A stretch of 61,589 bases of DNA, taken from assembly GCA_003282485.1 (NCBI GenBank), contig QBZD01000005.1:1-61589 (forward strand), given 5' to 3'. The position numbers and the translations under genes are program-made. The notes beneath the pieces were generated by a model. The model was given only the letters and a program-made list of their open reading frames with translations. It did no database searches and had not been told where the DNA came from. This DNA comes from Pelagibacteraceae bacterium AG-333-C14. GTDB taxonomy: Bacteria; Pseudomonadota; Alphaproteobacteria; Pelagibacterales; AG-422-B15. Position 1 is the first letter of the stretch. Every line of letters starts with the position of its first letter. Below are positions 1 to 61,589 of the stretch, piece by piece.

Positions 1-747
1 GGTAAAGTAGTTATTGTAACAGGAGCAGCGAGAGGTTTAGGTCAGAAGTATATTATTGAGCTGGCTAAAGAGGGAGCTCAGGTTGTTTTCGCAGATATTA
101 ATGACTGCAGTGAAACTGAAGCGAAAGTGTCTGAAATAACAAATGATTACCTTAGCCTTAATCTAGACGTTACAGAATATGATTCTTGTGGCAATCTGGT
201 CAGTAGTGCTGTCGAAAAATTTGGGAAAGTTGATGTTCTTGTCAACAATGCAGCATTATATGGAGCGCTTAAAAGCTCTAGGTTTGAAGATATTGACCCT
301 GAACAATGGGATAGAGCCATGAATGTAAATGTGAAAGGCTTATGGAATTGTTGCCGTGCAGTTTCTCCAGTTATGAGAGAAAATAAAAATGGATCAATAA
401 TCAATATAGCCTCACTAGCTGCAAAATATGGAATGCCCTATGCCGCAGACTATGCAACTTCAAAAGCAGCGGTAATCGGACTTACTCGTGTAATGGCAAG
501 GGAAATGGGCAAAGACAACATTCGAGTGAATGCAGTTGCTCCTTCTATGGTAAAGACAGAGTCAGCAAAAGAGTTCTTAGGAGAAAAAGCTGAAAGAGGA
601 TTTGAAGTTATTTCAAAAGGGCAAATACTTCAAAAAACACTAGAAGTAGGTGATATTTATGGGACAATTTTATATTTGGCCAGTGATCATAGTAAATTTG
701 TTACTGGACAGACAATAATGGTGGATGGGGGAAGTATACTATCCTAG
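1..747 (+). CDS. Short-chain dehydrogenase/reductase, 5' end cut by window
   Basis: Classical SDR oxidoreductase using NAD(P)H; the substrate is not known. The reading frame is open from base 1, so the true start lies upstream; a GTG at 127 is internal. The cofactor motif TGAARGLG is at residues 7-14 of the visible part, followed by an NNA motif. The active-site YATSK (Tyr codon 451-453, Lys 463-465) and a C-terminal VTGQTIMVDGG typical of the family are present. At least 248 residues, close to the usual 250. It is the first visible gene of a plus-strand run: the next start is 2 bases after its stop. The fold is certain; the reaction cannot be assigned. Confidence 0.93.
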   Translation, partial: GKVVIVTGAARGLGQKYIIELAKEGAQVVFADINDCSETEAKVSEITNDYLSLNLDVTEYDSCGNLVSSAVEKFGKVDVLVNNAALYGALKSSRFEDIDPEQWDRAMNVNVKGLWNCCRAVSPVMRENKNGSIINIASLAAKYGMPYAADYATSKAAVIGLTRVMAREMGKDNIRVNAVAPSMVKTESAKEFLGEKAERGFEVISKGQILQKTLEVGDIYGTILYLASDHSKFVTGQTIMVDGGSILS

Positions 748-749
748 GT

Positions 750-878
750 ATGGTTGAAAAAAGAAGACTTAAAAGCAATCCAATAGCAAGAGAGTTGAGG
801 ACTACAAAATATAAAGCACATAAAATTCAGAATAAAAAAAAAATACAGGAACGTAAGCGAGTAAAAATTAAAGTATGA
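750..878 (+). CDS. Very basic 42-residue protein, possibly ArfA-like
   Basis: A small ORF that fills the gap between the SDR and the nitroreductase. It starts 2 bases after the SDR stop, and its TGA overlaps the nitroreductase ATG (ATGA), so translational coupling is likely. About 40% of residues are Lys or Arg. The pattern NPIARELR, then a Tyr-Lys stretch, then KKK and RKR resembles short basic proteins of alphaproteobacteria, some of which are annotated as ArfA-like ribosome-rescue factors. That link is from memory of the pattern and not proven. Translation is supported mainly by the exact fit between its neighbours. It could also be a small ribosome- or RNA-binding protein of another kind. 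Confidence 0.6.
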   Translation: MVEKRRLKSNPIARELRTTKYKAHKIQNKKKIQERKRVKIKV

Positions 879-1540
879 TTAGTGTCTCTGAGGCTGTTGA
901 AAAGCGAAAATCGATAAGATCATTTATTGATAAGCCCGTAAATGATGAAATAATTATGAGAATTTTAGAAAAATCAGGCCGATCACCGTCCGGAGGTAAC
1001 TTACAGCCTTGGAAGATTTATATTCTAAATGGGCAAACAATGAATGACTTTCTTTCTTTTCAAAAAGATTGGAAAGGCACAGATCATCCTGAGTACCCGA
1101 TCTATCCATCAAAGCTTAAGGAGCCATACAGGACATCAAGATTTGAGGTGGGTGAACAGCTTTACGGCTCAATAGGCATTGAACGCGAAGACAAAGAAGC
1201 AAGATATAATCAGATGCTTGAAAATTTTAACTTTTTTGGAGCTCCTGCCGCACTTTTTTGCTTTATAGATCGTCAGATGAATCAACCTCAATGGTCAGAT
1301 TTAGGCATGTTTCTACAAACATTTATGCTATTAGCGCAAGAGGAGAGTATCGATACCTGCGCTCAAGAGTCGTGGTCGTTAAAGCAAAAATTAGTTTCAG
1401 AGTTTGTCAATGCTGAAGCTGATCTTATGTTGTTCTGTGGTATGGCAATTGGATATAAAGAAATATCTGCGCCAATAAATAATTATCACACCAAGAGAAG
1501 AAACATTGATGAATGGGTGACGTTTGTTTCTAAAAAGTAA
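875..1540 (+). CDS. Nitroreductase family protein
   Basis: FMN-dependent NAD(P)H oxidoreductase of the nitroreductase fold, 221 residues. The N-terminal RKSIRSF and the SPSGGNLQPW segment are the usual flavin phosphate and isoalloxazine contacts. The C-terminal GMAIGYKE also fits the family. Members reduce nitroaromatics, quinones or enones; the natural substrate here cannot be told. The ATG overlaps the stop of the basic small protein, so it is probably the last gene of the SDR operon. It ends 1 base before the convergent haloalkane dehalogenase, with no visible terminator. Confidence 0.9.
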   Translation: MISVSEAVEKRKSIRSFIDKPVNDEIIMRILEKSGRSPSGGNLQPWKIYILNGQTMNDFLSFQKDWKGTDHPEYPIYPSKLKEPYRTSRFEVGEQLYGSIGIEREDKEARYNQMLENFNFFGAPAALFCFIDRQMNQPQWSDLGMFLQTFMLLAQEESIDTCAQESWSLKQKLVSEFVNAEADLMLFCGMAIGYKEISAPINNYHTKRRNIDEWVTFVSKK

Positions 1541-1541
1541 A

Positions 1542-2435
1542 TTACTTATAAAGATTAATTATAGCTTCAGCTAACTCTTCTGGCTGATCTTCTTGTATAA
1601 AATGACCACCATGAATTAATTTATGATTCATTCTTTCACAACCTGGGATTAATTTTTGAAATATTTTCTCACCACCAGCAGAGACCTTATCTTCAGTTCC
1701 GAATATTGTTACTGTTGGCTTATTGAATTCTTTCAAAATTTTCCAAGCCTCTATATTTTCAGGAACACTTGGAGCATCTGGATCCATGGGCACAAGAGTT
1801 GGGAATTGTCTTGCGCACGCCAAGTAATCCTCTCCTGGAAAGGGAGCATTGTAGGCCTCAACTGCTTTATCAGATATCTTGTTGACTGTGCCTCCATATA
1901 CAATTCTTCCAGAATTAAACCTTTCAACAGTCTGACTATATTTTTTCCAAGCATCAAACCCCTCTGAAGATCCTTTACCAATGGGAAGCCACGTATTTGA
2001 TAAAACAAGTCCATCAAATAATTCGGGATGATTGGCAACCATTCTTAAACCGATAAGTCCTCCCCAATCTTGGGCAAAAAGAGTAATATTTTTTAAGCCT
2101 AACTGGCTGATAATTTCAGATGTCCACACTACATGTCTTTCGTAAGTATATTCCTCCCTTTCTTTAATCTTGTCTGATTTACCAAAACCAATTAAATCAG
2201 GTGCAATAATACGTTTTCCACTTTTTTCCAAAATGGGAATCATTTTTCTGTAAAGATATGACCATGTTGGCTCTCCATGAAGAAGTAATATTGTTTCATC
2301 ACTATCACTGTTTGCATCAACATAGTGCATTCTGGCACTAAGATTTTCAGCTATTTTAATCTTGATGTAATTTTCGTTAAAATTATAATCTTCTAGATTA
2401 TTGAAGCATTCCTCTGGTGTCCTTAGAACTTCCAT
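1542..2435 (-). CDS. Haloalkane dehalogenase, DhlA-like (HLD-I)
   Basis: Alpha/beta hydrolase of 297 residues that should cleave carbon-halogen bonds with water. HGEPTWSYLYRK (residues 53-64) closely matches the DhlA oxyanion and halide region. The nucleophile is Asp123 in QDWGG, with halide-binding Trp124 next to it. Asp249 (GTEDK) and His278 (GGHFIQE) complete a DhlA-type triad. DhlA itself has 310 residues. It follows the MFS gene by 53 bases on the same strand, so the two could share a transcript. Related hydrolases (epoxide or fluoroacetate type) are less likely because of the Asp-Trp pair. The natural substrate is unknown; marine halomethanes or halogenated metabolites are possible. Confidence 0.85.
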   Translation of the reverse strand: MEVLRTPEECFNNLEDYNFNENYIKIKIAENLSARMHYVDANSDSDETILLLHGEPTWSYLYRKMIPILEKSGKRIIAPDLIGFGKSDKIKEREEYTYERHVVWTSEIISQLGLKNITLFAQDWGGLIGLRMVANHPELFDGLVLSNTWLPIGKGSSEGFDAWKKYSQTVERFNSGRIVYGGTVNKISDKAVEAYNAPFPGEDYLACARQFPTLVPMDPDAPSVPENIEAWKILKEFNKPTVTIFGTEDKVSAGGEKIFQKLIPGCERMNHKLIHGGHFIQEDQPEELAEAIINLYK

Positions 2436-2488
2436 AAACGAATACTACAATAAGATTAAAATAAAAAAATACTAATTATCATTAATAA

Positions 2489-3727
2489 TTAATCTTCAAG
2501 GTATTCTTCTGCGTCAGGATAAAGCTCCATGGAAGTAGGGGCTGCACGACTACTCATTAATACAGTATTACCTTGCTCATCAAGTGGTACGGCTGTTCGA
2601 ACTGACATTCTGTATAGACCAAATAAACCTAAGCTAGAATGAGTTAGAAATAGATAAATCCAAAAACCATTTGCTCCGATTAAGTCAATAGCCAACCCAG
2701 CTAGAATTGGTCCAAGCGTAAGGCCGATACCGCCTGCTAGCTGAAGACCTGAGCTTGCGGCAACCATTTCCTTTTTAGAAAGAAAGTCATTAGTATGAGC
2801 AATAGCAAGTGGATAAAGAGGGACAGTCAAACCACCAAAAATGAAAGTGATAGATATTAAAAAGAAAAAACTATTCCCAAAAATTACTGCGAGTACAGCC
2901 AACAGTCCTGCTAACAATGATACAATTACTATAATAGTTCTTCTGTCGTATTTATCTGAGAGGTATCCAACAAGATATTGGTTTATTGCACCGCCAATGA
3001 TAAAGGTAAACATAAATATGGATACTTGTTGAACTGTCAGACCGCTTGTAATTCCATAAATAGTACCGATTCCCCACAGTGCTCCATGAGCAAGGCCAGT
3101 AAGCATTGCTGCCACCACTCCTAAAGGTGAAGCTTTATATAATTCTTTAATTGATAAGAATTCAATGACACTAAAGTCTGGCTGCTTACTAACAACTACC
3201 AAAATAGGTACTAATGAAATTGAAATAAGGATTGAAACCAACATGAATAGTGAAGCTGTTTCTGGATCAGCAATATTTAAAAAAAGTTGCCCTAAAGCAC
3301 TTCCCGCCATACTTACCATCATGTAAACAGACAAGGCCTGACCTCGATTTTCATTTTCGGATAAATCATTAATCCAACTTTCTGCCACTGTATACATGCC
3401 AACAAAACACATTCCAGAAATGAATCTCATTAAAAACCATCCTAGAAAACTTACGTGAATTGAGTGAAACAGAATAGATATTGATGCAATTGAAGCTAAA
3501 GCAGCGAACATTCTTACATGTCCAACTTTTCTTATACGATGAGGAATGATTAAAGCACCACTTAAAAAACCTGCATAATACCCAGTTAAGATTATGCCAG
3601 CAGAAAGGGCAGAGTATCCCTCTATTGATGCTCTCACTCCAATAAGGCTTCCTTGAAGTCCATTGGCAAGCATCATCATGCCAACTCCAAAAAAAAGAGC
3701 CCATGTTCCCTTGAGCAAATTATACAT
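2489..3727 (-). CDS. MFS transporter, YcaD-like
   Basis: Inner-membrane major facilitator of 412 residues with about twelve hydrophobic segments. The N-terminal half has GLQGSLIGVRA, a helix 4-5 region MRFISGMCFVGMYTVAESWIND and the following ENRGQALS, which are characteristic of the YcaD branch. The conserved loop GYLSDKYDRR opens the second half. The C-terminal 30 residues are hydrophilic and acidic. The substrate is unknown in this branch. It lies upstream of the dehalogenase gene on the same strand and 19 bases after the start side of the ICMT-like gene's stop, giving a three-gene minus-strand run. Confidence 0.88.
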   Translation of the reverse strand: MYNLLKGTWALFFGVGMMMLANGLQGSLIGVRASIEGYSALSAGIILTGYYAGFLSGALIIPHRIRKVGHVRMFAALASIASISILFHSIHVSFLGWFLMRFISGMCFVGMYTVAESWINDLSENENRGQALSVYMMVSMAGSALGQLFLNIADPETASLFMLVSILISISLVPILVVVSKQPDFSVIEFLSIKELYKASPLGVVAAMLTGLAHGALWGIGTIYGITSGLTVQQVSIFMFTFIIGGAINQYLVGYLSDKYDRRTIIVIVSLLAGLLAVLAVIFGNSFFFLISITFIFGGLTVPLYPLAIAHTNDFLSKKEMVAASSGLQLAGGIGLTLGPILAGLAIDLIGANGFWIYLFLTHSSLGLFGLYRMSVRTAVPLDEQGNTVLMSSRAAPTSMELYPDAEEYLED

Positions 3728-3746
3728 AGTAATTTTAGAAATTAGT

Positions 3747-4223
3747 TCAAAGCCATCTTCTAACTGACTTCTTGTAGTCTAAATAAACTTTTCCAAATTC
3801 TTTTTCAAGATATTTTTCTTCAGGAATGATTACCCCATAGTGAAGAAGCACGAAGGCAATTAATGCAGCGATCATATACCACTGTGAATTAAACGCCAAA
3901 CTACAGCCTACAAGAATCATGATCATAGCTAGATAAACTGGATTACGAGAGTATTTAAATGTAGCTCCGACAAATATCTGATTTTGCACTGATTTAGGAT
4001 GTGGGTTTTCCTCATTTGAAAGAAAAATTTTTAAAGTATAGAAAACAGTGATCAGTGCTAAAGCAATAATGAGTAAGCCAAGTAATAACTGAAAATGACT
4101 ACCACTTAGTAGAGGTGTCGGTTGAATAAACACTTCAAGGATACAAGAAGTAAGTAATGAAATTATCAATAAATAAGGAGGAAAAAGCCATGTCTTTGCT
4201 CCATTTAAATTTTTTCTACCCAT
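3747..4223 (-). CDS. ICMT/PEMT-like membrane methyltransferase
   Basis: Small integral membrane protein of 158 residues related to isoprenylcysteine carboxyl methyltransferase and phospholipid methyltransferases. Four hydrophobic segments are followed by the signature: KYSRNPVYLAM, then a membrane segment, then PEEKYLEKEFGKVYLDYKK near the C-terminus, which together make the SAM site. The frame is open upstream to 4304, but that start would run into hisI on the other strand; the Met at 4223 gives the normal family N-terminus. Substrate unknown (a lipid or small acidic molecule). Confidence 0.82.
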   Translation of the reverse strand: MGRKNLNGAKTWLFPPYLLIISLLTSCILEVFIQPTPLLSGSHFQLLLGLLIIALALITVFYTLKIFLSNEENPHPKSVQNQIFVGATFKYSRNPVYLAMIMILVGCSLAFNSQWYMIAALIAFVLLHYGVIIPEEKYLEKEFGKVYLDYKKSVRRWL

Positions 4224-4287
4224 ATTTATTTGTAAATTTATAAGTTTTAAGTTAAACCGACCTTCTATTATTTTACAAGTTAAAACT

Positions 4288-4752
4288 ATGTTTAAAAAAC
4301 GCACATCAGTAGCTCAGGTAGAGGAAAGCGATAATCTTGCACCAAAATTTGACGAAAACGGGCTCATTGTAGTGACTACTTTGGATAACCAAACAAAAGA
4401 GATCTTGATGATCGGGTATATGAATGAGGAATCTCTAACTAAATCAATTGAGACTAAAGAGGCTCACTATTATAGCAGGAGTAGAAAGACAATATGGCAC
4501 AAAGGAGCGAAAAGTGGCTATGTTCAAAAAATCAAAGAAATATTAATAGATGATGACCAAGACTCCCTCTGTATGATGGTTGACATTGGTGAAAATGGTG
4601 CCAGCTGTCACGTTGGTTATAAGTCTTGTTTTTATAGAGAAATTGACTTAGAAGATACAAAAAATAAACCGGGTTTAAGGTTTAAAACAACAAAGAAAGT
4701 TTTTGATCCTAATATAGTTTATGGAGATGAACCTAACCCAACTAAATTATAA
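4288..4752 (+). CDS. hisI: Phosphoribosyl-AMP cyclohydrolase
   Basis: Third step of histidine synthesis: opens the purine ring of phosphoribosyl-AMP (EC 3.5.4.19). 154 residues. The motifs [28 protein letters not shown], the Mg-binding acidic [17 protein letters not shown] with the two zinc cysteines are all present. No HisE domain is fused. It stands apart from any other his gene in the window, and rpmF follows after 13 bases. The upstream 64 bases hold an imperfect 11-base inverted repeat (4243-4253 and 4277-4287) that directly abuts the ATG. Confidence 0.97.
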
Positions 4753-4765
4753 GGATTTTTTAGAA

Positions 4766-4951
4766 ATGGCTGTACCTAAGAGTAAGATATCAAATTCAAG
4801 AAGAGGAATGAGACGATCTCATTTAAGATTAAAAGGTAAAAACTTTGTTGAAGATAAAGAATCTGGTGAAATGCGTTTACCGCATCATGTTGACATGACT
4901 ACAGGCACATATAACGGAAAAAAAATCTTCACCCCTAAAGCTGAAAAATAA
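4766..4951 (+). CDS. rpmF: 50S ribosomal protein L32
   Basis: Large-subunit ribosomal protein bL32, 61 residues. It begins [19 protein letters not shown], the standard start of alphaproteobacterial L32, and later has [16 protein letters not shown]. An in-frame start at 4721 exists inside hisI, but the ATG at 4766, 14 bases after an AAGGA ribosome-binding site, gives the true N-terminus. The zinc cysteines of some L32 proteins are absent, as is normal in this group. In many bacteria plsX follows; here the next gene (dgcA) is convergent, 3 bases away. Confidence 0.97.
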
Positions 4952-4954
4952 TTG

Positions 4955-5938
4955 CTAACCCCAACAGATTTCTTCACCTATTTTCATCATCCCATTGGAA
5001 TAAACTATTCCATTTTTTCTATCCTCACTTAGGAAGCAGGGACCATCAAGATCTATAAAATCTGCATTTTTATATAAAGGCAGTATTTGCATCATGGAAA
5101 CTGAGCTAGATACCATGCAGCCAAGCATAACCTTCAATCCTTTTTCTTTTGCTTTTTTTTGAATCTTCAAGGCCTCAGTCAAACCACCGGTTTTATCTAA
5201 TTTAATATTTATAGTGTCATACTTTGCAGAGATTTTATCTAAATCAGAACTGTCGTGAAAAGACTCATCTGCACAAATAGAGATAGGATAATTGATATTC
5301 AACAATTTATCATCATTAGTCGATATCAGAGGTTGTTCTAACAGATCAATCTTTGTCTTTACAAAAAGATCAATATTTTTATTTAAATCATCCACTTCAA
5401 ATGACTCATTAGCGTCAACTATAATTGTTGTATTTGGCAAACTCTCTCTTGCGTTAGTAAGAATTCTGTCTAAATTTTTATTATCTACTTTAATTTTTAT
5501 TGTAGGGAATTCTCTATGGCCATAAATATCTTCAATCATTTTGTCTGGATCATCCAATACAACTGTGTAACTGCTTGGAATTTCTTGAGGCTTTTGAATA
5601 TCAAGCATTGACCATACAGTTTCTTTCTTTTTTTTACTTTCTAAATCCCACAGAGCGCAATCAATAGCATTCCTTGCAGCTCCATTCTTGATAAATTGAT
5701 CAAGATTTTTTTTGTTAATTTCTAAATTTTCAATACCATCTTTCAACTCTAGTATTTGTTTCTGAACACTTTCCAAAGTCTCATTATATCGTCCATAGGG
5801 AACGCATTCTCCTATTCCAGTAAATTTATTTTCAGTAAGCTTTACCTCAATTGTTTCAGCAGTATTTTTTGATCCCCTGGAAATATTAAATGACTTATTT
5901 AATTGCCAAGATAAATGAGAAGTATCAAGTTTAATCAT
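4955..5938 (-). CDS. dgcA: Enolase-superfamily racemase of the DgcA / dipeptide epimerase type
   Basis: 327-residue member of the muconate lactonizing branch of the enolase superfamily. The general acid/base lysine is in KIKVD (Lys150). Metal ligands are Asp175 (VDANE), Glu201 (EQP) and Asp224 (ADES); the second lysine is Lys246 in IKLDKTGG. It overlaps the DUF1611 gene upstream by 8 bases. That pairing is the dgcN-dgcA arrangement described for D-glutamate use in marine bacteria, where DgcA handles N-acetyl-glutamate. By sequence alone L-Ala-D/L-Glu epimerase is the alternative; the partner gene favours DgcA. Confidence 0.83.
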   Translation of the reverse strand: MIKLDTSHLSWQLNKSFNISRGSKNTAETIEVKLTENKFTGIGECVPYGRYNETLESVQKQILELKDGIENLEINKKNLDQFIKNGAARNAIDCALWDLESKKKKETVWSMLDIQKPQEIPSSYTVVLDDPDKMIEDIYGHREFPTIKIKVDNKNLDRILTNARESLPNTTIIVDANESFEVDDLNKNIDLFVKTKIDLLEQPLISTNDDKLLNINYPISICADESFHDSSDLDKISAKYDTINIKLDKTGGLTEALKIQKKAKEKGLKVMLGCMVSSSVSMMQILPLYKNADFIDLDGPCFLSEDRKNGIVYSNGMMKIGEEICWG

Positions 5939-6932
5939 TTATTTTTTCTAAAAGATCAATGAAAGGATCCAAGTTATCAGTTATTGGATCTATACAAGGT
6001 AGCTGATATTGGGATGAAATTTCTTTTTTTATGTCACTCTTATTATTTTTCATATTAGAGGTATTAAGAGCAATACCAATGCAGTGAATATTTTTATTAG
6101 TTAATTTTCCGCACTGAACTGTTTGTTCTATCACATCGCCTATACTGGGCAGAGCAGCTTCGACACCTCTCATTTGAGTTCTAGTTGGCTCATGACAAAC
6201 TATAAAAGCGTCTGGCTGACTTCCATGAAGTAGTCCAAGCGAAACTCCTGCAAATGAAGGGTGAAACAATGAACCTTGTCCCTCAATTATATCCCAATGA
6301 TCTCTATCATTATCAGGAGACAACCATTCTACTGCGCCAGAAATAAAATCAGATACTATCGCATCTATGGCAATGCCATTTTCAGCAATCAATACGCCTG
6401 TTTGACCAGTTGCCTTAAAAGATACTTTCATATTTTTTTCAAGCATAGCCTTCTCTACGGCAAGTGCTGTATATTTTTTCCCAACTGAACAATCAGTGCC
6501 GACTGTCAGTAATCGCTTACCAGTTCGTTTAAGTCCTTTTCCTGTGTTGAATTCAATGTTGTTATACCTAAGGTCGTGCAATTTAACACCATGCTTAATC
6601 GCAGCTTTAGATATTTCATCAAAAGAAGATAATCGTGAATGCATACCGCTTGCGATATTTAAGCCAAGTGATATTGCCTTTACAATTATATCAATCCAAC
6701 CTTCAGGCATTTTCCCCCCGGCGTTAACAACCCCAAGTACAAGAGTTTTAGCCCCACGCTTTACTGCTTCTTCTAGAGAGATCTCATTAATACCAAGACT
6801 TGATTTTGCATTCGGTAGGCTCATTTGGCCAATACACCATTCTGGGCGCCAATAGTTAATCCCAGCAGCTGTTTTAATCGCTAATTCATCTTTTGCGTCA
6901 CCTAAAAATAATAAGTATGGCTTGGATATCAT
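5931..6932 (-). CDS. dgcN: DUF1611 protein, DgcN-type D-glutamate N-acetyltransferase
   Basis: 333-residue DUF1611 protein. A Rossmann-like N-terminal half (residues 1-140) precedes a P-loop-like GTDCSVGKK (145-153) and a C-terminal NTPase-like half with IIEGQGSLFHP (probable Walker B region). Family members next to dgcA acetylate D-glutamate so that it can be racemized to N-acetyl-L-glutamate, feeding peptidoglycan-derived D-glutamate to central metabolism. It is the first gene of a two-gene operon. The assignment rests on family plus context; no activity can be read directly. Together with the DadA-like gene at 40.4 kb it points to D-amino acid use. Confidence 0.83.
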   Translation of the reverse strand: MISKPYLLFLGDAKDELAIKTAAGINYWRPEWCIGQMSLPNAKSSLGINEISLEEAVKRGAKTLVLGVVNAGGKMPEGWIDIIVKAISLGLNIASGMHSRLSSFDEISKAAIKHGVKLHDLRYNNIEFNTGKGLKRTGKRLLTVGTDCSVGKKYTALAVEKAMLEKNMKVSFKATGQTGVLIAENGIAIDAIVSDFISGAVEWLSPDNDRDHWDIIEGQGSLFHPSFAGVSLGLLHGSQPDAFIVCHEPTRTQMRGVEAALPSIGDVIEQTVQCGKLTNKNIHCIGIALNTSNMKNNKSDIKKEISSQYQLPCIDPITDNLDPFIDLLEKIND

Positions 6933-7058
6933 GTGATTAAGTCAGGATTTGCTGTGGAAAGTGCGGTTAGTAAAATGTGGATAACTTTTATTCATAATAT
7001 TATTCTTGTAGCATAAAATATCATTTTCTAAAATTAAGGTTCGCAATGGAACGTTCAT

Positions 7059-7126
7059 GCGTTTTGGGGTTCGACCGGCCCCCGAAAAGCGCCAAAGTTA
7101 GAAAATTCTTGCTTTGGTGCTTTTTT
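7059..7126 (+). promoter_or_regulatory. Structured leader with two competing hairpins and a U-tract
   Basis: GC-rich stretch in AT-rich DNA before the ferredoxin gene. Hairpin 1: GCG-TTTT-GGGG (7059-7069) pairs with CCCC (7079-7082), AAAA (7085-7088) and CGC (7090-7092) around a nine-base loop. Hairpin 2: GCGCCAAAG (7089-7097) pairs over nine positions with CTTTGGTGC (7112-7120), followed by six T (7121-7126), a canonical intrinsic terminator. The two share 7090-7092, so they cannot form together. This is the layout of an attenuator, or of a small RNA with its terminator. A 14-codon ORF (7057-7101) covers hairpin 1. No known RNA family was recognised. Confidence 0.55.
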
Positions 7127-7178
7127 GATGTATTTGATCCATAAAATAACACTATTAATTAATCTTCTGAGAAGCGCA

Positions 7179-7499
7179 ATGGCTAAGATCAAATATATCG
7201 AATTCGATGGCAAAGAGCATGAAATCGAAGTCAGTAATGGCCTCACTGTCATGGAAGGGGCAATAAAAAATAAAATTCCAGGTATTGATGCAGATTGTGG
7301 GGGAGCTTGTGCCTGTGCGACTTGCCACGTATATGTAGCAGATGAATGGATTAATAAACTTCCTAATAAAGATGATTCAGAGGAAGATATGCTTGATTTT
7401 GCTTTTGAAGTAAAAGAAAGCAGCAGATTAAGCTGTCAAATTACAGTTTCTGATGAATTAGAAGGACTGGTTGTCAAGATGCCAGAAAAGCAATTTTAA
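7179..7499 (+). CDS. [2Fe-2S] ferredoxin, adrenodoxin type
   Basis: Electron carrier of 106 residues. The cysteines are spaced C40-x5-C46-x2-C49-x36-C86, the exact vertebrate/ISC-type [2Fe-2S] pattern, inside [13 protein letters not shown]. An upstream in-frame start at 7125 lies in the terminator tract; the ATG at 7179 is used. It could serve iron-sulfur cluster assembly or an oxygenase. No isc genes lie near, but a ferredoxin-NADP reductase starts 1.2 kb downstream and a plausible partner BVMO/oxidase set follows. The tail overlaps the convergent DUF1254 gene by 4 bases. Expression is probably tuned by the leader at 7059-7126. Confidence 0.93.
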
Positions 7500-8023
7500 G
7501 ATCCCTCTAAAGTACACTCCAAAGTATCTTGAATATTATACAACTCATCGAAGTTCGACCCGTTGCCGATAAATTGTCTCATCAACATCAAGCCTCTATT
7601 TGATGGAGACACAACTATAAACCCATCACTGACTTTCGATGGTTTTGTATTGGGGCCAAATAAATAAATTTTTAAATTTTCCCCAGATTCATTTAGTTCA
7701 TTTATTGTAGCAAAGTTGTCTGTGTTCTGAGAAAAAAATGAAACTGACCAATACGTAGATGGCAACTGCGTTGAAATTATAAGTGGTTTATAAGTTACAT
7801 CATAACCACAGCCACCATAAAGCAGATCAGCACTTGGCCTTATAATTTGAGTAGAGTTTGAGTCTGCTAAGTCTCTTTGGAATGCTGTGTTTATATTATT
7901 ATTCTCACTTGCTTGCCTGGATATGGACCAAGCTTTCAATTGAGGAAATACTGAAATAAATGACAAGTGAACAATGAAGCCCAATATGATAATTATAAAT
8001 ACTTTTTTTATGAAACTACTCAT
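7496..8023 (-). CDS. DUF1254-type membrane-anchored protein
   Basis: 175-residue protein with an N-terminal membrane segment (about residues 7-27) and the rest outside the cytoplasm. The core with [35 protein letters not shown] and [15 protein letters not shown] matches the short alphaproteobacterial form of DUF1254. The ATG at 8023, seven bases after AGGTG, is preferred to a TTG at 8044. It overlaps the DUF1214 gene upstream by 8 bases; the two domains usually occur fused or as neighbours. The function is not known. Confidence 0.75.
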
Positions 8024-8615
8024 CAAGGCACCTAATTTTCTCAACTATCGGTAGATTTATTCTTTTTAGGTTAGAAAAAAATTCTTCTCCAGGAAGATAT
8101 ATTCGCATAGAGATAGAAAAATTCTCCTCCTGGGGACTTCTTAACCAATTCTTATTATTTAGCTCAGCTATAAACGCATCATCATTGGTAAAATATACTT
8201 CGAAACCGCCTTCAAAGTTAAAATCAATATTTTCACTATTAAATGAATACAATCTTTCATTATTTTGAGTGAGGAAACCCTCATTGTCATACAATGTAAT
8301 TGCCCACCATTTAGCATCTATGTCTTCACCCGTTAACTTATAACTACAATTACCGCTGAGAAGATTCTCTTCTATGTCTACAGAAGCTGAAAAATAAGCT
8401 GCCTCTGGTTTTGCAAGAGCAAAAGTTCCATATTGTGAGACAAAAGCACGAGTATAAATGTCACGATTTGCATCTCCTGGAGAAGGCAATACTCTCCATA
8501 TATCATTTTTAACAAAGCCTATTAAAGGGTAGATTTTGTATGAAATATAGGTGAAACCTGTAGCAACTAGGATTACTAGGATTAAATATATTAGGTATCT
8601 ACGTAGTAAAATCAT
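8016..8615 (-). CDS. DUF1214-type membrane-anchored protein
   Basis: 199 residues with one N-terminal membrane helix (residues 7-25) and an extracytoplasmic domain. WWAITLYDNEGFLTQNNERLYSFNS and the terminal NFSISMRIYLPGEEFF are the DUF1214 core (usually ending in a lectin-like beta fold). First gene of the DUF1214-DUF1254 operon, divergent from the ferredoxin reductase. The intervening 52 bases hold a TATAAT at 8618-8623 and a 16-base perfect AT palindrome (8627-8642), which may be a shared promoter or operator. Role unknown, possibly envelope lipid or carbohydrate handling. Confidence 0.75.
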   Translation of the reverse strand: MILLRRYLIYLILVILVATGFTYISYKIYPLIGFVKNDIWRVLPSPGDANRDIYTRAFVSQYGTFALAKPEAAYFSASVDIEENLLSGNCSYKLTGEDIDAKWWAITLYDNEGFLTQNNERLYSFNSENIDFNFEGGFEVYFTNDDAFIAELNNKNWLRSPQEENFSISMRIYLPGEEFFSNLKRINLPIVEKIRCLDE

Positions 8616-8667
8616 TGTATAATCAATAAATAATATTATTTAATATCATATAATTAGAGATAAACAA

Positions 8668-9693
8668 ATGTCTGAAACTATTAAGACAGATTGCTTGATT
8701 GTTGGCGCAGGACCAGTTGGATTATTTGCAGTTTTTGAACTTGGAATACTTGGTCTTTCATGTGAAGTAGTCGATAATTTAGATAAGATTGGCGGGCAGT
8801 GCGCTGAATTGTATCCTGATAAACCAATATATGACATACCGGCATTGCCAGAATGTACCGGGTTATCACTTATTGAAAATCTTCAAAAGCAGATCAAACC
8901 TTTTAATACTTCTTTTCACTTAAACGAAAGGATTGACCAAATATCCAATGATGGAGATCTTTGGATCGTAAAAACATCAGCAAATAAAGTATTTGAAACG
9001 CCAAATATATTCATTGCCGGAGGTGTTGGTTCTTTCGAGCCTCGGAAGCCACCAATAGAGAGTGTCTCAATGTTTGAAGGAAAAGGAATTGAATATTCAA
9101 TACCAAACAAAGACTATTATGCAGGTAAAAAAATTTTAATTTTTGGAGGAGGTGATTCAGCACTTGATTGGACTGTTGAGCTCTCTAAGATTGCATCTCA
9201 CATTACTCTTGTGCATAGGCGAGACGAGTTTAAAGCCGCTCAACACACTGTTAGTTTAATGGAAGGGCTAGTCAAAGAGGGAAAAGTCGATCTAATTACC
9301 AACCATCAAATTTCAGATGTATCAGGAGATACACGTATTAAAAAAGCACTGATAAAGGATAAATCTGATGCGACTCAAGAAATTGAATGTGACGAAATAC
9401 TAATATTTTATGGTCTTAAAATGGAATTGGGGCCAATTAATGATTGGGGCTTAAATCTTAATGAAAAGCAAATTTCAGTTAATACTGAAAATTTTGAAAC
9501 TAATTTACCAGGTGTATTTGCGATTGGAGATATTTCTTACTACCCGGGAAAGCTCAAGCTAATCTTATCAGGCTTTCATGAGGCAGCACTTGCATCTCAA
9601 AAGGCTTTTGTGCGAGCAAAACCAGATGAAACATTGACATTTAGATATACCACTTCATCTAGTGATATTCAAAAAAAATTAGGAGTTAAATAG
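8668..9693 (+). CDS. Ferredoxin-NADP reductase, thioredoxin-reductase-like type
   Basis: 341-residue flavoprotein. FAD motif GAGPVG at residues 13-18 and IGGQCAELYPDK; the NADP motif GGGDSALDW follows near residue 158, then HRRDEF. The C-terminal GVFAIGDISYYPGK is the family's second FAD contact. It lacks the redox CxxC of thioredoxin reductase, which marks the YumC-type ferredoxin-NADP reductases. It likely reduces the ferredoxin encoded 1.2 kb away. First gene of a four-gene plus-strand run whose next start overlaps its stop by 1 base. Confidence 0.92.
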   Translation: MSETIKTDCLIVGAGPVGLFAVFELGILGLSCEVVDNLDKIGGQCAELYPDKPIYDIPALPECTGLSLIENLQKQIKPFNTSFHLNERIDQISNDGDLWIVKTSANKVFETPNIFIAGGVGSFEPRKPPIESVSMFEGKGIEYSIPNKDYYAGKKILIFGGGDSALDWTVELSKIASHITLVHRRDEFKAAQHTVSLMEGLVKEGKVDLITNHQISDVSGDTRIKKALIKDKSDATQEIECDEILIFYGLKMELGPINDWGLNLNEKQISVNTENFETNLPGVFAIGDISYYPGKLKLILSGFHEAALASQKAFVRAKPDETLTFRYTTSSSDIQKKLGVK

Positions 9694-10319
9694 TGTTGCA
9701 AAAGCTCTACGATAGGTATGTTTGTCCTCATCTCATAAATTATGCGATGCAAATGAAACCGTTCAGAAAACAAAGAGAAAAAGTAATACCTTCTGCATCA
9801 GGTAGAGTCTTAGAAATAGGTATTGGTTCAGGGTTAAATTTTAATTATTACAATATAGAAAATGTATCAGAGGTATTTGCTGTTGAACCAGACGGCATAT
9901 TATTAGAAAAAGCTCAACAAAATGCAAAAATAAACAATATAAATTTGAACGTTCAACAACTAAAAGCTGAAGAATTACCTTTTGATAATAACTCATTTGA
10001 TACAATAATTAGCACATACACGATGTGTTCTATTCCTGGTCTAAGTAGTGCAATGTCAGAAATCAATAGAGTTGTGAAGCCAAATGGTAAATTGCTTTTT
10101 TCAGAACATGGAAAATCTCCTGATATGAATGTCTTCAAGTGGCAAAAAAGAATGAATGGGATCCAGAAAAGAATAGCCGGCGGTTGTCAGCTAGATGTAG
10201 ATATTCCAAATGAAATAATAAAAGCTAATTTTAAATTGAATAAAATTGATAGCATGTATGTTCCTGGGCCAAAATTTTTAAGTTATCATTATTGGGGCGT
10301 TGCTAGTCCCCTGAAATAA
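9693..10319 (+). CDS. Class I SAM methyltransferase, METTL7-like
   Basis: 208 residues, GTG start sharing one base with the preceding stop (TAGTG). The N-terminal YDRYVCPHLINYAMQMKP is typical of the METTL7/PMT-like branch. Motif I is VLEIGIGSGLNFNYY (residues 39-53), then EPDG, and the post-motif region with ISTYTMCSIP. C-terminal GPKFLSYHYWGVA also matches this branch. Animal relatives methylate thiols; bacterial relatives are usually left as generic methyltransferases. Substrate here unknown. Co-transcribed with the reductase, COMT-like and BVMO genes. Confidence 0.83.
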   Translation: MLQKLYDRYVCPHLINYAMQMKPFRKQREKVIPSASGRVLEIGIGSGLNFNYYNIENVSEVFAVEPDGILLEKAQQNAKINNINLNVQQLKAEELPFDNNSFDTIISTYTMCSIPGLSSAMSEINRVVKPNGKLLFSEHGKSPDMNVFKWQKRMNGIQKRIAGGCQLDVDIPNEIIKANFKLNKIDSMYVPGPKFLSYHYWGVASPLK

Positions 10320-10322
10320 ACT

Positions 10323-10952
10323 ATGTTGATGCGACAAACTTTAGATTACGTTTTTTCAAATGCTGAAAAAAATAATCCAAAATCAATTTTACAAACGATC
10401 GATAATTTTGTTCTTGAAAGTGGTCAGTTCTTAATGAATGTGGGTCAAGAAAAAGGAGAAATTCTCAGAGACCATCTCCTAAAGTCAAAACCAAATAATG
10501 TTATCGAGTTAGGAACTTTTATTGGATATTCAGCAGTATTAATCTCATCTAACATTGGAGAAAAAAGCAAATTAACTTCAATTGACTCAGACAGTCATTC
10601 TATAGAAATAGCGAAAGAACTAATCAACTTTGCTGGGTTAGATGACAAAGTTAATTTGATGCATGGAAGCGCTGAAGAAATTATACCCAAATTAAATTTT
10701 AATGCTGATTTTGTGTTTATTGATCATGCAAAGAAAAAGTATCTTTCAGATTTAAAGCTTTTGGAAACAGAGGAAATAATTCTCAAGAATTGTACTGTAT
10801 TTGCTGACAATGTAGGGATTTTCAAAGATGAAATGGCGGAATACTTCGATCATGTTAGAAATTCTGGGAAATACCAATCTCAAAATTTTAGCTCGAAATT
10901 AGAGTATAGAAATAATATATATGACGCAGTTGAAATATCGATTAAGAATTAA
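10323..10952 (+). CDS. Catechol O-methyltransferase-like enzyme
   Basis: 209 residues, strikingly similar to the soluble form of animal COMT: MNVGQEKGEIL, ELGTFIGYSA (SAM motif I), NFAGLDDKV, FIDHAKKKYL, ADNV and SSKLEYRN occur in the same order. By alignment with rat COMT the Mg ligands are Asp134, Asp162 and Asn163; the catalytic lysine is Lys137; the hydroxyl-contacting Glu is Glu194. Trp143 of rat COMT is Ala here. It should methylate a catechol or similar vicinal diol. It is placed 3 bases after the METTL7-like gene and 5 before the monooxygenase. Whether catechols are the natural substrate is inference. Confidence 0.83.
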   Translation: MLMRQTLDYVFSNAEKNNPKSILQTIDNFVLESGQFLMNVGQEKGEILRDHLLKSKPNNVIELGTFIGYSAVLISSNIGEKSKLTSIDSDSHSIEIAKELINFAGLDDKVNLMHGSAEEIIPKLNFNADFVFIDHAKKKYLSDLKLLETEEIILKNCTVFADNVGIFKDEMAEYFDHVRNSGKYQSQNFSSKLEYRNNIYDAVEISIKN

Positions 10953-10957
10953 TTATT

Positions 10958-12409
10958 ATGGAAAATAGCAATCATTTTAATGTCGTTGTAATTGGAGCTG
11001 GAATATCAGGAATTGGCGCTGGATATTATTTAAAAAAGAATTGTCCAAACAAATCATTTTGTATAATTGAGGGAAGAGAGAATATAGGTGGTACATGGGA
11101 TTTGTTTAAGTATCCAGGTATAAGATCAGATTCTGATATGTTTACACTTGGCTACGCTTTCAAACCTTGGAAAGAACAAAAAACAATTGCAAACGGACCT
11201 TCAATTTTAAATTACTTAGAAGAAACTGTTGAAGAAAATAACCTACGCGAAAAAATAAAGTTTAGTCATAAAGTTTTAAGTGCCAATTGGAATTCAGGCA
11301 GTCAAAAATGGGAGGTAAGAGCCACTCATCATGAACAAGAAATATTATTGACAGCTAATTTTCTTTTCATGGGAACAGGATATTATAATTATGATGAAGG
11401 ATATACGCCTGATTTTAATGATCTTAATAAGTATGAAGGTAAATTAATACATCCTCAGAAGTGGCCTGAAGATTATGATTACACAGATAAGAAAATGGTT
11501 GTGATTGGCAGTGGCGCAACAGCAGCTACGATAATTCCTGAATTGTCTAAAAAAGCGAAACATGTCACGATGTTGCAGCGCTCACCGACATACTATTTTC
11601 CAAGCCCTGACGAAGATAGATTTGCAAATTTTTTAAAAAAAATACTGCCATCAAAAATGTCTTATACAGTTGTCAGGTTACGGAATGTATTTTTTCAGCA
11701 ACTTCTATATAGAATATGTCGATCATATCCTAAATATGTAAAACGAAAACTCATAGATGGAGTAAAAAAATTATTGCCTAATCACGATATTTCAAAAAAT
11801 TTTACTCCACGATATTATCCGTGGGAGCAAAGAATGTGCCTAATTCCAAATGGCGATTTATTTGAGTCTATACGAGAAAATAGGGCATCAGTAATTACAG
11901 ATCAGATTGATCGATTTACATCAAAGGGTATTACACTAAAATCAGGCCAAAATATTGAAGCTGATGTTGTAGTAACTGCAACAGGTTTAAATCTACAATC
12001 CTTTGGTGGCGTTCAAGTGCATATTGATGGAAAGTTGGTTGAGCCCTCTGAAACCATGACTTATAAAAGCATGATGTTCAGTGGAATTCCAAATTTTGTA
12101 AATTCTTTTGGTTATATTAATGCGTCTTGGACGTTGAAAGCGGATTTAACCTGTGAATATGCTTGTCGTTTAATAAATTATCTTGATAAAAATAACTACA
12201 GTCATTGTGTGCCAAGGGTTCCTGTGGATGTGAAAGCTGAAAAAGATTGGTTAGCAACCGAGTTTTCATCAGGATACATTCATAGAGCTATACATTTATT
12301 TCCCCAACAGGGAAGCAGGTCACCATGGGTAAACACACAAAATTATTTTAAAGATTTTTTTGGAATTAAATTTGGTCGTCTAAATGATGACTCTATCCAC
12401 TTTTCTTAA
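10958..12409 (+). CDS. Flavin-containing Baeyer-Villiger monooxygenase, EthA-like
   Basis: 483 residues. FAD motif GAGISG (13-18), GGTWDLFKYPGIRSDSDM (44-61), the BVMO fingerprint YEGKLIHPQKWP (159-170, with Tyr for the usual Phe) and NADPH motif GSGATA (184-189). GYYNYDEGYTP, MLQRSPTYYF and YINASWTLKADL closely follow mycobacterial EthA along the whole length. Such enzymes turn ketones to esters or oxygenate sulfur. Last gene of the reductase-methyltransferase run; it overlaps the convergent acyl-CoA ligase by 4 bases. Note that FMO-type trimethylamine monooxygenase (Tmm) is shorter and less similar. Confidence 0.9.
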   Translation: MENSNHFNVVVIGAGISGIGAGYYLKKNCPNKSFCIIEGRENIGGTWDLFKYPGIRSDSDMFTLGYAFKPWKEQKTIANGPSILNYLEETVEENNLREKIKFSHKVLSANWNSGSQKWEVRATHHEQEILLTANFLFMGTGYYNYDEGYTPDFNDLNKYEGKLIHPQKWPEDYDYTDKKMVVIGSGATAATIIPELSKKAKHVTMLQRSPTYYFPSPDEDRFANFLKKILPSKMSYTVVRLRNVFFQQLLYRICRSYPKYVKRKLIDGVKKLLPNHDISKNFTPRYYPWEQRMCLIPNGDLFESIRENRASVITDQIDRFTSKGITLKSGQNIEADVVVTATGLNLQSFGGVQVHIDGKLVEPSETMTYKSMMFSGIPNFVNSFGYINASWTLKADLTCEYACRLINYLDKNNYSHCVPRVPVDVKAEKDWLATEFSSGYIHRAIHLFPQQGSRSPWVNTQNYFKDFFGIKFGRLNDDSIHFS

Positions 12410-14049
12410 GCGTCAGCAGTTTTAGCCATTTCTCTTAGCTCATACTTCAATATCTTTCCAGTTGAAGTTTTGGGTAGCTCAGTAAATATAACTTTTTTAG
12501 GACACTTAAAGCCAGCAAGAGTTTCTTTACAAAAAGATATTATGTCTTTCTCTGTTACATTGTCGTCCTGACTTTTTAATTCAATAAAAGCACAAGGAGT
12601 TTCACCCCATTTTTCATCAGGTTTAGCAACTACTGCAGCAAAAAGAACTGATGGGTGCTTATACAACGTATTTTCTATCTCAACTGAAGATACATTTTCT
12701 CCGCCAGATATAATGATATCTTTGCTTCTATCTTTGATCTGGACATATCCATTAGGATGCATCACTGCTAAATCTCCAGAATGAAACCAGCCGCCTAACA
12801 TTGACTTATCAGTTTCTTCTTTATTTTTAAGGTAACCTTTCATAACACAATTACCTTTAATCATAATTTCACCAATTTCTTCACCATCATTTTTAACTTC
12901 TTTCATGGTCTCTGGATTCATAACCGTAAGGCCTTCCATCATTGGAAATTTTACGCCTTGCATTGATCGCAACTTTGATTGTTCCTCGACTGATAATTCA
13001 TTCCATTCATCTTGCCATGCACACATAGATACATGACCATAAGTTTCAGTTAATCCATACACGTGTGTTACATCAAAGCCCATTTGTTGAACTGCTTCAA
13101 GGGTTGCCGCAGGTGGTGGTGCTCCGGCGGTAACAACATTAACTTTATGAGAATAGTCTCTTTTTTCATCATCAGTCGCTTGAGCTAAAAAGTTTAATAC
13201 AATAGGTGCTCCTCCAAAATGCGTAACTTTATGATCAGCTATTGCATCAAAAAGATTTTTTGCAGATACATATCGTAAGCATACACTTGTTCCTGCCAAG
13301 GCAGTTAGTGTGTATGGATTACCCCAACCATTACAATGAAACATAGGTACTACCCACATGTAAGTTGGATGCATGGCCATGCTAAATGCTGTAACTGAAC
13401 CTAATGCCATTAAATATGAACCTCGATGATGATAAACTACACCTTTAGGAAGACCTGTGGTTCCAGATGTATAATTAAGAGCAAGTGAGTCCCATTCATC
13501 TTCTGGCAAGCTCCATTCAAAATTTTCGTCGCCAGTTTTAAGGAACTCTTCATAATTTAGACTTCCAAGATTTTCTCCGGCACCTTCAGGATGATTTGCA
13601 AGTTCATCATCAATATCTATAATTAAAGGTTTAGTTTTTATTTTGCTTAATACTTCCTTAATGGTAGGTGAGAGCTCATTATCAGTGATTACTACTTTTG
13701 CTTCTCCGTGCTCAAGAATATAAGAAATGGTATCTACATCTAATCTGATATTAATTGTATTAATTATCGCTCCAATCATAGGAATTCCATAATGAGCTTC
13801 ATAAATTTCTGGAGTATTAAAGCATAAGACCGCGACCGTATCACCTTTACCAACACCTTTTTTTGTAAGAGCGCTAGCTAGCTGTTTACTTCGCTTAAAA
13901 GTATCTGACCATGTATACTTTTTAGAACCATGAATAATTGATAGTCTATTTGGATAAACTTCAGCGGATCTTTGTAAAAAACTTAATGGAGAAAGAGGCG
14001 TGAAGTTAGCGTGATTCTTGTCTAAGTTAGTATTATACATATCAGTCAT
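12406..14049 (-). CDS. Acyl-CoA ligase of the DmdB / medium-chain type
   Basis: 547-residue AMP-forming acyl-CoA synthetase. N-terminal TPLSPLSFLQRSAEVYP, P-loop YTSGTTGLPKGV, HVYGLTETYGH, HSGDLAV and SGGENVSS plus the terminal KTSTGKILK are the adenylation motifs. The N-terminal block is like the ligases that include methylmercaptopropionyl-CoA ligase (DmdB) of DMSP degraders, but related enzymes use other short or medium-chain acids. The fhs gene directly upstream on the same strand overlaps its start by one base, and DmdA-like genes occur in the window, which makes DmdB plausible but not shown. Confidence 0.85.
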   Translation of the reverse strand: MTDMYNTNLDKNHANFTPLSPLSFLQRSAEVYPNRLSIIHGSKKYTWSDTFKRSKQLASALTKKGVGKGDTVAVLCFNTPEIYEAHYGIPMIGAIINTINIRLDVDTISYILEHGEAKVVITDNELSPTIKEVLSKIKTKPLIIDIDDELANHPEGAGENLGSLNYEEFLKTGDENFEWSLPEDEWDSLALNYTSGTTGLPKGVVYHHRGSYLMALGSVTAFSMAMHPTYMWVVPMFHCNGWGNPYTLTALAGTSVCLRYVSAKNLFDAIADHKVTHFGGAPIVLNFLAQATDDEKRDYSHKVNVVTAGAPPPAATLEAVQQMGFDVTHVYGLTETYGHVSMCAWQDEWNELSVEEQSKLRSMQGVKFPMMEGLTVMNPETMKEVKNDGEEIGEIMIKGNCVMKGYLKNKEETDKSMLGGWFHSGDLAVMHPNGYVQIKDRSKDIIISGGENVSSVEIENTLYKHPSVLFAAVVAKPDEKWGETPCAFIELKSQDDNVTEKDIISFCKETLAGFKCPKKVIFTELPKTSTGKILKYELREMAKTADA

Positions 14050-15716
14050 TAAAATAATCCTTCAATTTCACCATCATCATTTAAGTGTATCGCATTTGCA
14101 GCGGGAATTCTAGGCAGACCAGGCATGGTCATTATTTTATCACACACCACTACAAGAAATTCAGCTCCAGCTGCTAATCGTATTTCTCTAATTGGAACTA
14201 TGTGATCCTTAGGAGCCCCTCGCAAATTCGGATCTGTTGAAAAACTGTATTGAGTTTTTGCAATACAAATAGGGTAATGACCATAGTTTTCCTGCAGCTC
14301 ATCGAATTGTGTTCTTATTTTTTGATCTGCAATAATATCTTTTGCTCCATAAATATCTTGTGCAATTTTCTGAACTTTATCCCACAGTTTCATTTCATCA
14401 GGGTAAAGGTGCTTTATTTTTGGATTTTCCTCAGTTGTTACATCTACAATGTGTTGCGCTAAGGTTTCTGCACCAGCTCCACCATTGCTCCAGTGAGTAC
14501 AATTAAACGATTTAATGCCAAGCTCATCGCAGCATTCACTGATTATTGAGAGTTCATTATCAGTATCGGTTATAAAATGATTAATTGCTACAGACACAGG
14601 AACTCCATATTTTTTCATATTCGAAATATGTTGTTGCAAGTTCGATAGACCTTTCCTCAAGGCGTCTAAATTTTCATTTTTCAGTTCCTTTTTATCCATG
14701 CCGCCATGCATTTTTAAAGCCCTTACAGTAGCTACGATGACTATTGCTGAAGGATTTAAATTTCCTTTTCTGCATTTTATATCTAGAAATTTCTCTGCGC
14801 CAAGATCCGCTCCAAATCCAGCTTCTGTTACTACATAATCGCTTAGCTTAAGAGCGGTTTGAGTTGCTATAAGTGAATTACAGCCATGCGCAATGTTAGC
14901 AAAAGGACCGCCATGAATGATTGCAGGATTTTCTTCTAAAGTTTGAACAAGGTTTGGGAGAAAAGCATCTTTAAGTAGAGTCGTCATTGCTCCATCTGCA
15001 TTTACGTCACGAGCTTTGATTTCTTTTTTATCTCGTGTGTAACCAATGATAATATTGCCAAGTCTTTTTTGCAGATCACTAAGACTTGTTGATAAACAAA
15101 AGATCGCCATAACCTCAGAAGCAACTGTAATATCAAACTTATCTTCTCTGGGAAAACCGTTTGCTATACCTCCAAGATTTATATTTGTATTTCGCAAAGC
15201 TCGGTCATTTAAATCTACAACTCGACCCCATACTATTCTTCTTGTATCTATATTAAGATCATTTCCCCAATAAATGTGATTATCGATCATAGAAGCAAGC
15301 AGGTTATGAGCAGATGTGATTGCATGAAAATCACCTGTAAAATGAAGATTAATCTTATCCATCGGGACTACTTGAGCATAGCCACCTCCAGCAGCTCCAC
15401 CTTTAACGCCAAAACACGGACCTAAGCTTGGTTCTCTGAGGCATACCAATGACTGCTTACCTATTTTATTAAGAGCATCATTTAATCCCACTGAGGTAGT
15501 AGTTTTACCCTCACCAGCAGGAGTTGGTGAAATGGCTGTTACCAATATCAATTTTCCATTTTTGTTTTGATTTTTCAATGCGTTGGTATCAATTTTTGCA
15601 ATATGATGTCCAAACTTTTGAAGGCTATTTTCCTCAAGTTTTAGTTTTGAGGCCACCTTTTCAATTGGCACCATTTGATTTTTTCTTGCTATTTCAATGT
15701 CTGAAAGAACATCCAT
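14049..15716 (-). CDS. fhs: Formate--tetrahydrofolate ligase
   Basis: 555 residues (EC 6.3.4.3): makes 10-formyl-THF from formate, ATP and THF. The ATP loop [14 protein letters not shown] (65-78), [37 protein letters not shown] and [14 protein letters not shown] are all family signatures; GEIEGLF is the expected C-terminus. The gene is divergent from metF and the DmdA-like gene with 193 bases between them. That trio is also seen around tetrahydrofolate-dependent demethylases in other alphaproteobacteria, where Fhs and MetF recycle the methyl-THF formed. It likely feeds purine and methionine synthesis or oxidizes C1 units. Confidence 0.98.
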
Positions 15717-15780
15717 TATTTCACCTCTTAAATTTTAGTCTAGACAACTTAAGAATTTTAATTCGTGGAGTCTACAAAAA

Positions 15781-15794
15781 TGTATTGTAATACA
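15781..15794. promoter_or_regulatory. Inverted repeat in fhs-metF divergent region
   Basis: TGTATT-GT-AATACA is a 6+6 inverted repeat in the 193-base region between fhs and metF, about 54 bases before the pseudoknot element. It could be an operator or part of a promoter for either side. In AT-rich DNA such a short repeat may also be chance. Confidence 0.25.
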
Positions 15795-15834
15795 CCTAAA
15801 TTTTAAATAGATTTCTCACTAAGGAGACTCAAAG

Positions 15835-15885
15835 AACGTTGCAAAATTAAGCCAAGCAACGTTACTTAATAATCGCGTGGCTTAA
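15835..15885 (+). promoter_or_regulatory. H-type pseudoknot in metF leader, candidate riboswitch
   Basis: Two perfect 8-base inverted repeats interlock. A is AACGTTGC (15835-15842) and A' is GCAACGTT (15856-15863). B is TTAAGCCA (15847-15854) and B' is TGGCTTAA (15878-15885). The order A-B-A'-B' makes an H-type pseudoknot with 4-, 1- and 14-base connectors, the topology of SAM-II and SAM-V riboswitches. It ends 24 bases before the metF ATG, in front of a metF/GcvT operon where a SAM, THF or methyl-donor sensor would make sense. I cannot match the loops to a known class by eye. No terminator or clear Shine-Dalgarno overlaps it, so the output mechanism is open. Confidence 0.6.
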
Positions 15886-15909
15886 GCGTAAACACTTAAA
15901 TTTTTAATT

Positions 15910-16650
15910 ATGGGAAATGTGAATTTTTCATTAGAGGTGACTACGCGGACCAACTTGTCTGAGCTACCCAAGCTTAATGATATATACGTAACATTCTTGC
16001 CGGGTACAAGTTACAAGGACGTAATTGAACAGACAAAAGCTTTATCAAAATCAGGTTTTAACGCAATTCCACACTTTCCAGCTAGATCAATAACTGATTT
16101 AGACATGCTGAAAGATTATGTTGACCAAGTTAAAGAAGCTGGTGTTAAGCAAGTATTAATAATTGGAGGCGATAGAGATATTCTTGGCAATTATCATTGT
16201 TCACTTCAATTAATTGAAACGGGCTTATTCGATGGAATGAAAATTGGTATAGCAGGTCATCCCGAGGGATCTCCTAATATGAGCGATCAAGCAATAGATG
16301 AAGCGATGAAGTCTAAATCTTCATTTGCAAATTATATTGTCACTCAATGGACTCAGGATACAAATGCATTATCTGAATTTGTTAACGAAGCACCATTGCC
16401 CGTTCATGTCGGCCTTGCAGGACCAGCCTCAATGAAAACGTTAATAAAATTTGCTGGTTTTGTTGGATTAAAGAATACACTTAGCTTTGCTAAAAAAAAT
16501 GCATCGAAAATTTTTGATTTATTGACGGTACAAACACCTCATGATGTAATTCAAGAATTAAAAGGAAATGTAGATAATTTTCACATTTATGCATTTGGTG
16601 GAATAAAAAAAACAAGTGAATGGTTACAAAAGGAGAACTACTATGTCTAA
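15910..16650 (+). CDS. metF: Methylenetetrahydrofolate reductase-like protein
   Basis: 246 residues, a single (beta/alpha)8 flavoprotein domain of the MTHFR superfamily, shorter than E. coli MetF (296). The N-terminal SLEVTTRT places the catalytic Glu at residue 9. HFPARSI, LIIGGDRDILG, IAGHPEGSPNMSD and PVHVGLAGPAS mark the flavin and folate sites. It overlaps the following GcvT-like gene by 8 bases. In this setting it may work in the oxidizing direction on methyl-THF produced by the demethylase rather than in methionine synthesis. Paralogous short MetF proteins beside demethylases are known in alphaproteobacteria. Confidence 0.87.
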   Translation: MGNVNFSLEVTTRTNLSELPKLNDIYVTFLPGTSYKDVIEQTKALSKSGFNAIPHFPARSITDLDMLKDYVDQVKEAGVKQVLIIGGDRDILGNYHCSLQLIETGLFDGMKIGIAGHPEGSPNMSDQAIDEAMKSKSSFANYIVTQWTQDTNALSEFVNEAPLPVHVGLAGPASMKTLIKFAGFVGLKNTLSFAKKNASKIFDLLTVQTPHDVIQELKGNVDNFHIYAFGGIKKTSEWLQKENYYV

Positions 16651-17986
16651 AAAATTAGAACACAATACTACGGTTGATCAAAGTGATCGACATGTGCCTT
16701 ACAATTTACGTCAAAGTGGACCAACCAAAGTTGAAATGCTGATCTCTACGAGAGTCAGAAAGTCACCTTATTGGCATAAATCAATGGAAGCTGGTTGCTG
16801 GAGAGCAACAGTCTACAATCGTATTTACCATCCTAGGGGATATGTAAAGCCAGAAGATGGTGGAGCAATGGTTGAATACGAAGCAATTAAAAACCACGTC
16901 ACTATGTGGAATGTTGCCGTTGAAAGACAGATATGTGTAAAAGGACCTGATGCAGAGAAATTTACAGACTATGTCATTACTAGAGATGCTACAAAAATAT
17001 CACCTTTAAGAGCAAGATACGTAATTCTCTGTAACTATAAGGGTGGAGTTTTAAACGATCCGATTCTTTTGAGAATTTCTAAAGATGAGTTTTGGTTTAG
17101 TTTATCAGACTCAGATATTGGTCTATATCTTCAAGGTGTGAATGCTGACAAAAGATTTAATGTAGAAATTGATGAAATTGATGCATGTCCAGTTCAAATT
17201 CAAGGACCAAAAGCTGCCGCATTAATGAAAGATTTAGTCGGTGATCAAGTAGATCTCGACAACATTCCATTTTATGGACTAGCAGAAGTTACTGTTGGTG
17301 GTCGCAGCTGCGTTATCTCGCAGACAGGTTTCTCTGGAGAGTCTGGATACGAAATCTATTTGAGAGATGCGACTCTTTATGCTGATGATATGTGGGATGC
17401 AGTTTTGGAAGCTGGCAAAAAGCATAACTTAATGGTAATTGCACCGGCCCACCACAGAAGAATTCAAGCAGGAATTCTATCATGGGGTCAGGATATGGAT
17501 CATGAGCATAATCCATTCCAGTGCAACTTAGGATACCAAGTATCATTATCTGGAAAAGGAGAATGGGAAAAGAAAGGTGACTATGTTGGAAAACAAGCAC
17601 TTGAAAAGATGAAAGCTGATCTTGCTGATGGTCACAAGCCTTATAAATTACAACTAGTTGGTTTTGAACTAGAAGGTAAACCAATTGAAGAATATGCGCC
17701 TGACTTCTGGCTTGTTTCTCCTGGTGATGGTGGAGATCCATGTGGTTTCATTACATCTCCTTGGTACCATCCAGAAAAAGGAAAAAACATAGCAATGGGT
17801 TATGTCCCTTTTGACGGCTCTTTGAATGCCAATGGATTCCCAAAATGGGAGCTTGGAAAGAAATATAAAATTCACCTGCCAGATATTTATGCAGACAAAC
17901 CGGGTGAACCAGTAGATGCAGTGACTGTGGATGTGCCGTTCACTGAGTCATTCAATGCAAATACAAGGGAAGTAGTTAAAGGTTAA
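16643..17986 (+). CDS. DmdA-clade GcvT-family demethylase, first copy
   Basis: 447 residues, a THF-dependent methyltransferase fold (GcvT/DmdA). The ATG at 16643 follows AGGAG by about 8 bases; an earlier in-frame start at 16616 lies inside metF. STRVRKSPYW, YNRIYHPRG, TMWNVAVERQI, CPVQIQGPK and TGFSGESGYEIYL follow DmdA order. The block corresponding to DmdA IERIESGL is RRIQAGIL here and the C-terminal part is longer, so the substrate is probably not simply DMSP. Translational coupling to metF implies the product is methyl-THF or methylene-THF. Candidate substrates are methylated sulfur, amine or aryl ether compounds. Confidence 0.85.
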   Translation: MSKKLEHNTTVDQSDRHVPYNLRQSGPTKVEMLISTRVRKSPYWHKSMEAGCWRATVYNRIYHPRGYVKPEDGGAMVEYEAIKNHVTMWNVAVERQICVKGPDAEKFTDYVITRDATKISPLRARYVILCNYKGGVLNDPILLRISKDEFWFSLSDSDIGLYLQGVNADKRFNVEIDEIDACPVQIQGPKAAALMKDLVGDQVDLDNIPFYGLAEVTVGGRSCVISQTGFSGESGYEIYLRDATLYADDMWDAVLEAGKKHNLMVIAPAHHRRIQAGILSWGQDMDHEHNPFQCNLGYQVSLSGKGEWEKKGDYVGKQALEKMKADLADGHKPYKLQLVGFELEGKPIEEYAPDFWLVSPGDGGDPCGFITSPWYHPEKGKNIAMGYVPFDGSLNANGFPKWELGKKYKIHLPDIYADKPGEPVDAVTVDVPFTESFNANTREVVKG

Positions 17987-17995
17987 ATTTAAATA

Positions 17996-18028
17996 ATTCT
18001 GGCGTCTTAAATAAGAAGGCGCCGGAAT
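17996..18028 (+). terminator. Hairpin between GcvT-like gene and msrA
   Basis: ATTCTGGCG (17996-18004) pairs with CGCCGGAAT (18020-18028) with one G-T pair, extended by the TCTT/AAGA flank and a short A-rich loop. It lies exactly between two convergent stops and there is only a short T-run on either side, so it probably ends transcription from both directions, possibly with Rho. Confidence 0.65.
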
Positions 18029-18030
18029 GA

Positions 18031-18525
18031 TTAAGATTTGTGCTGAACGTATAGTTGGTGATAGCACACTTTGCCGTTCTTCTCGATAAAGTCCTGATGA
18101 TATTCCTCAGCAGGGTAGAACTTAACAGCTTCTCTTAATTCTGTGACTACCTTTCCTTGATGTTCACCTGAGTCATCAATTTGTTTTATTTTTTCTTCAG
18201 CAATAGTTTTTTCATTTTCTGAATTATAAAATATTACAGACTTATATTGCTCCCCAATATCCGGACCTTGTCGGTTAAATTGAGTGGGATCATGTATAAA
18301 AAAAAATTTATCTAGAAGCGCTTCATATGTAGTTTCTGAGTCATTATATTCAATTTCAACAACTTCAATATGACCTGTGGTTCCTGAACAAATAGTCTCA
18401 TACGTAGGATTATCAGTGTGACCACCTGCATATCCTGATATAACTTTTTTGACACCTGGGATTGCTTCAAAGAGCACTTCAACCCCCCAAAAACATCCAG
18501 CTCCTAAAACTAATTTTGCATTCAT
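18031..18525 (-). CDS. msrA: Peptide methionine sulfoxide reductase A
   Basis: Repairs methionine-S-sulfoxide in proteins with thioredoxin (EC 1.8.4.11). 164 residues. The catalytic Cys11 lies in GAGCFWGVE. GYAGGHTDNPTYE, HIEVVEIEYN, FFFIHDPTQFNRQGPDIGEQYKS are present in family order, and AEEYHQDFIEK near the end. The C-terminal resolving cysteine may be the one in KVCYHQLY. Single gene, convergent with the GcvT-like operon and divergent from the enolase-like gene. Confidence 0.97.
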   Translation of the reverse strand: MNAKLVLGAGCFWGVEVLFEAIPGVKKVISGYAGGHTDNPTYETICSGTTGHIEVVEIEYNDSETTYEALLDKFFFIHDPTQFNRQGPDIGEQYKSVIFYNSENEKTIAEEKIKQIDDSGEHQGKVVTELREAVKFYPAEEYHQDFIEKNGKVCYHQLYVQHKS

Positions 18526-18600
18526 TACTTAACATAAAAGTTTTTTTATATATGTTAAAGATCAAAATTAATAATATTCCAACTAATATTGATACTTGCA

Positions 18601-19737
18601 ATGGAAAAAGAGATAAACATTGGCAAACTTTCTAGTGTGAAGATTTGGATAACCAATGCTCATAAAAGTAAGGACAATTGGTCAAAGACTAAAAAATTTA
18701 TCTTTATAAAAATAACAACGACTGATGGAGTTGAAGGGTGGGGAGAAGCTTTCTCCATTCATCTCAGAGAAAAGGCAATTGCAACAATAATAATTGAATT
18801 GTTTAAAGAAATATCAGAAATTAAAAACTTATCATTAAACTCATTTTATAATAAAATATTTTTTCTTAGAGATGGCCATGGAGGATTAGATTTTAGTTCT
18901 GCTACAAGTGCAATTGAAATTGCACTATGGGACATAGCTGGTAAGTTGAAAAATCTCCCTTTGAATTGCTTATTAACAGATAATCCTAAGCCTGATGTAT
19001 CTATTTATGCTACGTGTTGGAGTGATCTAAAAAAAGATGAGGAAAATTACTTACATCAAGTAGAAAAATATTTTGAAAAAAAATATGGAGGTATTAAAAT
19101 TTACCCATTATTTGAAAACACTTCAAACTCAGTTAAGTTTGTCGAGCAAGTAAGAAAAATAGTGGGAATGGAATACCCTCTCATGCTAGACTTAGCCATA
19201 CCTAAAGATTTAGATCAAACAAAGACCTTCCTAAAAGAGGTATCTTTTTTGAAGCCTTATTGGATTGAAGAACCGGTTGATGGAGAAAATATTAGCCTAC
19301 TTAACGAAATTAAAAATAGTTTTGATATGAGAGTTGTGACTGGCGAAAAACAGAGTGGCCTCCCTCATTTTCAAGAAATTATTAAAAGAGATGCGGCAGA
19401 TATACTTAATCCTGACATTTCAGGAATAGGAGGAATTATTGATATGCTTTACGTTTCAAAGGAAGCATTAAATAATGATATCTATATTTCTCCCCATTGT
19501 TGGAATTCCATGTCTGTGTCAGCATCCGCAATGCTTCATGTTTGTTCAAGCATCCCAAATTCCGAAAAGGCAGAAATATTCCCTGATTATATTGAATTTT
19601 CAAAAGAGTTTTGTGAGCTGTCTTTTAATATCTTAGAGAATAAAGCAATACTTAATCAGTCTGCTGGACTTGGGATGGTAATTCATGAAGATATTTTATC
19701 AAATTTAAGTACTTATAGGATGGATGAAAAAAATTAA
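18601..19737 (+). CDS. Enolase-superfamily dehydratase/racemase
   Basis: 378-residue mandelate racemase/muconate lactonizing enzyme-type protein. GWGEAFSIHLRE in the capping domain; IALWDIAGK before the barrel; a KIYP segment for the lysine strand; Asp in LDLAIPKD, Glu in WIEEPVD and Glu in VTGEKQSG as metal ligands; His in SPHCWNSMS as probable general acid/base. The ATG at 18601 is preferred to a TTG at 18589. Most relatives dehydrate sugar acids, but none can be named. It ends in ATGA overlap with the malonyl-CoA ligase gene, suggesting a shared pathway ending in a small dicarboxylate. Confidence 0.83.
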   Translation: MEKEINIGKLSSVKIWITNAHKSKDNWSKTKKFIFIKITTTDGVEGWGEAFSIHLREKAIATIIIELFKEISEIKNLSLNSFYNKIFFLRDGHGGLDFSSATSAIEIALWDIAGKLKNLPLNCLLTDNPKPDVSIYATCWSDLKKDEENYLHQVEKYFEKKYGGIKIYPLFENTSNSVKFVEQVRKIVGMEYPLMLDLAIPKDLDQTKTFLKEVSFLKPYWIEEPVDGENISLLNEIKNSFDMRVVTGEKQSGLPHFQEIIKRDAADILNPDISGIGGIIDMLYVSKEALNNDIYISPHCWNSMSVSASAMLHVCSSIPNSEKAEIFPDYIEFSKEFCELSFNILENKAILNQSAGLGMVIHEDILSNLSTYRMDEKN

Positions 19738-21248
19738 TGACTGAAGCAAACTATCTTTTTGATAAAATCTTTAAATCTAATGAAACTAAGGAAAAAATAT
19801 TTTTAATTAATAAGAGTAAAAAATTAAGCTACATAGAATTTCATGAGGTAGTTAATAAAATCTCTAATTATCTGATAGAGATTAATTTGTCTCCAGGTGA
19901 CCGCGTTGCTGTCCAAGCAGAAAAAAATATAATTCAATTAGCATTATATGTCGCTACTATCAAAGTTGGTGGTGTGTATTTACCGCTCAATACAGGATAT
20001 ACTCTCAATGAGTTAGAATATTTTTTTGATGATGCAAAACCTAAGGTGATTGTTGTTGATGATAAAATCCAAAGCAAATTAGATAGCATTGCAAGCACTT
20101 CATCAGCTTCAATCCTAACATTAAACTTAGATGAAAGTGGCTCTCTTACCGAAAAAATTAAGAACCACTCAACAAAGTTTCACGCTATTTCTCGAAGTGA
20201 AAATGACATAGCAGCTATTTTGTATACATCCGGAACTACTGGAAAATCAAAAGGTGCAATGTTATCGCATAGAAATTTAGTTTCTAACTCAGAAGTTTTA
20301 AGAGATTTTTGGAAATTTACAGAGAGTGACGTGCTCTTGCATATGCTACCGATCTATCACACACACGGTCTTTTTGTCGCTTGTAATCTATTGGCAATTG
20401 TCGGTGGATCAATAATTTTTTTAGAAAAATTTGATGTTAAAGAAGCGATGTTTTGGATGAAAGATTCAACTTCAATGATGGGAGTACCTACTTTTTACAC
20501 AAGACTGCTAGCAAGTGAAGAGTTAAATACTGAAAGTGCTAAACATATGCGACTATTTATTTCAGGTTCTGCACCCCTGTTATCTGAAACTCATATAGAT
20601 TTTGAAAAACGAACCGGTAAAAAAATTCTTGAGAGATATGGAATGACAGAAACTAATATGAATATTTCAAATCCATATGATGGGGAGAGAAAAGCGGGAA
20701 CGGTTGGCATTCCGCTTCCCGGTATTGAAATTAGGGTAGTTAATGAGGAGGGAAAAGAAGTAGAAAATGGAAAAATAGGTACCATTGAACTTAAGGGAGA
20801 AAATGTTTTTCAAGGATATTGGAGAATGAAAGAAAAAACTGAAGAGGCATTTAAGGAAGATGGCTTTTTTATAACAGGCGATCTCGCACAGAAGGACGAA
20901 AGTGGTTATTTTACTATTGTAGGAAGAGATAAGGATATGATTATAAGTGGAGGGCTAAATGTTTACCCTAAAGAAATAGAAGATGTATTAAATGAATTGC
21001 CAAATGTATTAGAGTCTGCCGTTTTTGGATTACAACATGCTGATTTTGGTGAGGCAGTTGTTGCAGCTGTTGTGGTAAACGATGATAAAAACGATGAAAA
21101 TCAAATAATTGATTTTACAAAGGATAAAATTGCTAAATATAAGCAGCCAAAAAAAATTATTTTCATGGATAACTTGCCAAGGAATTCAATGGGCAAAGTC
21201 CAAAAAAATTTATTACGGAAAAATAACCAGAATTTATTTAAGGATTAG
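19737..21248 (+). CDS. matB: Malonyl-CoA synthetase (MatB-like)
   Basis: 503-residue AMP-forming ligase. The P-loop YTSGTTGKSKGA, MLPIYHTHGLFVA, ERYGMTETNMNISNPYDGER and GTVGIPLPGIE are the hallmarks of MatB rather than of fatty-acid ligases; GFFITGDLAQ, SGGLNVYPKEIE and NSMGKVQKN complete it. It converts malonate (or methylmalonate) to the CoA thioester. Starts with ATG overlapping the upstream enolase-like stop by 1 base. No malonyl-CoA decarboxylase is in the window. Its end overlaps the convergent hydrolase by 11 bases. Confidence 0.87.
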   Translation: MTEANYLFDKIFKSNETKEKIFLINKSKKLSYIEFHEVVNKISNYLIEINLSPGDRVAVQAEKNIIQLALYVATIKVGGVYLPLNTGYTLNELEYFFDDAKPKVIVVDDKIQSKLDSIASTSSASILTLNLDESGSLTEKIKNHSTKFHAISRSENDIAAILYTSGTTGKSKGAMLSHRNLVSNSEVLRDFWKFTESDVLLHMLPIYHTHGLFVACNLLAIVGGSIIFLEKFDVKEAMFWMKDSTSMMGVPTFYTRLLASEELNTESAKHMRLFISGSAPLLSETHIDFEKRTGKKILERYGMTETNMNISNPYDGERKAGTVGIPLPGIEIRVVNEEGKEVENGKIGTIELKGENVFQGYWRMKEKTEEAFKEDGFFITGDLAQKDESGYFTIVGRDKDMIISGGLNVYPKEIEDVLNELPNVLESAVFGLQHADFGEAVVAAVVVNDDKNDENQIIDFTKDKIAKYKQPKKIIFMDNLPRNSMGKVQKNLLRKNNQNLFKD

Positions 21249-22230
21249 CTCTTATCCAATTATTTATTTCTTCAACAAATAGTTCGTCTTGAGGAGAGTT
21301 AAGGATTCCAATTATATCATGATAGTTGAAACCTCCTAAATTAGTATTGTTATTAATAATTTTCTTAGGTCCTTTCCATTCTTTAAATATCTTTTTTACT
21401 CCTTCAGCTTTTACTACCTTATCTTTTTCTTCGTAAAAGACCAAAAGAGGCATATTTGTTTTTGGAAATTCAAGATTTCTTCCAGAATAAGCAGCTTTCC
21501 AAAGTTGTTTTGGAAGCGTTCTATGAAATTCATTTACCCAAAAAGGATCCCATTCTTTATTTGGCAAACTAAAATAACCAGGAAAATTGAATTTATAATT
21601 GCTTTTAAAAAATAATCCTGTGGCTGCTATAAAATATGGAAGCGATAGTTTTGGGGTCCAAGGCGCAATGAGCACTAAATGACTAACTTTCTCCAACATT
21701 TTCTTGTCCTTAGCTGCCATTAATGCGAAAGAGCCCCCAGCCGAGAAACCCATCAATATTACTTTTTCGCCTATTTTATTGCCTACTGAAATAGCCTCAG
21801 CCGCATCCTCGAGGAAATTTTCAGCTTTTACATTTTTTGTAGATTCAAATCCTGATCCATGTCCGGCTAGTCTTGATATAAATAAATTAGCTTTCAATTT
21901 TTCTGCAACTTTTACTAAGACATCTTCTTGCTGATATCCTGTGGCAAAACTCCCGTGCAGATAAACAATTGAATATTCAGTTTTATTTTTTGTATCATCA
22001 TTCCATATTATTTTCTTCTTTGCTTTTGCATCAGTATTCTTAAAGTCTAATTCTTTTTCAGTAATGTATCTTTCTACATCTTTACCTATAGCAATTTCAG
22101 GGAAACTTACTTTTATTGTATTGAATAAATATGGCAAAGTTACTCCAACAATGAAGAGAAGGGGGACTATTAAAATAATAGAAGCTATAACTAAGACTCG
22201 ATAAATCTTAAATCTAGTCGCTCTAGACAT
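21238..22230 (-). CDS. Membrane-anchored alpha/beta hydrolase
   Basis: 330 residues. One N-terminal membrane helix (residues 10-36) followed by an alpha/beta hydrolase domain: YLHGSFATGYQ (oxyanion region), nucleophile Ser163 in GFSAGG, FYEEKDKV for the Asp, and a C-terminal His probably in FNYHD. It resembles monoacylglycerol lipase or serine aminopeptidase-type hydrolases. Last gene of the minus-strand run that begins with proV; its start overlaps the VOC gene by 8 bases. Substrate unknown. Confidence 0.8.
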   Translation of the reverse strand: MSRATRFKIYRVLVIASIILIVPLLFIVGVTLPYLFNTIKVSFPEIAIGKDVERYITEKELDFKNTDAKAKKKIIWNDDTKNKTEYSIVYLHGSFATGYQQEDVLVKVAEKLKANLFISRLAGHGSGFESTKNVKAENFLEDAAEAISVGNKIGEKVILMGFSAGGSFALMAAKDKKMLEKVSHLVLIAPWTPKLSLPYFIAATGLFFKSNYKFNFPGYFSLPNKEWDPFWVNEFHRTLPKQLWKAAYSGRNLEFPKTNMPLLVFYEEKDKVVKAEGVKKIFKEWKGPKKIINNNTNLGGFNYHDIIGILNSPQDELFVEEINNWIRANP

Positions 22231-22606
22231 TTACACTTGTATATGAGCAAATTTTATTACCATCTGGATCTCTTACATAAGCATAATAAACGTTACTATC
22301 ATGTGGTCGAAATCCAGGATTGCCCTCATTCGTTGCTCCCAGACCAAGAGCAATTTGGTGAAATTTTTCTACTTGTCCTTTTGTTTTGGTAAGAAAAGAT
22401 ATTTGTGTACCATTTCCAAATGTAACAGGCTCTCCATTAGCAGGTTTGGTAATATAGAATTCTACATCTGCATTTCCTTCATGAGCGTAACCTATGCAAA
22501 CTTCATCTTCATACATTGAACCCATTCCTAAGACAGCTAGAACTTCATCATAGAAGGCTCTGGAAGTATTTAAATTACTTGATCCAACCATAACGTACCC
22601 TTTCAT
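22223..22606 (-). CDS. VOC-superfamily (glyoxalase-like) protein
   Basis: 127 residues, a single vicinal oxygen chelate domain. MKGYVMVGSSNLNTSRAFYDEVL at the start, and YYAYVRDPDGNKICSYT at the end, are standard for the small VOC proteins annotated as glyoxalase/bleomycin resistance. Metal ligands cannot be assigned confidently. It lies 12 bases after the serine hydrolase gene and overlaps the alpha/beta hydrolase, in the middle of an enzyme operon, so a lyase or isomerase role in that pathway is likely. Confidence 0.85.
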   Translation of the reverse strand: MKGYVMVGSSNLNTSRAFYDEVLAVLGMGSMYEDEVCIGYAHEGNADVEFYITKPANGEPVTFGNGTQISFLTKTKGQVEKFHQIALGLGATNEGNPGFRPHDSNVYYAYVRDPDGNKICSYTSVNV

Positions 22607-22618
22607 ATTAAATCCTTT

Positions 22619-23782
22619 CTATGAATATTTTTTTGAGGTTACTTCTTCAAGCATGAGTATCATTTTAGTTTTATACTCTTCATCTGTGGCCGAGTCAGTT
22701 TCTAAAACAGAAAAAAAACCTGCCACTACATTAGTTTCTAAATTAATCATCAAAAACTGTCCGCCATATCCAGAATGCCCAATCCAATTATTCGATTTCA
22801 TTGTTTGATTTGCATAATAAACATATTTTCCATCTTTTAAGTGCATATATTTTGGACCTTTATTAGATATAGTTTCGTTAATAAATTTCTCTGAGCCGAT
22901 AACTCTATCTCTTATTCCTCTGCCTCTTCTTGAGAATAAGAGGCCCATACGCAAAAAATCCCTTGTTATAAGGCAACCTCCACCAGATAACCAAGGCATA
23001 CCACCCCGATCAGTAGCCATATACAAGCCATCTTCGAAACCCATGGCTTCAACAGAAGCAAGAAGCCAATCACGCAATTTCCTATCACTTATTTTTTCGA
23101 CTAATAGTGCAATAACATCACTGTTTGCTGACTTATAATATGCATTATCTGTATTGTTTATTACAGAGCCACTCACATCTGTTTCAATCTTATTTAGAAA
23201 ATCTTCTTGCAAGACTTCATTTGCACCTTCATCTGGTATTCGCCAGCCACCCACAGTCTCATGCATAAATGATGTTGAGTAGGGATCAGTATAATCTTCA
23301 GTGAAGGCATTAATTATGTTCATATTTAAAACGTCTTGAACAGTTGCAGCGGCGTATCCTTTCCCAATATTGGGCAAGTAATATGAAATAGGTTTTTCTA
23401 ATTGCAGTTTGCCTTTTTCTACAAGTTCGCCAACAAATAAATTAAGAAACATCTTCGAGATTGACATGATTGTTTGTGGCTGCAAAGCAGAGAAATCTTC
23501 AGCATATTTCTCATAAAATATATCTTGATCTCTTCCTACAATTAGAGAGCAAAACGAATTATGACTAGTCATTTCCTTTACTGATGATATTTCATTAATT
23601 TCATTTTTGATATTTTCATTTAATTTCAGAATATAATCTGACCTTAATAAAATTCCGTATCTATTAATTTTGTGAAGGTTTCTATAGCCAGTCCTCCGAT
23701 ACTCGGGAAGATTCCATTTGGCCTTATTATCACGTAAAGTTACAAGAGTGGGGTTAGGAGTGTGAGCCAGTTTATAATTCAT
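22619..23782 (-). CDS. Class C beta-lactamase-like serine hydrolase
   Basis: 387 residues. The SxxK motif is S107-I-S-K110; a Tyr-x-Asn-like YKSAN motif is near residue 210; SGGGCLITRDFLRMG and NNWIGHSGYGGQFLM give the third conserved part. No signal peptide is seen, so it is likely a cytoplasmic esterase or amide hydrolase of the EstB/6-aminohexanoate-dimer hydrolase sort and not a resistance enzyme. Its start overlaps the amidase gene end by 11 bases. Amidase and 6-aminohexanoate-type hydrolases side by side suggest cleavage of a small amide. Confidence 0.83.
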   Translation of the reverse strand: MNYKLAHTPNPTLVTLRDNKAKWNLPEYRRTGYRNLHKINRYGILLRSDYILKLNENIKNEINEISSVKEMTSHNSFCSLIVGRDQDIFYEKYAEDFSALQPQTIMSISKMFLNLFVGELVEKGKLQLEKPISYYLPNIGKGYAAATVQDVLNMNIINAFTEDYTDPYSTSFMHETVGGWRIPDEGANEVLQEDFLNKIETDVSGSVINNTDNAYYKSANSDVIALLVEKISDRKLRDWLLASVEAMGFEDGLYMATDRGGMPWLSGGGCLITRDFLRMGLLFSRRGRGIRDRVIGSEKFINETISNKGPKYMHLKDGKYVYYANQTMKSNNWIGHSGYGGQFLMINLETNVVAGFFSVLETDSATDEEYKTKMILMLEEVTSKKYS

Positions 23783-25199
23783 TTATTATATTAGGTTGTA
23801 TTTTTGAGTGATTAAAAACTTCTTCATAGCACTTTCCAATATGAATCACTTTTGCATCTGATTTATTTTTACCAATTAATTGCATTCCCATCGGAAGTCC
23901 CTTTTCATTAAAGCCAACAGGGACTGAAATGGTAGGCAGCTGGAACATACTCGCAAATACTGTGACTTCCATCCATCGATGATATGTATCCATTTGAGTT
24001 TCTTGGATACTTTTTGGGAAATCTATTTCTTTATCAAATGGAAATAGTTGGGCAGAAGGCAAAGCAAGAATATCGTATTCATCAAAGAGACTGTCAACAT
24101 AAGAGCGATCCTTATGATATTGATTAATAGCATTGGAGATCTCAACTTCCTTTATTTTTTCTCCTTGCTCATATTCCCATTTAGCAGGAAAGCCTAACTC
24201 TTCAAAATTTTGAATTTGCATAGCAGCGAGATCATCAAATGTTATTTTTGACCTTAGATTGCACCATACTTCCCATAATTTATTAGGATCTATTTTTATA
24301 TTACATTGCTCAATTGATATTTTCTTTTCTGCATTAGCAAATTGATTTAAAGCAACTTCACATAATTCTATAATCCCCTTTTCAAAAACATAATTTTCAA
24401 CAAAGTTACTCAACCAGCCAATTCTTATTTCACTATTTAAATTTTTTTCAATTGATCGAAAAGAGCCTTCAAAACTATATGAATAATGATCTTCATCATC
24501 TTGGCTTGATACCGAATCCAAAAAAATGCTCAAGTCGTTTGGTGTTCGTGCAATACCACCTGGGGTCGTTAACACAGGAAATTTACTTTCTTCTCTTTTA
24601 TCGGGAATGAGCCCAGGACTTGGTCGAAAACCATATAAGTTTGTATAAGCCGCAGGGTTTCTGCAAGACCCCATCATATCAGTCCCATCTGAAAATGGGA
24701 TAAGGCAGCTGGCTACAGCAGCAGATGCCCCACCGCTTGAACCACCTGGAGATAGACTAAGGTCATATGGATTAGAAGATGATTTAAATAATTTATTCTT
24801 TGTGTGTGATCCAATTGCTAACTCTGCCATATTTGACTTGCCAATAATAGTAGCACCTTGTTGCTTTAGATTTTTTACAATCAATGAATCATTTTGTGGA
24901 AATGCATTTTGATATTCAGGCATTCCATATGTAGTCGGCAGCTCTTTGACATCAAACAACTCTTTAGTGGCAAATGGTAGCCCAAATAAAATTTGTTTGA
25001 TTTTAATATCTTGTTTTAAGGAATCTTTTTCTTGAGCCTTTTTTATAATCCAATCTCGATCTCTTAATGATACAATTGCGTTTAGCTGAGGATTAAGTTT
25101 GTCAATATTTGTTAAGTATTCTTGAAAAAGCTCTTCTACTTTTATTTCTTTTTTATGAATTAAACCAATTTGCTCCTGTAAAGATAATTGAGTAATCAT
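23772..25199 (-). CDS. Amidase signature family hydrolase
   Basis: 475 residues. The Ser-cisSer-Lys triad is visible: Lys79 in FATKE, cis-Ser155 in PGGSSGGASA, and nucleophile Ser178 in GTDMMGSCR (usual form GSDTGGSIR). The C-terminal LPTISVPVGFNEKGLPMGMQLIG is typical. It is not GatA by context (no gatB/gatC). Substrate may be an aliphatic or aryl amide. Third gene of the proV-led minus-strand run, 12 bases after the alcohol dehydrogenase. Confidence 0.92.
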   Translation of the reverse strand: MITQLSLQEQIGLIHKKEIKVEELFQEYLTNIDKLNPQLNAIVSLRDRDWIIKKAQEKDSLKQDIKIKQILFGLPFATKELFDVKELPTTYGMPEYQNAFPQNDSLIVKNLKQQGATIIGKSNMAELAIGSHTKNKLFKSSSNPYDLSLSPGGSSGGASAAVASCLIPFSDGTDMMGSCRNPAAYTNLYGFRPSPGLIPDKREESKFPVLTTPGGIARTPNDLSIFLDSVSSQDDEDHYSYSFEGSFRSIEKNLNSEIRIGWLSNFVENYVFEKGIIELCEVALNQFANAEKKISIEQCNIKIDPNKLWEVWCNLRSKITFDDLAAMQIQNFEELGFPAKWEYEQGEKIKEVEISNAINQYHKDRSYVDSLFDEYDILALPSAQLFPFDKEIDFPKSIQETQMDTYHRWMEVTVFASMFQLPTISVPVGFNEKGLPMGMQLIGKNKSDAKVIHIGKCYEEVFNHSKIQPNIINEL

Positions 25200-25211
25200 T
25201 TTTGGAGTTTT

Positions 25212-26402
25212 TTATCGAGCTCCAAAAATGCTTGTCTTAACAAGTTCTCTTACATCATTTAACGTAGCAGCTCGTGGGTTAGTGCCAAAAGCTGTATCAA
25301 TCATTGACTTCTCAGATATTCTCTCAATGCAATTTTCTGGAACTCCAATTTCATTTAAGCCTCTTGGGATTTTAATCCTATCAAGTATTTTTTCTATATT
25401 CTCAATAAACTGACTTGATGAATGGTCAGTATATTGCATGGCCTGTGACATTCTTATTACTTTCTCCTTCATATCAGGAAGATTAAATCTGAGAACCGCA
25501 GGTAAAATAATTGCGTTAGTTAACCCGTGGTGAGTATTAAATTCAGCTCCAACCATGTGGGCAATCGCATGGACAAGTCCAAGCCCCTTTATGAATGAAA
25601 TGCCTCCTAAACATGATGCCACCAACATTGCACCTCGTGCTTCAAGATTAGTTGGTTCCTCGACAACAGTAACCAGTGATTTGGAGATTAAGTATAAGCT
25701 CTCAAGAGCAGCGCCATCACATAAAGGATGAAAACCCGGTACGCAATAGCCTTCAATAGAGTGTATCATTGCGTCTGCTCCAGTCCATGCAGTAAGATTT
25801 GACGGCAAACCTAAAGTTAGTTCTGGATCAAGTATGGCTAGAGAGGGTTTGAGGTCGGGATGCATTATACAAAGTTTAATTCCTTGTTTAGTATCAGTAA
25901 CCATTGCAGTACTTTCAGTCTCTGCTCCAGTACCCGCTGTTGTTGGTATTGTTATAAGTGGAGGAAATTTATTATCAGGCCCTATTGTTTGTGGGGTTTT
26001 TTCCCATTCAAAATCAAATAATTCAATTTCATTATTGGCAGTTAGACAAATTGATTTTCCACCATCCATCGCACTACCACCACCGATGGCAATTATCGCA
26101 TCATGTTTGTTATTTCTAAATAATTGTTTCCCCTCTGAAATTTCGTCATCTCTTGGGTTCGGAGAAATCTTTGAATAAATACCTGAATTTACTTTTGCTT
26201 TTTTTAAAATTTCAACCAGCTTATCTATAAACGGAAGGTTAAGGCTTCCGCTATCTGTGACAATAAGGGGATTTCTTATTTGATTTTCATAACAATAACT
26301 TCCGATTTCACCAAATCTGCCCGGACCATAAGATATTGGAACTGGAAACCCCCAGTCTTGAGGAGTTAATATTTCCTCTCTGTCTAAATTAAAGAGTGGC
26401 AT
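25212..26402 (-). CDS. Iron-containing alcohol dehydrogenase
   Basis: 396 residues, group III alcohol dehydrogenase with NAD(P). Cofactor loop GGGSAMDGGK (107-116); PTTAGTGAETES (153-164); predicted metal ligands Asp210, His214, His278 and His292 (in GADAMIHSIEG, LVHAIAHMVG and NTHHGLTN). It probably oxidizes or reduces a short-chain alcohol or aldehyde. It begins 19 bases after the proV-like gene on the same strand, so both are probably on one mRNA together with the amidase and hydrolases. Confidence 0.93.
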   Translation of the reverse strand: MPLFNLDREEILTPQDWGFPVPISYGPGRFGEIGSYCYENQIRNPLIVTDSGSLNLPFIDKLVEILKKAKVNSGIYSKISPNPRDDEISEGKQLFRNNKHDAIIAIGGGSAMDGGKSICLTANNEIELFDFEWEKTPQTIGPDNKFPPLITIPTTAGTGAETESTAMVTDTKQGIKLCIMHPDLKPSLAILDPELTLGLPSNLTAWTGADAMIHSIEGYCVPGFHPLCDGAALESLYLISKSLVTVVEEPTNLEARGAMLVASCLGGISFIKGLGLVHAIAHMVGAEFNTHHGLTNAIILPAVLRFNLPDMKEKVIRMSQAMQYTDHSSSQFIENIEKILDRIKIPRGLNEIGVPENCIERISEKSMIDTAFGTNPRAATLNDVRELVKTSIFGAR

Positions 26403-26421
26403 AAATTAATTTTATATTTTC

Positions 26422-27465
26422 TTAAGATGATGTCATTGATTTTAAAACAATTGAGCGATCTATTTCACCAATGAGCTCACCACTGTTTGCATCAATTACT
26501 GGATAGGTTTTATCAGAGTCGGCAATTTGGTTAATTAAATTATCAATTTTTGTGTCACTCGCAATGCAATCACTACCTTTTGCAAACATTGCTTTAGTCT
26601 CTTCACAGCATTCAGTTCTTGCACATTTCCCTGCGCTTAAGACTTTATATTTCGGCACATCTTCAGTAAAATCTTTAACATACTGATCAATAGGATTTGC
26701 AACAATTTCTTCAGGTGTTCCAACTTGCGAAATCTCCCCATCTTTCATTATAGCAATATGATCTCCCATTTTAATCGCTTCCGAAAAATCATGTGTAATA
26801 AAAACCATTGTCTTTTGAACTAATTTTTGAATACTTAATAACTCGTCTTGCATTTCTCTTCTGATAAGAGGATCAAGTGCTGAAAATGGTTCATCAAAAA
26901 TTAATATCTCAGGATCAACTGCAAGTGCCCTTGCCAATCCAACTCGTTGCTGCATGCCACCAGATAATTCTCTTGGATAATGTTGGTCCCATCCATCTAA
27001 GCCAACTAAATTTAGTGTCTCCATAGATTTTTCTAATCTATCTTTTTTCTTTACGCCTCTGATTTCAAGACCGTAACCAATATTTTCAATTACCCTGCGG
27101 TGAGGAAAAAGCCCAAAGTGCTGAAACACCATACTCATTCTATTTCTTCTTAATTCTGTTAAATCTCTGTTGCTCATTGTGGTAACATCTTGACCATCAA
27201 TGCTAACTTGTCCCGCTGTTGGCTCAATTAATCTTGATAAACATCTAACCAGAGTTGATTTGCCGCTTCCAGAAAGTCCCATGACAACAAATGTCTCACC
27301 TTTTTGTACTGAGAAAGTTACATCTTTTACCGCGACCACGTGTCCAGTTTTTTCCTGAACCTCGCTTCTTGATAGAGTTTTGTCCAGATTAGAAAGCACA
27401 TTCTTTTCGTTGGGTCCAAATACCTTCCAGATATCGGTGCATACTATTTTGTCGTTTTTTTCCAT
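26422..27465 (-). CDS. proV: ProV-type ABC transporter ATPase (betaine/proline)
   Basis: 347 residues, peripheral inner-membrane ATPase. Walker A GLSGSGKST (63-71), Q-loop VFQHFGLFPHR, signature LSGGMQQR (167-174), Walker B ILIFDEP (187-193), H-loop His in FITHDFSEA. The long N-terminal WKVFGPNE is typical of ProV/OpuAA. After the NBD only a single short CBS-like region remains (about 295-345). The linker contains Cys281, Cys286, Cys287 and Cys300, unusual and possibly metal- or redox-sensing. It is divergent from the permease gene instead of leading it, and is followed by the hydrolase run. Confidence 0.93.
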   Translation of the reverse strand: MEKNDKIVCTDIWKVFGPNEKNVLSNLDKTLSRSEVQEKTGHVVAVKDVTFSVQKGETFVVMGLSGSGKSTLVRCLSRLIEPTAGQVSIDGQDVTTMSNRDLTELRRNRMSMVFQHFGLFPHRRVIENIGYGLEIRGVKKKDRLEKSMETLNLVGLDGWDQHYPRELSGGMQQRVGLARALAVDPEILIFDEPFSALDPLIRREMQDELLSIQKLVQKTMVFITHDFSEAIKMGDHIAIMKDGEISQVGTPEEIVANPIDQYVKDFTEDVPKYKVLSAGKCARTECCEETKAMFAKGSDCIASDTKIDNLINQIADSDKTYPVIDANSGELIGEIDRSIVLKSMTSS

Positions 27466-27503
27466 TATTTATGAGTGATATATTTGCTGAATGTTATACT
27501 ATG

Positions 27504-27532
27504 TTGAGGATTTTTGAATAACTTATTTTAAT
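27504..27532 (+). promoter_or_regulatory. Possible promoter of the permease gene
   Basis: TTGAGG (27504-27509), a 17-base spacer and TTTAAT (27527-27532) lie 19 bases before the proW ATG in the 86-base divergent region with proV. The match to sigma-70 consensus is moderate. Confidence 0.35.
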
Positions 27533-27551
27533 TGTAAATTCTAAATTTATT

Positions 27552-29672
27552 ATGGCTTTTACTCAAGATACCTCGGCTTTCTCATCAAAAAACAATTATC
27601 AGAATTTAATTATTCCTGGAATTATATTTGCTGCGTTACTATTTTCAATATGGTTAGTATTTCAAAGTGAAGATGTATCTGAATTTCCAGTTTTTGTTAC
27701 TGACTCTTTTACATTTACCGCATGGGTCAATCAGGGTGAGGATTTCTTAAAAGATAATATTAAAGTATACACGAGAGCGGTTGCTGCTTACGTAAAAGAA
27801 CTTTATTGGATGCTTGAAGATTTTCTTTTAGACTCTTCTTGGGTATTCATTGTAGCACTACTGCTTATACCTTCTCTTGCATTTGGAGGAATAAAACTTG
27901 GTTTCCTTGTTTTATTTGGAACAATGTATTGGGGAATGGTTGGACTCTGGGGTTCTGCTATGGAAACTCTAGCTCTTATGGGACTATCAGTATTTTTATC
28001 AGTTTTAGTTGGTGTCATACTTGGTATTTTTTGTGCCTTAAGCGATCGATTTGAAAGGAATATGAAACCCGCTCTTGATGTTATGCAAGTGATGCCAGCT
28101 TTTGTCTATCTAATTCCAGCAATGTTTTTCTTTGGCATTGGTGGTGCCCCAGCAATACTTGCAACGATGATTTACTCAATGCCACCGATCATTCGATTGA
28201 CAAATTTAGGTATCCGTCAAGTTCCAAATGAAACAATAGAGACTGCTACTGCATTTGGCTCAACAAAAAGTCAAGTTTTGTTTAAAGTACAAATTCCACT
28301 CGCACTACCCAGCATAATGATGGGTGTTAACCAGACAATTATGATGGCTTTAGCTTTAGTTGTTTTAGCAACTTTTATTGGTGCTCAAGGATTAGGTTCA
28401 GATATTTGGGTGTCAATCAAAAAACTTGAAGTAGGTGCAGCATTAGAGGGCGGTTTTTGTGTTTTGTTAATGGCAATTATGTTTGATAGATTTGGCAAAG
28501 CAGCTAGTCGAGAGACTGTAACGCTTCCAGTTGACAGTCAGAAGTTCTATCTGCTTCCACAGACGTGGGATATTTATCCTACAGCGAGATATATTGAGAA
28601 ACCGTTACAGTACATTCATCTTGCTGTGGCTTTTATATTTTCAAGTATTATTAGAATTTTCTCGTTTGTAATTAATTTAGTAGTTTCATTATTTAACAAA
28701 GACTATGGAAAATTAATTGAACAATTTATAAATGCTCATTATTTCATGTTCTCAGGGATATTCATCCTATTGGGAATAATTTATTATGACTCAAATATTG
28801 CAACTATCGGAAGTTTTCCTGATTCATGGAACTTATCAATCAGAGATGAAATAGCAGCAGGTGTTAAGTCATTAACAGTAAACCCAACATTTATTGAAAT
28901 TACTCGCTCTATTCGGGCTACAGTTGTGATTTATCTTTTAAGACCTCTTGATACCTATCTAACGTATCTTCCTTATTGGTTCACGATCGGAGCATTAGTT
29001 ATAATTAGTTGGAAGGCTGTCAATTTGAGATTTGCAATTGTGACAGCTTTTTTATTAACATTTATTGGAGCATGCAATATTTGGACTGAAGCAATGATTA
29101 CTTTATCTTCAGTTCTTATCTCAGTTCTTTTATGTTTTGTGATAGGGGTTCCAATTGGCATTATGGCCTCGTACAGTAAAAGATTTCAAAATATCAACGA
29201 GGTCATCTTAGATGCAATGCAAACACTTCCTTATTTCTGTTACCTCGTTCCTGTTTTGATGTTCTTTGGTGGAGGATCATTTTCTGCATTACTTGCAACA
29301 ATCATCTATGCGATACCTCCAATTATTCGTCTTACGGTCTTAGGCTTGTCACAGGTGTCAACAACGTATTCAGAGGTATCGAGATCATTTGGAGGCTCAA
29401 CTCTACAAACATTAAGCAAAATTAAATTCCCTCTTGCGGTACCGAGCTTAGTGATGGGTTTCAATCAAACAGTAATGATGGCTTTTGCAATGCAAATTGT
29501 CACACCATTAATTGGAGGAAAAGGCCTTGGACTTGAAGTTTTTAACGGCTTAGCTCGTTCTGATACGGGCAGAGCGCTTGCAGCCGGTATCGGAATTTGC
29601 CTATTAGCAATGATAATTGACCGTATAAGCCTTGCTTACACAAAAAAACAAAGAGATGCCCTAGGTTTATAG
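27552..29672 (+). CDS. proW: ProW-type permease, two fused permease domains
   Basis: 706 residues, about twice the normal ProW length, because two BPD_transp domains are joined in one chain. Domain 1 (about residues 120-320) has DVMQVMPAFVYLIPAMFFFG and the EAA loop ETATAFGSTKSQVLFKVQIPLALPSI. Domain 2 (about 490-690) has DAMQTLPYFCYLVPVLMFFGG and SRSFGGSTLQTLSKIKFPLAVPSL. Both are flanked by extra membrane helices. Thus one polypeptide can make the whole transmembrane dimer. It works with the ProV-like ATPase on the other strand and the ProX-like protein 121 bases downstream. Substrate is probably glycine betaine or another trimethylammonium compound. Confidence 0.93.
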   Translation: MAFTQDTSAFSSKNNYQNLIIPGIIFAALLFSIWLVFQSEDVSEFPVFVTDSFTFTAWVNQGEDFLKDNIKVYTRAVAAYVKELYWMLEDFLLDSSWVFIVALLLIPSLAFGGIKLGFLVLFGTMYWGMVGLWGSAMETLALMGLSVFLSVLVGVILGIFCALSDRFERNMKPALDVMQVMPAFVYLIPAMFFFGIGGAPAILATMIYSMPPIIRLTNLGIRQVPNETIETATAFGSTKSQVLFKVQIPLALPSIMMGVNQTIMMALALVVLATFIGAQGLGSDIWVSIKKLEVGAALEGGFCVLLMAIMFDRFGKAASRETVTLPVDSQKFYLLPQTWDIYPTARYIEKPLQYIHLAVAFIFSSIIRIFSFVINLVVSLFNKDYGKLIEQFINAHYFMFSGIFILLGIIYYDSNIATIGSFPDSWNLSIRDEIAAGVKSLTVNPTFIEITRSIRATVVIYLLRPLDTYLTYLPYWFTIGALVIISWKAVNLRFAIVTAFLLTFIGACNIWTEAMITLSSVLISVLLCFVIGVPIGIMASYSKRFQNINEVILDAMQTLPYFCYLVPVLMFFGGGSFSALLATIIYAIPPIIRLTVLGLSQVSTTYSEVSRSFGGSTLQTLSKIKFPLAVPSLVMGFNQTVMMAFAMQIVTPLIGGKGLGLEVFNGLARSDTGRALAAGIGICLLAMIIDRISLAYTKKQRDALGL

Positions 29673-29793
29673 ATATAATTTTTATATCTTTTTGTTTATT
29701 TAATTTTTCAAAGAAACTTCATAAAGCAGTTTACTAATTGATCTTTTTCAGGCTAAAATTAATCATTAATTAATTAATAAAGGGGAAAATTTA

Positions 29794-30798
29794 ATGAAAA
29801 CATCATTATTTTTAAAAACTTTTACTGCCCTTATATTGTCGTCTTTTCTCGTACTTTCAGCGGGTACAGCGCACGCAAAACGCTTAACTGCTGCTGTTGC
29901 TGACTGGACTGGAGGAGAGATTACATGTCAAGTTGCAGTAAGCATGTTAGAGCAAGAACTAGGATATCGTGTAGATAGAATAGAATTTGCATCAGGGACT
30001 GGTCTTTGGGAAGCTATCGCTGCCGGCGATATTGACTTCGCATGTGAGAGCTGGCCGAGCTATGCAGAAGCTGACGAAGTAATGCTCAATGAGCCACTAT
30101 ATTATGAAGGCGAAGTTGTTCAAGAGTACTCAGGATCTGGTGAAGTAATAGCGTTTACAACTGGTATCATTGGTGCGTCAGATTATTATGTACCTAAATA
30201 TTTTGTTGATGCTAATCCTGACTTTAAGGGTTGGGAAGATCTTAATAAATTTAAAGATCAATTCGCAACAGTTGAGACTGGTTCTAAAGGACGACTTATT
30301 GGATGTCCAGTAGCAGGTTGGAACTGTCATGATCAAAAAAGACTTGATATCATGGGAATTGATTTTGAAGCAGTTGAACTTGGAACAGAGGTTGCACTTT
30401 TAGCAGAGGCACAAGGTTCTTACGATAGACAAGAGCCATTCTTAATGTACCTTTGGGAACCTCACTTTTTCTTCGGTAAAAATGAAATGGTAGGCATTGG
30501 TCTTCCTCCTCACCAGCCTTGTGATTCTTTCACTGAGGCGAATAACTGGCAAGATTGTGGTATGGGCTCTTGGCCTGCAAGTAACTGGGCTAAAGACTAT
30601 ACTATGAACTACATGAACCCAGAAACTATGCAAAGTGCTGAAAACGCTGAAGCGCTTGCATTCTTCAAGAAAATGAAATTTGCTAATGTTGATCAAGCAA
30701 AAATGCTTGTTAGAGTTGGCGATGATGGATTATCAGTTGAAGAAGCGGTTCAAGAGTGGAAAGACAGTACTAACGATTGGCAAGCTTGGCTTCCATAA
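29794..30798 (+). CDS. proX: ProX/OpuAC-type substrate-binding protein
   Basis: 334 residues, periplasmic. The signal peptide is MKTS plus a hydrophobic stretch to AHA-KR at about residue 28. Mature part starts with TAAVADWTGGEITCQVAVSMLE, and has DFACESWPSYAEAD and LYLWEPHFFF-type aromatic segments that fit a Trp/Tyr box for quaternary amines. A strong AAAGGGGA ribosome-binding site precedes the ATG, consistent with the high binding-protein expression usual in oligotrophs. A very strong terminator follows at 30824. Betaine, choline, carnitine or DMSP-like ligands are all possible; the residues do not decide it. Confidence 0.9.
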   Translation: MKTSLFLKTFTALILSSFLVLSAGTAHAKRLTAAVADWTGGEITCQVAVSMLEQELGYRVDRIEFASGTGLWEAIAAGDIDFACESWPSYAEADEVMLNEPLYYEGEVVQEYSGSGEVIAFTTGIIGASDYYVPKYFVDANPDFKGWEDLNKFKDQFATVETGSKGRLIGCPVAGWNCHDQKRLDIMGIDFEAVELGTEVALLAEAQGSYDRQEPFLMYLWEPHFFFGKNEMVGIGLPPHQPCDSFTEANNWQDCGMGSWPASNWAKDYTMNYMNPETMQSAENAEALAFFKKMKFANVDQAKMLVRVGDDGLSVEEAVQEWKDSTNDWQAWLP

Positions 30799-30823
30799 GA
30801 CTGTTCAACCAAAGTTAAAATTT

Positions 30824-30857
30824 AAGGCCTTGTATAATTATACAAGGCCTTTTTTTT
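30824..30857 (+). terminator. Strong intrinsic terminator after proX
   Basis: A perfect 28-base palindrome (30824-30851, arms AAGGCCTTGTATAA and TTATACAAGGCCTT) is followed by a run of T to 30857. It ends the proX transcript. The EamA gene downstream starts close to the T-run. Confidence 0.92.
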
Positions 30858-30873
30858 GCACTATCATACAGAA

Positions 30874-31782
30874 GTGAATACTTCGCGCCACCCATATCAT
30901 TACAGTATCAGCTTTGCATTATTGATTGCAGCTGGATTATGGGGATTATTTTGGATACCCCAAAGAGCACTCGAGTCCGGTGGCTTAACTGGTGGCTGGG
31001 CTACTATTTCACAAATGATCATTCCCTTTTTAATTCTGCTCCCAGTTGCTTTCTGGAGAAAATATAAAGGCAATTCATTTGGTCTTGATTATCCGATTAT
31101 AGGACTGTTATTTGGTGCTGGTATTGCATGTTACGCGAACAGTTTTTTATTAACAGATGTGGTAAGAGCATTAATTCTATTTTACATAACTCCGGTTTGG
31201 ACAACAATTTTTGAAGTGATATTTCTTAGGAAACTTCCCCGCTACTATAGATATATCACTCTTATTCTTGCATTGTCTGGAGTTTGGATTGTATTCGGAC
31301 AAGATGGATTTATTCCAATACCTCAAAATTCTGGTGACTGGATAGCCCTATTAGGGGGTATATTTATTGCAGCCTCAGCAGTTCGAATGGAAGTTAAAAA
31401 ACCAGAGGGCATTTTTCCAATTCTTTTTTCATTCTTTTTTTATGGTGGTATATTTACTTTAGTACAAGCCTACTTTCTTAGAGATGTGATGGGTTCTGCA
31501 CCATCAATGGATTCTTGGATTACAATGATGCCATGGCTCTTATTAATAGCCATCTTATTTCATCTACCAACAAATGTGGTTATACTGGGAGCACCCAGTA
31601 GAATTGGGGCAGGATTATTCTCTATAATCATTCTCTTTGAAATTGTAGTTGGCACGTTTAGCGCTGCAATATTAACAGATGAACTATTTGGCTGGAGAGA
31701 GATATTAGGAAGCTCATTTATAATCTTGGCAGGATTAACAGAGATTATTTTTGCGTCAAACGTAGCTATTAAAAAAGAATAA
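30874..31782 (+). CDS. EamA/DMT-family transporter
   Basis: 302 residues with about ten membrane helices in two EamA repeats. LLIAAGLWGLFWIPQRALE starts helix 1; later LILFYITPVWTTIFE closes the first repeat, and IGAGLFSIIILFEIVVGTFSA with LFGWREILGSSFIILAG the second. The frame is open from a TTG at 30856, but that lies in the terminator T-run; the GTG at 30874 is more likely, though no clear ribosome-binding site is seen. Substrate unknown; possibly a metabolite exporter. Convergent with the homocysteine methyltransferase, 1 base apart. Confidence 0.82.
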   Translation: MNTSRHPYHYSISFALLIAAGLWGLFWIPQRALESGGLTGGWATISQMIIPFLILLPVAFWRKYKGNSFGLDYPIIGLLFGAGIACYANSFLLTDVVRALILFYITPVWTTIFEVIFLRKLPRYYRYITLILALSGVWIVFGQDGFIPIPQNSGDWIALLGGIFIAASAVRMEVKKPEGIFPILFSFFFYGGIFTLVQAYFLRDVMGSAPSMDSWITMMPWLLLIAILFHLPTNVVILGAPSRIGAGLFSIIILFEIVVGTFSAAILTDELFGWREILGSSFIILAGLTEIIFASNVAIKKE

Positions 31783-31783
31783 C

Positions 31784-32707
31784 TTATAACTCGTTCAGTA
31801 ATTTTATGTGCTCAACAGTTGTTCCACAGCAACCCCCAATAATCTGTGCTCCTGCTTCTTTCCATTTTTTGGCTTCGACTAAATAATCATTTGGCTGAAT
31901 TACATTGCTCATGTCATAACGTGGAAAATTAAATACGGCTACTTCTGGATAAGCCATTATAGGAAGATCGTATATTTCCTTAAGTTCTTTTATACTTTCT
32001 TCTATTACGCCAATATCACAATGCATTATACCAACTGCATCCAATTTATGGTGTTTAACATTGCTGATCATTTTTTTAAAACTATACTCATAGTCAGTAG
32101 TAAGGGCTATCAAGCCATCTTTGTTTCTGGAAGAAAACCCAGCCCATACAGGTAAACCAACTTTGCTTGCAGAATCAAAAATTATATCAATTCGATCTGG
32201 CCTATACATCAGCTCCAATAAAATAAAATCACATCCGTTATCCGCTAAAAAAAATGCCAGCTCATCAAAAGATTTTCGAAAATATTCCGGGGTAAGTTTC
32301 TTGATATATTTATCTTTTTCTTCTTGTGATCTAAAAGCATCTTCATACGGTATTTGGTGAGATAAGGATCCTGCCACAAGTACATCATCTCGACCACATT
32401 CTTCTCTTGCCTGGATTGCTGCATTTATTGCAGCTAGATTAATTTCTTCAAATTTATCTTCAACTCCAGCTACTTCTAATATCATTCGATTTGAAGCATA
32501 GGTATTTGTTGTAATTATTTTTGCTCCAGCATTAATATAGTCTTTATGGATTTGTTTTAGAATATCGAACTCAAGTGAGGCAGTTGCGCACCACGAGTTA
32601 TCCATTTTAATACCTCTGTTTTCAAGTTCAGATCCAGTGGCTCCATCAAGCAATATAGTTTCCCCTGAACGGAGAACCTCTAAAAATTTTTTATATCTTT
32701 GATTCAT
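31784..32707 (-). CDS. Homocysteine S-methyltransferase family protein (BHMT-like)
   Basis: 307 residues, a zinc-dependent (beta/alpha)8 methyltransferase. LLDGATGSELENRG at the start, the first zinc Cys in GIMHCDIGV, and the paired zinc cysteines in IIGGCCGTTVEHI at the end are all present. Transfers a methyl group to homocysteine giving methionine. Between betaine uptake genes and dimethylglycine dehydrogenase, betaine-homocysteine methyltransferase is the natural guess, but S-methylmethionine or DMSP as donor is also possible in this family. Divergent from the second DmdA-like gene. Confidence 0.87.
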   Translation of the reverse strand: MNQRYKKFLEVLRSGETILLDGATGSELENRGIKMDNSWCATASLEFDILKQIHKDYINAGAKIITTNTYASNRMILEVAGVEDKFEEINLAAINAAIQAREECGRDDVLVAGSLSHQIPYEDAFRSQEEKDKYIKKLTPEYFRKSFDELAFFLADNGCDFILLELMYRPDRIDIIFDSASKVGLPVWAGFSSRNKDGLIALTTDYEYSFKKMISNVKHHKLDAVGIMHCDIGVIEESIKELKEIYDLPIMAYPEVAVFNFPRYDMSNVIQPNDYLVEAKKWKEAGAQIIGGCCGTTVEHIKLLNEL

Positions 32708-32737
32708 AGGTTGTTAATTATCGTTTAAAGATTAATT

Positions 32738-32770
32738 AAGTAAATATATTATTATGAAAATGATTTACTT
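32738..32770. promoter_or_regulatory. Hairpin in divergent region before second DmdA-like gene
   Basis: AAGTAAAT (32738-32745) and ATTTACTT (32763-32770) form an 8-base inverted repeat with a 17-base loop; T-rich sequence follows on the plus strand. It lies between the two divergent starts. It may be an operator or a weak attenuator; AT-rich repeats of this size also arise by chance. Confidence 0.3.
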
Positions 32771-32817
32771 TTTCTCATTTTTTAGTTTATAAGGTCGGAT
32801 CAATTTGGAGATTGCTT

Positions 32818-33954
32818 ATGTCAAAAGGTATCATTTACACACCCAGAGTTAGAAAGTCACCTTTCTTTGAGGAAACTATAAAGTCTGGAGCAACTAATTT
32901 CACTACTTACAATCATATGACGATGCCTGTGGGATACACTACACCTGAGCAGGAATATCATTCATTAATTAATGATGTGACTTTATGGGATGTTGCGGCT
33001 GAAAGACAAGTTGAAATTATTGGAGAAGACGCTGCAAAATTTGTTCAGTACATGACTCCAAGAAACCTATCAACTTTCAAAGATGGATTTTGTCGATACG
33101 CATTCATGACAGATGAAGATGGTGGAATTATAAATGACCCTCTTATATTAAAATTTAATGAAAATAAATTTTGGCTGAGTATAGCAGACTCAGATGCAAT
33201 TCTCTGGTGTAAAGGGATAGCCCATTCAGGTAAATTTAATGTTAAAATTTCTGAACCAGAAGCATGTCCACTATCATTGCAAGGACCAAGATCAAAAGAA
33301 CTCATGAGAAAAATAACAAATGATGACCCTATCATCATGGGATTGAAATATTACCAATTTATTGAAACTAATTTATTTGGTATTGATATAATAATTGCAA
33401 GAAGTGGATGGAGTAATCAGTTTGGATACGAAATATATATTACTCGCGAAGCTGATGCTTCTATATTATGGAGTTCATTAATGGAAGCGGGCAAAGAATT
33501 TAAAATTGTACCAAGTTGTCCAAATCAAATTGATCGAATTGAAGCAGGCATGATTTCACACCAAGGTGACACTTCATTGGAAGAGAATCCATTGGAATTA
33601 AATCTTCCTAAATTCTACGATCTTGATCAGGAGAGTGATTTTGTAGGCAAAGAGGCTTTACTAAAAATTAGGGAAGAGGGCATCAAGAAACAGTTCACGG
33701 GATTCAAGATTTCAGGCAAAAAAATTGGGTACAACATGGCTAGGATTCCTCTATTTGATAGCAATTCAGAACAAAAAGGCTTCATAAGCAGCACAATTTA
33801 TAGTCCAAATTTTGGATGCAACATTGCTCTTGGATATATCGATATTAGCCTTACGAGTTCTGAGGACATATTTAAAATTAGTCATGATGGTGAAGATAGA
33901 GATGTCGAAGTGGTACCTTTGCCATTTAGTTCAAGACTTGAAAAAATGGAATAA
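32818..33954 (+). CDS. DmdA-clade GcvT-family demethylase, second copy
   Basis: 378 residues, close to the length of DMSP demethylase DmdA (about 370). ATG at 32818, eight bases after TTGGAG; an in-frame TTG at 32812 is less likely. TPRVRKSPFF, TYNHMTMP, TLWDVAAERQVEI, GGIINDPLILK, IADSDAILWCKGIA and NQIDRIEAG follow DmdA closely, the last block better than in the copy at 16.6 kb. But the DmdA segment SGFSKQGGFE reads SGWSNQFGYE here. THF-dependent methyl removal from DMSP or a betaine-like compound is likely. Stop overlaps the SCO1 start by one base. Confidence 0.85.
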   Translation: MSKGIIYTPRVRKSPFFEETIKSGATNFTTYNHMTMPVGYTTPEQEYHSLINDVTLWDVAAERQVEIIGEDAAKFVQYMTPRNLSTFKDGFCRYAFMTDEDGGIINDPLILKFNENKFWLSIADSDAILWCKGIAHSGKFNVKISEPEACPLSLQGPRSKELMRKITNDDPIIMGLKYYQFIETNLFGIDIIIARSGWSNQFGYEIYITREADASILWSSLMEAGKEFKIVPSCPNQIDRIEAGMISHQGDTSLEENPLELNLPKFYDLDQESDFVGKEALLKIREEGIKKQFTGFKISGKKIGYNMARIPLFDSNSEQKGFISSTIYSPNFGCNIALGYIDISLTSSEDIFKISHDGEDRDVEVVPLPFSSRLEKME

Positions 33955-34604
33955 TGTTTTCTCAAAGTAGAATTAATCAACTTCTATTTGTATCAATTAT
34001 CATATTTGCCATTATTGCAGGTTGGGCTGTATCTGAACTGTTCAATAGTAAACAAGATGAACCTTCTAATAATATTACTCTAAAATTTGAAGCTACTGAT
34101 CATTTCGGAAATGAAGTTTCAACAACTAATTATGATGGATTCAGTAAAGTATTTTTCTTTGGTTTTACTCATTGTCCAGATATTTGCCCAATTAGTGCTA
34201 ATTTAATGAGTAATGCTATAGATCAACTTAAAAATGATAATTTTGAAACAGATAGCATTAAGTTTTTCTTTGTTACAGTTGATCCTGCGAGAGACAATCC
34301 TGAAAGGCTTAGAGAATTTTTATCTAATTTCAGCACTGATATTATTGGATTAACAGGCAGCCACAAGGTACTTATGCCTATCTGGAAAGATTTTTTTGTT
34401 CATGTAGAGCCTGCAACAAGATCTGAGCACCAAAACCACTTAAGCTCCTCTGAACAATTAAAAGATGCTTCTTCTAATAACGAAAATTACATGGTTCAGC
34501 ATACAGCATTTTATTATATTTTTGATAATGGCAATAAATTGCAAAGCATATTACCTTTTGGGTCAAGTATTGAACAAATGGTCGAAGATTTAAAAAAAAT
34601 ATAG
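33954..34604 (+). CDS. SCO1/SenC family copper chaperone
   Basis: 216 residues, membrane-anchored by a helix at residues 10-27, with a thioredoxin-fold domain outside. The copper motif CPDIC (CxxxC) is in FFGFTHCPDICP; the third copper ligand is the His in VQHTAFYYIFD. FFVTVDPARDNPERL is also standard. SCO proteins load copper into the CuA site of cytochrome oxidase. Start overlaps the DmdA-like stop, and three more likely metal-linked genes follow, so this forms a Cu-handling block within the methylamine region. Confidence 0.93.
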   Translation: MFSQSRINQLLFVSIIIFAIIAGWAVSELFNSKQDEPSNNITLKFEATDHFGNEVSTTNYDGFSKVFFFGFTHCPDICPISANLMSNAIDQLKNDNFETDSIKFFFVTVDPARDNPERLREFLSNFSTDIIGLTGSHKVLMPIWKDFFVHVEPATRSEHQNHLSSSEQLKDASSNNENYMVQHTAFYYIFDNGNKLQSILPFGSSIEQMVEDLKKI

Positions 34605-34607
34605 ATT

Positions 34608-34847
34608 ATGCAAAAAATATTTTTGTTATTTGCGCTTGTTCTATTCTCATGCTCTGAAAATACCAATGTTTACGAAGAGCTTGCGGTCAAAAAAGCTGGT
34701 GAGAAAAACTGCAATCCTGTGGTTGAGTTATTATTAACTTATGAAGATACAGAATTATGGTCATCTTATCACAATAAAGATACACAATTACTGTGTGTTT
34801 TTACCTGCGTAAATGATGTATGCATGTTTTCAACAGAGAGAGATTAA
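34608..34847 (+). CDS. Small putative lipoprotein, unknown
   Basis: 79 residues. Signal with lipobox LLFALVLFSC, giving a lipidated Cys at about residue 15. The mature part has three more cysteines, two in CVFTCVNDVC-like spacing near the end. Not recognised. Its place between SCO1 and PCuAC, 3 bases after SCO1, suggests an envelope role in copper delivery; the cysteines would fit, but this is inference. Confidence 0.62.
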   Translation: MQKIFLLFALVLFSCSENTNVYEELAVKKAGEKNCNPVVELLLTYEDTELWSSYHNKDTQLLCVFTCVNDVCMFSTERD

Positions 34848-34849
34848 AA

Positions 34850-35308
34850 GTGTTGTTCAAGTTTTTAAGTATTATTTCCATATTTTTCGTGTTTTCTCCC
34901 TCAATTGCACATCAGTTTCAAAAAGAAAATATAAATATTAATCATCCGCATATAAAATTTACAATTTCATCAGGTCCTGCTGCTGGTTATATGACGATTG
35001 TAAATATGGGAGAGAAACCAGACAAACTATTAAACATTGAAGTAGATTTTGCGGTCGCAGAACTTCACCTCTCAGAAATTAATGATGGAATTGTTTCAAT
35101 GAATAAAGTGGATTTCATAGAGATACCCGCACAGATTGCAAAGTCACTTAAACCAGGAGGTTATCATGTCATGTTTTCAAAATTTAATATTGAATTGATA
35201 GATGAATCTGAGCTAATTGGGGTGCTTAATTTTGAACTCGCTGGTGAAATTAAAGTGGTTTTTGAAGTTGAGACGCAAAAACATAAAGATGATTTTACGG
35301 AGCATTAG
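34850..35308 (+). CDS. PCuAC-type periplasmic copper chaperone
   Basis: 152 residues using the GTG at 34850, which gives a clean signal peptide (LFKFLSIISIFFVFSPSIA-H). An upstream in-frame ATG at 34820 would overlap the lipoprotein gene by 28 bases. The copper motif H-x10-M-x21/22-H-x-M is visible: His in ELHLSE, Met in GIVSMN, then GGYHVMF. PCuAC passes Cu(I) to the CuA site of cytochrome c oxidase together with SCO1. The start choice is uncertain; the family is not. Confidence 0.88.
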   Translation: MLFKFLSIISIFFVFSPSIAHQFQKENININHPHIKFTISSGPAAGYMTIVNMGEKPDKLLNIEVDFAVAELHLSEINDGIVSMNKVDFIEIPAQIAKSLKPGGYHVMFSKFNIELIDESELIGVLNFELAGEIKVVFEVETQKHKDDFTEH

Positions 35309-35312
35309 ATAG

Positions 35313-36182
35313 ATGGCTAGGACATATAAGTTTGAATATATCATAACAATTATTTCGTTATCATTATTAGTTTCTATTGCATGGTATTATTTATATTTAA
35401 TGGCATCACACCCTTCAATGGATGGCATGATGAAGAGTGAAAACTCGATGTCAATGTCAATGGACTCAATTGAAATGGACTCTGAGCAAATGAACTCAAT
35501 GTCAATGGAGCCAACGGAAATGAATATTGGAAACAAGTCGATAAATTTCTTGATGATGCCTATGACTGGTGAATGGAATTTCAATGATTTCATTGTTATG
35601 AATACAATGTGGATCGTCATGATGTTCGCTATGATGATGCCTTCTACTTATATATTTTTGAATCTCTTCAGACTGATGCGATCCAAGATGCAAACGGTAA
35701 AGTACCCAACTCTAGAGTTATCATTAATATCTTTGACATATTTTATCATATGGATAATTTTTTCGATAAGCGCTTGTACTGCACAATACTATCTTCATAA
35801 CAACGGTTTGGTTGATATGATGGGGACCTTAAAAAGTAATACTGTGTCCTCAATCACACTTTTAGTTGCTGGGATATACCAATTCACAAATCTAAAACAA
35901 GCTTGCTTGGAAAAGTGCAGAAACCCTCTTTCATTTATAATGGGTAGAAACATACATGGCACAAAAGATATTATTAGTATCGGTTTATCGCACGGTCTAT
36001 ATTGTCTTGGCTGTTGTTGGTCCTTAATGGCATTATTGTTTGTAAATGGAGTTATGAACCTGACATGGGTAGTTATACTGACTATTATAATATTGATTGA
36101 AAAACTTCTTCCTTTTGAGCAACTTAGCTCTAGATTTTTTGGCGTTCTTCTAGTAATTTGGGGCCTATATCTTTTAATATAA
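35313..36182 (+). CDS. DUF2182 membrane protein with Met-rich loop
   Basis: 289 residues, predicted metal-binding integral membrane protein with about six helices. After helix 1, residues 30-70 form a hydrophilic Met-rich loop with repeated MSM, MDS and MEP units, ending in NIGNK. The DUF2182 core includes MMFAMMMPSTYIFLNLF and the CLEKCRNPL segment. Met-rich segments outside the membrane are typical Cu(I) binders. DUF2182 genes usually sit beside DUF1326, as here (9-base gap). The exact role is not known. Confidence 0.83.
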   Translation: MARTYKFEYIITIISLSLLVSIAWYYLYLMASHPSMDGMMKSENSMSMSMDSIEMDSEQMNSMSMEPTEMNIGNKSINFLMMPMTGEWNFNDFIVMNTMWIVMMFAMMMPSTYIFLNLFRLMRSKMQTVKYPTLELSLISLTYFIIWIIFSISACTAQYYLHNNGLVDMMGTLKSNTVSSITLLVAGIYQFTNLKQACLEKCRNPLSFIMGRNIHGTKDIISIGLSHGLYCLGCCWSLMALLFVNGVMNLTWVVILTIIILIEKLLPFEQLSSRFFGVLLVIWGLYLLI

Positions 36183-36191
36183 TATTAAATT

Positions 36192-36872
36192 ATGACAGTT
36201 AACCCATTCAATCTTCACTGGGAGATAAACGGACACTTCCTACTTAATTGTAATTGTGACGTTTTTTGCAATTGTCCAGTTTCTCTTGGTCGAGCAATTC
36301 CAAATTCAGCTAATGGAAAATGTTTTTCTTGGTGGGGTATAATTATTGAAGACGGTTATGCTGAGGAAAAATGGGCAGGATTTAATCCACTTAAAAAAGA
36401 AGCAAAAGGAATAATTGATCTCAGTGGCTTAAATGTTGCTATCTTATTAGAAGTGCCAGGTCCATTATCTATGGGTGGTTGGACAGCAGGTCTATACATT
36501 GATGAAAAAGCATCCCAAGATGCAGCAGATGCTTTATTAAAAATATTTTCTGGCAATGCCGGAGGTCAAACTGGTTGGTTCTCCTCAATGATCTCAAATT
36601 TTCTAGGAGTAAAAAGATGTTCAATTACATATAAAGAAACTGAAACAGGTTGGACTTATACTATCCCTGAGATTTTAGATGGAAGAATTGAGAAAGAGCC
36701 AGGTAAAAATAGAGGTGAAGAAGTAAAGGTTTCTAACCTCAAATATTGGGTTGCCCCTGAAATAATTGTTGGCCGTGGGGGTAGAAAAAGTAAAATTAAA
36801 GATCATGGTCGCAATTGGGACTTCACTAATGGAAGTGCAGAATACTGCGCAGTTAAGTGGTCGGGTCCTTAA
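36192..36872 (+). CDS. DUF1326 protein
   Basis: 226 residues, no signal peptide. The N-terminal LLNCNCDVFCNCPVSLGR, a Cys-rich motif (CNC-x3-CNC) typical of DUF1326, may bind a metal. The rest has AILLEVPGPLSMGGW, VGRGGRKSKIKDHG-like glycine-rich parts. Paired with DUF2182. Function unknown; with SCO1 and PCuAC immediately upstream I infer a copper- or other thiophilic-metal role. Last gene before dimethylglycine dehydrogenase (19 bases later). Confidence 0.85.
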   Translation: MTVNPFNLHWEINGHFLLNCNCDVFCNCPVSLGRAIPNSANGKCFSWWGIIIEDGYAEEKWAGFNPLKKEAKGIIDLSGLNVAILLEVPGPLSMGGWTAGLYIDEKASQDAADALLKIFSGNAGGQTGWFSSMISNFLGVKRCSITYKETETGWTYTIPEILDGRIEKEPGKNRGEEVKVSNLKYWVAPEIIVGRGGRKSKIKDHGRNWDFTNGSAEYCAVKWSGP

Positions 36873-36891
36873 AAACTAAAAAAGGAATTTT

Positions 36892-39327
36892 GTGAAATCG
36901 AAAGCTAAAGTTGTCGTAATTGGCGGTGGAGTTGTGGGCGTTAGCACTCTCTATCATCTTGCAAAAAAAGGTTGGTCTGATGTAGTGCTGTGTGAGCGTA
37001 AAGAGCTCACATCAGGTTCTACATGGCATGCAGCTGGACTAATGCCTTTGTTTAATATGAGTTATTCTGTAGGCCAAATACATAAGTATTCAGTTAAATT
37101 TTATCAAGAGCTTGAAAAAGAAACAGGACAAGATGTTGGTTTCAGGGAGGTTAGCAATATACGACTGGCTGAAAACCAAGACCGCATGGATGAATATAGG
37201 CAATACGCAGGTGTCGCTGAAACCATTGGTGTTAAAGTTAATTTCCTTACACCTGAAGAAATTCAAAAAGCGTGGCCACTGTGTTCAATTGATGGACTAG
37301 TTGGAGCTATACAGCACCCTGAAGATGGCTATATACAGCCGAATGATTTAACTCAAGCCTTAGCCAAAGGTGCAAGAGCTCTTGGAGCTGAAATTTATCG
37401 ACAAACTGCAGTTATCGCTCTGGAACAGTTACCTGACGATAGTTGGATTGTGACAACTGACAAGGGTGAGATTAAGTGTGATGTTGTCGTTTCATGTTCT
37501 GGTAATTTTGTAAGGCAAACAGGTGAGATGGTAGGTTTGGATATACCCGTAATCCCTGTTGAACATCAATATATTGTAACAGAAGCGCATCCAAAAATTT
37601 TAGAAAGACAAAAAGAAGGCCTTCCAGAAATGGGAGTATTAAGAGGTTCTGATGGTGCCTGGTATATGCGAGAAGAGGCGGGAGGTCTTATCTTAGGACC
37701 ATATGAAAAAGGAGCGCCAGCTTGTTATGTAGATGGCCCCAGTAAAGATTGTGAATACGAATTATTTCAAGAGGATTTAGATCGACTTGGCCCACACATT
37801 GAACACGCAATAAATCGAGTACCAATTTTTGGAGAGGCTGGAATTAAAAAGGTGTACAATGGAGCAATTTGTTATACACCAGATGGTAGTCCGATTATAG
37901 GTCCGGCATGGGATAGAAAAAACCTTTATCTCAATGACGGCCATTCATTTGGTGTAACTGCTGCAGGGGGTGCGGGATGGCAGATTGCAGAATGGATTGT
38001 AGACGGCGAACCCACAATTGACATGCTTGGAGTAGAACCAAGAAGATTTGGTGATTATGCATCAAAAGCATATTTAATTAAAAAAAATGAAGAGGCCTAT
38101 GCTAATGTTTTTACAATACATTACCCAGATGAAGAAAGAGAAGCTGGAAGACCTCTTAGACAAGCCCCATGCTACGATCGGTTAAAAAATCTTGGTGCTG
38201 TGTTTGGTCAAAAATTTGGCTGGGAAAGAGCGAACTGGTTTGCACCTGAGGGAGTTCCCCAAGAAGATGATTGGTCCTTCAGACGCTCAGCATGGTTTGA
38301 ACATATAGGCAATGAATGTAAGAATGTTTCAGAAAACGTTGGATTGCTTGATATGAGTGCATTTGCAAAGTGTAGAATAAGTGGACCAGGAGCAGAAGAG
38401 TTTCTCGATAATTTAGTAGCTAATAAGCTTCCTAAAAAAATTGGTAGAACAAATTTATGCCACGCCTTAAATACAAAAGGTGGAGTTCATTCAGAATTTA
38501 CAATTATGAGAGAGTCTGCAGATAGCTTTTACTGTGTCTCAGCAGGAGCATGGCAAAGGTTAGATCATGACTGGGTAAAAAAACATATGCCAGAAGATAG
38601 AAGTGTTAAATTTGAAAATATTACTAATCAAATGGGTGTATTAGTTTTAGCGGGTCCTAAGTCTAGAGAGTTATTAGAGCGAGTTTCCTCCGATGATTTC
38701 AGTAATGAAGCTTTTCCTTGGTTATCAGGTAAAAATATTAAAATTGGCAGTGCTGAAACATTGGCAATCAGAGTTAATTTTGTGGGTGAACTTGGATGGG
38801 AAATACATTCGCCTATTGAAGTTCAAAATCATATTTTTGACGCCTTAATGGATGCAGGAAAAGACTTGGGATTGAAACCTTTTGGAATTAGAGCCATGGA
38901 CTCATTAAGATTAGAAAAATCTTATAAGCTAATTGGAACAGAGCTATCAATTGAGTATGCTGGATACGAATCGGGCATTGATCGATTTATTCATCCAAAT
39001 AAAGGCCAATTCATTGGAAGAGATGCGCTTGTTGAATGGAGAGAAAAAGGTTTTGAAAATTCTTTTGTCACATTAGAAGTACATGGAGTTTCTGATGCTG
39101 ATGTTTTAGGCAACAATCCTATCTACAGTAATGGAAAAGTTGTAGGCAGAGCGACAGGCGGTAATTATGGATTTAGAGTAAACAAATCACTTGCACTAGC
39201 AATGGTCAATCCAGCTCAGTCAGAAGTTGGTACAAAATTACAAATTGATATTCTAGGCAATATGCATGATGTAACAGTTATACCAGAGAGCCCGTATGAT
39301 CCTAAAAATGAAAAAATAAGAGCTTAA
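36892..39327 (+). CDS. Dimethylglycine dehydrogenase-like FAD/GcvT fusion
   Basis: 811 residues, GTG start after AAAGGA. FAD-binding oxidoreductase domain (1-430): IGGGVVGVSTLYHLAKKG, and GSTWHAAGLMP with the His that carries covalent FAD in rat DMGDH. The C-terminal half (about 440-800) is a GcvT-type folate domain: GLLDMSAFAK, LAGPKSRELL, NFVGELGWEIH, FGIRAMDSLRLEKSY. Oxidizes dimethylglycine (or sarcosine) and gives the formaldehyde unit to THF as methylene-THF. The domain order and length match DMGDH; sarcosine dehydrogenase is the alternative. Next in the pathway is soxBDAG downstream. Confidence 0.92.
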   Translation: MKSKAKVVVIGGGVVGVSTLYHLAKKGWSDVVLCERKELTSGSTWHAAGLMPLFNMSYSVGQIHKYSVKFYQELEKETGQDVGFREVSNIRLAENQDRMDEYRQYAGVAETIGVKVNFLTPEEIQKAWPLCSIDGLVGAIQHPEDGYIQPNDLTQALAKGARALGAEIYRQTAVIALEQLPDDSWIVTTDKGEIKCDVVVSCSGNFVRQTGEMVGLDIPVIPVEHQYIVTEAHPKILERQKEGLPEMGVLRGSDGAWYMREEAGGLILGPYEKGAPACYVDGPSKDCEYELFQEDLDRLGPHIEHAINRVPIFGEAGIKKVYNGAICYTPDGSPIIGPAWDRKNLYLNDGHSFGVTAAGGAGWQIAEWIVDGEPTIDMLGVEPRRFGDYASKAYLIKKNEEAYANVFTIHYPDEEREAGRPLRQAPCYDRLKNLGAVFGQKFGWERANWFAPEGVPQEDDWSFRRSAWFEHIGNECKNVSENVGLLDMSAFAKCRISGPGAEEFLDNLVANKLPKKIGRTNLCHALNTKGGVHSEFTIMRESADSFYCVSAGAWQRLDHDWVKKHMPEDRSVKFENITNQMGVLVLAGPKSRELLERVSSDDFSNEAFPWLSGKNIKIGSAETLAIRVNFVGELGWEIHSPIEVQNHIFDALMDAGKDLGLKPFGIRAMDSLRLEKSYKLIGTELSIEYAGYESGIDRFIHPNKGQFIGRDALVEWREKGFENSFVTLEVHGVSDADVLGNNPIYSNGKVVGRATGGNYGFRVNKSLALAMVNPAQSEVGTKLQIDILGNMHDVTVIPESPYDPKNEKIRA

Positions 39328-39338
39328 ATAAATATTTT

Positions 39339-40391
39339 GTGTCTAGTGCAATAACACTTTACAAGAAAATTTGTTCGGAAGAGCAAGTAAAATATAATCA
39401 CAAACAAGAACTCTTAATTTCCCAGCTTGATGAGTTCCTAAGTCATAAGAAAAAGAATTTTATTCTTAAGATATTCGACACATCGAATATCAGAAAAAAG
39501 AAATGCTTTTATATTCATGGAGGCGTCGGTGTTGGCAAGACTCTTATTATGGATCTATTTAATGGCATTATAAAAAATAAACAAAGAATTCATTTTCATA
39601 AATTTATGATTGAAATTCATGATGAATTGCATTCTTTAAGAAGCCAAAATAAGTCAAAAGAGTTTTTGATAGTCCAGCTCGCAAAAAAAATTAAAGAAAA
39701 ATACAGATTTATTTTTTTTGATGAATTCCAAGTAACCAATATTGCTGATGCCATGATACTTGGACATTTATTTAATGAATTATTTAAAAACAATGTTTAC
39801 ATAATACTTACATCAAACAACAAGCCTGAAGATTTATATAAAGATGGTTTACAAAGAGAGTTGTTTCTTCCTTTCATAGAAATAGTAAAAGAGAATTCAA
39901 TTATCCATCATTTAGATATAGAAACAGATTACAGAACAGAAAATTTAAATAGTCGAGAGACCTTTTTTATTTCTAATTCCTCAGTCAGTAGTCTTAAAAT
40001 AAAAGATATATATGAAAAAATTATAGAAGGTCACATACCAAAGGATGAAACTATATCGATAAAAAAAAGAAACTTTGTAATAAGAAAACTAGCAAATCGC
40101 GTTGCTTGGTTTCAGTTTGAGCAACTTTGTGGAGGTCATATTGGTGCCGAGGACTACCTTGAGATGATTAAGCATACAGATCAAATTATTATTGAGAATG
40201 TGCCAATTTTTAATAATGCAAACGCAAATATGCAAGAGAGGTTTATTAACCTGATTGATGTACTTTATGATAATAAGGTTCAAATCATTATTAGTTCTGT
40301 TAAAGAAATTGAAAAGTTAGGAAGCGCGTTCTACCTTAAAGATAAATTTCAAAGAACGGTAAGTAGATTAATTGAAATGAGATCTAACTAG
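39339..40391 (+). CDS. AFG1-like ATPase (ZapE family)
   Basis: 350 residues, AAA-type ATPase, GTG start. Walker A GGVGVGKT, Walker B FIFFDEFQV, ILTSNNKPEDLYKDGLQRELFLPF is the family signature. The family is linked to removing or degrading respiratory-chain subunits (mitochondrial AFG1) and to cell division (ZapE). It lies between dimethylglycine dehydrogenase and the DadA-like gene with gaps of 11 and 14 bases. In many alphaproteobacteria it lies instead near mdh/suc genes, so this position is notable. Confidence 0.9.
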   Translation: MSSAITLYKKICSEEQVKYNHKQELLISQLDEFLSHKKKNFILKIFDTSNIRKKKCFYIHGGVGVGKTLIMDLFNGIIKNKQRIHFHKFMIEIHDELHSLRSQNKSKEFLIVQLAKKIKEKYRFIFFDEFQVTNIADAMILGHLFNELFKNNVYIILTSNNKPEDLYKDGLQRELFLPFIEIVKENSIIHHLDIETDYRTENLNSRETFFISNSSVSSLKIKDIYEKIIEGHIPKDETISIKKRNFVIRKLANRVAWFQFEQLCGGHIGAEDYLEMIKHTDQIIIENVPIFNNANANMQERFINLIDVLYDNKVQIIISSVKEIEKLGSAFYLKDKFQRTVSRLIEMRSN

Positions 40392-40405
40392 AAATAAATT
40401 TTTAT

Positions 40406-41635
40406 ATGAAGATAGCAGTTATAGGCGCAGGAATTGTAGGTATTTCTTCTGCTAATTGGTTACAGAAATACGGACAAGATGTTACATTATTTGACATGAA
40501 TGACCCTGGTAGCCAAGCAAGCTTTGGAAATGCAGGAACCTATGCGAGGTATGCAAATATTCCTACTAACTCCTCATCATTTTTTTATCTTTTTCCATAC
40601 CTTCTTTTAAATAAAAACAGTCCTCTTTTTATAAGGTTTAAAAGACTTAACAAGACTTTGCCTTGGATCCTTAATTATTTATACAACTGCAGAAATAGTA
40701 ATGTAAACACGACAACAAATAATCTAACAAAACTTCTTTCTAAAATGGATGATGGTTATGAAGAATTGTTTAAAGAGGCAGGTGTTGAACCCTATTTGTC
40801 AAGAAAAGCTATTATGTACGGATGGTCAACAAAATTATTTTTTAATTCAGCAAAAAAAGATTTTAGCAAACGTGAACAAACTGGAATTAAGATACAAGTA
40901 CTTAGTCATGACGAGATCTCAGATTTAGAGCCAAATATAAATAATATATTTTATAAAGGTGCATTGTTTGAGGGAAGTTATTTTGCTAAAAATCCAAAGA
41001 AAGTGAGCCAGTTATTAATTAATTTATTTGTAAATAAGGGAGGAATTTTCAAAAAAGAAAAGGTAACAAATATTGAAAACGTTGAAAAAAGTAAATTACA
41101 AATAATTACAGGCAGTACAAGCGAAGTATTTGATAGGGTTATTATTGCCTCTGGGGTATGGTCAAAAAGTTTGGTAGAAGCAACGGGTGACAAAGTGCCA
41201 CTGGAAGCTGAGCGCGGCTACCACATTGTTAACCCGGAACTTAAGGACGTTATTTCACGTCCTATTTCTTGGCAAGAAAGAGGAACGTATTTTACACCTA
41301 TGGAAGATGGACTCAGAACTGGAGGAATAGTCGAATTTGGCGATACAGATTATGAAGAAAATCCTAAGGTTATTAATTTTCTAGAAAGGGCGCTTAAAGC
41401 AATATTCCCTCAGTCTAATCGTCCTATTCAATCCTGGGTTGGCTTTAGACCTTCTGTTCCAGATTCGCTTCCAGTTATTGGACAATCTTCAAAAAACCCT
41501 TATATTTATTATTGTTTTGGTCATCAGCACATTGGATGGTCATTGGGAGGTATATCAGGAAAACTGATAGCCCAAAAAATTTGTGCAAATAAAACTGATA
41601 TTGATTTGGCGCCTTACTCGTTGGAGAGACTTTAA
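40406..41635 (+). CDS. DadA-like FAD-dependent amino acid oxidase
   Basis: 409 residues. KIAVIGAGIVGISSANWLQKYGQDVTLFD is the ADP-binding start; SQASFGNAGTYA, ERGYHIVN, GFRPSVPDSLPVIGQSS and the final FGHQHIGWSLGG are of the DadA group (D-amino acid dehydrogenase). Membrane-associated, electrons passing to quinone. Just 2 bases before soxB. Substrate might be a D-amino acid or an N-methylated amino acid such as sarcosine or N-methylglutamate; context favours a methylated amine, the family favours D-alanine. Confidence 0.88.
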   Translation: MKIAVIGAGIVGISSANWLQKYGQDVTLFDMNDPGSQASFGNAGTYARYANIPTNSSSFFYLFPYLLLNKNSPLFIRFKRLNKTLPWILNYLYNCRNSNVNTTTNNLTKLLSKMDDGYEELFKEAGVEPYLSRKAIMYGWSTKLFFNSAKKDFSKREQTGIKIQVLSHDEISDLEPNINNIFYKGALFEGSYFAKNPKKVSQLLINLFVNKGGIFKKEKVTNIENVEKSKLQIITGSTSEVFDRVIIASGVWSKSLVEATGDKVPLEAERGYHIVNPELKDVISRPISWQERGTYFTPMEDGLRTGGIVEFGDTDYEENPKVINFLERALKAIFPQSNRPIQSWVGFRPSVPDSLPVIGQSSKNPYIYYCFGHQHIGWSLGGISGKLIAQKICANKTDIDLAPYSLERL

Positions 41636-41637
41636 AT

Positions 41638-42879
41638 ATGAAATATTCTTTTTATAATTTAGTTCGTAACTCATTTTCATATCATGAAAATTGGGAAAAA
41701 GCATGGAGTAGTCCAGAGCTTAAACCCGAGTATGATGTTATTATTATAGGTGGAGGGGGCCATGGACTCGGTACAGCTTATTATTTAGCCAAAGAATTTG
41801 GTGTAAAAAATATTGCTGTTCTAGAAAAAGGTTGGATTGGTGGTGGTAATACTGGTCGAAATACGACAATTATACGCTCTAACTATTTGTGGGATGAAAG
41901 TGCAGCACTTTATAACCATGCAGTTAATTTGTGGGAAGGTCTTTCAAGTGAATTAAATTTTAATGTAATGTTTTCTCAACGTGGACTATTTCACCTAGCT
42001 CATTCAGTTCACGACATGCAAGAAATCACAAGAAGAGGATATTCAAATTACTTGAATGGAATAGACGCTGAAATTTTGAACCAGGAGCAAGTTGCAAAAA
42101 AAATTCCCCATATGAATATGCATGGCAGGTATCCTGTATTGGGTGCATTGCTTCAAAGACGTGCCGGTACCGCAAGACACGACGCTGTTGCTTGGGGATA
42201 CGCAAGGGCAGCTGAGAATCTAGGAGTTGATATAATACAAAACTGTGAGGTGAAAGGGATTGATATTTCAAATGGCAAGGTTGTCGGGCTTCAAACAACA
42301 AAAGGTTCAGTGAAGGTTGATAAGGTTGGATTAGTACCTGCTGGACATTCATCTGTATTGGCCGACATGGCAGGCTTTACTTTGCCTATTAATTCAGTGC
42401 CACTTCAAGCACTTGTAAGCGAGCCGATAAAGCCAATTTTAGATTGTGTCATCATGTCTAACTCTGTGCATGTTTATGTAAGTCAGTCTGATAAGGGAGA
42501 ATTGGTTGTCGGTGCAGGTTCTGATGCATATAACTCGTATTCCCAAAGAGGTTCATTTGATATGATTGAACATATGATGGCCCCATTAGTTGAACTGTTT
42601 CCAATATTTTCAAGGCTAAAAATGCTAAGAAGCTGGGGTGGCATTGTGGATGTAACACCTGATCGAAGTCCAATAATTGGAAAAACTCCGGTGAAAGATT
42701 TATTTATTAATTGCGGTTGGGGCACAGGTGGATTTAAAGCCACTCCAGGATCTGCTCATGTATTTGCGGAAACAGTCGCAAAAGGTGAGCCAAACGATAT
42801 TGCTGCTCCATTTTCATTAGACAGACATTACTCTGGTGCTTTAGTAGACGAAGCCGCAGCAGCAGCTGTAGCTCACTAA
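41638..42879 (+). CDS. soxB: Sarcosine oxidase beta subunit
   Basis: 413 residues. Binds FAD (IIIGGGGHGLGTAYYLA) and carries covalent FMN on the His of RRAGTARHDAVAWG. WIGGGNTGRNTTIIRSNYL and GCWGTGGFKATPGS-like end motifs match SoxB. The heterotetrameric enzyme oxidizes sarcosine to glycine and makes methylene-THF and H2O2. Followed by soxD, soxA, soxG in the standard order with 4-base gap and overlaps, so a single operon. Confidence 0.97.
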   Translation: MKYSFYNLVRNSFSYHENWEKAWSSPELKPEYDVIIIGGGGHGLGTAYYLAKEFGVKNIAVLEKGWIGGGNTGRNTTIIRSNYLWDESAALYNHAVNLWEGLSSELNFNVMFSQRGLFHLAHSVHDMQEITRRGYSNYLNGIDAEILNQEQVAKKIPHMNMHGRYPVLGALLQRRAGTARHDAVAWGYARAAENLGVDIIQNCEVKGIDISNGKVVGLQTTKGSVKVDKVGLVPAGHSSVLADMAGFTLPINSVPLQALVSEPIKPILDCVIMSNSVHVYVSQSDKGELVVGAGSDAYNSYSQRGSFDMIEHMMAPLVELFPIFSRLKMLRSWGGIVDVTPDRSPIIGKTPVKDLFINCGWGTGGFKATPGSAHVFAETVAKGEPNDIAAPFSLDRHYSGALVDEAAAAAVAH

Positions 42880-42883
42880 TTGT

Positions 42884-43168
42884 ATGTTTGTTATTAAATG
42901 TCCATACTGTGGTGAGAGAGATCAAACTGAATTTTCATGTCATGGTGAAGCGCATATAGCTAGACCAGATAATCCAGCAGAAGTGAGTGATGAGGAATGG
43001 GGAGAGTACCTTTTTTTTAGGAATAATCCGAAAGGAATACATTTCGAAAGGTGGACGCATGATCATGGTTGTAGACGATGGTTCAATGTTATGAGAGATA
43101 CAGTCAGCGATAAAATAATGAAGACATACAAGATGGGTGATCAAAAACCAGGAGTTCAAGATGTCTAA
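42884..43168 (+). CDS. soxD: Sarcosine oxidase delta subunit
   Basis: 94 residues. Zinc-binding subunit: CPYCGERDQTEF at the start supplies two cysteines and the HDHGCRRWFN segment the remaining His/Cys ligands. FRNNPKGIHFERW is typical. Its end overlaps soxA by 8 bases. Confidence 0.97.
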   Translation: MFVIKCPYCGERDQTEFSCHGEAHIARPDNPAEVSDEEWGEYLFFRNNPKGIHFERWTHDHGCRRWFNVMRDTVSDKIMKTYKMGDQKPGVQDV

Positions 43169-46166
43169 TCAAAATAGAACAATGTTCGGTGGCCGAGTTG
43201 ACCGTGGCCAAGTTATCAATTTTATTTTTAATGGAAAAAAATATAAAGGCTTTCACGGTGATACTTTAGCATCAGCATTACTTGCTAACGACGTTCATTT
43301 GGTTGGGAGAAGTTTTAAATATCACCGTGCCCGTGGAATCTTAACTGCAGGTTCTGAAGAGCCTAATGCGATAGTTCAGTTAGGTTTAGGCGCAAGAACA
43401 GAGCCAAATATGAGAGCAACAGAAATAGAGCTGTACGAAGGCCTCGAAGCAGCTAGCCAGAATTGTTGGCCATCTGTAAATTATGATATTGGTTCATTAA
43501 ATAATATTTTATCAAGCATATTTCCTGCTGGTTTCTACTACAAAACATTTAAGTGGCCGCCAAGTTTATGGTTATTCTATGAACATTTTATTAGAAAAGC
43601 AGCTGGACTAGGGTACTCACCAACTGCTAAGAATCCAGACCGTTATGAGCAAAAGTTTTACTATTGTGATTTGACAATTGTAGGTGGAGGAATATCAGGT
43701 TTACTATCTGCACTTGCTGCAGGCCGCTCAGGATGCAGCGTATTGCTAATTGATGAAAACCCTGAACTTGGAGGGTACTTATTAGATTATAATTTTTCAA
43801 TTAATGAAAAAGATGGTCTTAAATGGATCAAGAATATAGTAGATGAATTGTACTCGATGGATAATGTTCGTATCCTAAAACGAACTACTGCAATGGGATA
43901 CTATGATTATAATTATCTTACAGCTTTAGAGAAAGTAACTAATCACTGCGATCAACTGTCAAAAACTATACCGCGAGAAAGATATTGGAGAGTAAGATCA
44001 AAAAAAATCATATTAGCACAAGGCGCTTTTGAAAGACCGCTTGTATTTGCTGATAATGATAGGCCAGGAATAATGATGGCGTCTGCGGGAAAGAAGTACT
44101 TATCAAGATATGGCGTTCTACCGGGTAAATCGGTAGTTTTATTCACAAATAATGATCATGCTTATCAAACGGCATTCGAGTTTAATGATAAAGGCGCAAA
44201 GTTGTCAGTTGTAGATACTAGAGAAAATATTGATACAAGAATTCAAAAAAAATGTGACGACCTTGGAATAAAGTTATATTCGTCTTCTTCAATAATCTCT
44301 ACAAGTGGAAATAAAAAGGTAAATCAAATAGAAGTTCAAAAAGTCGATAGAAAACAAAATAAATTGTCTGGTGAATGTGTAACCCTAGATGTTGATTGTA
44401 TTTTAATGTCAGGTGGATGGAATCCAGCTGTTCAATTGTTCAGTCAATCAAGAGGGAAATTAAGATACGATAAAGTATTAAATACCTTCGTTCCTGATAA
44501 ATTAATTCAAGATCAAATTATTATTGGATGTAACAATGGATGCTTTGATCTAACAAAGAACCTAAATCACTCTTATCAGGAAGGTCTCAATACAGCTAAA
44601 GATCTAAACTATGAAGCTGCAGATAGTATTAATTGGAAAGGTGAGGAGGAAATTTCCTTCACTGAGTCATCGGTCGAGCCTTATATGCTTGGTAAGAAAA
44701 AAGTTACAAAGGGCTCAAAGCATTTTATCGATTTTCAAAACGATGTAACTGCTGCCGATATTTTCTTAGCACAAAGAGAAGGTTATATCAGTGTTGAGCA
44801 CACTAAAAGATATACAACTACTGGAATGGGAACCGATCAAGGCAAAACTTCAAATGTAAATGCATTAGCATTGATGTCTCATATTCACGAAAAACCAGTA
44901 GATGAAATAGGGCATACAACATTTAGGCCCCCTTTTTCGCCTCAGACTTTTGGCGCAATAGCGGGACGAAGTGTTGATCATTTATTTGATCCTGAAAGGA
45001 GAACTTCAATTCATAAATGGCATGAAGAAAACAATGCTGTTTTTGAGGACGTGGGTCAGTGGAAAAGACCATATTATTTCGCAAAAAAGAATGAAAATAT
45101 TCATGACGCAGTAAAGAGAGAATGTTTAGCGGTACGGAATAGTCTTGGAATGCTGGACGCATCCACACTTGGTAAAATTGACTTAAGAGGGCCGGATACG
45201 GCAAAATTTTTAAACATGATCTACACGAATGCCTGGTCAAAACTAGAAATTGGTTCATGCAGGTATGGATTAATGTGCAATGAGCATGGAATGATTTTTG
45301 ATGACGGGGTAACAACCAGATTAGGTGAAGATCACTATCATATGACGACTACGACTGGTGGGGCAGCAAGAGTGATGTCATGGCTAGAAGAATTTCTTCA
45401 AACAGAATGGTTAGATATGGAAGTATTTTGCACATCAGTTACTGAGCAATGGACTGTTCTTTCAATTTCTGGTCCTAATTCAAGAAAATTTCTTCAGGAA
45501 TTAACAGATATTGATCTATCAAAAGAAAATTTTCCTTTTATGAAATTTAGAGAGGGGAAAGTGTGTGGCATAGACTCAAGGGTTTTTAGAATAAGTTTCA
45601 CTGGAGAATTGAGCTTTGAGGTCAACGTACCATCCCGATACGGTAGATTTGTTTGGGAGCAGTTTATGCAACATGGTAAAAAATACAACATAACTCCGTA
45701 TGGCACTGAAACGATGCATGTTCTCAGAGCTGAAAAAGGATTTATTATCGTAGGACAAGATACTGATGGAAGCGTTACTCCTATGGATATGAATATGGAC
45801 TGGATAGTTTCTAAAAAGAAACAAGATTTTTTAGGAAAACGATCATTCATACGGTCAGATACTTCTCGTTCTGATAGAAAAAAATTTGTTGGACTTCTTG
45901 TGAATGATAAAAAAACAGTTTTACCTGAAGGTTCACATATCGTAGAAAAAGCACTTAAACAACCGCCTATGAAGATGCTTGGCCATGTAACATCAAGTTA
46001 CTATAGCCCGATCTTGGGTCACCCTATAGCATTGGCAATGATTAAAAATGGTATGAATCTTCTTGGTGAAAAAGTTGAAATTCCTCTAATGAATGGCAAG
46101 GTTATAGAAGCTACAATTTCTGACACAGTTTTTTATGATAAGGAGGGCAGTAAAAATAATGAATAA
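43161..46166 (+). CDS. soxA: Sarcosine oxidase alpha subunit
   Basis: 1001 residues. The ATG at 43161 (after AGGAG) starts MSNQNRTMFGGRVDRGQ, the true family start; a Met at 43137 lies in soxD. N-terminal ferredoxin-like part with GFHGDTLASALLAN and RSFKYHRARGI; NAD-binding domain with IVGGGISGLLSALAAGRSG; TTTGMGTDQGKTSNVNAL; then a C-terminal GcvT-type folate domain with LGMLDASTLGKIDLRG and YGTETMHVLRAEKG. It holds NAD and the THF site where the methyl carbon becomes methylene-THF. Confidence 0.97.
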   Translation: MSNQNRTMFGGRVDRGQVINFIFNGKKYKGFHGDTLASALLANDVHLVGRSFKYHRARGILTAGSEEPNAIVQLGLGARTEPNMRATEIELYEGLEAASQNCWPSVNYDIGSLNNILSSIFPAGFYYKTFKWPPSLWLFYEHFIRKAAGLGYSPTAKNPDRYEQKFYYCDLTIVGGGISGLLSALAAGRSGCSVLLIDENPELGGYLLDYNFSINEKDGLKWIKNIVDELYSMDNVRILKRTTAMGYYDYNYLTALEKVTNHCDQLSKTIPRERYWRVRSKKIILAQGAFERPLVFADNDRPGIMMASAGKKYLSRYGVLPGKSVVLFTNNDHAYQTAFEFNDKGAKLSVVDTRENIDTRIQKKCDDLGIKLYSSSSIISTSGNKKVNQIEVQKVDRKQNKLSGECVTLDVDCILMSGGWNPAVQLFSQSRGKLRYDKVLNTFVPDKLIQDQIIIGCNNGCFDLTKNLNHSYQEGLNTAKDLNYEAADSINWKGEEEISFTESSVEPYMLGKKKVTKGSKHFIDFQNDVTAADIFLAQREGYISVEHTKRYTTTGMGTDQGKTSNVNALALMSHIHEKPVDEIGHTTFRPPFSPQTFGAIAGRSVDHLFDPERRTSIHKWHEENNAVFEDVGQWKRPYYFAKKNENIHDAVKRECLAVRNSLGMLDASTLGKIDLRGPDTAKFLNMIYTNAWSKLEIGSCRYGLMCNEHGMIFDDGVTTRLGEDHYHMTTTTGGAARVMSWLEEFLQTEWLDMEVFCTSVTEQWTVLSISGPNSRKFLQELTDIDLSKENFPFMKFREGKVCGIDSRVFRISFTGELSFEVNVPSRYGRFVWEQFMQHGKKYNITPYGTETMHVLRAEKGFIIVGQDTDGSVTPMDMNMDWIVSKKKQDFLGKRSFIRSDTSRSDRKKFVGLLVNDKKTVLPEGSHIVEKALKQPPMKMLGHVTSSYYSPILGHPIALAMIKNGMNLLGEKVEIPLMNGKVIEATISDTVFYDKEGSKNNE

Positions 46167-46740
46167 CGATAAAGAACATTTGTCTCCTTTAGTTGATAAA
46201 GTTGCAATCAACTCAGATAATATTTCTCTACAGCAAAATGAATTTATTGGAAAAATAAACTTAAGAGTGAAAGAAAACGATCTAAAAGCAAGAGAAGTAA
46301 TTGAAAATTATTTTGATTATAATCTCCCAAAATCATCAGGAGAAGTTAGTGGCAACGATGAAGGCAGAGTATTATGGCTCGGTCCCAATGAGTATTTAAT
46401 TCTATGTAGTGATCAAAATAAATCAAATATTATCAATAATTTAAGTGAAAATCTTAAAACATCATTTTATGCTCTCACTGATGTTTCTGATTATTATCTT
46501 ACAATGAGACTAAGTGGACCCAAAAGCATTGAGGTACTTAGCAAAGCTTGCCCACTTAATTTTGAAAAAAATTTACTGAAAAAAAACTCATGTGCACAAT
46601 CATATATCAGCAAAGCAACTGTGTTGATTGACAGATTATCTGACGAACCTGTTTTTGATATTTCAGTTCGTTGGAGTTTTGCTGAATACTTATGGGATTG
46701 GTTGGCAGATTCAAGTAGTGAATTCATAATCAGTGAGTAG
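46159..46740 (+). CDS. soxG: Sarcosine oxidase gamma subunit
   Basis: 193 residues. ATG at 46159 after AAGGAGG, overlapping soxA by 8 bases; an in-frame Met at 46135 is inside soxA. Weakly conserved GcvT-like subunit: VLWLGPNEYLILC, LTDVSDYYLTMRLSGPKSIEVLSKACP and SVRWSFAEYLWDWL are the recognizable SoxG features. Last gene of soxBDAG. Confidence 0.95.
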   Translation: MNNDKEHLSPLVDKVAINSDNISLQQNEFIGKINLRVKENDLKAREVIENYFDYNLPKSSGEVSGNDEGRVLWLGPNEYLILCSDQNKSNIINNLSENLKTSFYALTDVSDYYLTMRLSGPKSIEVLSKACPLNFEKNLLKKNSCAQSYISKATVLIDRLSDEPVFDISVRWSFAEYLWDWLADSSSEFIISE

Positions 46741-46748
46741 TATTTATT

Positions 46749-47096
46749 ATGAAAATTTCGTTAATACTTGCTTTATCCCGATCAATATTGAAAAGATGTC
46801 CGCGTTGTGGCAAAGCAAGTATTTATAAAAGATACCTTAAGCTAAAATCGAATTGTAATCATTGCGATGAGGAGCTCTCAATTTATAGAACTGATGACTT
46901 TGGACCATGGCTTACAATCATTATTGCTGGCCATATTATTGTCCCACTCGTTTTATTTATTGAACAAGTTTACGCCCCTGATCTTTGGTTACAAGCTGTG
47001 ACGTGGATTCCATTAACTATAGCAACAGTACTTTTTATACTCCCTGTATCTAAAAGTATTTGTTTAGCAATACTCTGGAATATAAATGACAAATAG
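46749..47096 (+). CDS. DUF983 small membrane protein
   Basis: 115 residues. An N-terminal zinc-ribbon-like CPRCGKASIYK and later CNHC, followed by two membrane helices. DUF983 proteins are common in alphaproteobacteria near cytochrome oxidase or other genes; function not known. Eight bases after soxG, so possibly in the same transcript; its stop overlaps the next start by 11 bases. Confidence 0.85.
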   Translation: MKISLILALSRSILKRCPRCGKASIYKRYLKLKSNCNHCDEELSIYRTDDFGPWLTIIIAGHIIVPLVLFIEQVYAPDLWLQAVTWIPLTIATVLFILPVSKSICLAILWNINDK

Positions 47097-48123
47097 TTTT
47101 ATCAAAGTAGCTTTATTGATCGTTTCTCTATTATATTCTTTGCCAACTTACTCTAACGAAGAGATTAATAGTTCAGCGCATCATCTTTCTGATGGTACAT
47201 ACGCAAATACTAGTGGAGTAGCATATGAGAGTAGCTTTAATAAATTATTAAAATGGAGTTGGGAGAGAAGAAGCAAAAACTTAGAAACTTTTGAATTTGA
47301 GGTTGAAGTACCTAATTATAAAGAAATTTATAAAAATGAGAATATTGTTACTACATGGATTGGGCATGAAACTTTTTTGTATCAAAATAAAGATATAAAT
47401 GTTCTTACAGATCCACATTTTACACAGAGAGCATCCCCATTAAATTTTGCAGGACCCAAGAGATATATGGCGCCTGGAATGAAGATTGATGATTTACCTA
47501 ATATTGACGTAGTTACTATCTCGCACAGTCATTACGACCATCTTGATTACATGAGTGTAAAATTATTAGCTGAAAAATTTGATAACATACTTTTCCTTGT
47601 TCCTCTGGGTCTAAAAAAATGGTTTGAGAGCAAAGGTATTTATAATGTTAGGGAGCTTGATTGGTGGGACTCTCTAATAATTCAAGAAACACTTATTACC
47701 TTCGTTCCAGTGCAACATTGGTCTGCTCGTGGTTTATTTGATCGAAATGAAACTTTATGGGGCGCATGGCATTTTAAAAATAAGTTTCACAGCTTTATAC
47801 ACTTAGGAGATACTGGATACACAGATGATTTTAAGTCAATCAAAGAAAAATTGGGCCCAGTTGATCTAGCGGCAATCCCCATTGGAGCCTATGAACCAAG
47901 GTGGATCATGGAATTCTCTCATATAAACCCTGAGGAAGCTGTGATGACATTTCTTGACTTGGAAGCAAGCAAAGCTATCGGCATGGCATGGGGAACTTTT
48001 ATCTTAACTGATGAGCCGGTTACGGAACCTCCTCGCCAGTTACTAAAAGAACTAAAAAAATACAATATACCAAATGAAGATTTTTTTACTTTAAAGCACG
48101 GCGAAAGTTATTTGATTGATTGA
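47086..48123 (+). CDS. Exported metallo-beta-lactamase-fold hydrolase (NAPE-PLD/UlaG-like)
   Basis: 345 residues with a signal peptide (MTNSFIKVALLIVSLLYSLPTYS), so periplasmic or anchored. The metal site is HSHYDHLD (HxHxDH), His in VPVQHWSARG, Asp in GDTGYTDDF, and His in FSHINPEEA. TDPHFTQRASPLNFAGPKRY is typical of N-acyl-phosphatidylethanolamine phospholipase D relatives. It may cleave phospholipids or other phosphodiesters. Its end overlaps the convergent PAP2 phosphatase gene by 16 bases, an interesting pair of lipid-type enzymes. Confidence 0.85.
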   Translation: MTNSFIKVALLIVSLLYSLPTYSNEEINSSAHHLSDGTYANTSGVAYESSFNKLLKWSWERRSKNLETFEFEVEVPNYKEIYKNENIVTTWIGHETFLYQNKDINVLTDPHFTQRASPLNFAGPKRYMAPGMKIDDLPNIDVVTISHSHYDHLDYMSVKLLAEKFDNILFLVPLGLKKWFESKGIYNVRELDWWDSLIIQETLITFVPVQHWSARGLFDRNETLWGAWHFKNKFHSFIHLGDTGYTDDFKSIKEKLGPVDLAAIPIGAYEPRWIMEFSHINPEEAVMTFLDLEASKAIGMAWGTFILTDEPVTEPPRQLLKELKKYNIPNEDFFTLKHGESYLID

Positions 48124-48998
48124 AGCTTAACTTTTGAAAGAAGAAATAGTGCAATAAATGAGATATAGGCACCTAATATAAGGGAGCTCATGCCAATTTC
48201 GAACCACTCAGGTAAAATAACTTGATCAAATCCAGTTTCTAGAAATTTATTTAAAATTAGAAAAAAAATTAATGCCATTGAAGACGAAAAATAGTGCATA
48301 AAGGTATTTGATACTCGTTCGTAGCCAAAATATTTTTTATCTAAATCTGATCCTATCATGAAGCCCAATATAAGTCCTCCCAAACCTGTAACTAATTCAC
48401 GACCATGATCCATTGGCCACGAGAAATAAAACACGATCAGTAGAATAATCGTTAATACATATTTAAATAGTTTGCTTAAATTATATTTTCCCAAGTCAAT
48501 ATTTTGATAAAATAGATGAGCGGCATATAGAGTGAATAACCCCACTACCATTCCACCAAGAATATCTCCGATATCATGTACGCCAAGGTAGATACGACTA
48601 AAAGGCACACCTAATAAAAAAATAATTGATACAATTTTCGCAAAGAGATTCTTTACATTGAGTGCAATATAAAGCCATATAACAACTGCTATTTGAGTAT
48701 GACCACTTGGAAACCCAAAAGAGGTTTCTGCTTGAAGCCACGGATCTATATTGAGATAAAGATCTGGCCTTGGGTCTTGAAAAAAATCTTTTAACCAAGA
48801 ATTAATTATCGCACTAAAAAATACAATTAGAACTAGTCTACCAAATATTTTCCTATCAAAGCACCAATAAGTAAATGGAATGAACATAAAAAGAAAATCT
48901 CTGTACCCAAGCCATGTTAAAAACTCAAATATTGGAGTTAAAATTGGAGATCTTAAGTTAACAACCCAGGAAATATCTGTTAGCATTTGATAAAACAT
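48108..48998 (-). CDS. PAP2-family membrane phosphatase
   Basis: 296 residues with about seven or eight membrane helices. The three PAP2 motifs are seen: KDFFQDPRPD, PSGHTQ and SRIYLGVHDIGD (KxxxxxxRP, PSGH, SRxxxxxHxxxD). Removes phosphate from lipids such as phosphatidate or undecaprenyl pyrophosphate. Its terminal 100 residues add hydrophobic helices beyond the PAP2 core. Convergent with the MBL hydrolase; divergent from the quinone oxidoreductase-like gene. Confidence 0.88.
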   Translation of the reverse strand: MFYQMLTDISWVVNLRSPILTPIFEFLTWLGYRDFLFMFIPFTYWCFDRKIFGRLVLIVFFSAIINSWLKDFFQDPRPDLYLNIDPWLQAETSFGFPSGHTQIAVVIWLYIALNVKNLFAKIVSIIFLLGVPFSRIYLGVHDIGDILGGMVVGLFTLYAAHLFYQNIDLGKYNLSKLFKYVLTIILLIVFYFSWPMDHGRELVTGLGGLILGFMIGSDLDKKYFGYERVSNTFMHYFSSSMALIFFLILNKFLETGFDQVILPEWFEIGMSSLILGAYISFIALFLLSKVKLQSIK

Positions 48999-49055
48999 TT
49001 ACTCGCCTTATTTATTACATTATATAATCAATTTTTAATTTTAAAATTAATTATT

Positions 49056-50006
49056 ATGAGAGCAATTGGATACAATTCATATGGAGGCATTGACAAACTC
49101 CAAATATTAGAAGTTGAGAGTCCAAAACCAAAGCGTCATGAGGTTGCCGTTAAAGTTTCAGCAATTTCAATTAATCCTGTTGACTTAAAAAAAATGAGAG
49201 GTGGGTTTAAGCCCATTACTAGCATAAAAAAATTTCCAATAATAACTGCATGTGATTTTAGCGGTGAAATAGTTGAAATTGGCAATGACGTTGGTGCGTT
49301 TAAGGTCGGCGACAAGGTATTTGGCATGCAGGATATATTATTTAACGGAAGTGCAGCTGAAAAAATTACTATATCTCAGAAATATATATCTTTAGCCCCT
49401 AATAATTTTGAACTATCCGATTCAGCGGCAATTCCTCAAGTGGGCAATACATCTTTATTAGCGCTAAGAAATATAGCGTCTTTAAGAAAAGGACATAAAT
49501 TGTTAATCAATGGTGCCTCGGGAGGAGTTGGTACATTTGCACTTCAAATGGCAAAAATATATGAGGCCAATATTACCGCTGTAACAAGCGATAGAAATAT
49601 TGAATGGATAAAAAATGAATTTGATATCGAAAATATTATTGATTATACAAAAACTGACATCACTGATACATCCGATAAATACGATATTATTTTTGATGCT
49701 AATGGAAATCTTTCCTTTCCAAAAATTTCCAATTCTTTGTCGACAAATGGTATTTATGTTACAACAAAATTTAATATCTATAATAACATTGATACTGCAA
49801 AACAGTTTTTTAAACGAAAAAAATCTCGTACAGTACTTTCTGGTAGAACATCTACATCAAACCTTGATATGTTCAGGATGTGGATGGAAGACGGTAAATT
49901 GAAACCTGTAATTGAAAAAACTTATTCATTTGACCAGTACCATGAGGCTTATGAGCATTTATCAAGTGGTAGGGCAAAAGGAAAATTGTTAATAAAAATT
50001 AATTAA
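49056..50006 (+). CDS. NADPH:quinone reductase-like MDR family protein
   Basis: 316 residues, zinc-free medium-chain dehydrogenase/reductase. MRAIGYNSYGGIDKLQILEVESP start; AISINPVDLKKMRGG; GDKVFGM; nucleotide motif INGASGGVGTFALQMAK; end GRAKGKLLIKI. The frame is open from 48987, but that runs into the PAP2 start; the Met at 49056 is the family start. Reduces quinones or enones with NADPH. First of four plus-strand genes (with pirin, glutathione peroxidase, nitroreductase) that look stress-linked. Confidence 0.9.
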   Translation: MRAIGYNSYGGIDKLQILEVESPKPKRHEVAVKVSAISINPVDLKKMRGGFKPITSIKKFPIITACDFSGEIVEIGNDVGAFKVGDKVFGMQDILFNGSAAEKITISQKYISLAPNNFELSDSAAIPQVGNTSLLALRNIASLRKGHKLLINGASGGVGTFALQMAKIYEANITAVTSDRNIEWIKNEFDIENIIDYTKTDITDTSDKYDIIFDANGNLSFPKISNSLSTNGIYVTTKFNIYNNIDTAKQFFKRKKSRTVLSGRTSTSNLDMFRMWMEDGKLKPVIEKTYSFDQYHEAYEHLSSGRAKGKLLIKIN

Positions 50007-50008
50007 TT

Positions 50009-50854
50009 ATGAGCAGTACTATTAACCAGATTATATCGCCAATAAACACATCAGATGGCGCAGGTGTTAAATTAAAGAGATCAATTGGCACTCAGCTTAT
50101 TGATTATTTTGACCCATTCTTAATGCTGGATGAATTTGGCTCTGATAAAAGTGATGATTATCTTGGCGGGTTTCCAGCACACCCACATAGAGGCATAGAA
50201 ACAGTTACATATATGCTAAATGGTGAATTTGAACATAAGGATAGTACCGGAGCAGTAGGGATCATGAAGTCAGGTGATGTTCAGTGGATGAAGACAGGAA
50301 GTGGGATTATTCACTCAGAAATGCCAGCAATGACTGAAGGAAAGCTGCATGGCTTTCAGCTTTGGATCAATATGCCTGCAGAAAAAAAAATGGACGACCC
50401 AGAATATATTTACTTAGATTCAAATCAAATCAAAACATATGAAGATAGTGATGTTAAAGTGAAGGTTATTGCTGGCTCCTTTAAAGAAATAGAAGGGTCT
50501 ATAAAAAAACATAACGTTAATCCAACATATCTTGATATTCAAATAACGAGCAACCAGCCATTTACATACAATCTAGATAAAGAATACAATTCATTTATTT
50601 ACGTATACTCTGGCAGTATTCATTTGGATGGTGAAAATAGTGAAATTAAGAGTTCGCATTTAATTACTTTCAATCAAGGTGGAAGTTTAGTGGTTACAAG
50701 TGAAAACAAAGCAAAGTTTCTATTAGTGTCTGGCAAGCCAATTGGTGAACCGATTGCCAGAGGCGGTCCTTTTGTAATGAATACAAGAGAAGAAATTATT
50801 TCTGCTATCAGTGATTATAACAATGGCACATTTGTTAAAGCGGGTGTGAAGTAA
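50009..50854 (+). CDS. Pirin family protein
   Basis: 281 residues, bicupin. The metal-binding N-terminal cupin has FPAHPHRGIETVTYML and GSGIIHSEMP; the C-terminal has ESGKPIGEPIARGGPFVMNTREE. Bacterial pirins are iron proteins, some with quercetinase activity or roles in redox response. Starts 2 bases after the quinone reductase stop and is joined directly to the gpx gene. Confidence 0.95.
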   Translation: MSSTINQIISPINTSDGAGVKLKRSIGTQLIDYFDPFLMLDEFGSDKSDDYLGGFPAHPHRGIETVTYMLNGEFEHKDSTGAVGIMKSGDVQWMKTGSGIIHSEMPAMTEGKLHGFQLWINMPAEKKMDDPEYIYLDSNQIKTYEDSDVKVKVIAGSFKEIEGSIKKHNVNPTYLDIQITSNQPFTYNLDKEYNSFIYVYSGSIHLDGENSEIKSSHLITFNQGGSLVVTSENKAKFLLVSGKPIGEPIARGGPFVMNTREEIISAISDYNNGTFVKAGVK

Positions 50855-51319
50855 ATGAAAAGTATTTACGATTTTTCCGTAAAAGACATTGATCACGAAG
50901 AAATTAGTCTTGAAAAATTCAAGGGTAAAACGTTGCTTATCGTTAATGTTGCTAGTAGATGTGGTTTTACATCTCAATATACTGGACTTCAGAGTTTATA
51001 CGAAAAATATAAAGATAAAGGTTTCGAAATCTTAGCTTTTCCTTGTAACCAGTTTGGGTCGCAGGAAAAAGGAACTAATGATGAGATCAAAGAATTTTGT
51101 AGCACTGAGTATAATGTATCCTTTACACTTTTTGATAAAATTGAAGTAATTGGCGACAATGCTTCACCTTTATTTAAAAAACTTACTCAAGATGCAGGCA
51201 GAGAAATACAATGGAATTTTACCAAATATCTAATAAATAAAGATGGTGATTTTGTACGTGGATTTGGAACTCAAAAAAAACCAGAAGAAATAGAAGAGCA
51301 TATCGTTAAAATCTTATAA
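50855..51319 (+). CDS. Glutathione peroxidase-type thiol peroxidase
   Basis: 154 residues. Catalytic Cys36 in NVASRCGFTSQY replaces selenocysteine; the tetrad partners are in AFPCNQFGSQE and QWNFTKYLI. Such bacterial proteins reduce peroxides with glutathione or thioredoxin. Adjacent to pirin (no gap) and followed 2 bases later by a nitroreductase, an oxidative-stress group. Confidence 0.96.
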   Translation: MKSIYDFSVKDIDHEEISLEKFKGKTLLIVNVASRCGFTSQYTGLQSLYEKYKDKGFEILAFPCNQFGSQEKGTNDEIKEFCSTEYNVSFTLFDKIEVIGDNASPLFKKLTQDAGREIQWNFTKYLINKDGDFVRGFGTQKKPEEIEEHIVKIL

Positions 51320-51321
51320 TT

Positions 51322-51897
51322 ATGGCAGATCAAATACATCAAATATTTACCGAACCGCAGACTTGCTATAAGTTTTTAGATAAAGAAGTCTCAGATCAAT
51401 CACTTAATGATTTATATGATTTGCTGAAGTGGGGCCCTACATCTTTTAACTGCAGTCCCATGAGGTTAAAATTTCTTAAAAGCAAGCAGGCAAAAGAAAA
51501 TTTATCACGATTTGTGAGTGAGGATAATGTAAGTAAAGTCCTGAACGCACCTGTTTGCACCATTATTGGTATGGATATCGAATTTTGGAGAGACTTACCA
51601 AAAAATTATCTTCGGGAGGATGCAAAGCAATATTTTGAAAATGACTTAGAAAAATCTGAAATTACTGCATTTAGAAATTCATCAATACAGGGGGGCTATT
51701 TTTTAAAAGCAGCCAATGCGCTTGGTCTGGCTGTGGGTCCAATGTCTGGATTTTCCAACGAATTAGTTGATAAAGAATTTTTTAATGACACATCAATTAA
51801 AAGTAATTTTTTATGTAACCTAGGTTACCCCGATAAAGATGGATATTATGTAAGAGCGCCACGGTATAGCTTTAGTGATATTGCAGAAATTCTCTAA
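51322..51897 (+). CDS. RutE/HadB-like nitroreductase family protein
   Basis: 191 residues. LLKWGPTSFNCSPMRLKFLKS and NAPVCTIIGMDIEFWRDLP follow the RutE branch (malonic semialdehyde reductase). GGYFLKAANALGLAVGPMSGF is the second conserved block. No rut genes are near, so it may reduce another aldehyde, enone or nitro compound with FMN. The stop overlaps the convergent dusA by 4 bases. Confidence 0.88.
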   Translation: MADQIHQIFTEPQTCYKFLDKEVSDQSLNDLYDLLKWGPTSFNCSPMRLKFLKSKQAKENLSRFVSEDNVSKVLNAPVCTIIGMDIEFWRDLPKNYLREDAKQYFENDLEKSEITAFRNSSIQGGYFLKAANALGLAVGPMSGFSNELVDKEFFNDTSIKSNFLCNLGYPDKDGYYVRAPRYSFSDIAEIL

Positions 51898-52865
51898 GCC
51901 GCAATTAGATTTAAATAGGCATACTCAAGTTTTTGAATATCTCTTGATCTGATCAAATCATTAACTTCCTGCTTAAATTTTTTTGATCCAGGAACACCAA
52001 AGCAAAGTGCTAAAAGGGGACTTAATAATTCATAGGTTGAAATTAATTCAACATTCTCTTTTACATAATCAAAGTATTTCTTTACTACGAAACTCCTATC
52101 TATCTCTATCTTTTCCAAGTTGTAAAATTTGGAGTCAACTTCTTCTAAAAAAAATGGGTTGGCTTGAATTGATCTTCCTACCATCACTCCATCTAAATAA
52201 TTCAGCTGATCTAGACAATCATCAATATTGTCCAAACCACCATTGATTATAAATTTAATATGTGGAAACTCTTTTTTAATTTTATAAACAAAATCATATT
52301 TAAGTGGTGGTAACGTGCGGTTTCTTTTAGGGTTAAGACCTTTGAGATATGCTTTACGTGCATGAATAAAGATAATTTTGATACCACTCTCAATTACTGT
52401 TGAAATAAAGCTCTTGAAAAATTCATATGTATCAAATTCATCTACCCCAATTCGACATTTCAACGAGACATCCATTGCAGTTTCAGCCTTCATTCCTTCT
52501 AGGCATTGTTTGACCAGCTTTGCTTCTTTCATTAGACATGCGCCCATTTTACCTTGTGATACTTTTTTTGAAGGACAGCCGACATTTAGATTTATTCCTT
52601 GATAATTATGTTTATTTGCTAGTTCTGTTGAATATTTCAATAGGTTGATGTCAGAACCTCCTACTTGAAGAACCACAGGTGATTCAACAGTTTCCTTTCT
52701 GAGCATTTTCTTAAAGTCACCTCGATGCAACGCTTGGCTAGCTATCATTTCTGTAAATAAAATTGCTTCCTTAGAAATCAATCTATACATATAGCGTGCG
52801 CTTGATGTAGTTACACCCATCATTGGCGCGACAGAAAACTTATAATCTAAATTTAATTCATTCAT
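51894..52865 (-). CDS. dusA: tRNA-dihydrouridine synthase DusA
   Basis: 323 residues. FMN-dependent reduction of uridines in the D-loop (positions 20/20a in E. coli). FSVAPMMGVTTSSARYMYRL, LQVGGSDINLL, INLNVGCPSKKVSQGKMGACLM (with the catalytic Cys), HARKAYLKGLNPKRNR and INGGLDN are DusA features, the HARKA and GLNPKRNR blocks distinguishing it from DusB/C. Its start overlaps the EamA stop by 4 bases. Confidence 0.95.
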   Translation of the reverse strand: MNELNLDYKFSVAPMMGVTTSSARYMYRLISKEAILFTEMIASQALHRGDFKKMLRKETVESPVVLQVGGSDINLLKYSTELANKHNYQGINLNVGCPSKKVSQGKMGACLMKEAKLVKQCLEGMKAETAMDVSLKCRIGVDEFDTYEFFKSFISTVIESGIKIIFIHARKAYLKGLNPKRNRTLPPLKYDFVYKIKKEFPHIKFIINGGLDNIDDCLDQLNYLDGVMVGRSIQANPFFLEEVDSKFYNLEKIEIDRSFVVKKYFDYVKENVELISTYELLSPLLALCFGVPGSKKFKQEVNDLIRSRDIQKLEYAYLNLIAA

Positions 52866-53722
52866 ATTTTTTGTTTAATCGTAATTAAAACCCCACTACT
52901 AACAATGCAAAGAATACCAAAACACACAATTATATTTGGTATATCTTTAAAAAATAAAACGCTTATTAACATATTACTTATGATTTCAAAATAGTGAAAT
53001 GGTGCTAAAATACTAGCTTCAGCATTCTGATAGGCTTTAATAAATATAAAATGTACCAAAATCACAACTAATCCAATTGAGCCCATCAATAAATATTGGT
53101 CAATTGATGGAGAGCTTTGCCAAAAAAATGGAAGACAAACTGTCATTATTACTGCACCGGGTATAGCGGTATAGCACAAGCTTACCCAAGGATCAGAACT
53201 GAAATTAACCCGCCTTGTGTATACTAAGTACATGGCATAACAAAATCCAGACAATAGAGCCAAAAGCGAATAAAAATTAAATTCTTCAAATCCTGGTTGT
53301 ATGACTAGTAATGTTCCAAAAAAACCAAAGAAGGTGCAAAATATTTTAAAAGAATTTAATTGTTCTTTAAGAATATAAGAAGACATGAATACTACGATGA
53401 TTGGAGCTACGAGCATTATGCTTAAGGCATTAGCAAGAGGAATTTCTGATATAGCGCCATAGAAAAAAGCAGTAGCTAAAAAAATAAAAATTCCTCTAAC
53501 AATTTGATGTTTAGATGAAGAATTAAAAAATAGTTTTTTTCCTTTTATAAAATAAACAAGAGGCACCAGAAAAATAAAATGACTAAAAAACCTAGCCCAG
53601 ATGATTTCTAAAATGTGAATGTCTTCACTTAAGTATTTAGCCAGAGCGTCATAAAGAGGCGCAATTAGTAATCCTAAGCATAATAACGATATGCCTAAGA
53701 TAACATTCTGCTTTGGAAGCAT
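52862..53722 (-). CDS. EamA/DMT-family transporter
   Basis: 286 residues, ten membrane helices in two EamA repeats. LGLLIAPLYDALAKYL and IWARFFSHFIFLVPLV in repeat 1; SIGLVVILVHFIFIKAYQNAEASILAPFHYFEII in repeat 2. Substrate unknown. Lies between the VWA gene (3 bases upstream) and dusA on the minus strand. Confidence 0.85.
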   Translation of the reverse strand: MLPKQNVILGISLLCLGLLIAPLYDALAKYLSEDIHILEIIWARFFSHFIFLVPLVYFIKGKKLFFNSSSKHQIVRGIFIFLATAFFYGAISEIPLANALSIMLVAPIIVVFMSSYILKEQLNSFKIFCTFFGFFGTLLVIQPGFEEFNFYSLLALLSGFCYAMYLVYTRRVNFSSDPWVSLCYTAIPGAVIMTVCLPFFWQSSPSIDQYLLMGSIGLVVILVHFIFIKAYQNAEASILAPFHYFEIISNMLISVLFFKDIPNIIVCFGILCIVSSGVLITIKQKI

Positions 53723-53725
53723 TAA

Positions 53726-54904
53726 TTATTTATTAAGTTCGCGCATGGCCTGATCAATACCTTCAATAGTTAAAGGAAACATTCTATCCGAAAAAATTTG
53801 CTTTATTATTGAAGCAGATGATATGCGGTCCCAATACCTCTCTGGTATTGGATTTAACCATATTGCGTTTTCATAGATATTCAGAAGCCTGGTTAGCCAC
53901 GTTTCGCCAGACTCTTCATTCCAAAATTCAACACTTCCACCAGGATATGTAATCTCATATGGACTCATTTCGGCATCGCCAACAAATATAACTTTATAGT
54001 CTGAAGGGTATTTATGAAGAAGATCCCAGGTCTTTATGTTCTCATTGTACCTTCTTTTATTATCTTTCCATACAGCGTCATAGAGACAGTTATGATAATA
54101 AAAATACTCCATATGCTTAAATTCTGTTCTTGCTGCAGAAAAGAGCTCTTCACATATTTTCACATGAGCATCCATCGACCCACCCACATCGAAAAATAAA
54201 AGCACTTTTATTTTATTCCTACGTTCGGGCATCATCTTTACGTCAATGTAACCTTTATGCGCAGTAGATTTGATTGTATTATCTAAATCTAGTTCTGTTT
54301 CAACTCCTTCACGAGCAAACTTTCTTAGTCTCCGAAGCGCCACTTTAATATTACGTGTTCCCAACTCAACATCACCATCGAGATTACTAAACTCTCTTTT
54401 GTCCCAAACTTTTACAGCTTTCTTATTTCGACTTTCTTTTTGACCAATCCGAATGCCTTCAGGATTATAGCCATATGCACCAAAAGGAGATGTTCCTCCA
54501 GTGCCAATCCACTTACTACCGCCTTGGTGACGTTTTTTTTGTTCTTCTAAACGTTGTTTTAATGTTTCCATCAGCTTGTCCCAACCGCCTAAGGACTCAA
54601 CCATTTTTTTCTCTTCGTCAGTAAGGTATTTTTGCCCCATGAGCTTCAACCACTCTTCTGGTATTTCTTTTTCTGTTTCACCTTCAGAATTTTCAAGTCC
54701 TTTAAAAGAATGTCCAAAGACTCTGTCAAATTTGTCTAGATATCTCTCGTCTTTAACTAGTGCTGATCGACTTAAGTAATAAAAATCATTTACATTAAAA
54801 GAGTCTACAACCCTTTTGTTCATGGCCTCCATAAGCATTAAATATTCTTTTAAGGATACAGGTAAACTTGCTTGCTTAAGGTCAAAGAAGAAATTAATGA
54901 ACAT
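53726..54904 (-). CDS. CoxE-like VWA-domain protein
   Basis: 392 residues. The N-terminus (FDLKQASLPVSLKEYLMLMEAM) and the C-terminal VWA domain with the metal site LLFFDVGGSMDAHV are the CoxE/YehP-type arrangement. Residues 110-175 are basic and glycine-rich. These proteins pair with MoxR ATPases as chaperones for metal cofactor insertion, as shown for CO dehydrogenase CoxD/CoxE. The MoxR gene lies 28 bases upstream. No obvious client is next door. Confidence 0.87.
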   Translation of the reverse strand: MFINFFFDLKQASLPVSLKEYLMLMEAMNKRVVDSFNVNDFYYLSRSALVKDERYLDKFDRVFGHSFKGLENSEGETEKEIPEEWLKLMGQKYLTDEEKKMVESLGGWDKLMETLKQRLEEQKKRHQGGSKWIGTGGTSPFGAYGYNPEGIRIGQKESRNKKAVKVWDKREFSNLDGDVELGTRNIKVALRRLRKFAREGVETELDLDNTIKSTAHKGYIDVKMMPERRNKIKVLLFFDVGGSMDAHVKICEELFSAARTEFKHMEYFYYHNCLYDAVWKDNKRRYNENIKTWDLLHKYPSDYKVIFVGDAEMSPYEITYPGGSVEFWNEESGETWLTRLLNIYENAIWLNPIPERYWDRISSASIIKQIFSDRMFPLTIEGIDQAMRELNK

Positions 54905-54932
54905 ATTAATTTATCTTAATGAAAAATCAGTT

Positions 54933-55787
54933 CTACTCAAGATTCTCATTTTCTCTTCGAGAGATAAAGGCTAATCGCTCAAATAAATGGACATCTTGCT
55001 CATTTTTTAGAAGGGCTCCATGAAGAGGCGGAATTAGTTTTTTAGGATCTTTTTCCCTCAATATTTTTGCATCCACGTCATCGGTCATCAACAACTTAAG
55101 CCAATCAATAAGCTCTGATGTTGACGGCTTTTTTTTGATACCTGGGACCTCTCTAATATCATAAAAAATCTTAAATGCTTCTTGTATTAGGTCTTTTTTA
55201 ATTTCTGGATAATGCACATTAACAATCTCTTCCATAGTATCTGGATCAGGAAACTTAATATAATGAAAAAAACATCTCCTTAAAAAGGCATCAGGTAGTT
55301 CTTTTTCGTTATTTGAAGTGATTATTACAATTGGTCTATTTTCTGCCTTTATGGTTTCCCCAGTCTCATAAACAAAAAATTCCATTTTATCAAGTTCGAG
55401 AAGAAGGTCGTTTGGAAATTCAATATCTGCTTTATCAATCTCATCAATTAAAAGTACAGGTCTTTTATTACTTTCAAAAGCATTCCACAATTTACCCTTA
55501 CTTATATAATTTTTAATATCTTTTACTTTTTCATCTCCAAGCTGAGAGTCTCTTAACCTAGTAACAGCATCATACTCATACAGCCCCTGTTGAGCTTTGG
55601 TTGTTGACTTAATATGCCATGTAATAATCTCAGCCCCTAATGATTGAGCAACCTCATGAGCCAGCATAGTTTTACCAGTGCCAGGCTCTCCTTTGACAAT
55701 GATCGGTCTTTCTAAGGTTATAGCTGCATTAACCGCAACTTTTAGGTCCTCGGTAGCTATATATGAACTTGTGCCTTCAAATTTCAT
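54933..55787 (-). CDS. MoxR-family AAA ATPase
   Basis: 284 residues. Walker A GEPGTGKT (33-40), Walker B LLIDEIDKAD, sensor VIITSNNEKELPDAFLRRC. Closest in pattern to CoxD-type MoxR ATPases that act with VWA proteins. First gene of the minus-strand run MoxR-CoxE-EamA-dusA. A TATAAT for it is present on the minus strand at 55817-55822. Confidence 0.92.
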   Translation of the reverse strand: MKFEGTSSYIATEDLKVAVNAAITLERPIIVKGEPGTGKTMLAHEVAQSLGAEIITWHIKSTTKAQQGLYEYDAVTRLRDSQLGDEKVKDIKNYISKGKLWNAFESNKRPVLLIDEIDKADIEFPNDLLLELDKMEFFVYETGETIKAENRPIVIITSNNEKELPDAFLRRCFFHYIKFPDPDTMEEIVNVHYPEIKKDLIQEAFKIFYDIREVPGIKKKPSTSELIDWLKLLMTDDVDAKILREKDPKKLIPPLHGALLKNEQDVHLFERLAFISRRENENLE

Positions 55788-55861
55788 TAAATTCTTAAAA
55801 TTGTTTCAGGAAACATATTATATTTTAGCTATATATCAATCATAAAAATTGTATTGTTCAA

Positions 55862-55890
55862 TTGACTTAAATATCAAAAACTACTAAAAG
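55862..55890 (+). promoter_or_regulatory. Probable dksA promoter
   Basis: TTGACT (55862-55867), a 17-base spacer and TAAAAG (55885-55890) fit a sigma-70 promoter about 40 bases before the dksA ATG, which has an AAGGAG ribosome-binding site at 55921-55926. Confidence 0.5.
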
Positions 55891-55931
55891 CACCAGACTG
55901 TTTTTTAATTCTAAATCCAAAAGGAGTAAAC

Positions 55932-56342
55932 ATGGTAAAACTTCCAAAGAGCTACAAGCCTACAAAATCTGAAAAATTCATGAATGCTAAACAAAAGGAA
56001 TATTTTAGAACAAAGCTTAAAGATTGGAAGAATGACATTTATAAAGAAAGCAGAGAAACTGTAGAAAATCTTCAGGATTCAATCGCACCAGCTGACATGT
56101 CTGATAGAGCAACACAAGAGTCAGAAAAAACACTAGAACTCAAATCAAGAGACAGGCAACGAAAATTAGTTGCTAAAATAGATGAAGCATTAGCTAGAAT
56201 CGAAAATGGAAGTTATGGTTACTGCGAAGTTACAGGAGAGCCCATTAATATTGAGAGATTAGACGCAAGACCAGTAACGACACTGAGTATAGAGGCTCAA
56301 GAAATGCATGAAAGAAACGAAAAATTGCATTCTGACGACTAG
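55932..56342 (+). CDS. dksA: DksA-family RNA polymerase-binding factor
   Basis: 136 residues. Coiled-coil part (about 25-100) with the DksA tip region ADMSDRATQESE, then the globular end YGYCEVTGEPINIERLDARPVTTLSIEAQEMHER. Only one of the four zinc cysteines of E. coli DksA is left, as usual in alphaproteobacteria, so zinc is probably not bound. It modulates rRNA and stress promoters with ppGpp. Stands alone between MoxR and recA. Confidence 0.95.
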   Translation: MVKLPKSYKPTKSEKFMNAKQKEYFRTKLKDWKNDIYKESRETVENLQDSIAPADMSDRATQESEKTLELKSRDRQRKLVAKIDEALARIENGSYGYCEVTGEPINIERLDARPVTTLSIEAQEMHERNEKLHSDD

Positions 56343-56455
56343 AAAAACTTATTAACAAAGAAAATCAGCCAAATTTATATATTTATACACGTATTTTGCT
56401 TATGGATGTAACATCTGTAAATAGAATCAACTGTTAATAAAATTATAAAATATAA

Positions 56456-56470
56456 GAACATTAATTGAAC
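56456..56470. promoter_or_regulatory. LexA (SOS) box of recA
   Basis: GAAC-N7-GAAC, the alphaproteobacterial LexA operator, is exact here, 105 bases before the recA ATG. Closer to the gene, GAAC at 56523-56526 is followed after 7 bases by GTAC (one mismatch), and another GAAC is at 56543. The perfect box lies in the 233-base AT-rich region between dksA and recA, which holds no other gene. Confidence 0.8.
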
Positions 56471-56575
56471 AAATTATATTTTATACAATAAAAACAGTAA
56501 TTTAACTAGTATTGTAAAAATAGAACAAAATGTGTACATTGAGAACAATTATAAATTACAGTTTGGAGAAAGCAG

Positions 56576-57655
56576 ATGAGCAAAGCAAATTTGAAAGTAG
56601 TAGACGATAAAAAAATGGACAATTCTGAAAAAGCAAAAGCCTTAGATGTAGCAATGTCTCAAATTGAGCAGACTTACGGAAAAGGTTCAATTATGAAGCT
56701 GGGCCAAAGAACAGCAATGGATATAGAAGCAATTTCAACTGGATCCTTGTCTTTAGACGTGGCGCTAGGAATTGGCGGCTTGCCAAAAGGACGAATTGTT
56801 GAGATTTATGGTCCGGAATCATCTGGTAAAACTACTTTAGCTCTTCATGTAATCGCAGAAGCACAAAAGAGCGGTGAGAACTGCGCGTTCATTGATGCAG
56901 AGCATGCATTGGATCCTGCATACGCTAAGAAATTAGGAGTGAATATTGATGAATTGCTAATTTCTCAACCTGATACAGGAGAGCAAGCATTAGAGATTAC
57001 AGATTCACTAGTTCGATCAAAAGCAATATCAGTACTTGTAGTTGACTCAGTAGCTGCATTGACGCCGAAGGCAGAAATTGAGGGAGAAATGGGTGACGCA
57101 CATATGGGCCTTCAAGCTAGGCTGATGAGTCAGGCATTGAGAAAGCTAACTGGATCAGTTTCAAAATCTAATTGCATGGTCATTTTTATTAACCAAATTA
57201 GAATGAAAATAGGAGTTATGTTTGGAAGCCCTGAGACGACTGCAGGAGGAAACGCTTTAAAGTTTTATTCATCTTGTAGATTGGACATTAGGAGAATTGG
57301 TGCAATCAAAGATAAAGATGAAATTATTGGCAACCAAACTAGAGTTAAAGTTGTAAAGAATAAAGTTGCACCACCGTTTAGATTGGTTGAGTTTGACATA
57401 ATGTACGGAGAAGGTATTTCAAAGTTAGGCGAACTTATTGACCTTGGAGTTAAAGTAGGAACCGTAGAAAAATCTGGCGCATGGTTCTCATATAAAGGTG
57501 AGAAAATTGGGCAAGGAAGAGAAAATTCCAAGATCTTCCTCAAGGAAAATCCTGCTATAGCCCAAGAAATTGAGTCGATAATTAGAGGCCAGTCAGAAGA
57601 AATGCCTGAACAAATTGGTGAAAACTCAGACACTGAAGAAACAGTAGAAGAATAA
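56576..57655 (+). CDS. recA: Recombinase A
   Basis: 359 residues. Forms filaments on ssDNA for strand exchange and triggers LexA cleavage. Walker A GPESSGKT (79-86), [21 protein letters not shown], loop L2 region [22 protein letters not shown] and [11 protein letters not shown]. The C-terminal 30 residues are acidic. Regulated by the LexA box at 56456 and terminated by the hairpin at 57687. The neighbours alaS and icd follow the order seen in several alphaproteobacteria. Confidence 0.99.
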
Positions 57656-57686
57656 TTTTTAACTATAATAATTGATCATAGCAAGG

Positions 57687-57708
57687 AGGCGCTGAAAAGC
57701 GCCTTTTT
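57687..57708 (+). terminator. Intrinsic terminator after recA
   Basis: AGGCGCT (57687-57693), GAAA loop, AGCGCCT (57698-57704), then T to 57708. A 7-base GC-rich stem with a GNRA loop and a U-tract, 31 bases after the recA stop. Confidence 0.93.
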
Positions 57709-57741
57709 GCGTTTTATTCAACAGGATGTTATACGTAACAT

Positions 57742-60294
57742 ATGAGAATTAATGATCTTAGAAACGCTTTCATTTCATATTTTGAAAACCAGGGCCATAA
57801 GCATATTCATTCGAGCCCACTTGTTCCACAGAATGATCCGACACTTATGTTTGCCAATTCAGGAATGGTGCAATTTAAAAATGTATTTACTGGATTAGAA
57901 AGTAGAGACTACAAGCGAGCAGTCACTGCCCAAAAGTGCATCAGGGCTGGAGGTAAGCACAATGATTTAGAGAATGTTGGCTATACGTTAAGACACCACA
58001 CTTTTTTTGAAATGTTGGGCAACTTTTCTTTTGGTGATTATTTTAAAGAAGATGCAATTGAGTATGCCTGGAAATTTATCACATCTGAACTTGCTATAAA
58101 CAAAGATAAACTATGCGTTACAATCTATCATGACGATGAACAGGCGTATGAATCTTGGAAAAAGGTTGCTGGTCTTAGCGATGATAGAATAATTAGAATA
58201 TCTACAAAAGATAATTTTTGGTCAATGGGTGAAACTGGTCCTTGCGGACCTTGTTCTGAAATATTTTATGATCATGGCGATCAGTTTAATGGAAAGCTTC
58301 CTAGTGAAGCCGATGAAACTGGGGATAGGTTTGTAGAGATATGGAATTTAGTATTTATGCAGTTCGAACAATTGAATTCCAATGAAAGAATAGATCTTCC
58401 AAAACCTTCTATTGATACAGGGATGGGAATTGAGCGAATTGCAGCCGTTATGCAAGGAACTAATGATAATTATCAAGTTGACAGTATAAAAGAGATTATT
58501 GGTAATTCTATAGAGCTTACTAAATCTGATGATGATAAGTTAATTTCAAGTCATAGAGTTATTGCTGATCATTTACGTTCCTCCTGCTTCTTGATTGCAG
58601 ACGGGGTATTACCTTCTAATGAAGGAAGAGGATATGTGCTAAGAAGAATAATGAGAAGAGCAATGCGGCATGTTCATCTACTTGATTATAATGATACATT
58701 GATGCACCAATTAGTGCCCACGTTAATGCTTAATATGAAGGAAGCATATCCAGAATTATTAAGAGCTGAAATATTAATAAAAGAGACGTTGAAGTATGAA
58801 GAGGAAAAATTTAAGAATCTTCTAGATAAAGGTATTTCGCAGCTAGATAATATAACTAAAGATTTACGATCTGGTGATACTTTTCCAGGAGACTCAGCGT
58901 TTAAACTTTATGACACGTACGGATTTCCCATTGATCTTACGCAGGACATATTAAGAAGTAATAATATTTCTATAGATATAGATGGTTTTAATAAAAAACT
59001 TGAAGCGCAAAAAGAATTAGCTAGAAAGAATTGGTCAGGTGCAGGCGGTTCTGTGACTGATAAGATTTGGTTTGAATTAAACAAAGAATTATTAGCTACT
59101 GAATTTCTTGGGTACAATGGTATTGAAACTCAAGGTGAAGTTCTGTCAATTATTAAAGATGATAAAAGAGTCGCTGAATTAAAAGAAAAAGAAGAAGGAA
59201 TTATTATGCTTAACCAAACTGTATTTTATGCTGAGTCGGGCGGGCAAATTGGAGATACGGGAGTGATACAGGGAGAAGATTTTGAGTTTTCAGTTATGGA
59301 TACTCAAAAAAAGGACAAGTTAATTCTGCACATAGGAGTCATGATAAAAGGAACAATTAAAAATGGATCTAATGCAGCTTTATCAGTTAACCAAAAACAA
59401 AGAAATGATTGTAAAGCTTATCATTCAGCCACACATATTTTACACCAATCTCTTAGAGACAGGTTAGGGGAGCACGTTACACAGAAAGGATCCTTAGTCT
59501 CAAATGATAAATTAAGGTTTGATTTTAGTCATCATAAATCAATGACAAATCTAGAGATCGAAGATGTTCAAAATAAAGTAAACGAAGTTATTAAAACTGG
59601 CTCTAAGGTAGAGACACTAATTATGTCACCTGAAGATGCAGTAAAGGCTGGTGCCCTTGCCCTGTTTGGAGAAAAGTACTCAGATGAAGTTAGGGTTCTC
59701 AAGATAGGAAAATTTAATGATAGAACATACAGTACAGAGTTATGTGGAGGAACCCATGTTTCTAATACCAATGAAATAGGAGAATTAAAAATTGTAAGTG
59801 AGTCCTCAGCTGCATCTGGAGTAAGAAGAATTGAAGCTTTGAGAGGCGATGACCTATTAAAATTTAACGAAGAAAAGAAGAGAGAAGATCTTAAATCAGA
59901 AGAAAAAAAACAGGACATTAAAAAAGAAAAAGAAGCTTCTACAGAAAATATAAGACAGCTTAAAGAAGCAATAGAATTAAGTATTGGCAATAACTCGGAT
60001 CACAATATTATTATTGAATTCTGTGAGAATGTATTAATTAATGAACTGAGACCACTTATTGATAAGTACAAAAAACTAATATCAGATCACGGCGTTATAA
60101 TTCTTTGTGCTAAAAAAGGTGATAAGCTAAGTTTTCTAATAGGCGTAACTGATCAATTAACTGATAAAATTGGTGCAGATGAAGGAAAAGGTGGTGGAGG
60201 TAGAAAAGATTTTGCCCAATCAGGAGGCACGTTGATTAATGAAGATGATCAAAAAAGAGAGCTAAGAAAATTTATTATTGGTAAGTTACAGTAA
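57742..60294 (+). CDS. alaS: Alanine--tRNA ligase
   Basis: 850 residues. Charges tRNA-Ala (EC 6.1.1.7). N-terminal catalytic domain with [15 protein letters not shown]-like [11 protein letters not shown] and [18 protein letters not shown]; editing domain with [12 protein letters not shown] (HxxxH) and [10 protein letters not shown]-terminal [15 protein letters not shown]. About 25 residues shorter than E. coli AlaRS (876). Its end overlaps the convergent icd gene by 20 bases, the deepest tail overlap in the window. Confidence 0.99.
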
Positions 60295-61504
60295 GTTTAT
60301 TATTAAGGTTACGTTCAATAATTTCTAAAAAATCTTCTGTACTATGCCAATCTTGTTCATGAGGCATCAGCAGAGCTAGATCCTTTGTCATTGATCCACT
60401 TTCAACTGTCTCAACGCATACTTTTTCCAACTTATCTGCAAATTCAATAAGTTGATCATTCTCATCCAGCTTTCCACGATATTTAAGACCTCTTGACCAA
60501 GCAAATATAGAGGCTATAGGGTTCGTTGAGGTTTGCTTGCCTTCTTGATGCAATCTAAAATGTCTTGTGACTGTTCCGTGAGCAGCTTCTGCTTCGATAG
60601 TTTTTCCGTCTGGCGTCATAAGCACGCTTGTCATTAGTCCTAGTGAGCCAAATCCTTGAGCAACAGTATCTGATTGTACATCACCATCATAGTTTTTACA
60701 TGCCCACACAAATTTTCCGTTCCATTTCAACGCAGATGCAACCATATCATCTATTAATCTATGCTCATAATCTAGATCGAGTGATTTAAATTTTTCAGCA
60801 AAGTCTTTTTCATATACCTCTTGAAAGAGATCTTTGAAACGACCATCGTATTGTTTCAAAATAGTATTTTTAGTAGATAGATAAACAGGCCATTCACGCA
60901 TCAATGCATAGTTCATGCAAGATTTTGCAAAGTCTCTGATCGACTCGTCTGTATTATACATCGCCATAGCCACGCCACTTGATTGAAATTCATAAACTTC
61001 TTTTTCGATTGGTTCCATATTCGGATCTTCGGGTGTCCATTTAATACTAAGTTTTCCTTTGCCAGGAACTTTAAAATCCGTTGCTTTGTATTGATCCCCA
61101 AATGCGTGCCTACCTACGACAATGGGGTCAGTCCAGCCAGGCACAAGTCTAGGGACATTTTTACAAACAATCGGTTCCCTAAAAACTGTTCCACCAAGTA
61201 TATTTCTTATAGTTCCATTTGGTGAGCGCCACATTTCCTTAAGTTTAAATTCTTCTACCCGATCTTCATCAGGAGTTATTGTAGCGCATTTAACTCCAAC
61301 TCCGTATTTCTTGATGGCATTCGCAGAATCGACTGTAATTTTATCATTGGTTCTATCTCTGCTCTCAACTCCAAGATCGTAATAATCAAGTTCAATATCA
61401 AGATAGGGAAGTACGAGTTTATCTTTGATAAACTGCCAAATAATTCTTGTCATCTCATCACCATCTATCTCGACTAACGGTGTTTTAACTTTAATTTTCT
61501 TCAC
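60275..61504 (-). CDS. icd: NADP-dependent isocitrate dehydrogenase
   Basis: 409 residues, the eukaryote/alphaproteobacterial dimeric type (EC 1.1.1.42). [13 protein letters not shown] at the start, substrate motif [46 protein letters not shown] with metal ligands, and [30 protein letters not shown] for NADP. Start is GTG at 61504; no closer ATG fits. It overlaps the stop of the partial upstream gene by 14 bases. TCA cycle enzyme. Confidence 0.98.
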
Positions 61505-61589
61505 GAATTCTCAGTTCTTTTTCTAATTCTGAATGATTTTTGATTACCTTATATGCTTCTTTCATATTTTCACCAGCAAAATTGTTTTT
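61491..61589 (-). CDS. C-terminal end of an unidentified protein, cut by window
   Basis: The last 32 codons of a gene that enters from the right edge; stop at 61491-61493. The visible tail contains [18 protein letters not shown] and ends in RIREEN. It overlaps the icd start by 14 bases on the same strand, so it is translationally coupled to icd. I do not recognise the family from so short a piece. Confidence 0.6.

Follow-up and report, generated by a model that had tools for sequence, protein, structure and literature searches.

The metF-aminomethyltransferase operon of this SAR11 genome is preceded by an interlocked pair of inverted repeats that we interpret, from sequence comparison, as an H-type pseudoknot with a cis-regulatory role, specific to this lineage and probably acting as a metabolite-sensing riboswitch; we give this reading a probability of about 0.55. 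That the leader is a real structured RNA restricted to one lineage is a firmer conclusion, which we consider highly probable. The window, meaning the whole 61,589-nucleotide stretch analysed, comes from a genome of 1.19 Mb, and all features below lie on its forward strand unless stated otherwise.

Within 51 bases, two exact 8-nt complementary pairs occur in the order A-B-A'-B'. Stem A (P1) pairs AACGTTGC at 15835-15842 with GCAACGTT at 15856-15863, and stem B (P2) pairs TTAAGCCA at 15847-15854 with TGGCTTAA at 15878-15885. Between them lie loop L1, AAAA (15843-15846), a single unpaired A that separates the stems (15855), and the 14-nt loop L3, ACTTAATAATCGCG (15864-15877). An invariant GCG follows at 15886-15888, which can pair with the CGC at 15874-15876 as a 3-bp hairpin around the stem B 3' arm, while its GC can also pair with the GC at 15841-15842 in an alternative long hairpin. 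The letters and loops are as the original prediction described them, but its statement that such an arrangement is very unlikely by chance was too strong. Stems A and B are the window's only interlocked 8/8 pair with a span of 60 or less, yet at least one interlocked 8/8 pair is also found in 26/100 dinucleotide shuffles of the window, which leaves the chance argument weak. It is the conservation of the repeats, in their invariant columns and in all of the readable leaders, that argues against chance.

By protein search, metF was located in 45 of the 53 genomes of the SAR11 family; one copy is cut by a contig end, leaving 44 readable leaders. The element is present upstream of metF in 44/44 of these, with one copy per genome. 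Variable and invariant parts alternate sharply along the leader: in a set of 32 distinct leaders, every column of TGCAAAATTAAGCCAAGCA (19/19) and of CGCGTGGCTTAAGCG (15/15) is invariant, and the outer stem A arms together with the first part of L3 contain no invariant columns (0/15 and 0/8). Both arms of stem B, the single A and L1 (44/44) do not vary; in L3 the first 10 nt are variable and the last 4 (CGCG) invariant. Perfect complementarity over 8 nt links the two invariant blocks, one of 19 and the other of 15 nt (letter-shuffle p 5e-4).

No second locus carrying the element was found. The element is also missing from 20 metF leaders inspected in the sister SAR11 family, which have promoter-like sequence or a neighbouring gene close to the start, and it is absent from 385 genomes spread over the Alphaproteobacteria by both pattern and model search. 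Four weak model matches in the sister family are taken as chance because their alignments lack the 8-bp stem B; the two that were translated (L173 and L176) fall inside coding sequence. An exact-pattern scan of ~85,000 species, whose strict patterns and filters would miss diverged forms, matched 43 SAR11 records and one TM6 record. The matching named records are SAR11 (Pelagibacterales), some of them isolates labelled AG-422-B15. The TM6 match lacks stem A and the rest of the motif and was rejected, as was a viral pattern match that lies inside a coding frame and has no stem A. A metF protein query against viral contigs gave no match.

The compensatory changes by which the original prediction proposed to judge the stems were found in stem A, while stem B showed no change of any kind. 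The stem A arms vary among genomes with pairing kept: both sides change in 3 of the 5 variable pairs, with 16 cells against 6.0 expected from shuffles, and P1 can form in 11/11 representative variants. We also used a tree-aware null in which substitutions were redistributed over the branches of the metF tree in 1000 simulations. The summed covariation of stem A was reached in 6/1000 of these (p about 0.006), and for single pairs the observed value was reached in 0.4% (pair 20-40) and 4.5% (pair 17-43). The paired-cell count alone was reached in 51/1000. Since there are few independent events, covariation support for stem A is moderate. Stem B has zero variation and hence zero covariation across leaders, so covariation cannot test P2, and we infer its formation in the RNA. 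The leader has the H-type pairing order with a covarying P1 and an invariant P2. As a whole it is no more stable than shuffled sequence (z -0.44), and this value, together with the lack of P2 covariation and the paired-cell result, counts against a pseudoknot riboswitch.

Folding suggests an alternative to the pseudoknot. Forcing stem B to pair produces a longer nested hairpin, GC-AAAA-UUAAGCCA-A-GC/GC-G-UGGCUUAA-GC, whose GC pairs join 15841-15842 to 15886-15887 and 15856-15857 to 15875-15876; these pairs flank B, together with a bulge of AAAA and an A-G mismatch. The predicted energies in genome G000 are -13.3 kcal/mol for the P1 fold and -13.2 kcal/mol for this extended P2; compared with P1, the nested hairpin has the greater stability in G004 and the lesser in G023, and the two are near equal in several genomes. 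It may be another state of the pseudoknot, and the GC pairs common to both folds make a two-state switch attractive. RNAalifold, run without pseudoknots, draws P1 plus the 3-bp CGC/GCG hairpin with a 9-nt loop that contains the stem B 3' arm, so a kissing-loop version is possible. Two further pairings were rejected: a longer CGC/GCG hairpin receives no support from covariation, and pairing of CGCGUGG with CUACGCG inside metF is limited to close relatives of the window, with a partial form in G050, and is not general.

The element lies in the predicted 5' UTR of metF. A promoter with a conserved pattern (15785-15813) consists of a -35 TTGTAA at 15785-15790, a 17-nt spacer and a -10 TAGATT at 15808-15813; TTGnnn-N17-TARATT occurs in 43/44 leaders, where 13-16 nt separate its end from a fixed mark downstream, near the element. 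Because this promoter is just upstream, the element would be expected at the mRNA 5' end, with a predicted transcription start at ~15819-15821 near AAGGAGACTCA. A start downstream of 15885, which the original prediction had named as evidence against itself, is therefore not what the conserved promoter predicts. The conserved 5' block AAGGAGACTCA (15821-15831), at or near the mRNA 5' end, is invariant at A3-A8 and C11-A12 of alignment A1. This nearly invariant block is Shine-Dalgarno-like, yet it is far from any start codon and none is needed there. As a genome-wide signal it was rejected, with no enrichment over a reversed control and no frequent occurrence elsewhere in the genome. Upstream of the promoter, another conserved block (15745-15784, GAGTCTACAAAAATGTATTG; 16/40 columns invariant) may be an UP element or may belong to the promoter of the divergent fhs.

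From the end of stem B to the metF AUG there are 19-25 nt in 44/44 leaders. The intervening A/T-rich spacer (15889-15909) is variable, with a mean identity of 0.66 and 2/21 invariant columns, and has no Shine-Dalgarno sequence. Sequestration of such a sequence was accordingly rejected as the output of the element. An SD-like motif precedes only 10 of the 45 genes checked in the window (35/45 have none), and initiation without it seems to be the rule in this genome. No terminator was found after the element. With neither a terminator nor a Shine-Dalgarno sequence to hide, an expression platform is not apparent, which counts against a riboswitch. The start codon itself may be structured: a predicted hairpin, AUGGGAAAU-GUGA-AUUUUUCAU (15910-15931), appears in 11/13 representatives that were folded at full length, and third-position changes in its codons either fall in the loop or preserve pairing as G-U/A-U. 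Synonymous sites in this hairpin are invariant at 3/8, against 10/128 in the rest of the gene (p 0.03). The MetF N-terminus here reads MGNVNFSLE in the element-bearing family, compared with MNFSLE or MKFSLE in the sister family. Given a metF without a Shine-Dalgarno sequence and with a predicted start-codon hairpin, control of ribosome access is the most plausible output. Tiny leader reading frames (TTG-CAA-AAT-TAA and GTG-GCT-TAA) were considered and rejected, with CTG in place of TTG in one clade and poor SD spacing.

The genes downstream bear out the original description of a C1-transfer operon containing an MTHFR and a DmdA-like gene. The first (15910-16650) encodes a metF-like 5,10-methylenetetrahydrofolate reductase of 246 aa (PF02219, 3.8e-7; best solved relative MTHFR 7xg9, 8e-33). 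It is overlapped by a GcvT/DmdA-like aminomethyltransferase (16643-17986; PF01571, 2.6e-41; nearest solved relative 3tfh), for which the listed ORF begins at 16616 and translation more likely starts from the in-frame ATG at 16643. This second gene is not DmdA proper, scoring 233.2 bits against the NCBIfam DmdA equivalog with its cutoff of 410; it is also longer, at ~447-456 aa versus 369. On the reverse strand, fhs, encoding formate-tetrahydrofolate ligase (14049-15716; NF010030, 880.8 bits), is the divergent neighbour in 44/44 leaders. In HTCC1062, a role in methyl oxidation has been proposed for SAR11_1264 (metF) and SAR11_1265, an aminomethyltransferase whose substrate is not known (PMC3160333). 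The pair described here corresponds to SAR11_1264-1265 by homology and gene order, as opposed to direct alignment. The two pairs have C1 oxidation in common, and the element is missing from the 20 sister-family leaders inspected.

In the mechanism we propose, the ~90-nt 5' leader of the metF-aminomethyltransferase mRNA would act as a cis-regulatory RNA folded into an H-type pseudoknot, with a P1 of 8-9 bp, the AAAA loop L1 and a P2 of 8 bp, and with the A-rich L3 able to lie along P1. P2, L1 and the flanking CGCG/GCG form the invariant core and would most likely be the putative binding site for a methyl or folate metabolite. Binding would fix the pseudoknot and so alter how readily 30S subunits reach the start region, which lies 19-25 nt downstream, lacks an SD and is predicted to be partly structured. 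The competing state could be P1 on its own or else the long nested hairpin, which has a similar predicted energy and is built on the same invariant GC pairs. The ligand, the translational control and the direction of switching are all parts that we infer. Candidate ligands would include, for example, 5-methyl-THF, THF, SAM/SAH, or the substrate of the aminomethyltransferase, and because the element occurs at a single locus in a single family, gene context cannot narrow this choice. We regard a metabolite-binding riboswitch of a new class as roughly an even prospect. The fuller proposal, in which a new class confined to one SAR11 family would sense a folate or methyl-donor metabolite by exchange between a compact pseudoknot and a nested hairpin sharing GC pairs, is more tentative, at slightly under even odds.

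Other explanations account for part of these observations. The leader might instead bind a protein, such as the encoded MetF or aminomethyltransferase, and mediate autogenous translational control without a small molecule. Occurrence as one copy, at one operon, in one lineage is typical of autogenous leader elements, and a protein might recognise the invariant primary sequence. Against this, neither enzyme is known to bind RNA, and the invariant core coincides with P2 and L1, as it does in pseudoknot aptamers; we consider protein binding unlikely, though deserving of some weight. A DNA-level explanation, in which a transcription factor uses the repeats, within the initially transcribed region, as its operators, could draw on the invariant parts of the dyads as protein sites and on their position downstream of the promoter. 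An operator would not, however, need the outer stem A arms to remain complementary as they change, there is no second site in the genome, and the interlocked geometry would be odd for operators, so that this explanation is very improbable.

The same covariation of P1 bears on which fold is functional. A nested long hairpin in place of a simple H-type pseudoknot would account for all of the invariant paired letters at an energy similar to that of P1, but on its own it leaves the P1 covariation unexplained. Two hairpins joined by a kissing interaction between the P1 loop and the 9-nt CGC/GCG loop would fit the RNAalifold drawing; in many genomes, however, extending the CGC/GCG stem brings in mispairs, and the linker would probably be tight. 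We find it quite unlikely that either of these is the functional fold. It is slightly less likely still that the leader is a non-switching structure that protects the mRNA or sets a basal level of translation. Its place at the predicted mRNA 5' end would suit such a role, and the conserved AAGGAGAC block might serve for ribosome standby, but 34 invariant letters, spread over two blocks, are more than a structure of this kind would usually require.

SAR11 bacteria are the most abundant heterotrophs of the ocean and have few protein regulators. An RNA switch at metF, if the pseudoknot riboswitch is real, would show how one SAR11 branch senses its C1 supply. SAR11 energy metabolism is fed by methyl oxidation, which runs through metF and an aminomethyltransferase whose substrate is unknown (PMC3160333); the ligand of such a switch would point to that substrate or else indicate folate status. 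The known pseudoknot aptamers would also gain a very small member.

The leader was compared with known riboswitch classes. The original prediction had noted that its loops do not match a known class, and in agreement with this no Rfam 15 family matches in the window or in seven homologous loci, where the only hits were chance matches to rox2, a Rickettsia sRNA and a snoRNA. Nor did the models for the classes that it had proposed searching (SAM-II, SAM-V, SAM-SAH and THF) give a match. SAM-V had none at the gathering threshold or at E up to 10 in the window and E up to 5 in the seven loci, and SAM-II, THF, THF-II and SAM/SAH stayed below their cutoffs in both. The genome-wide RNA-discovery literature that was checked, mostly outside subscription journals, makes no mention of a metF leader, and an earlier report is possible. 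THF (RF01831) and THF-II could share a folate-type ligand with the metF leader, without a match to it. The architecture of the THF and THF-II riboswitches differs from that of the metF leader. SAM/SAH (RF01727) has an H-type pseudoknot, as proposed for the metF leader, and a methyl-cycle context in common with it, with no match at E up to 10.

The likeness to SAM-II and SAM-V that was originally proposed holds for the H-type order but not for class membership, since the 4-nt AAAA loop cannot supply a third strand. SAM-II (RF00521) shares the proposed H-type topology and its occurrence in Alphaproteobacteria, but the metF leader lacks the long L1 with U-A-U triples and has other invariant letters. 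SAM-V (RF01826) is the closest in style to the proposed fold, as a short H-type pseudoknot of SAR11 in a C1/methionine context with a nearly invariant P2 core. Most of the P2 triplex core of SAM-V is >97% conserved, and U9/U10 of its major-groove third strand form U-A-U triples around the sulfonium (PMC6061858). In SAR11 it precedes metY, bhmT and mmuM (PMC2704228). Within the 53 family genomes SAM-V was found in only 2 (L096 and L097) and not in G000 by whole-genome search, though it is known from other SAR11. The metF leader differs from SAM-V in an L1 of four adenines, where SAM-V has a U-containing third strand of 6-7 nt, in a distance to the AUG of 19-25 nt versus within ~10 nt, in having no Shine-Dalgarno sequence to occlude, and in the gene that it precedes, which is metF in place of metY, bhmT or mmuM.
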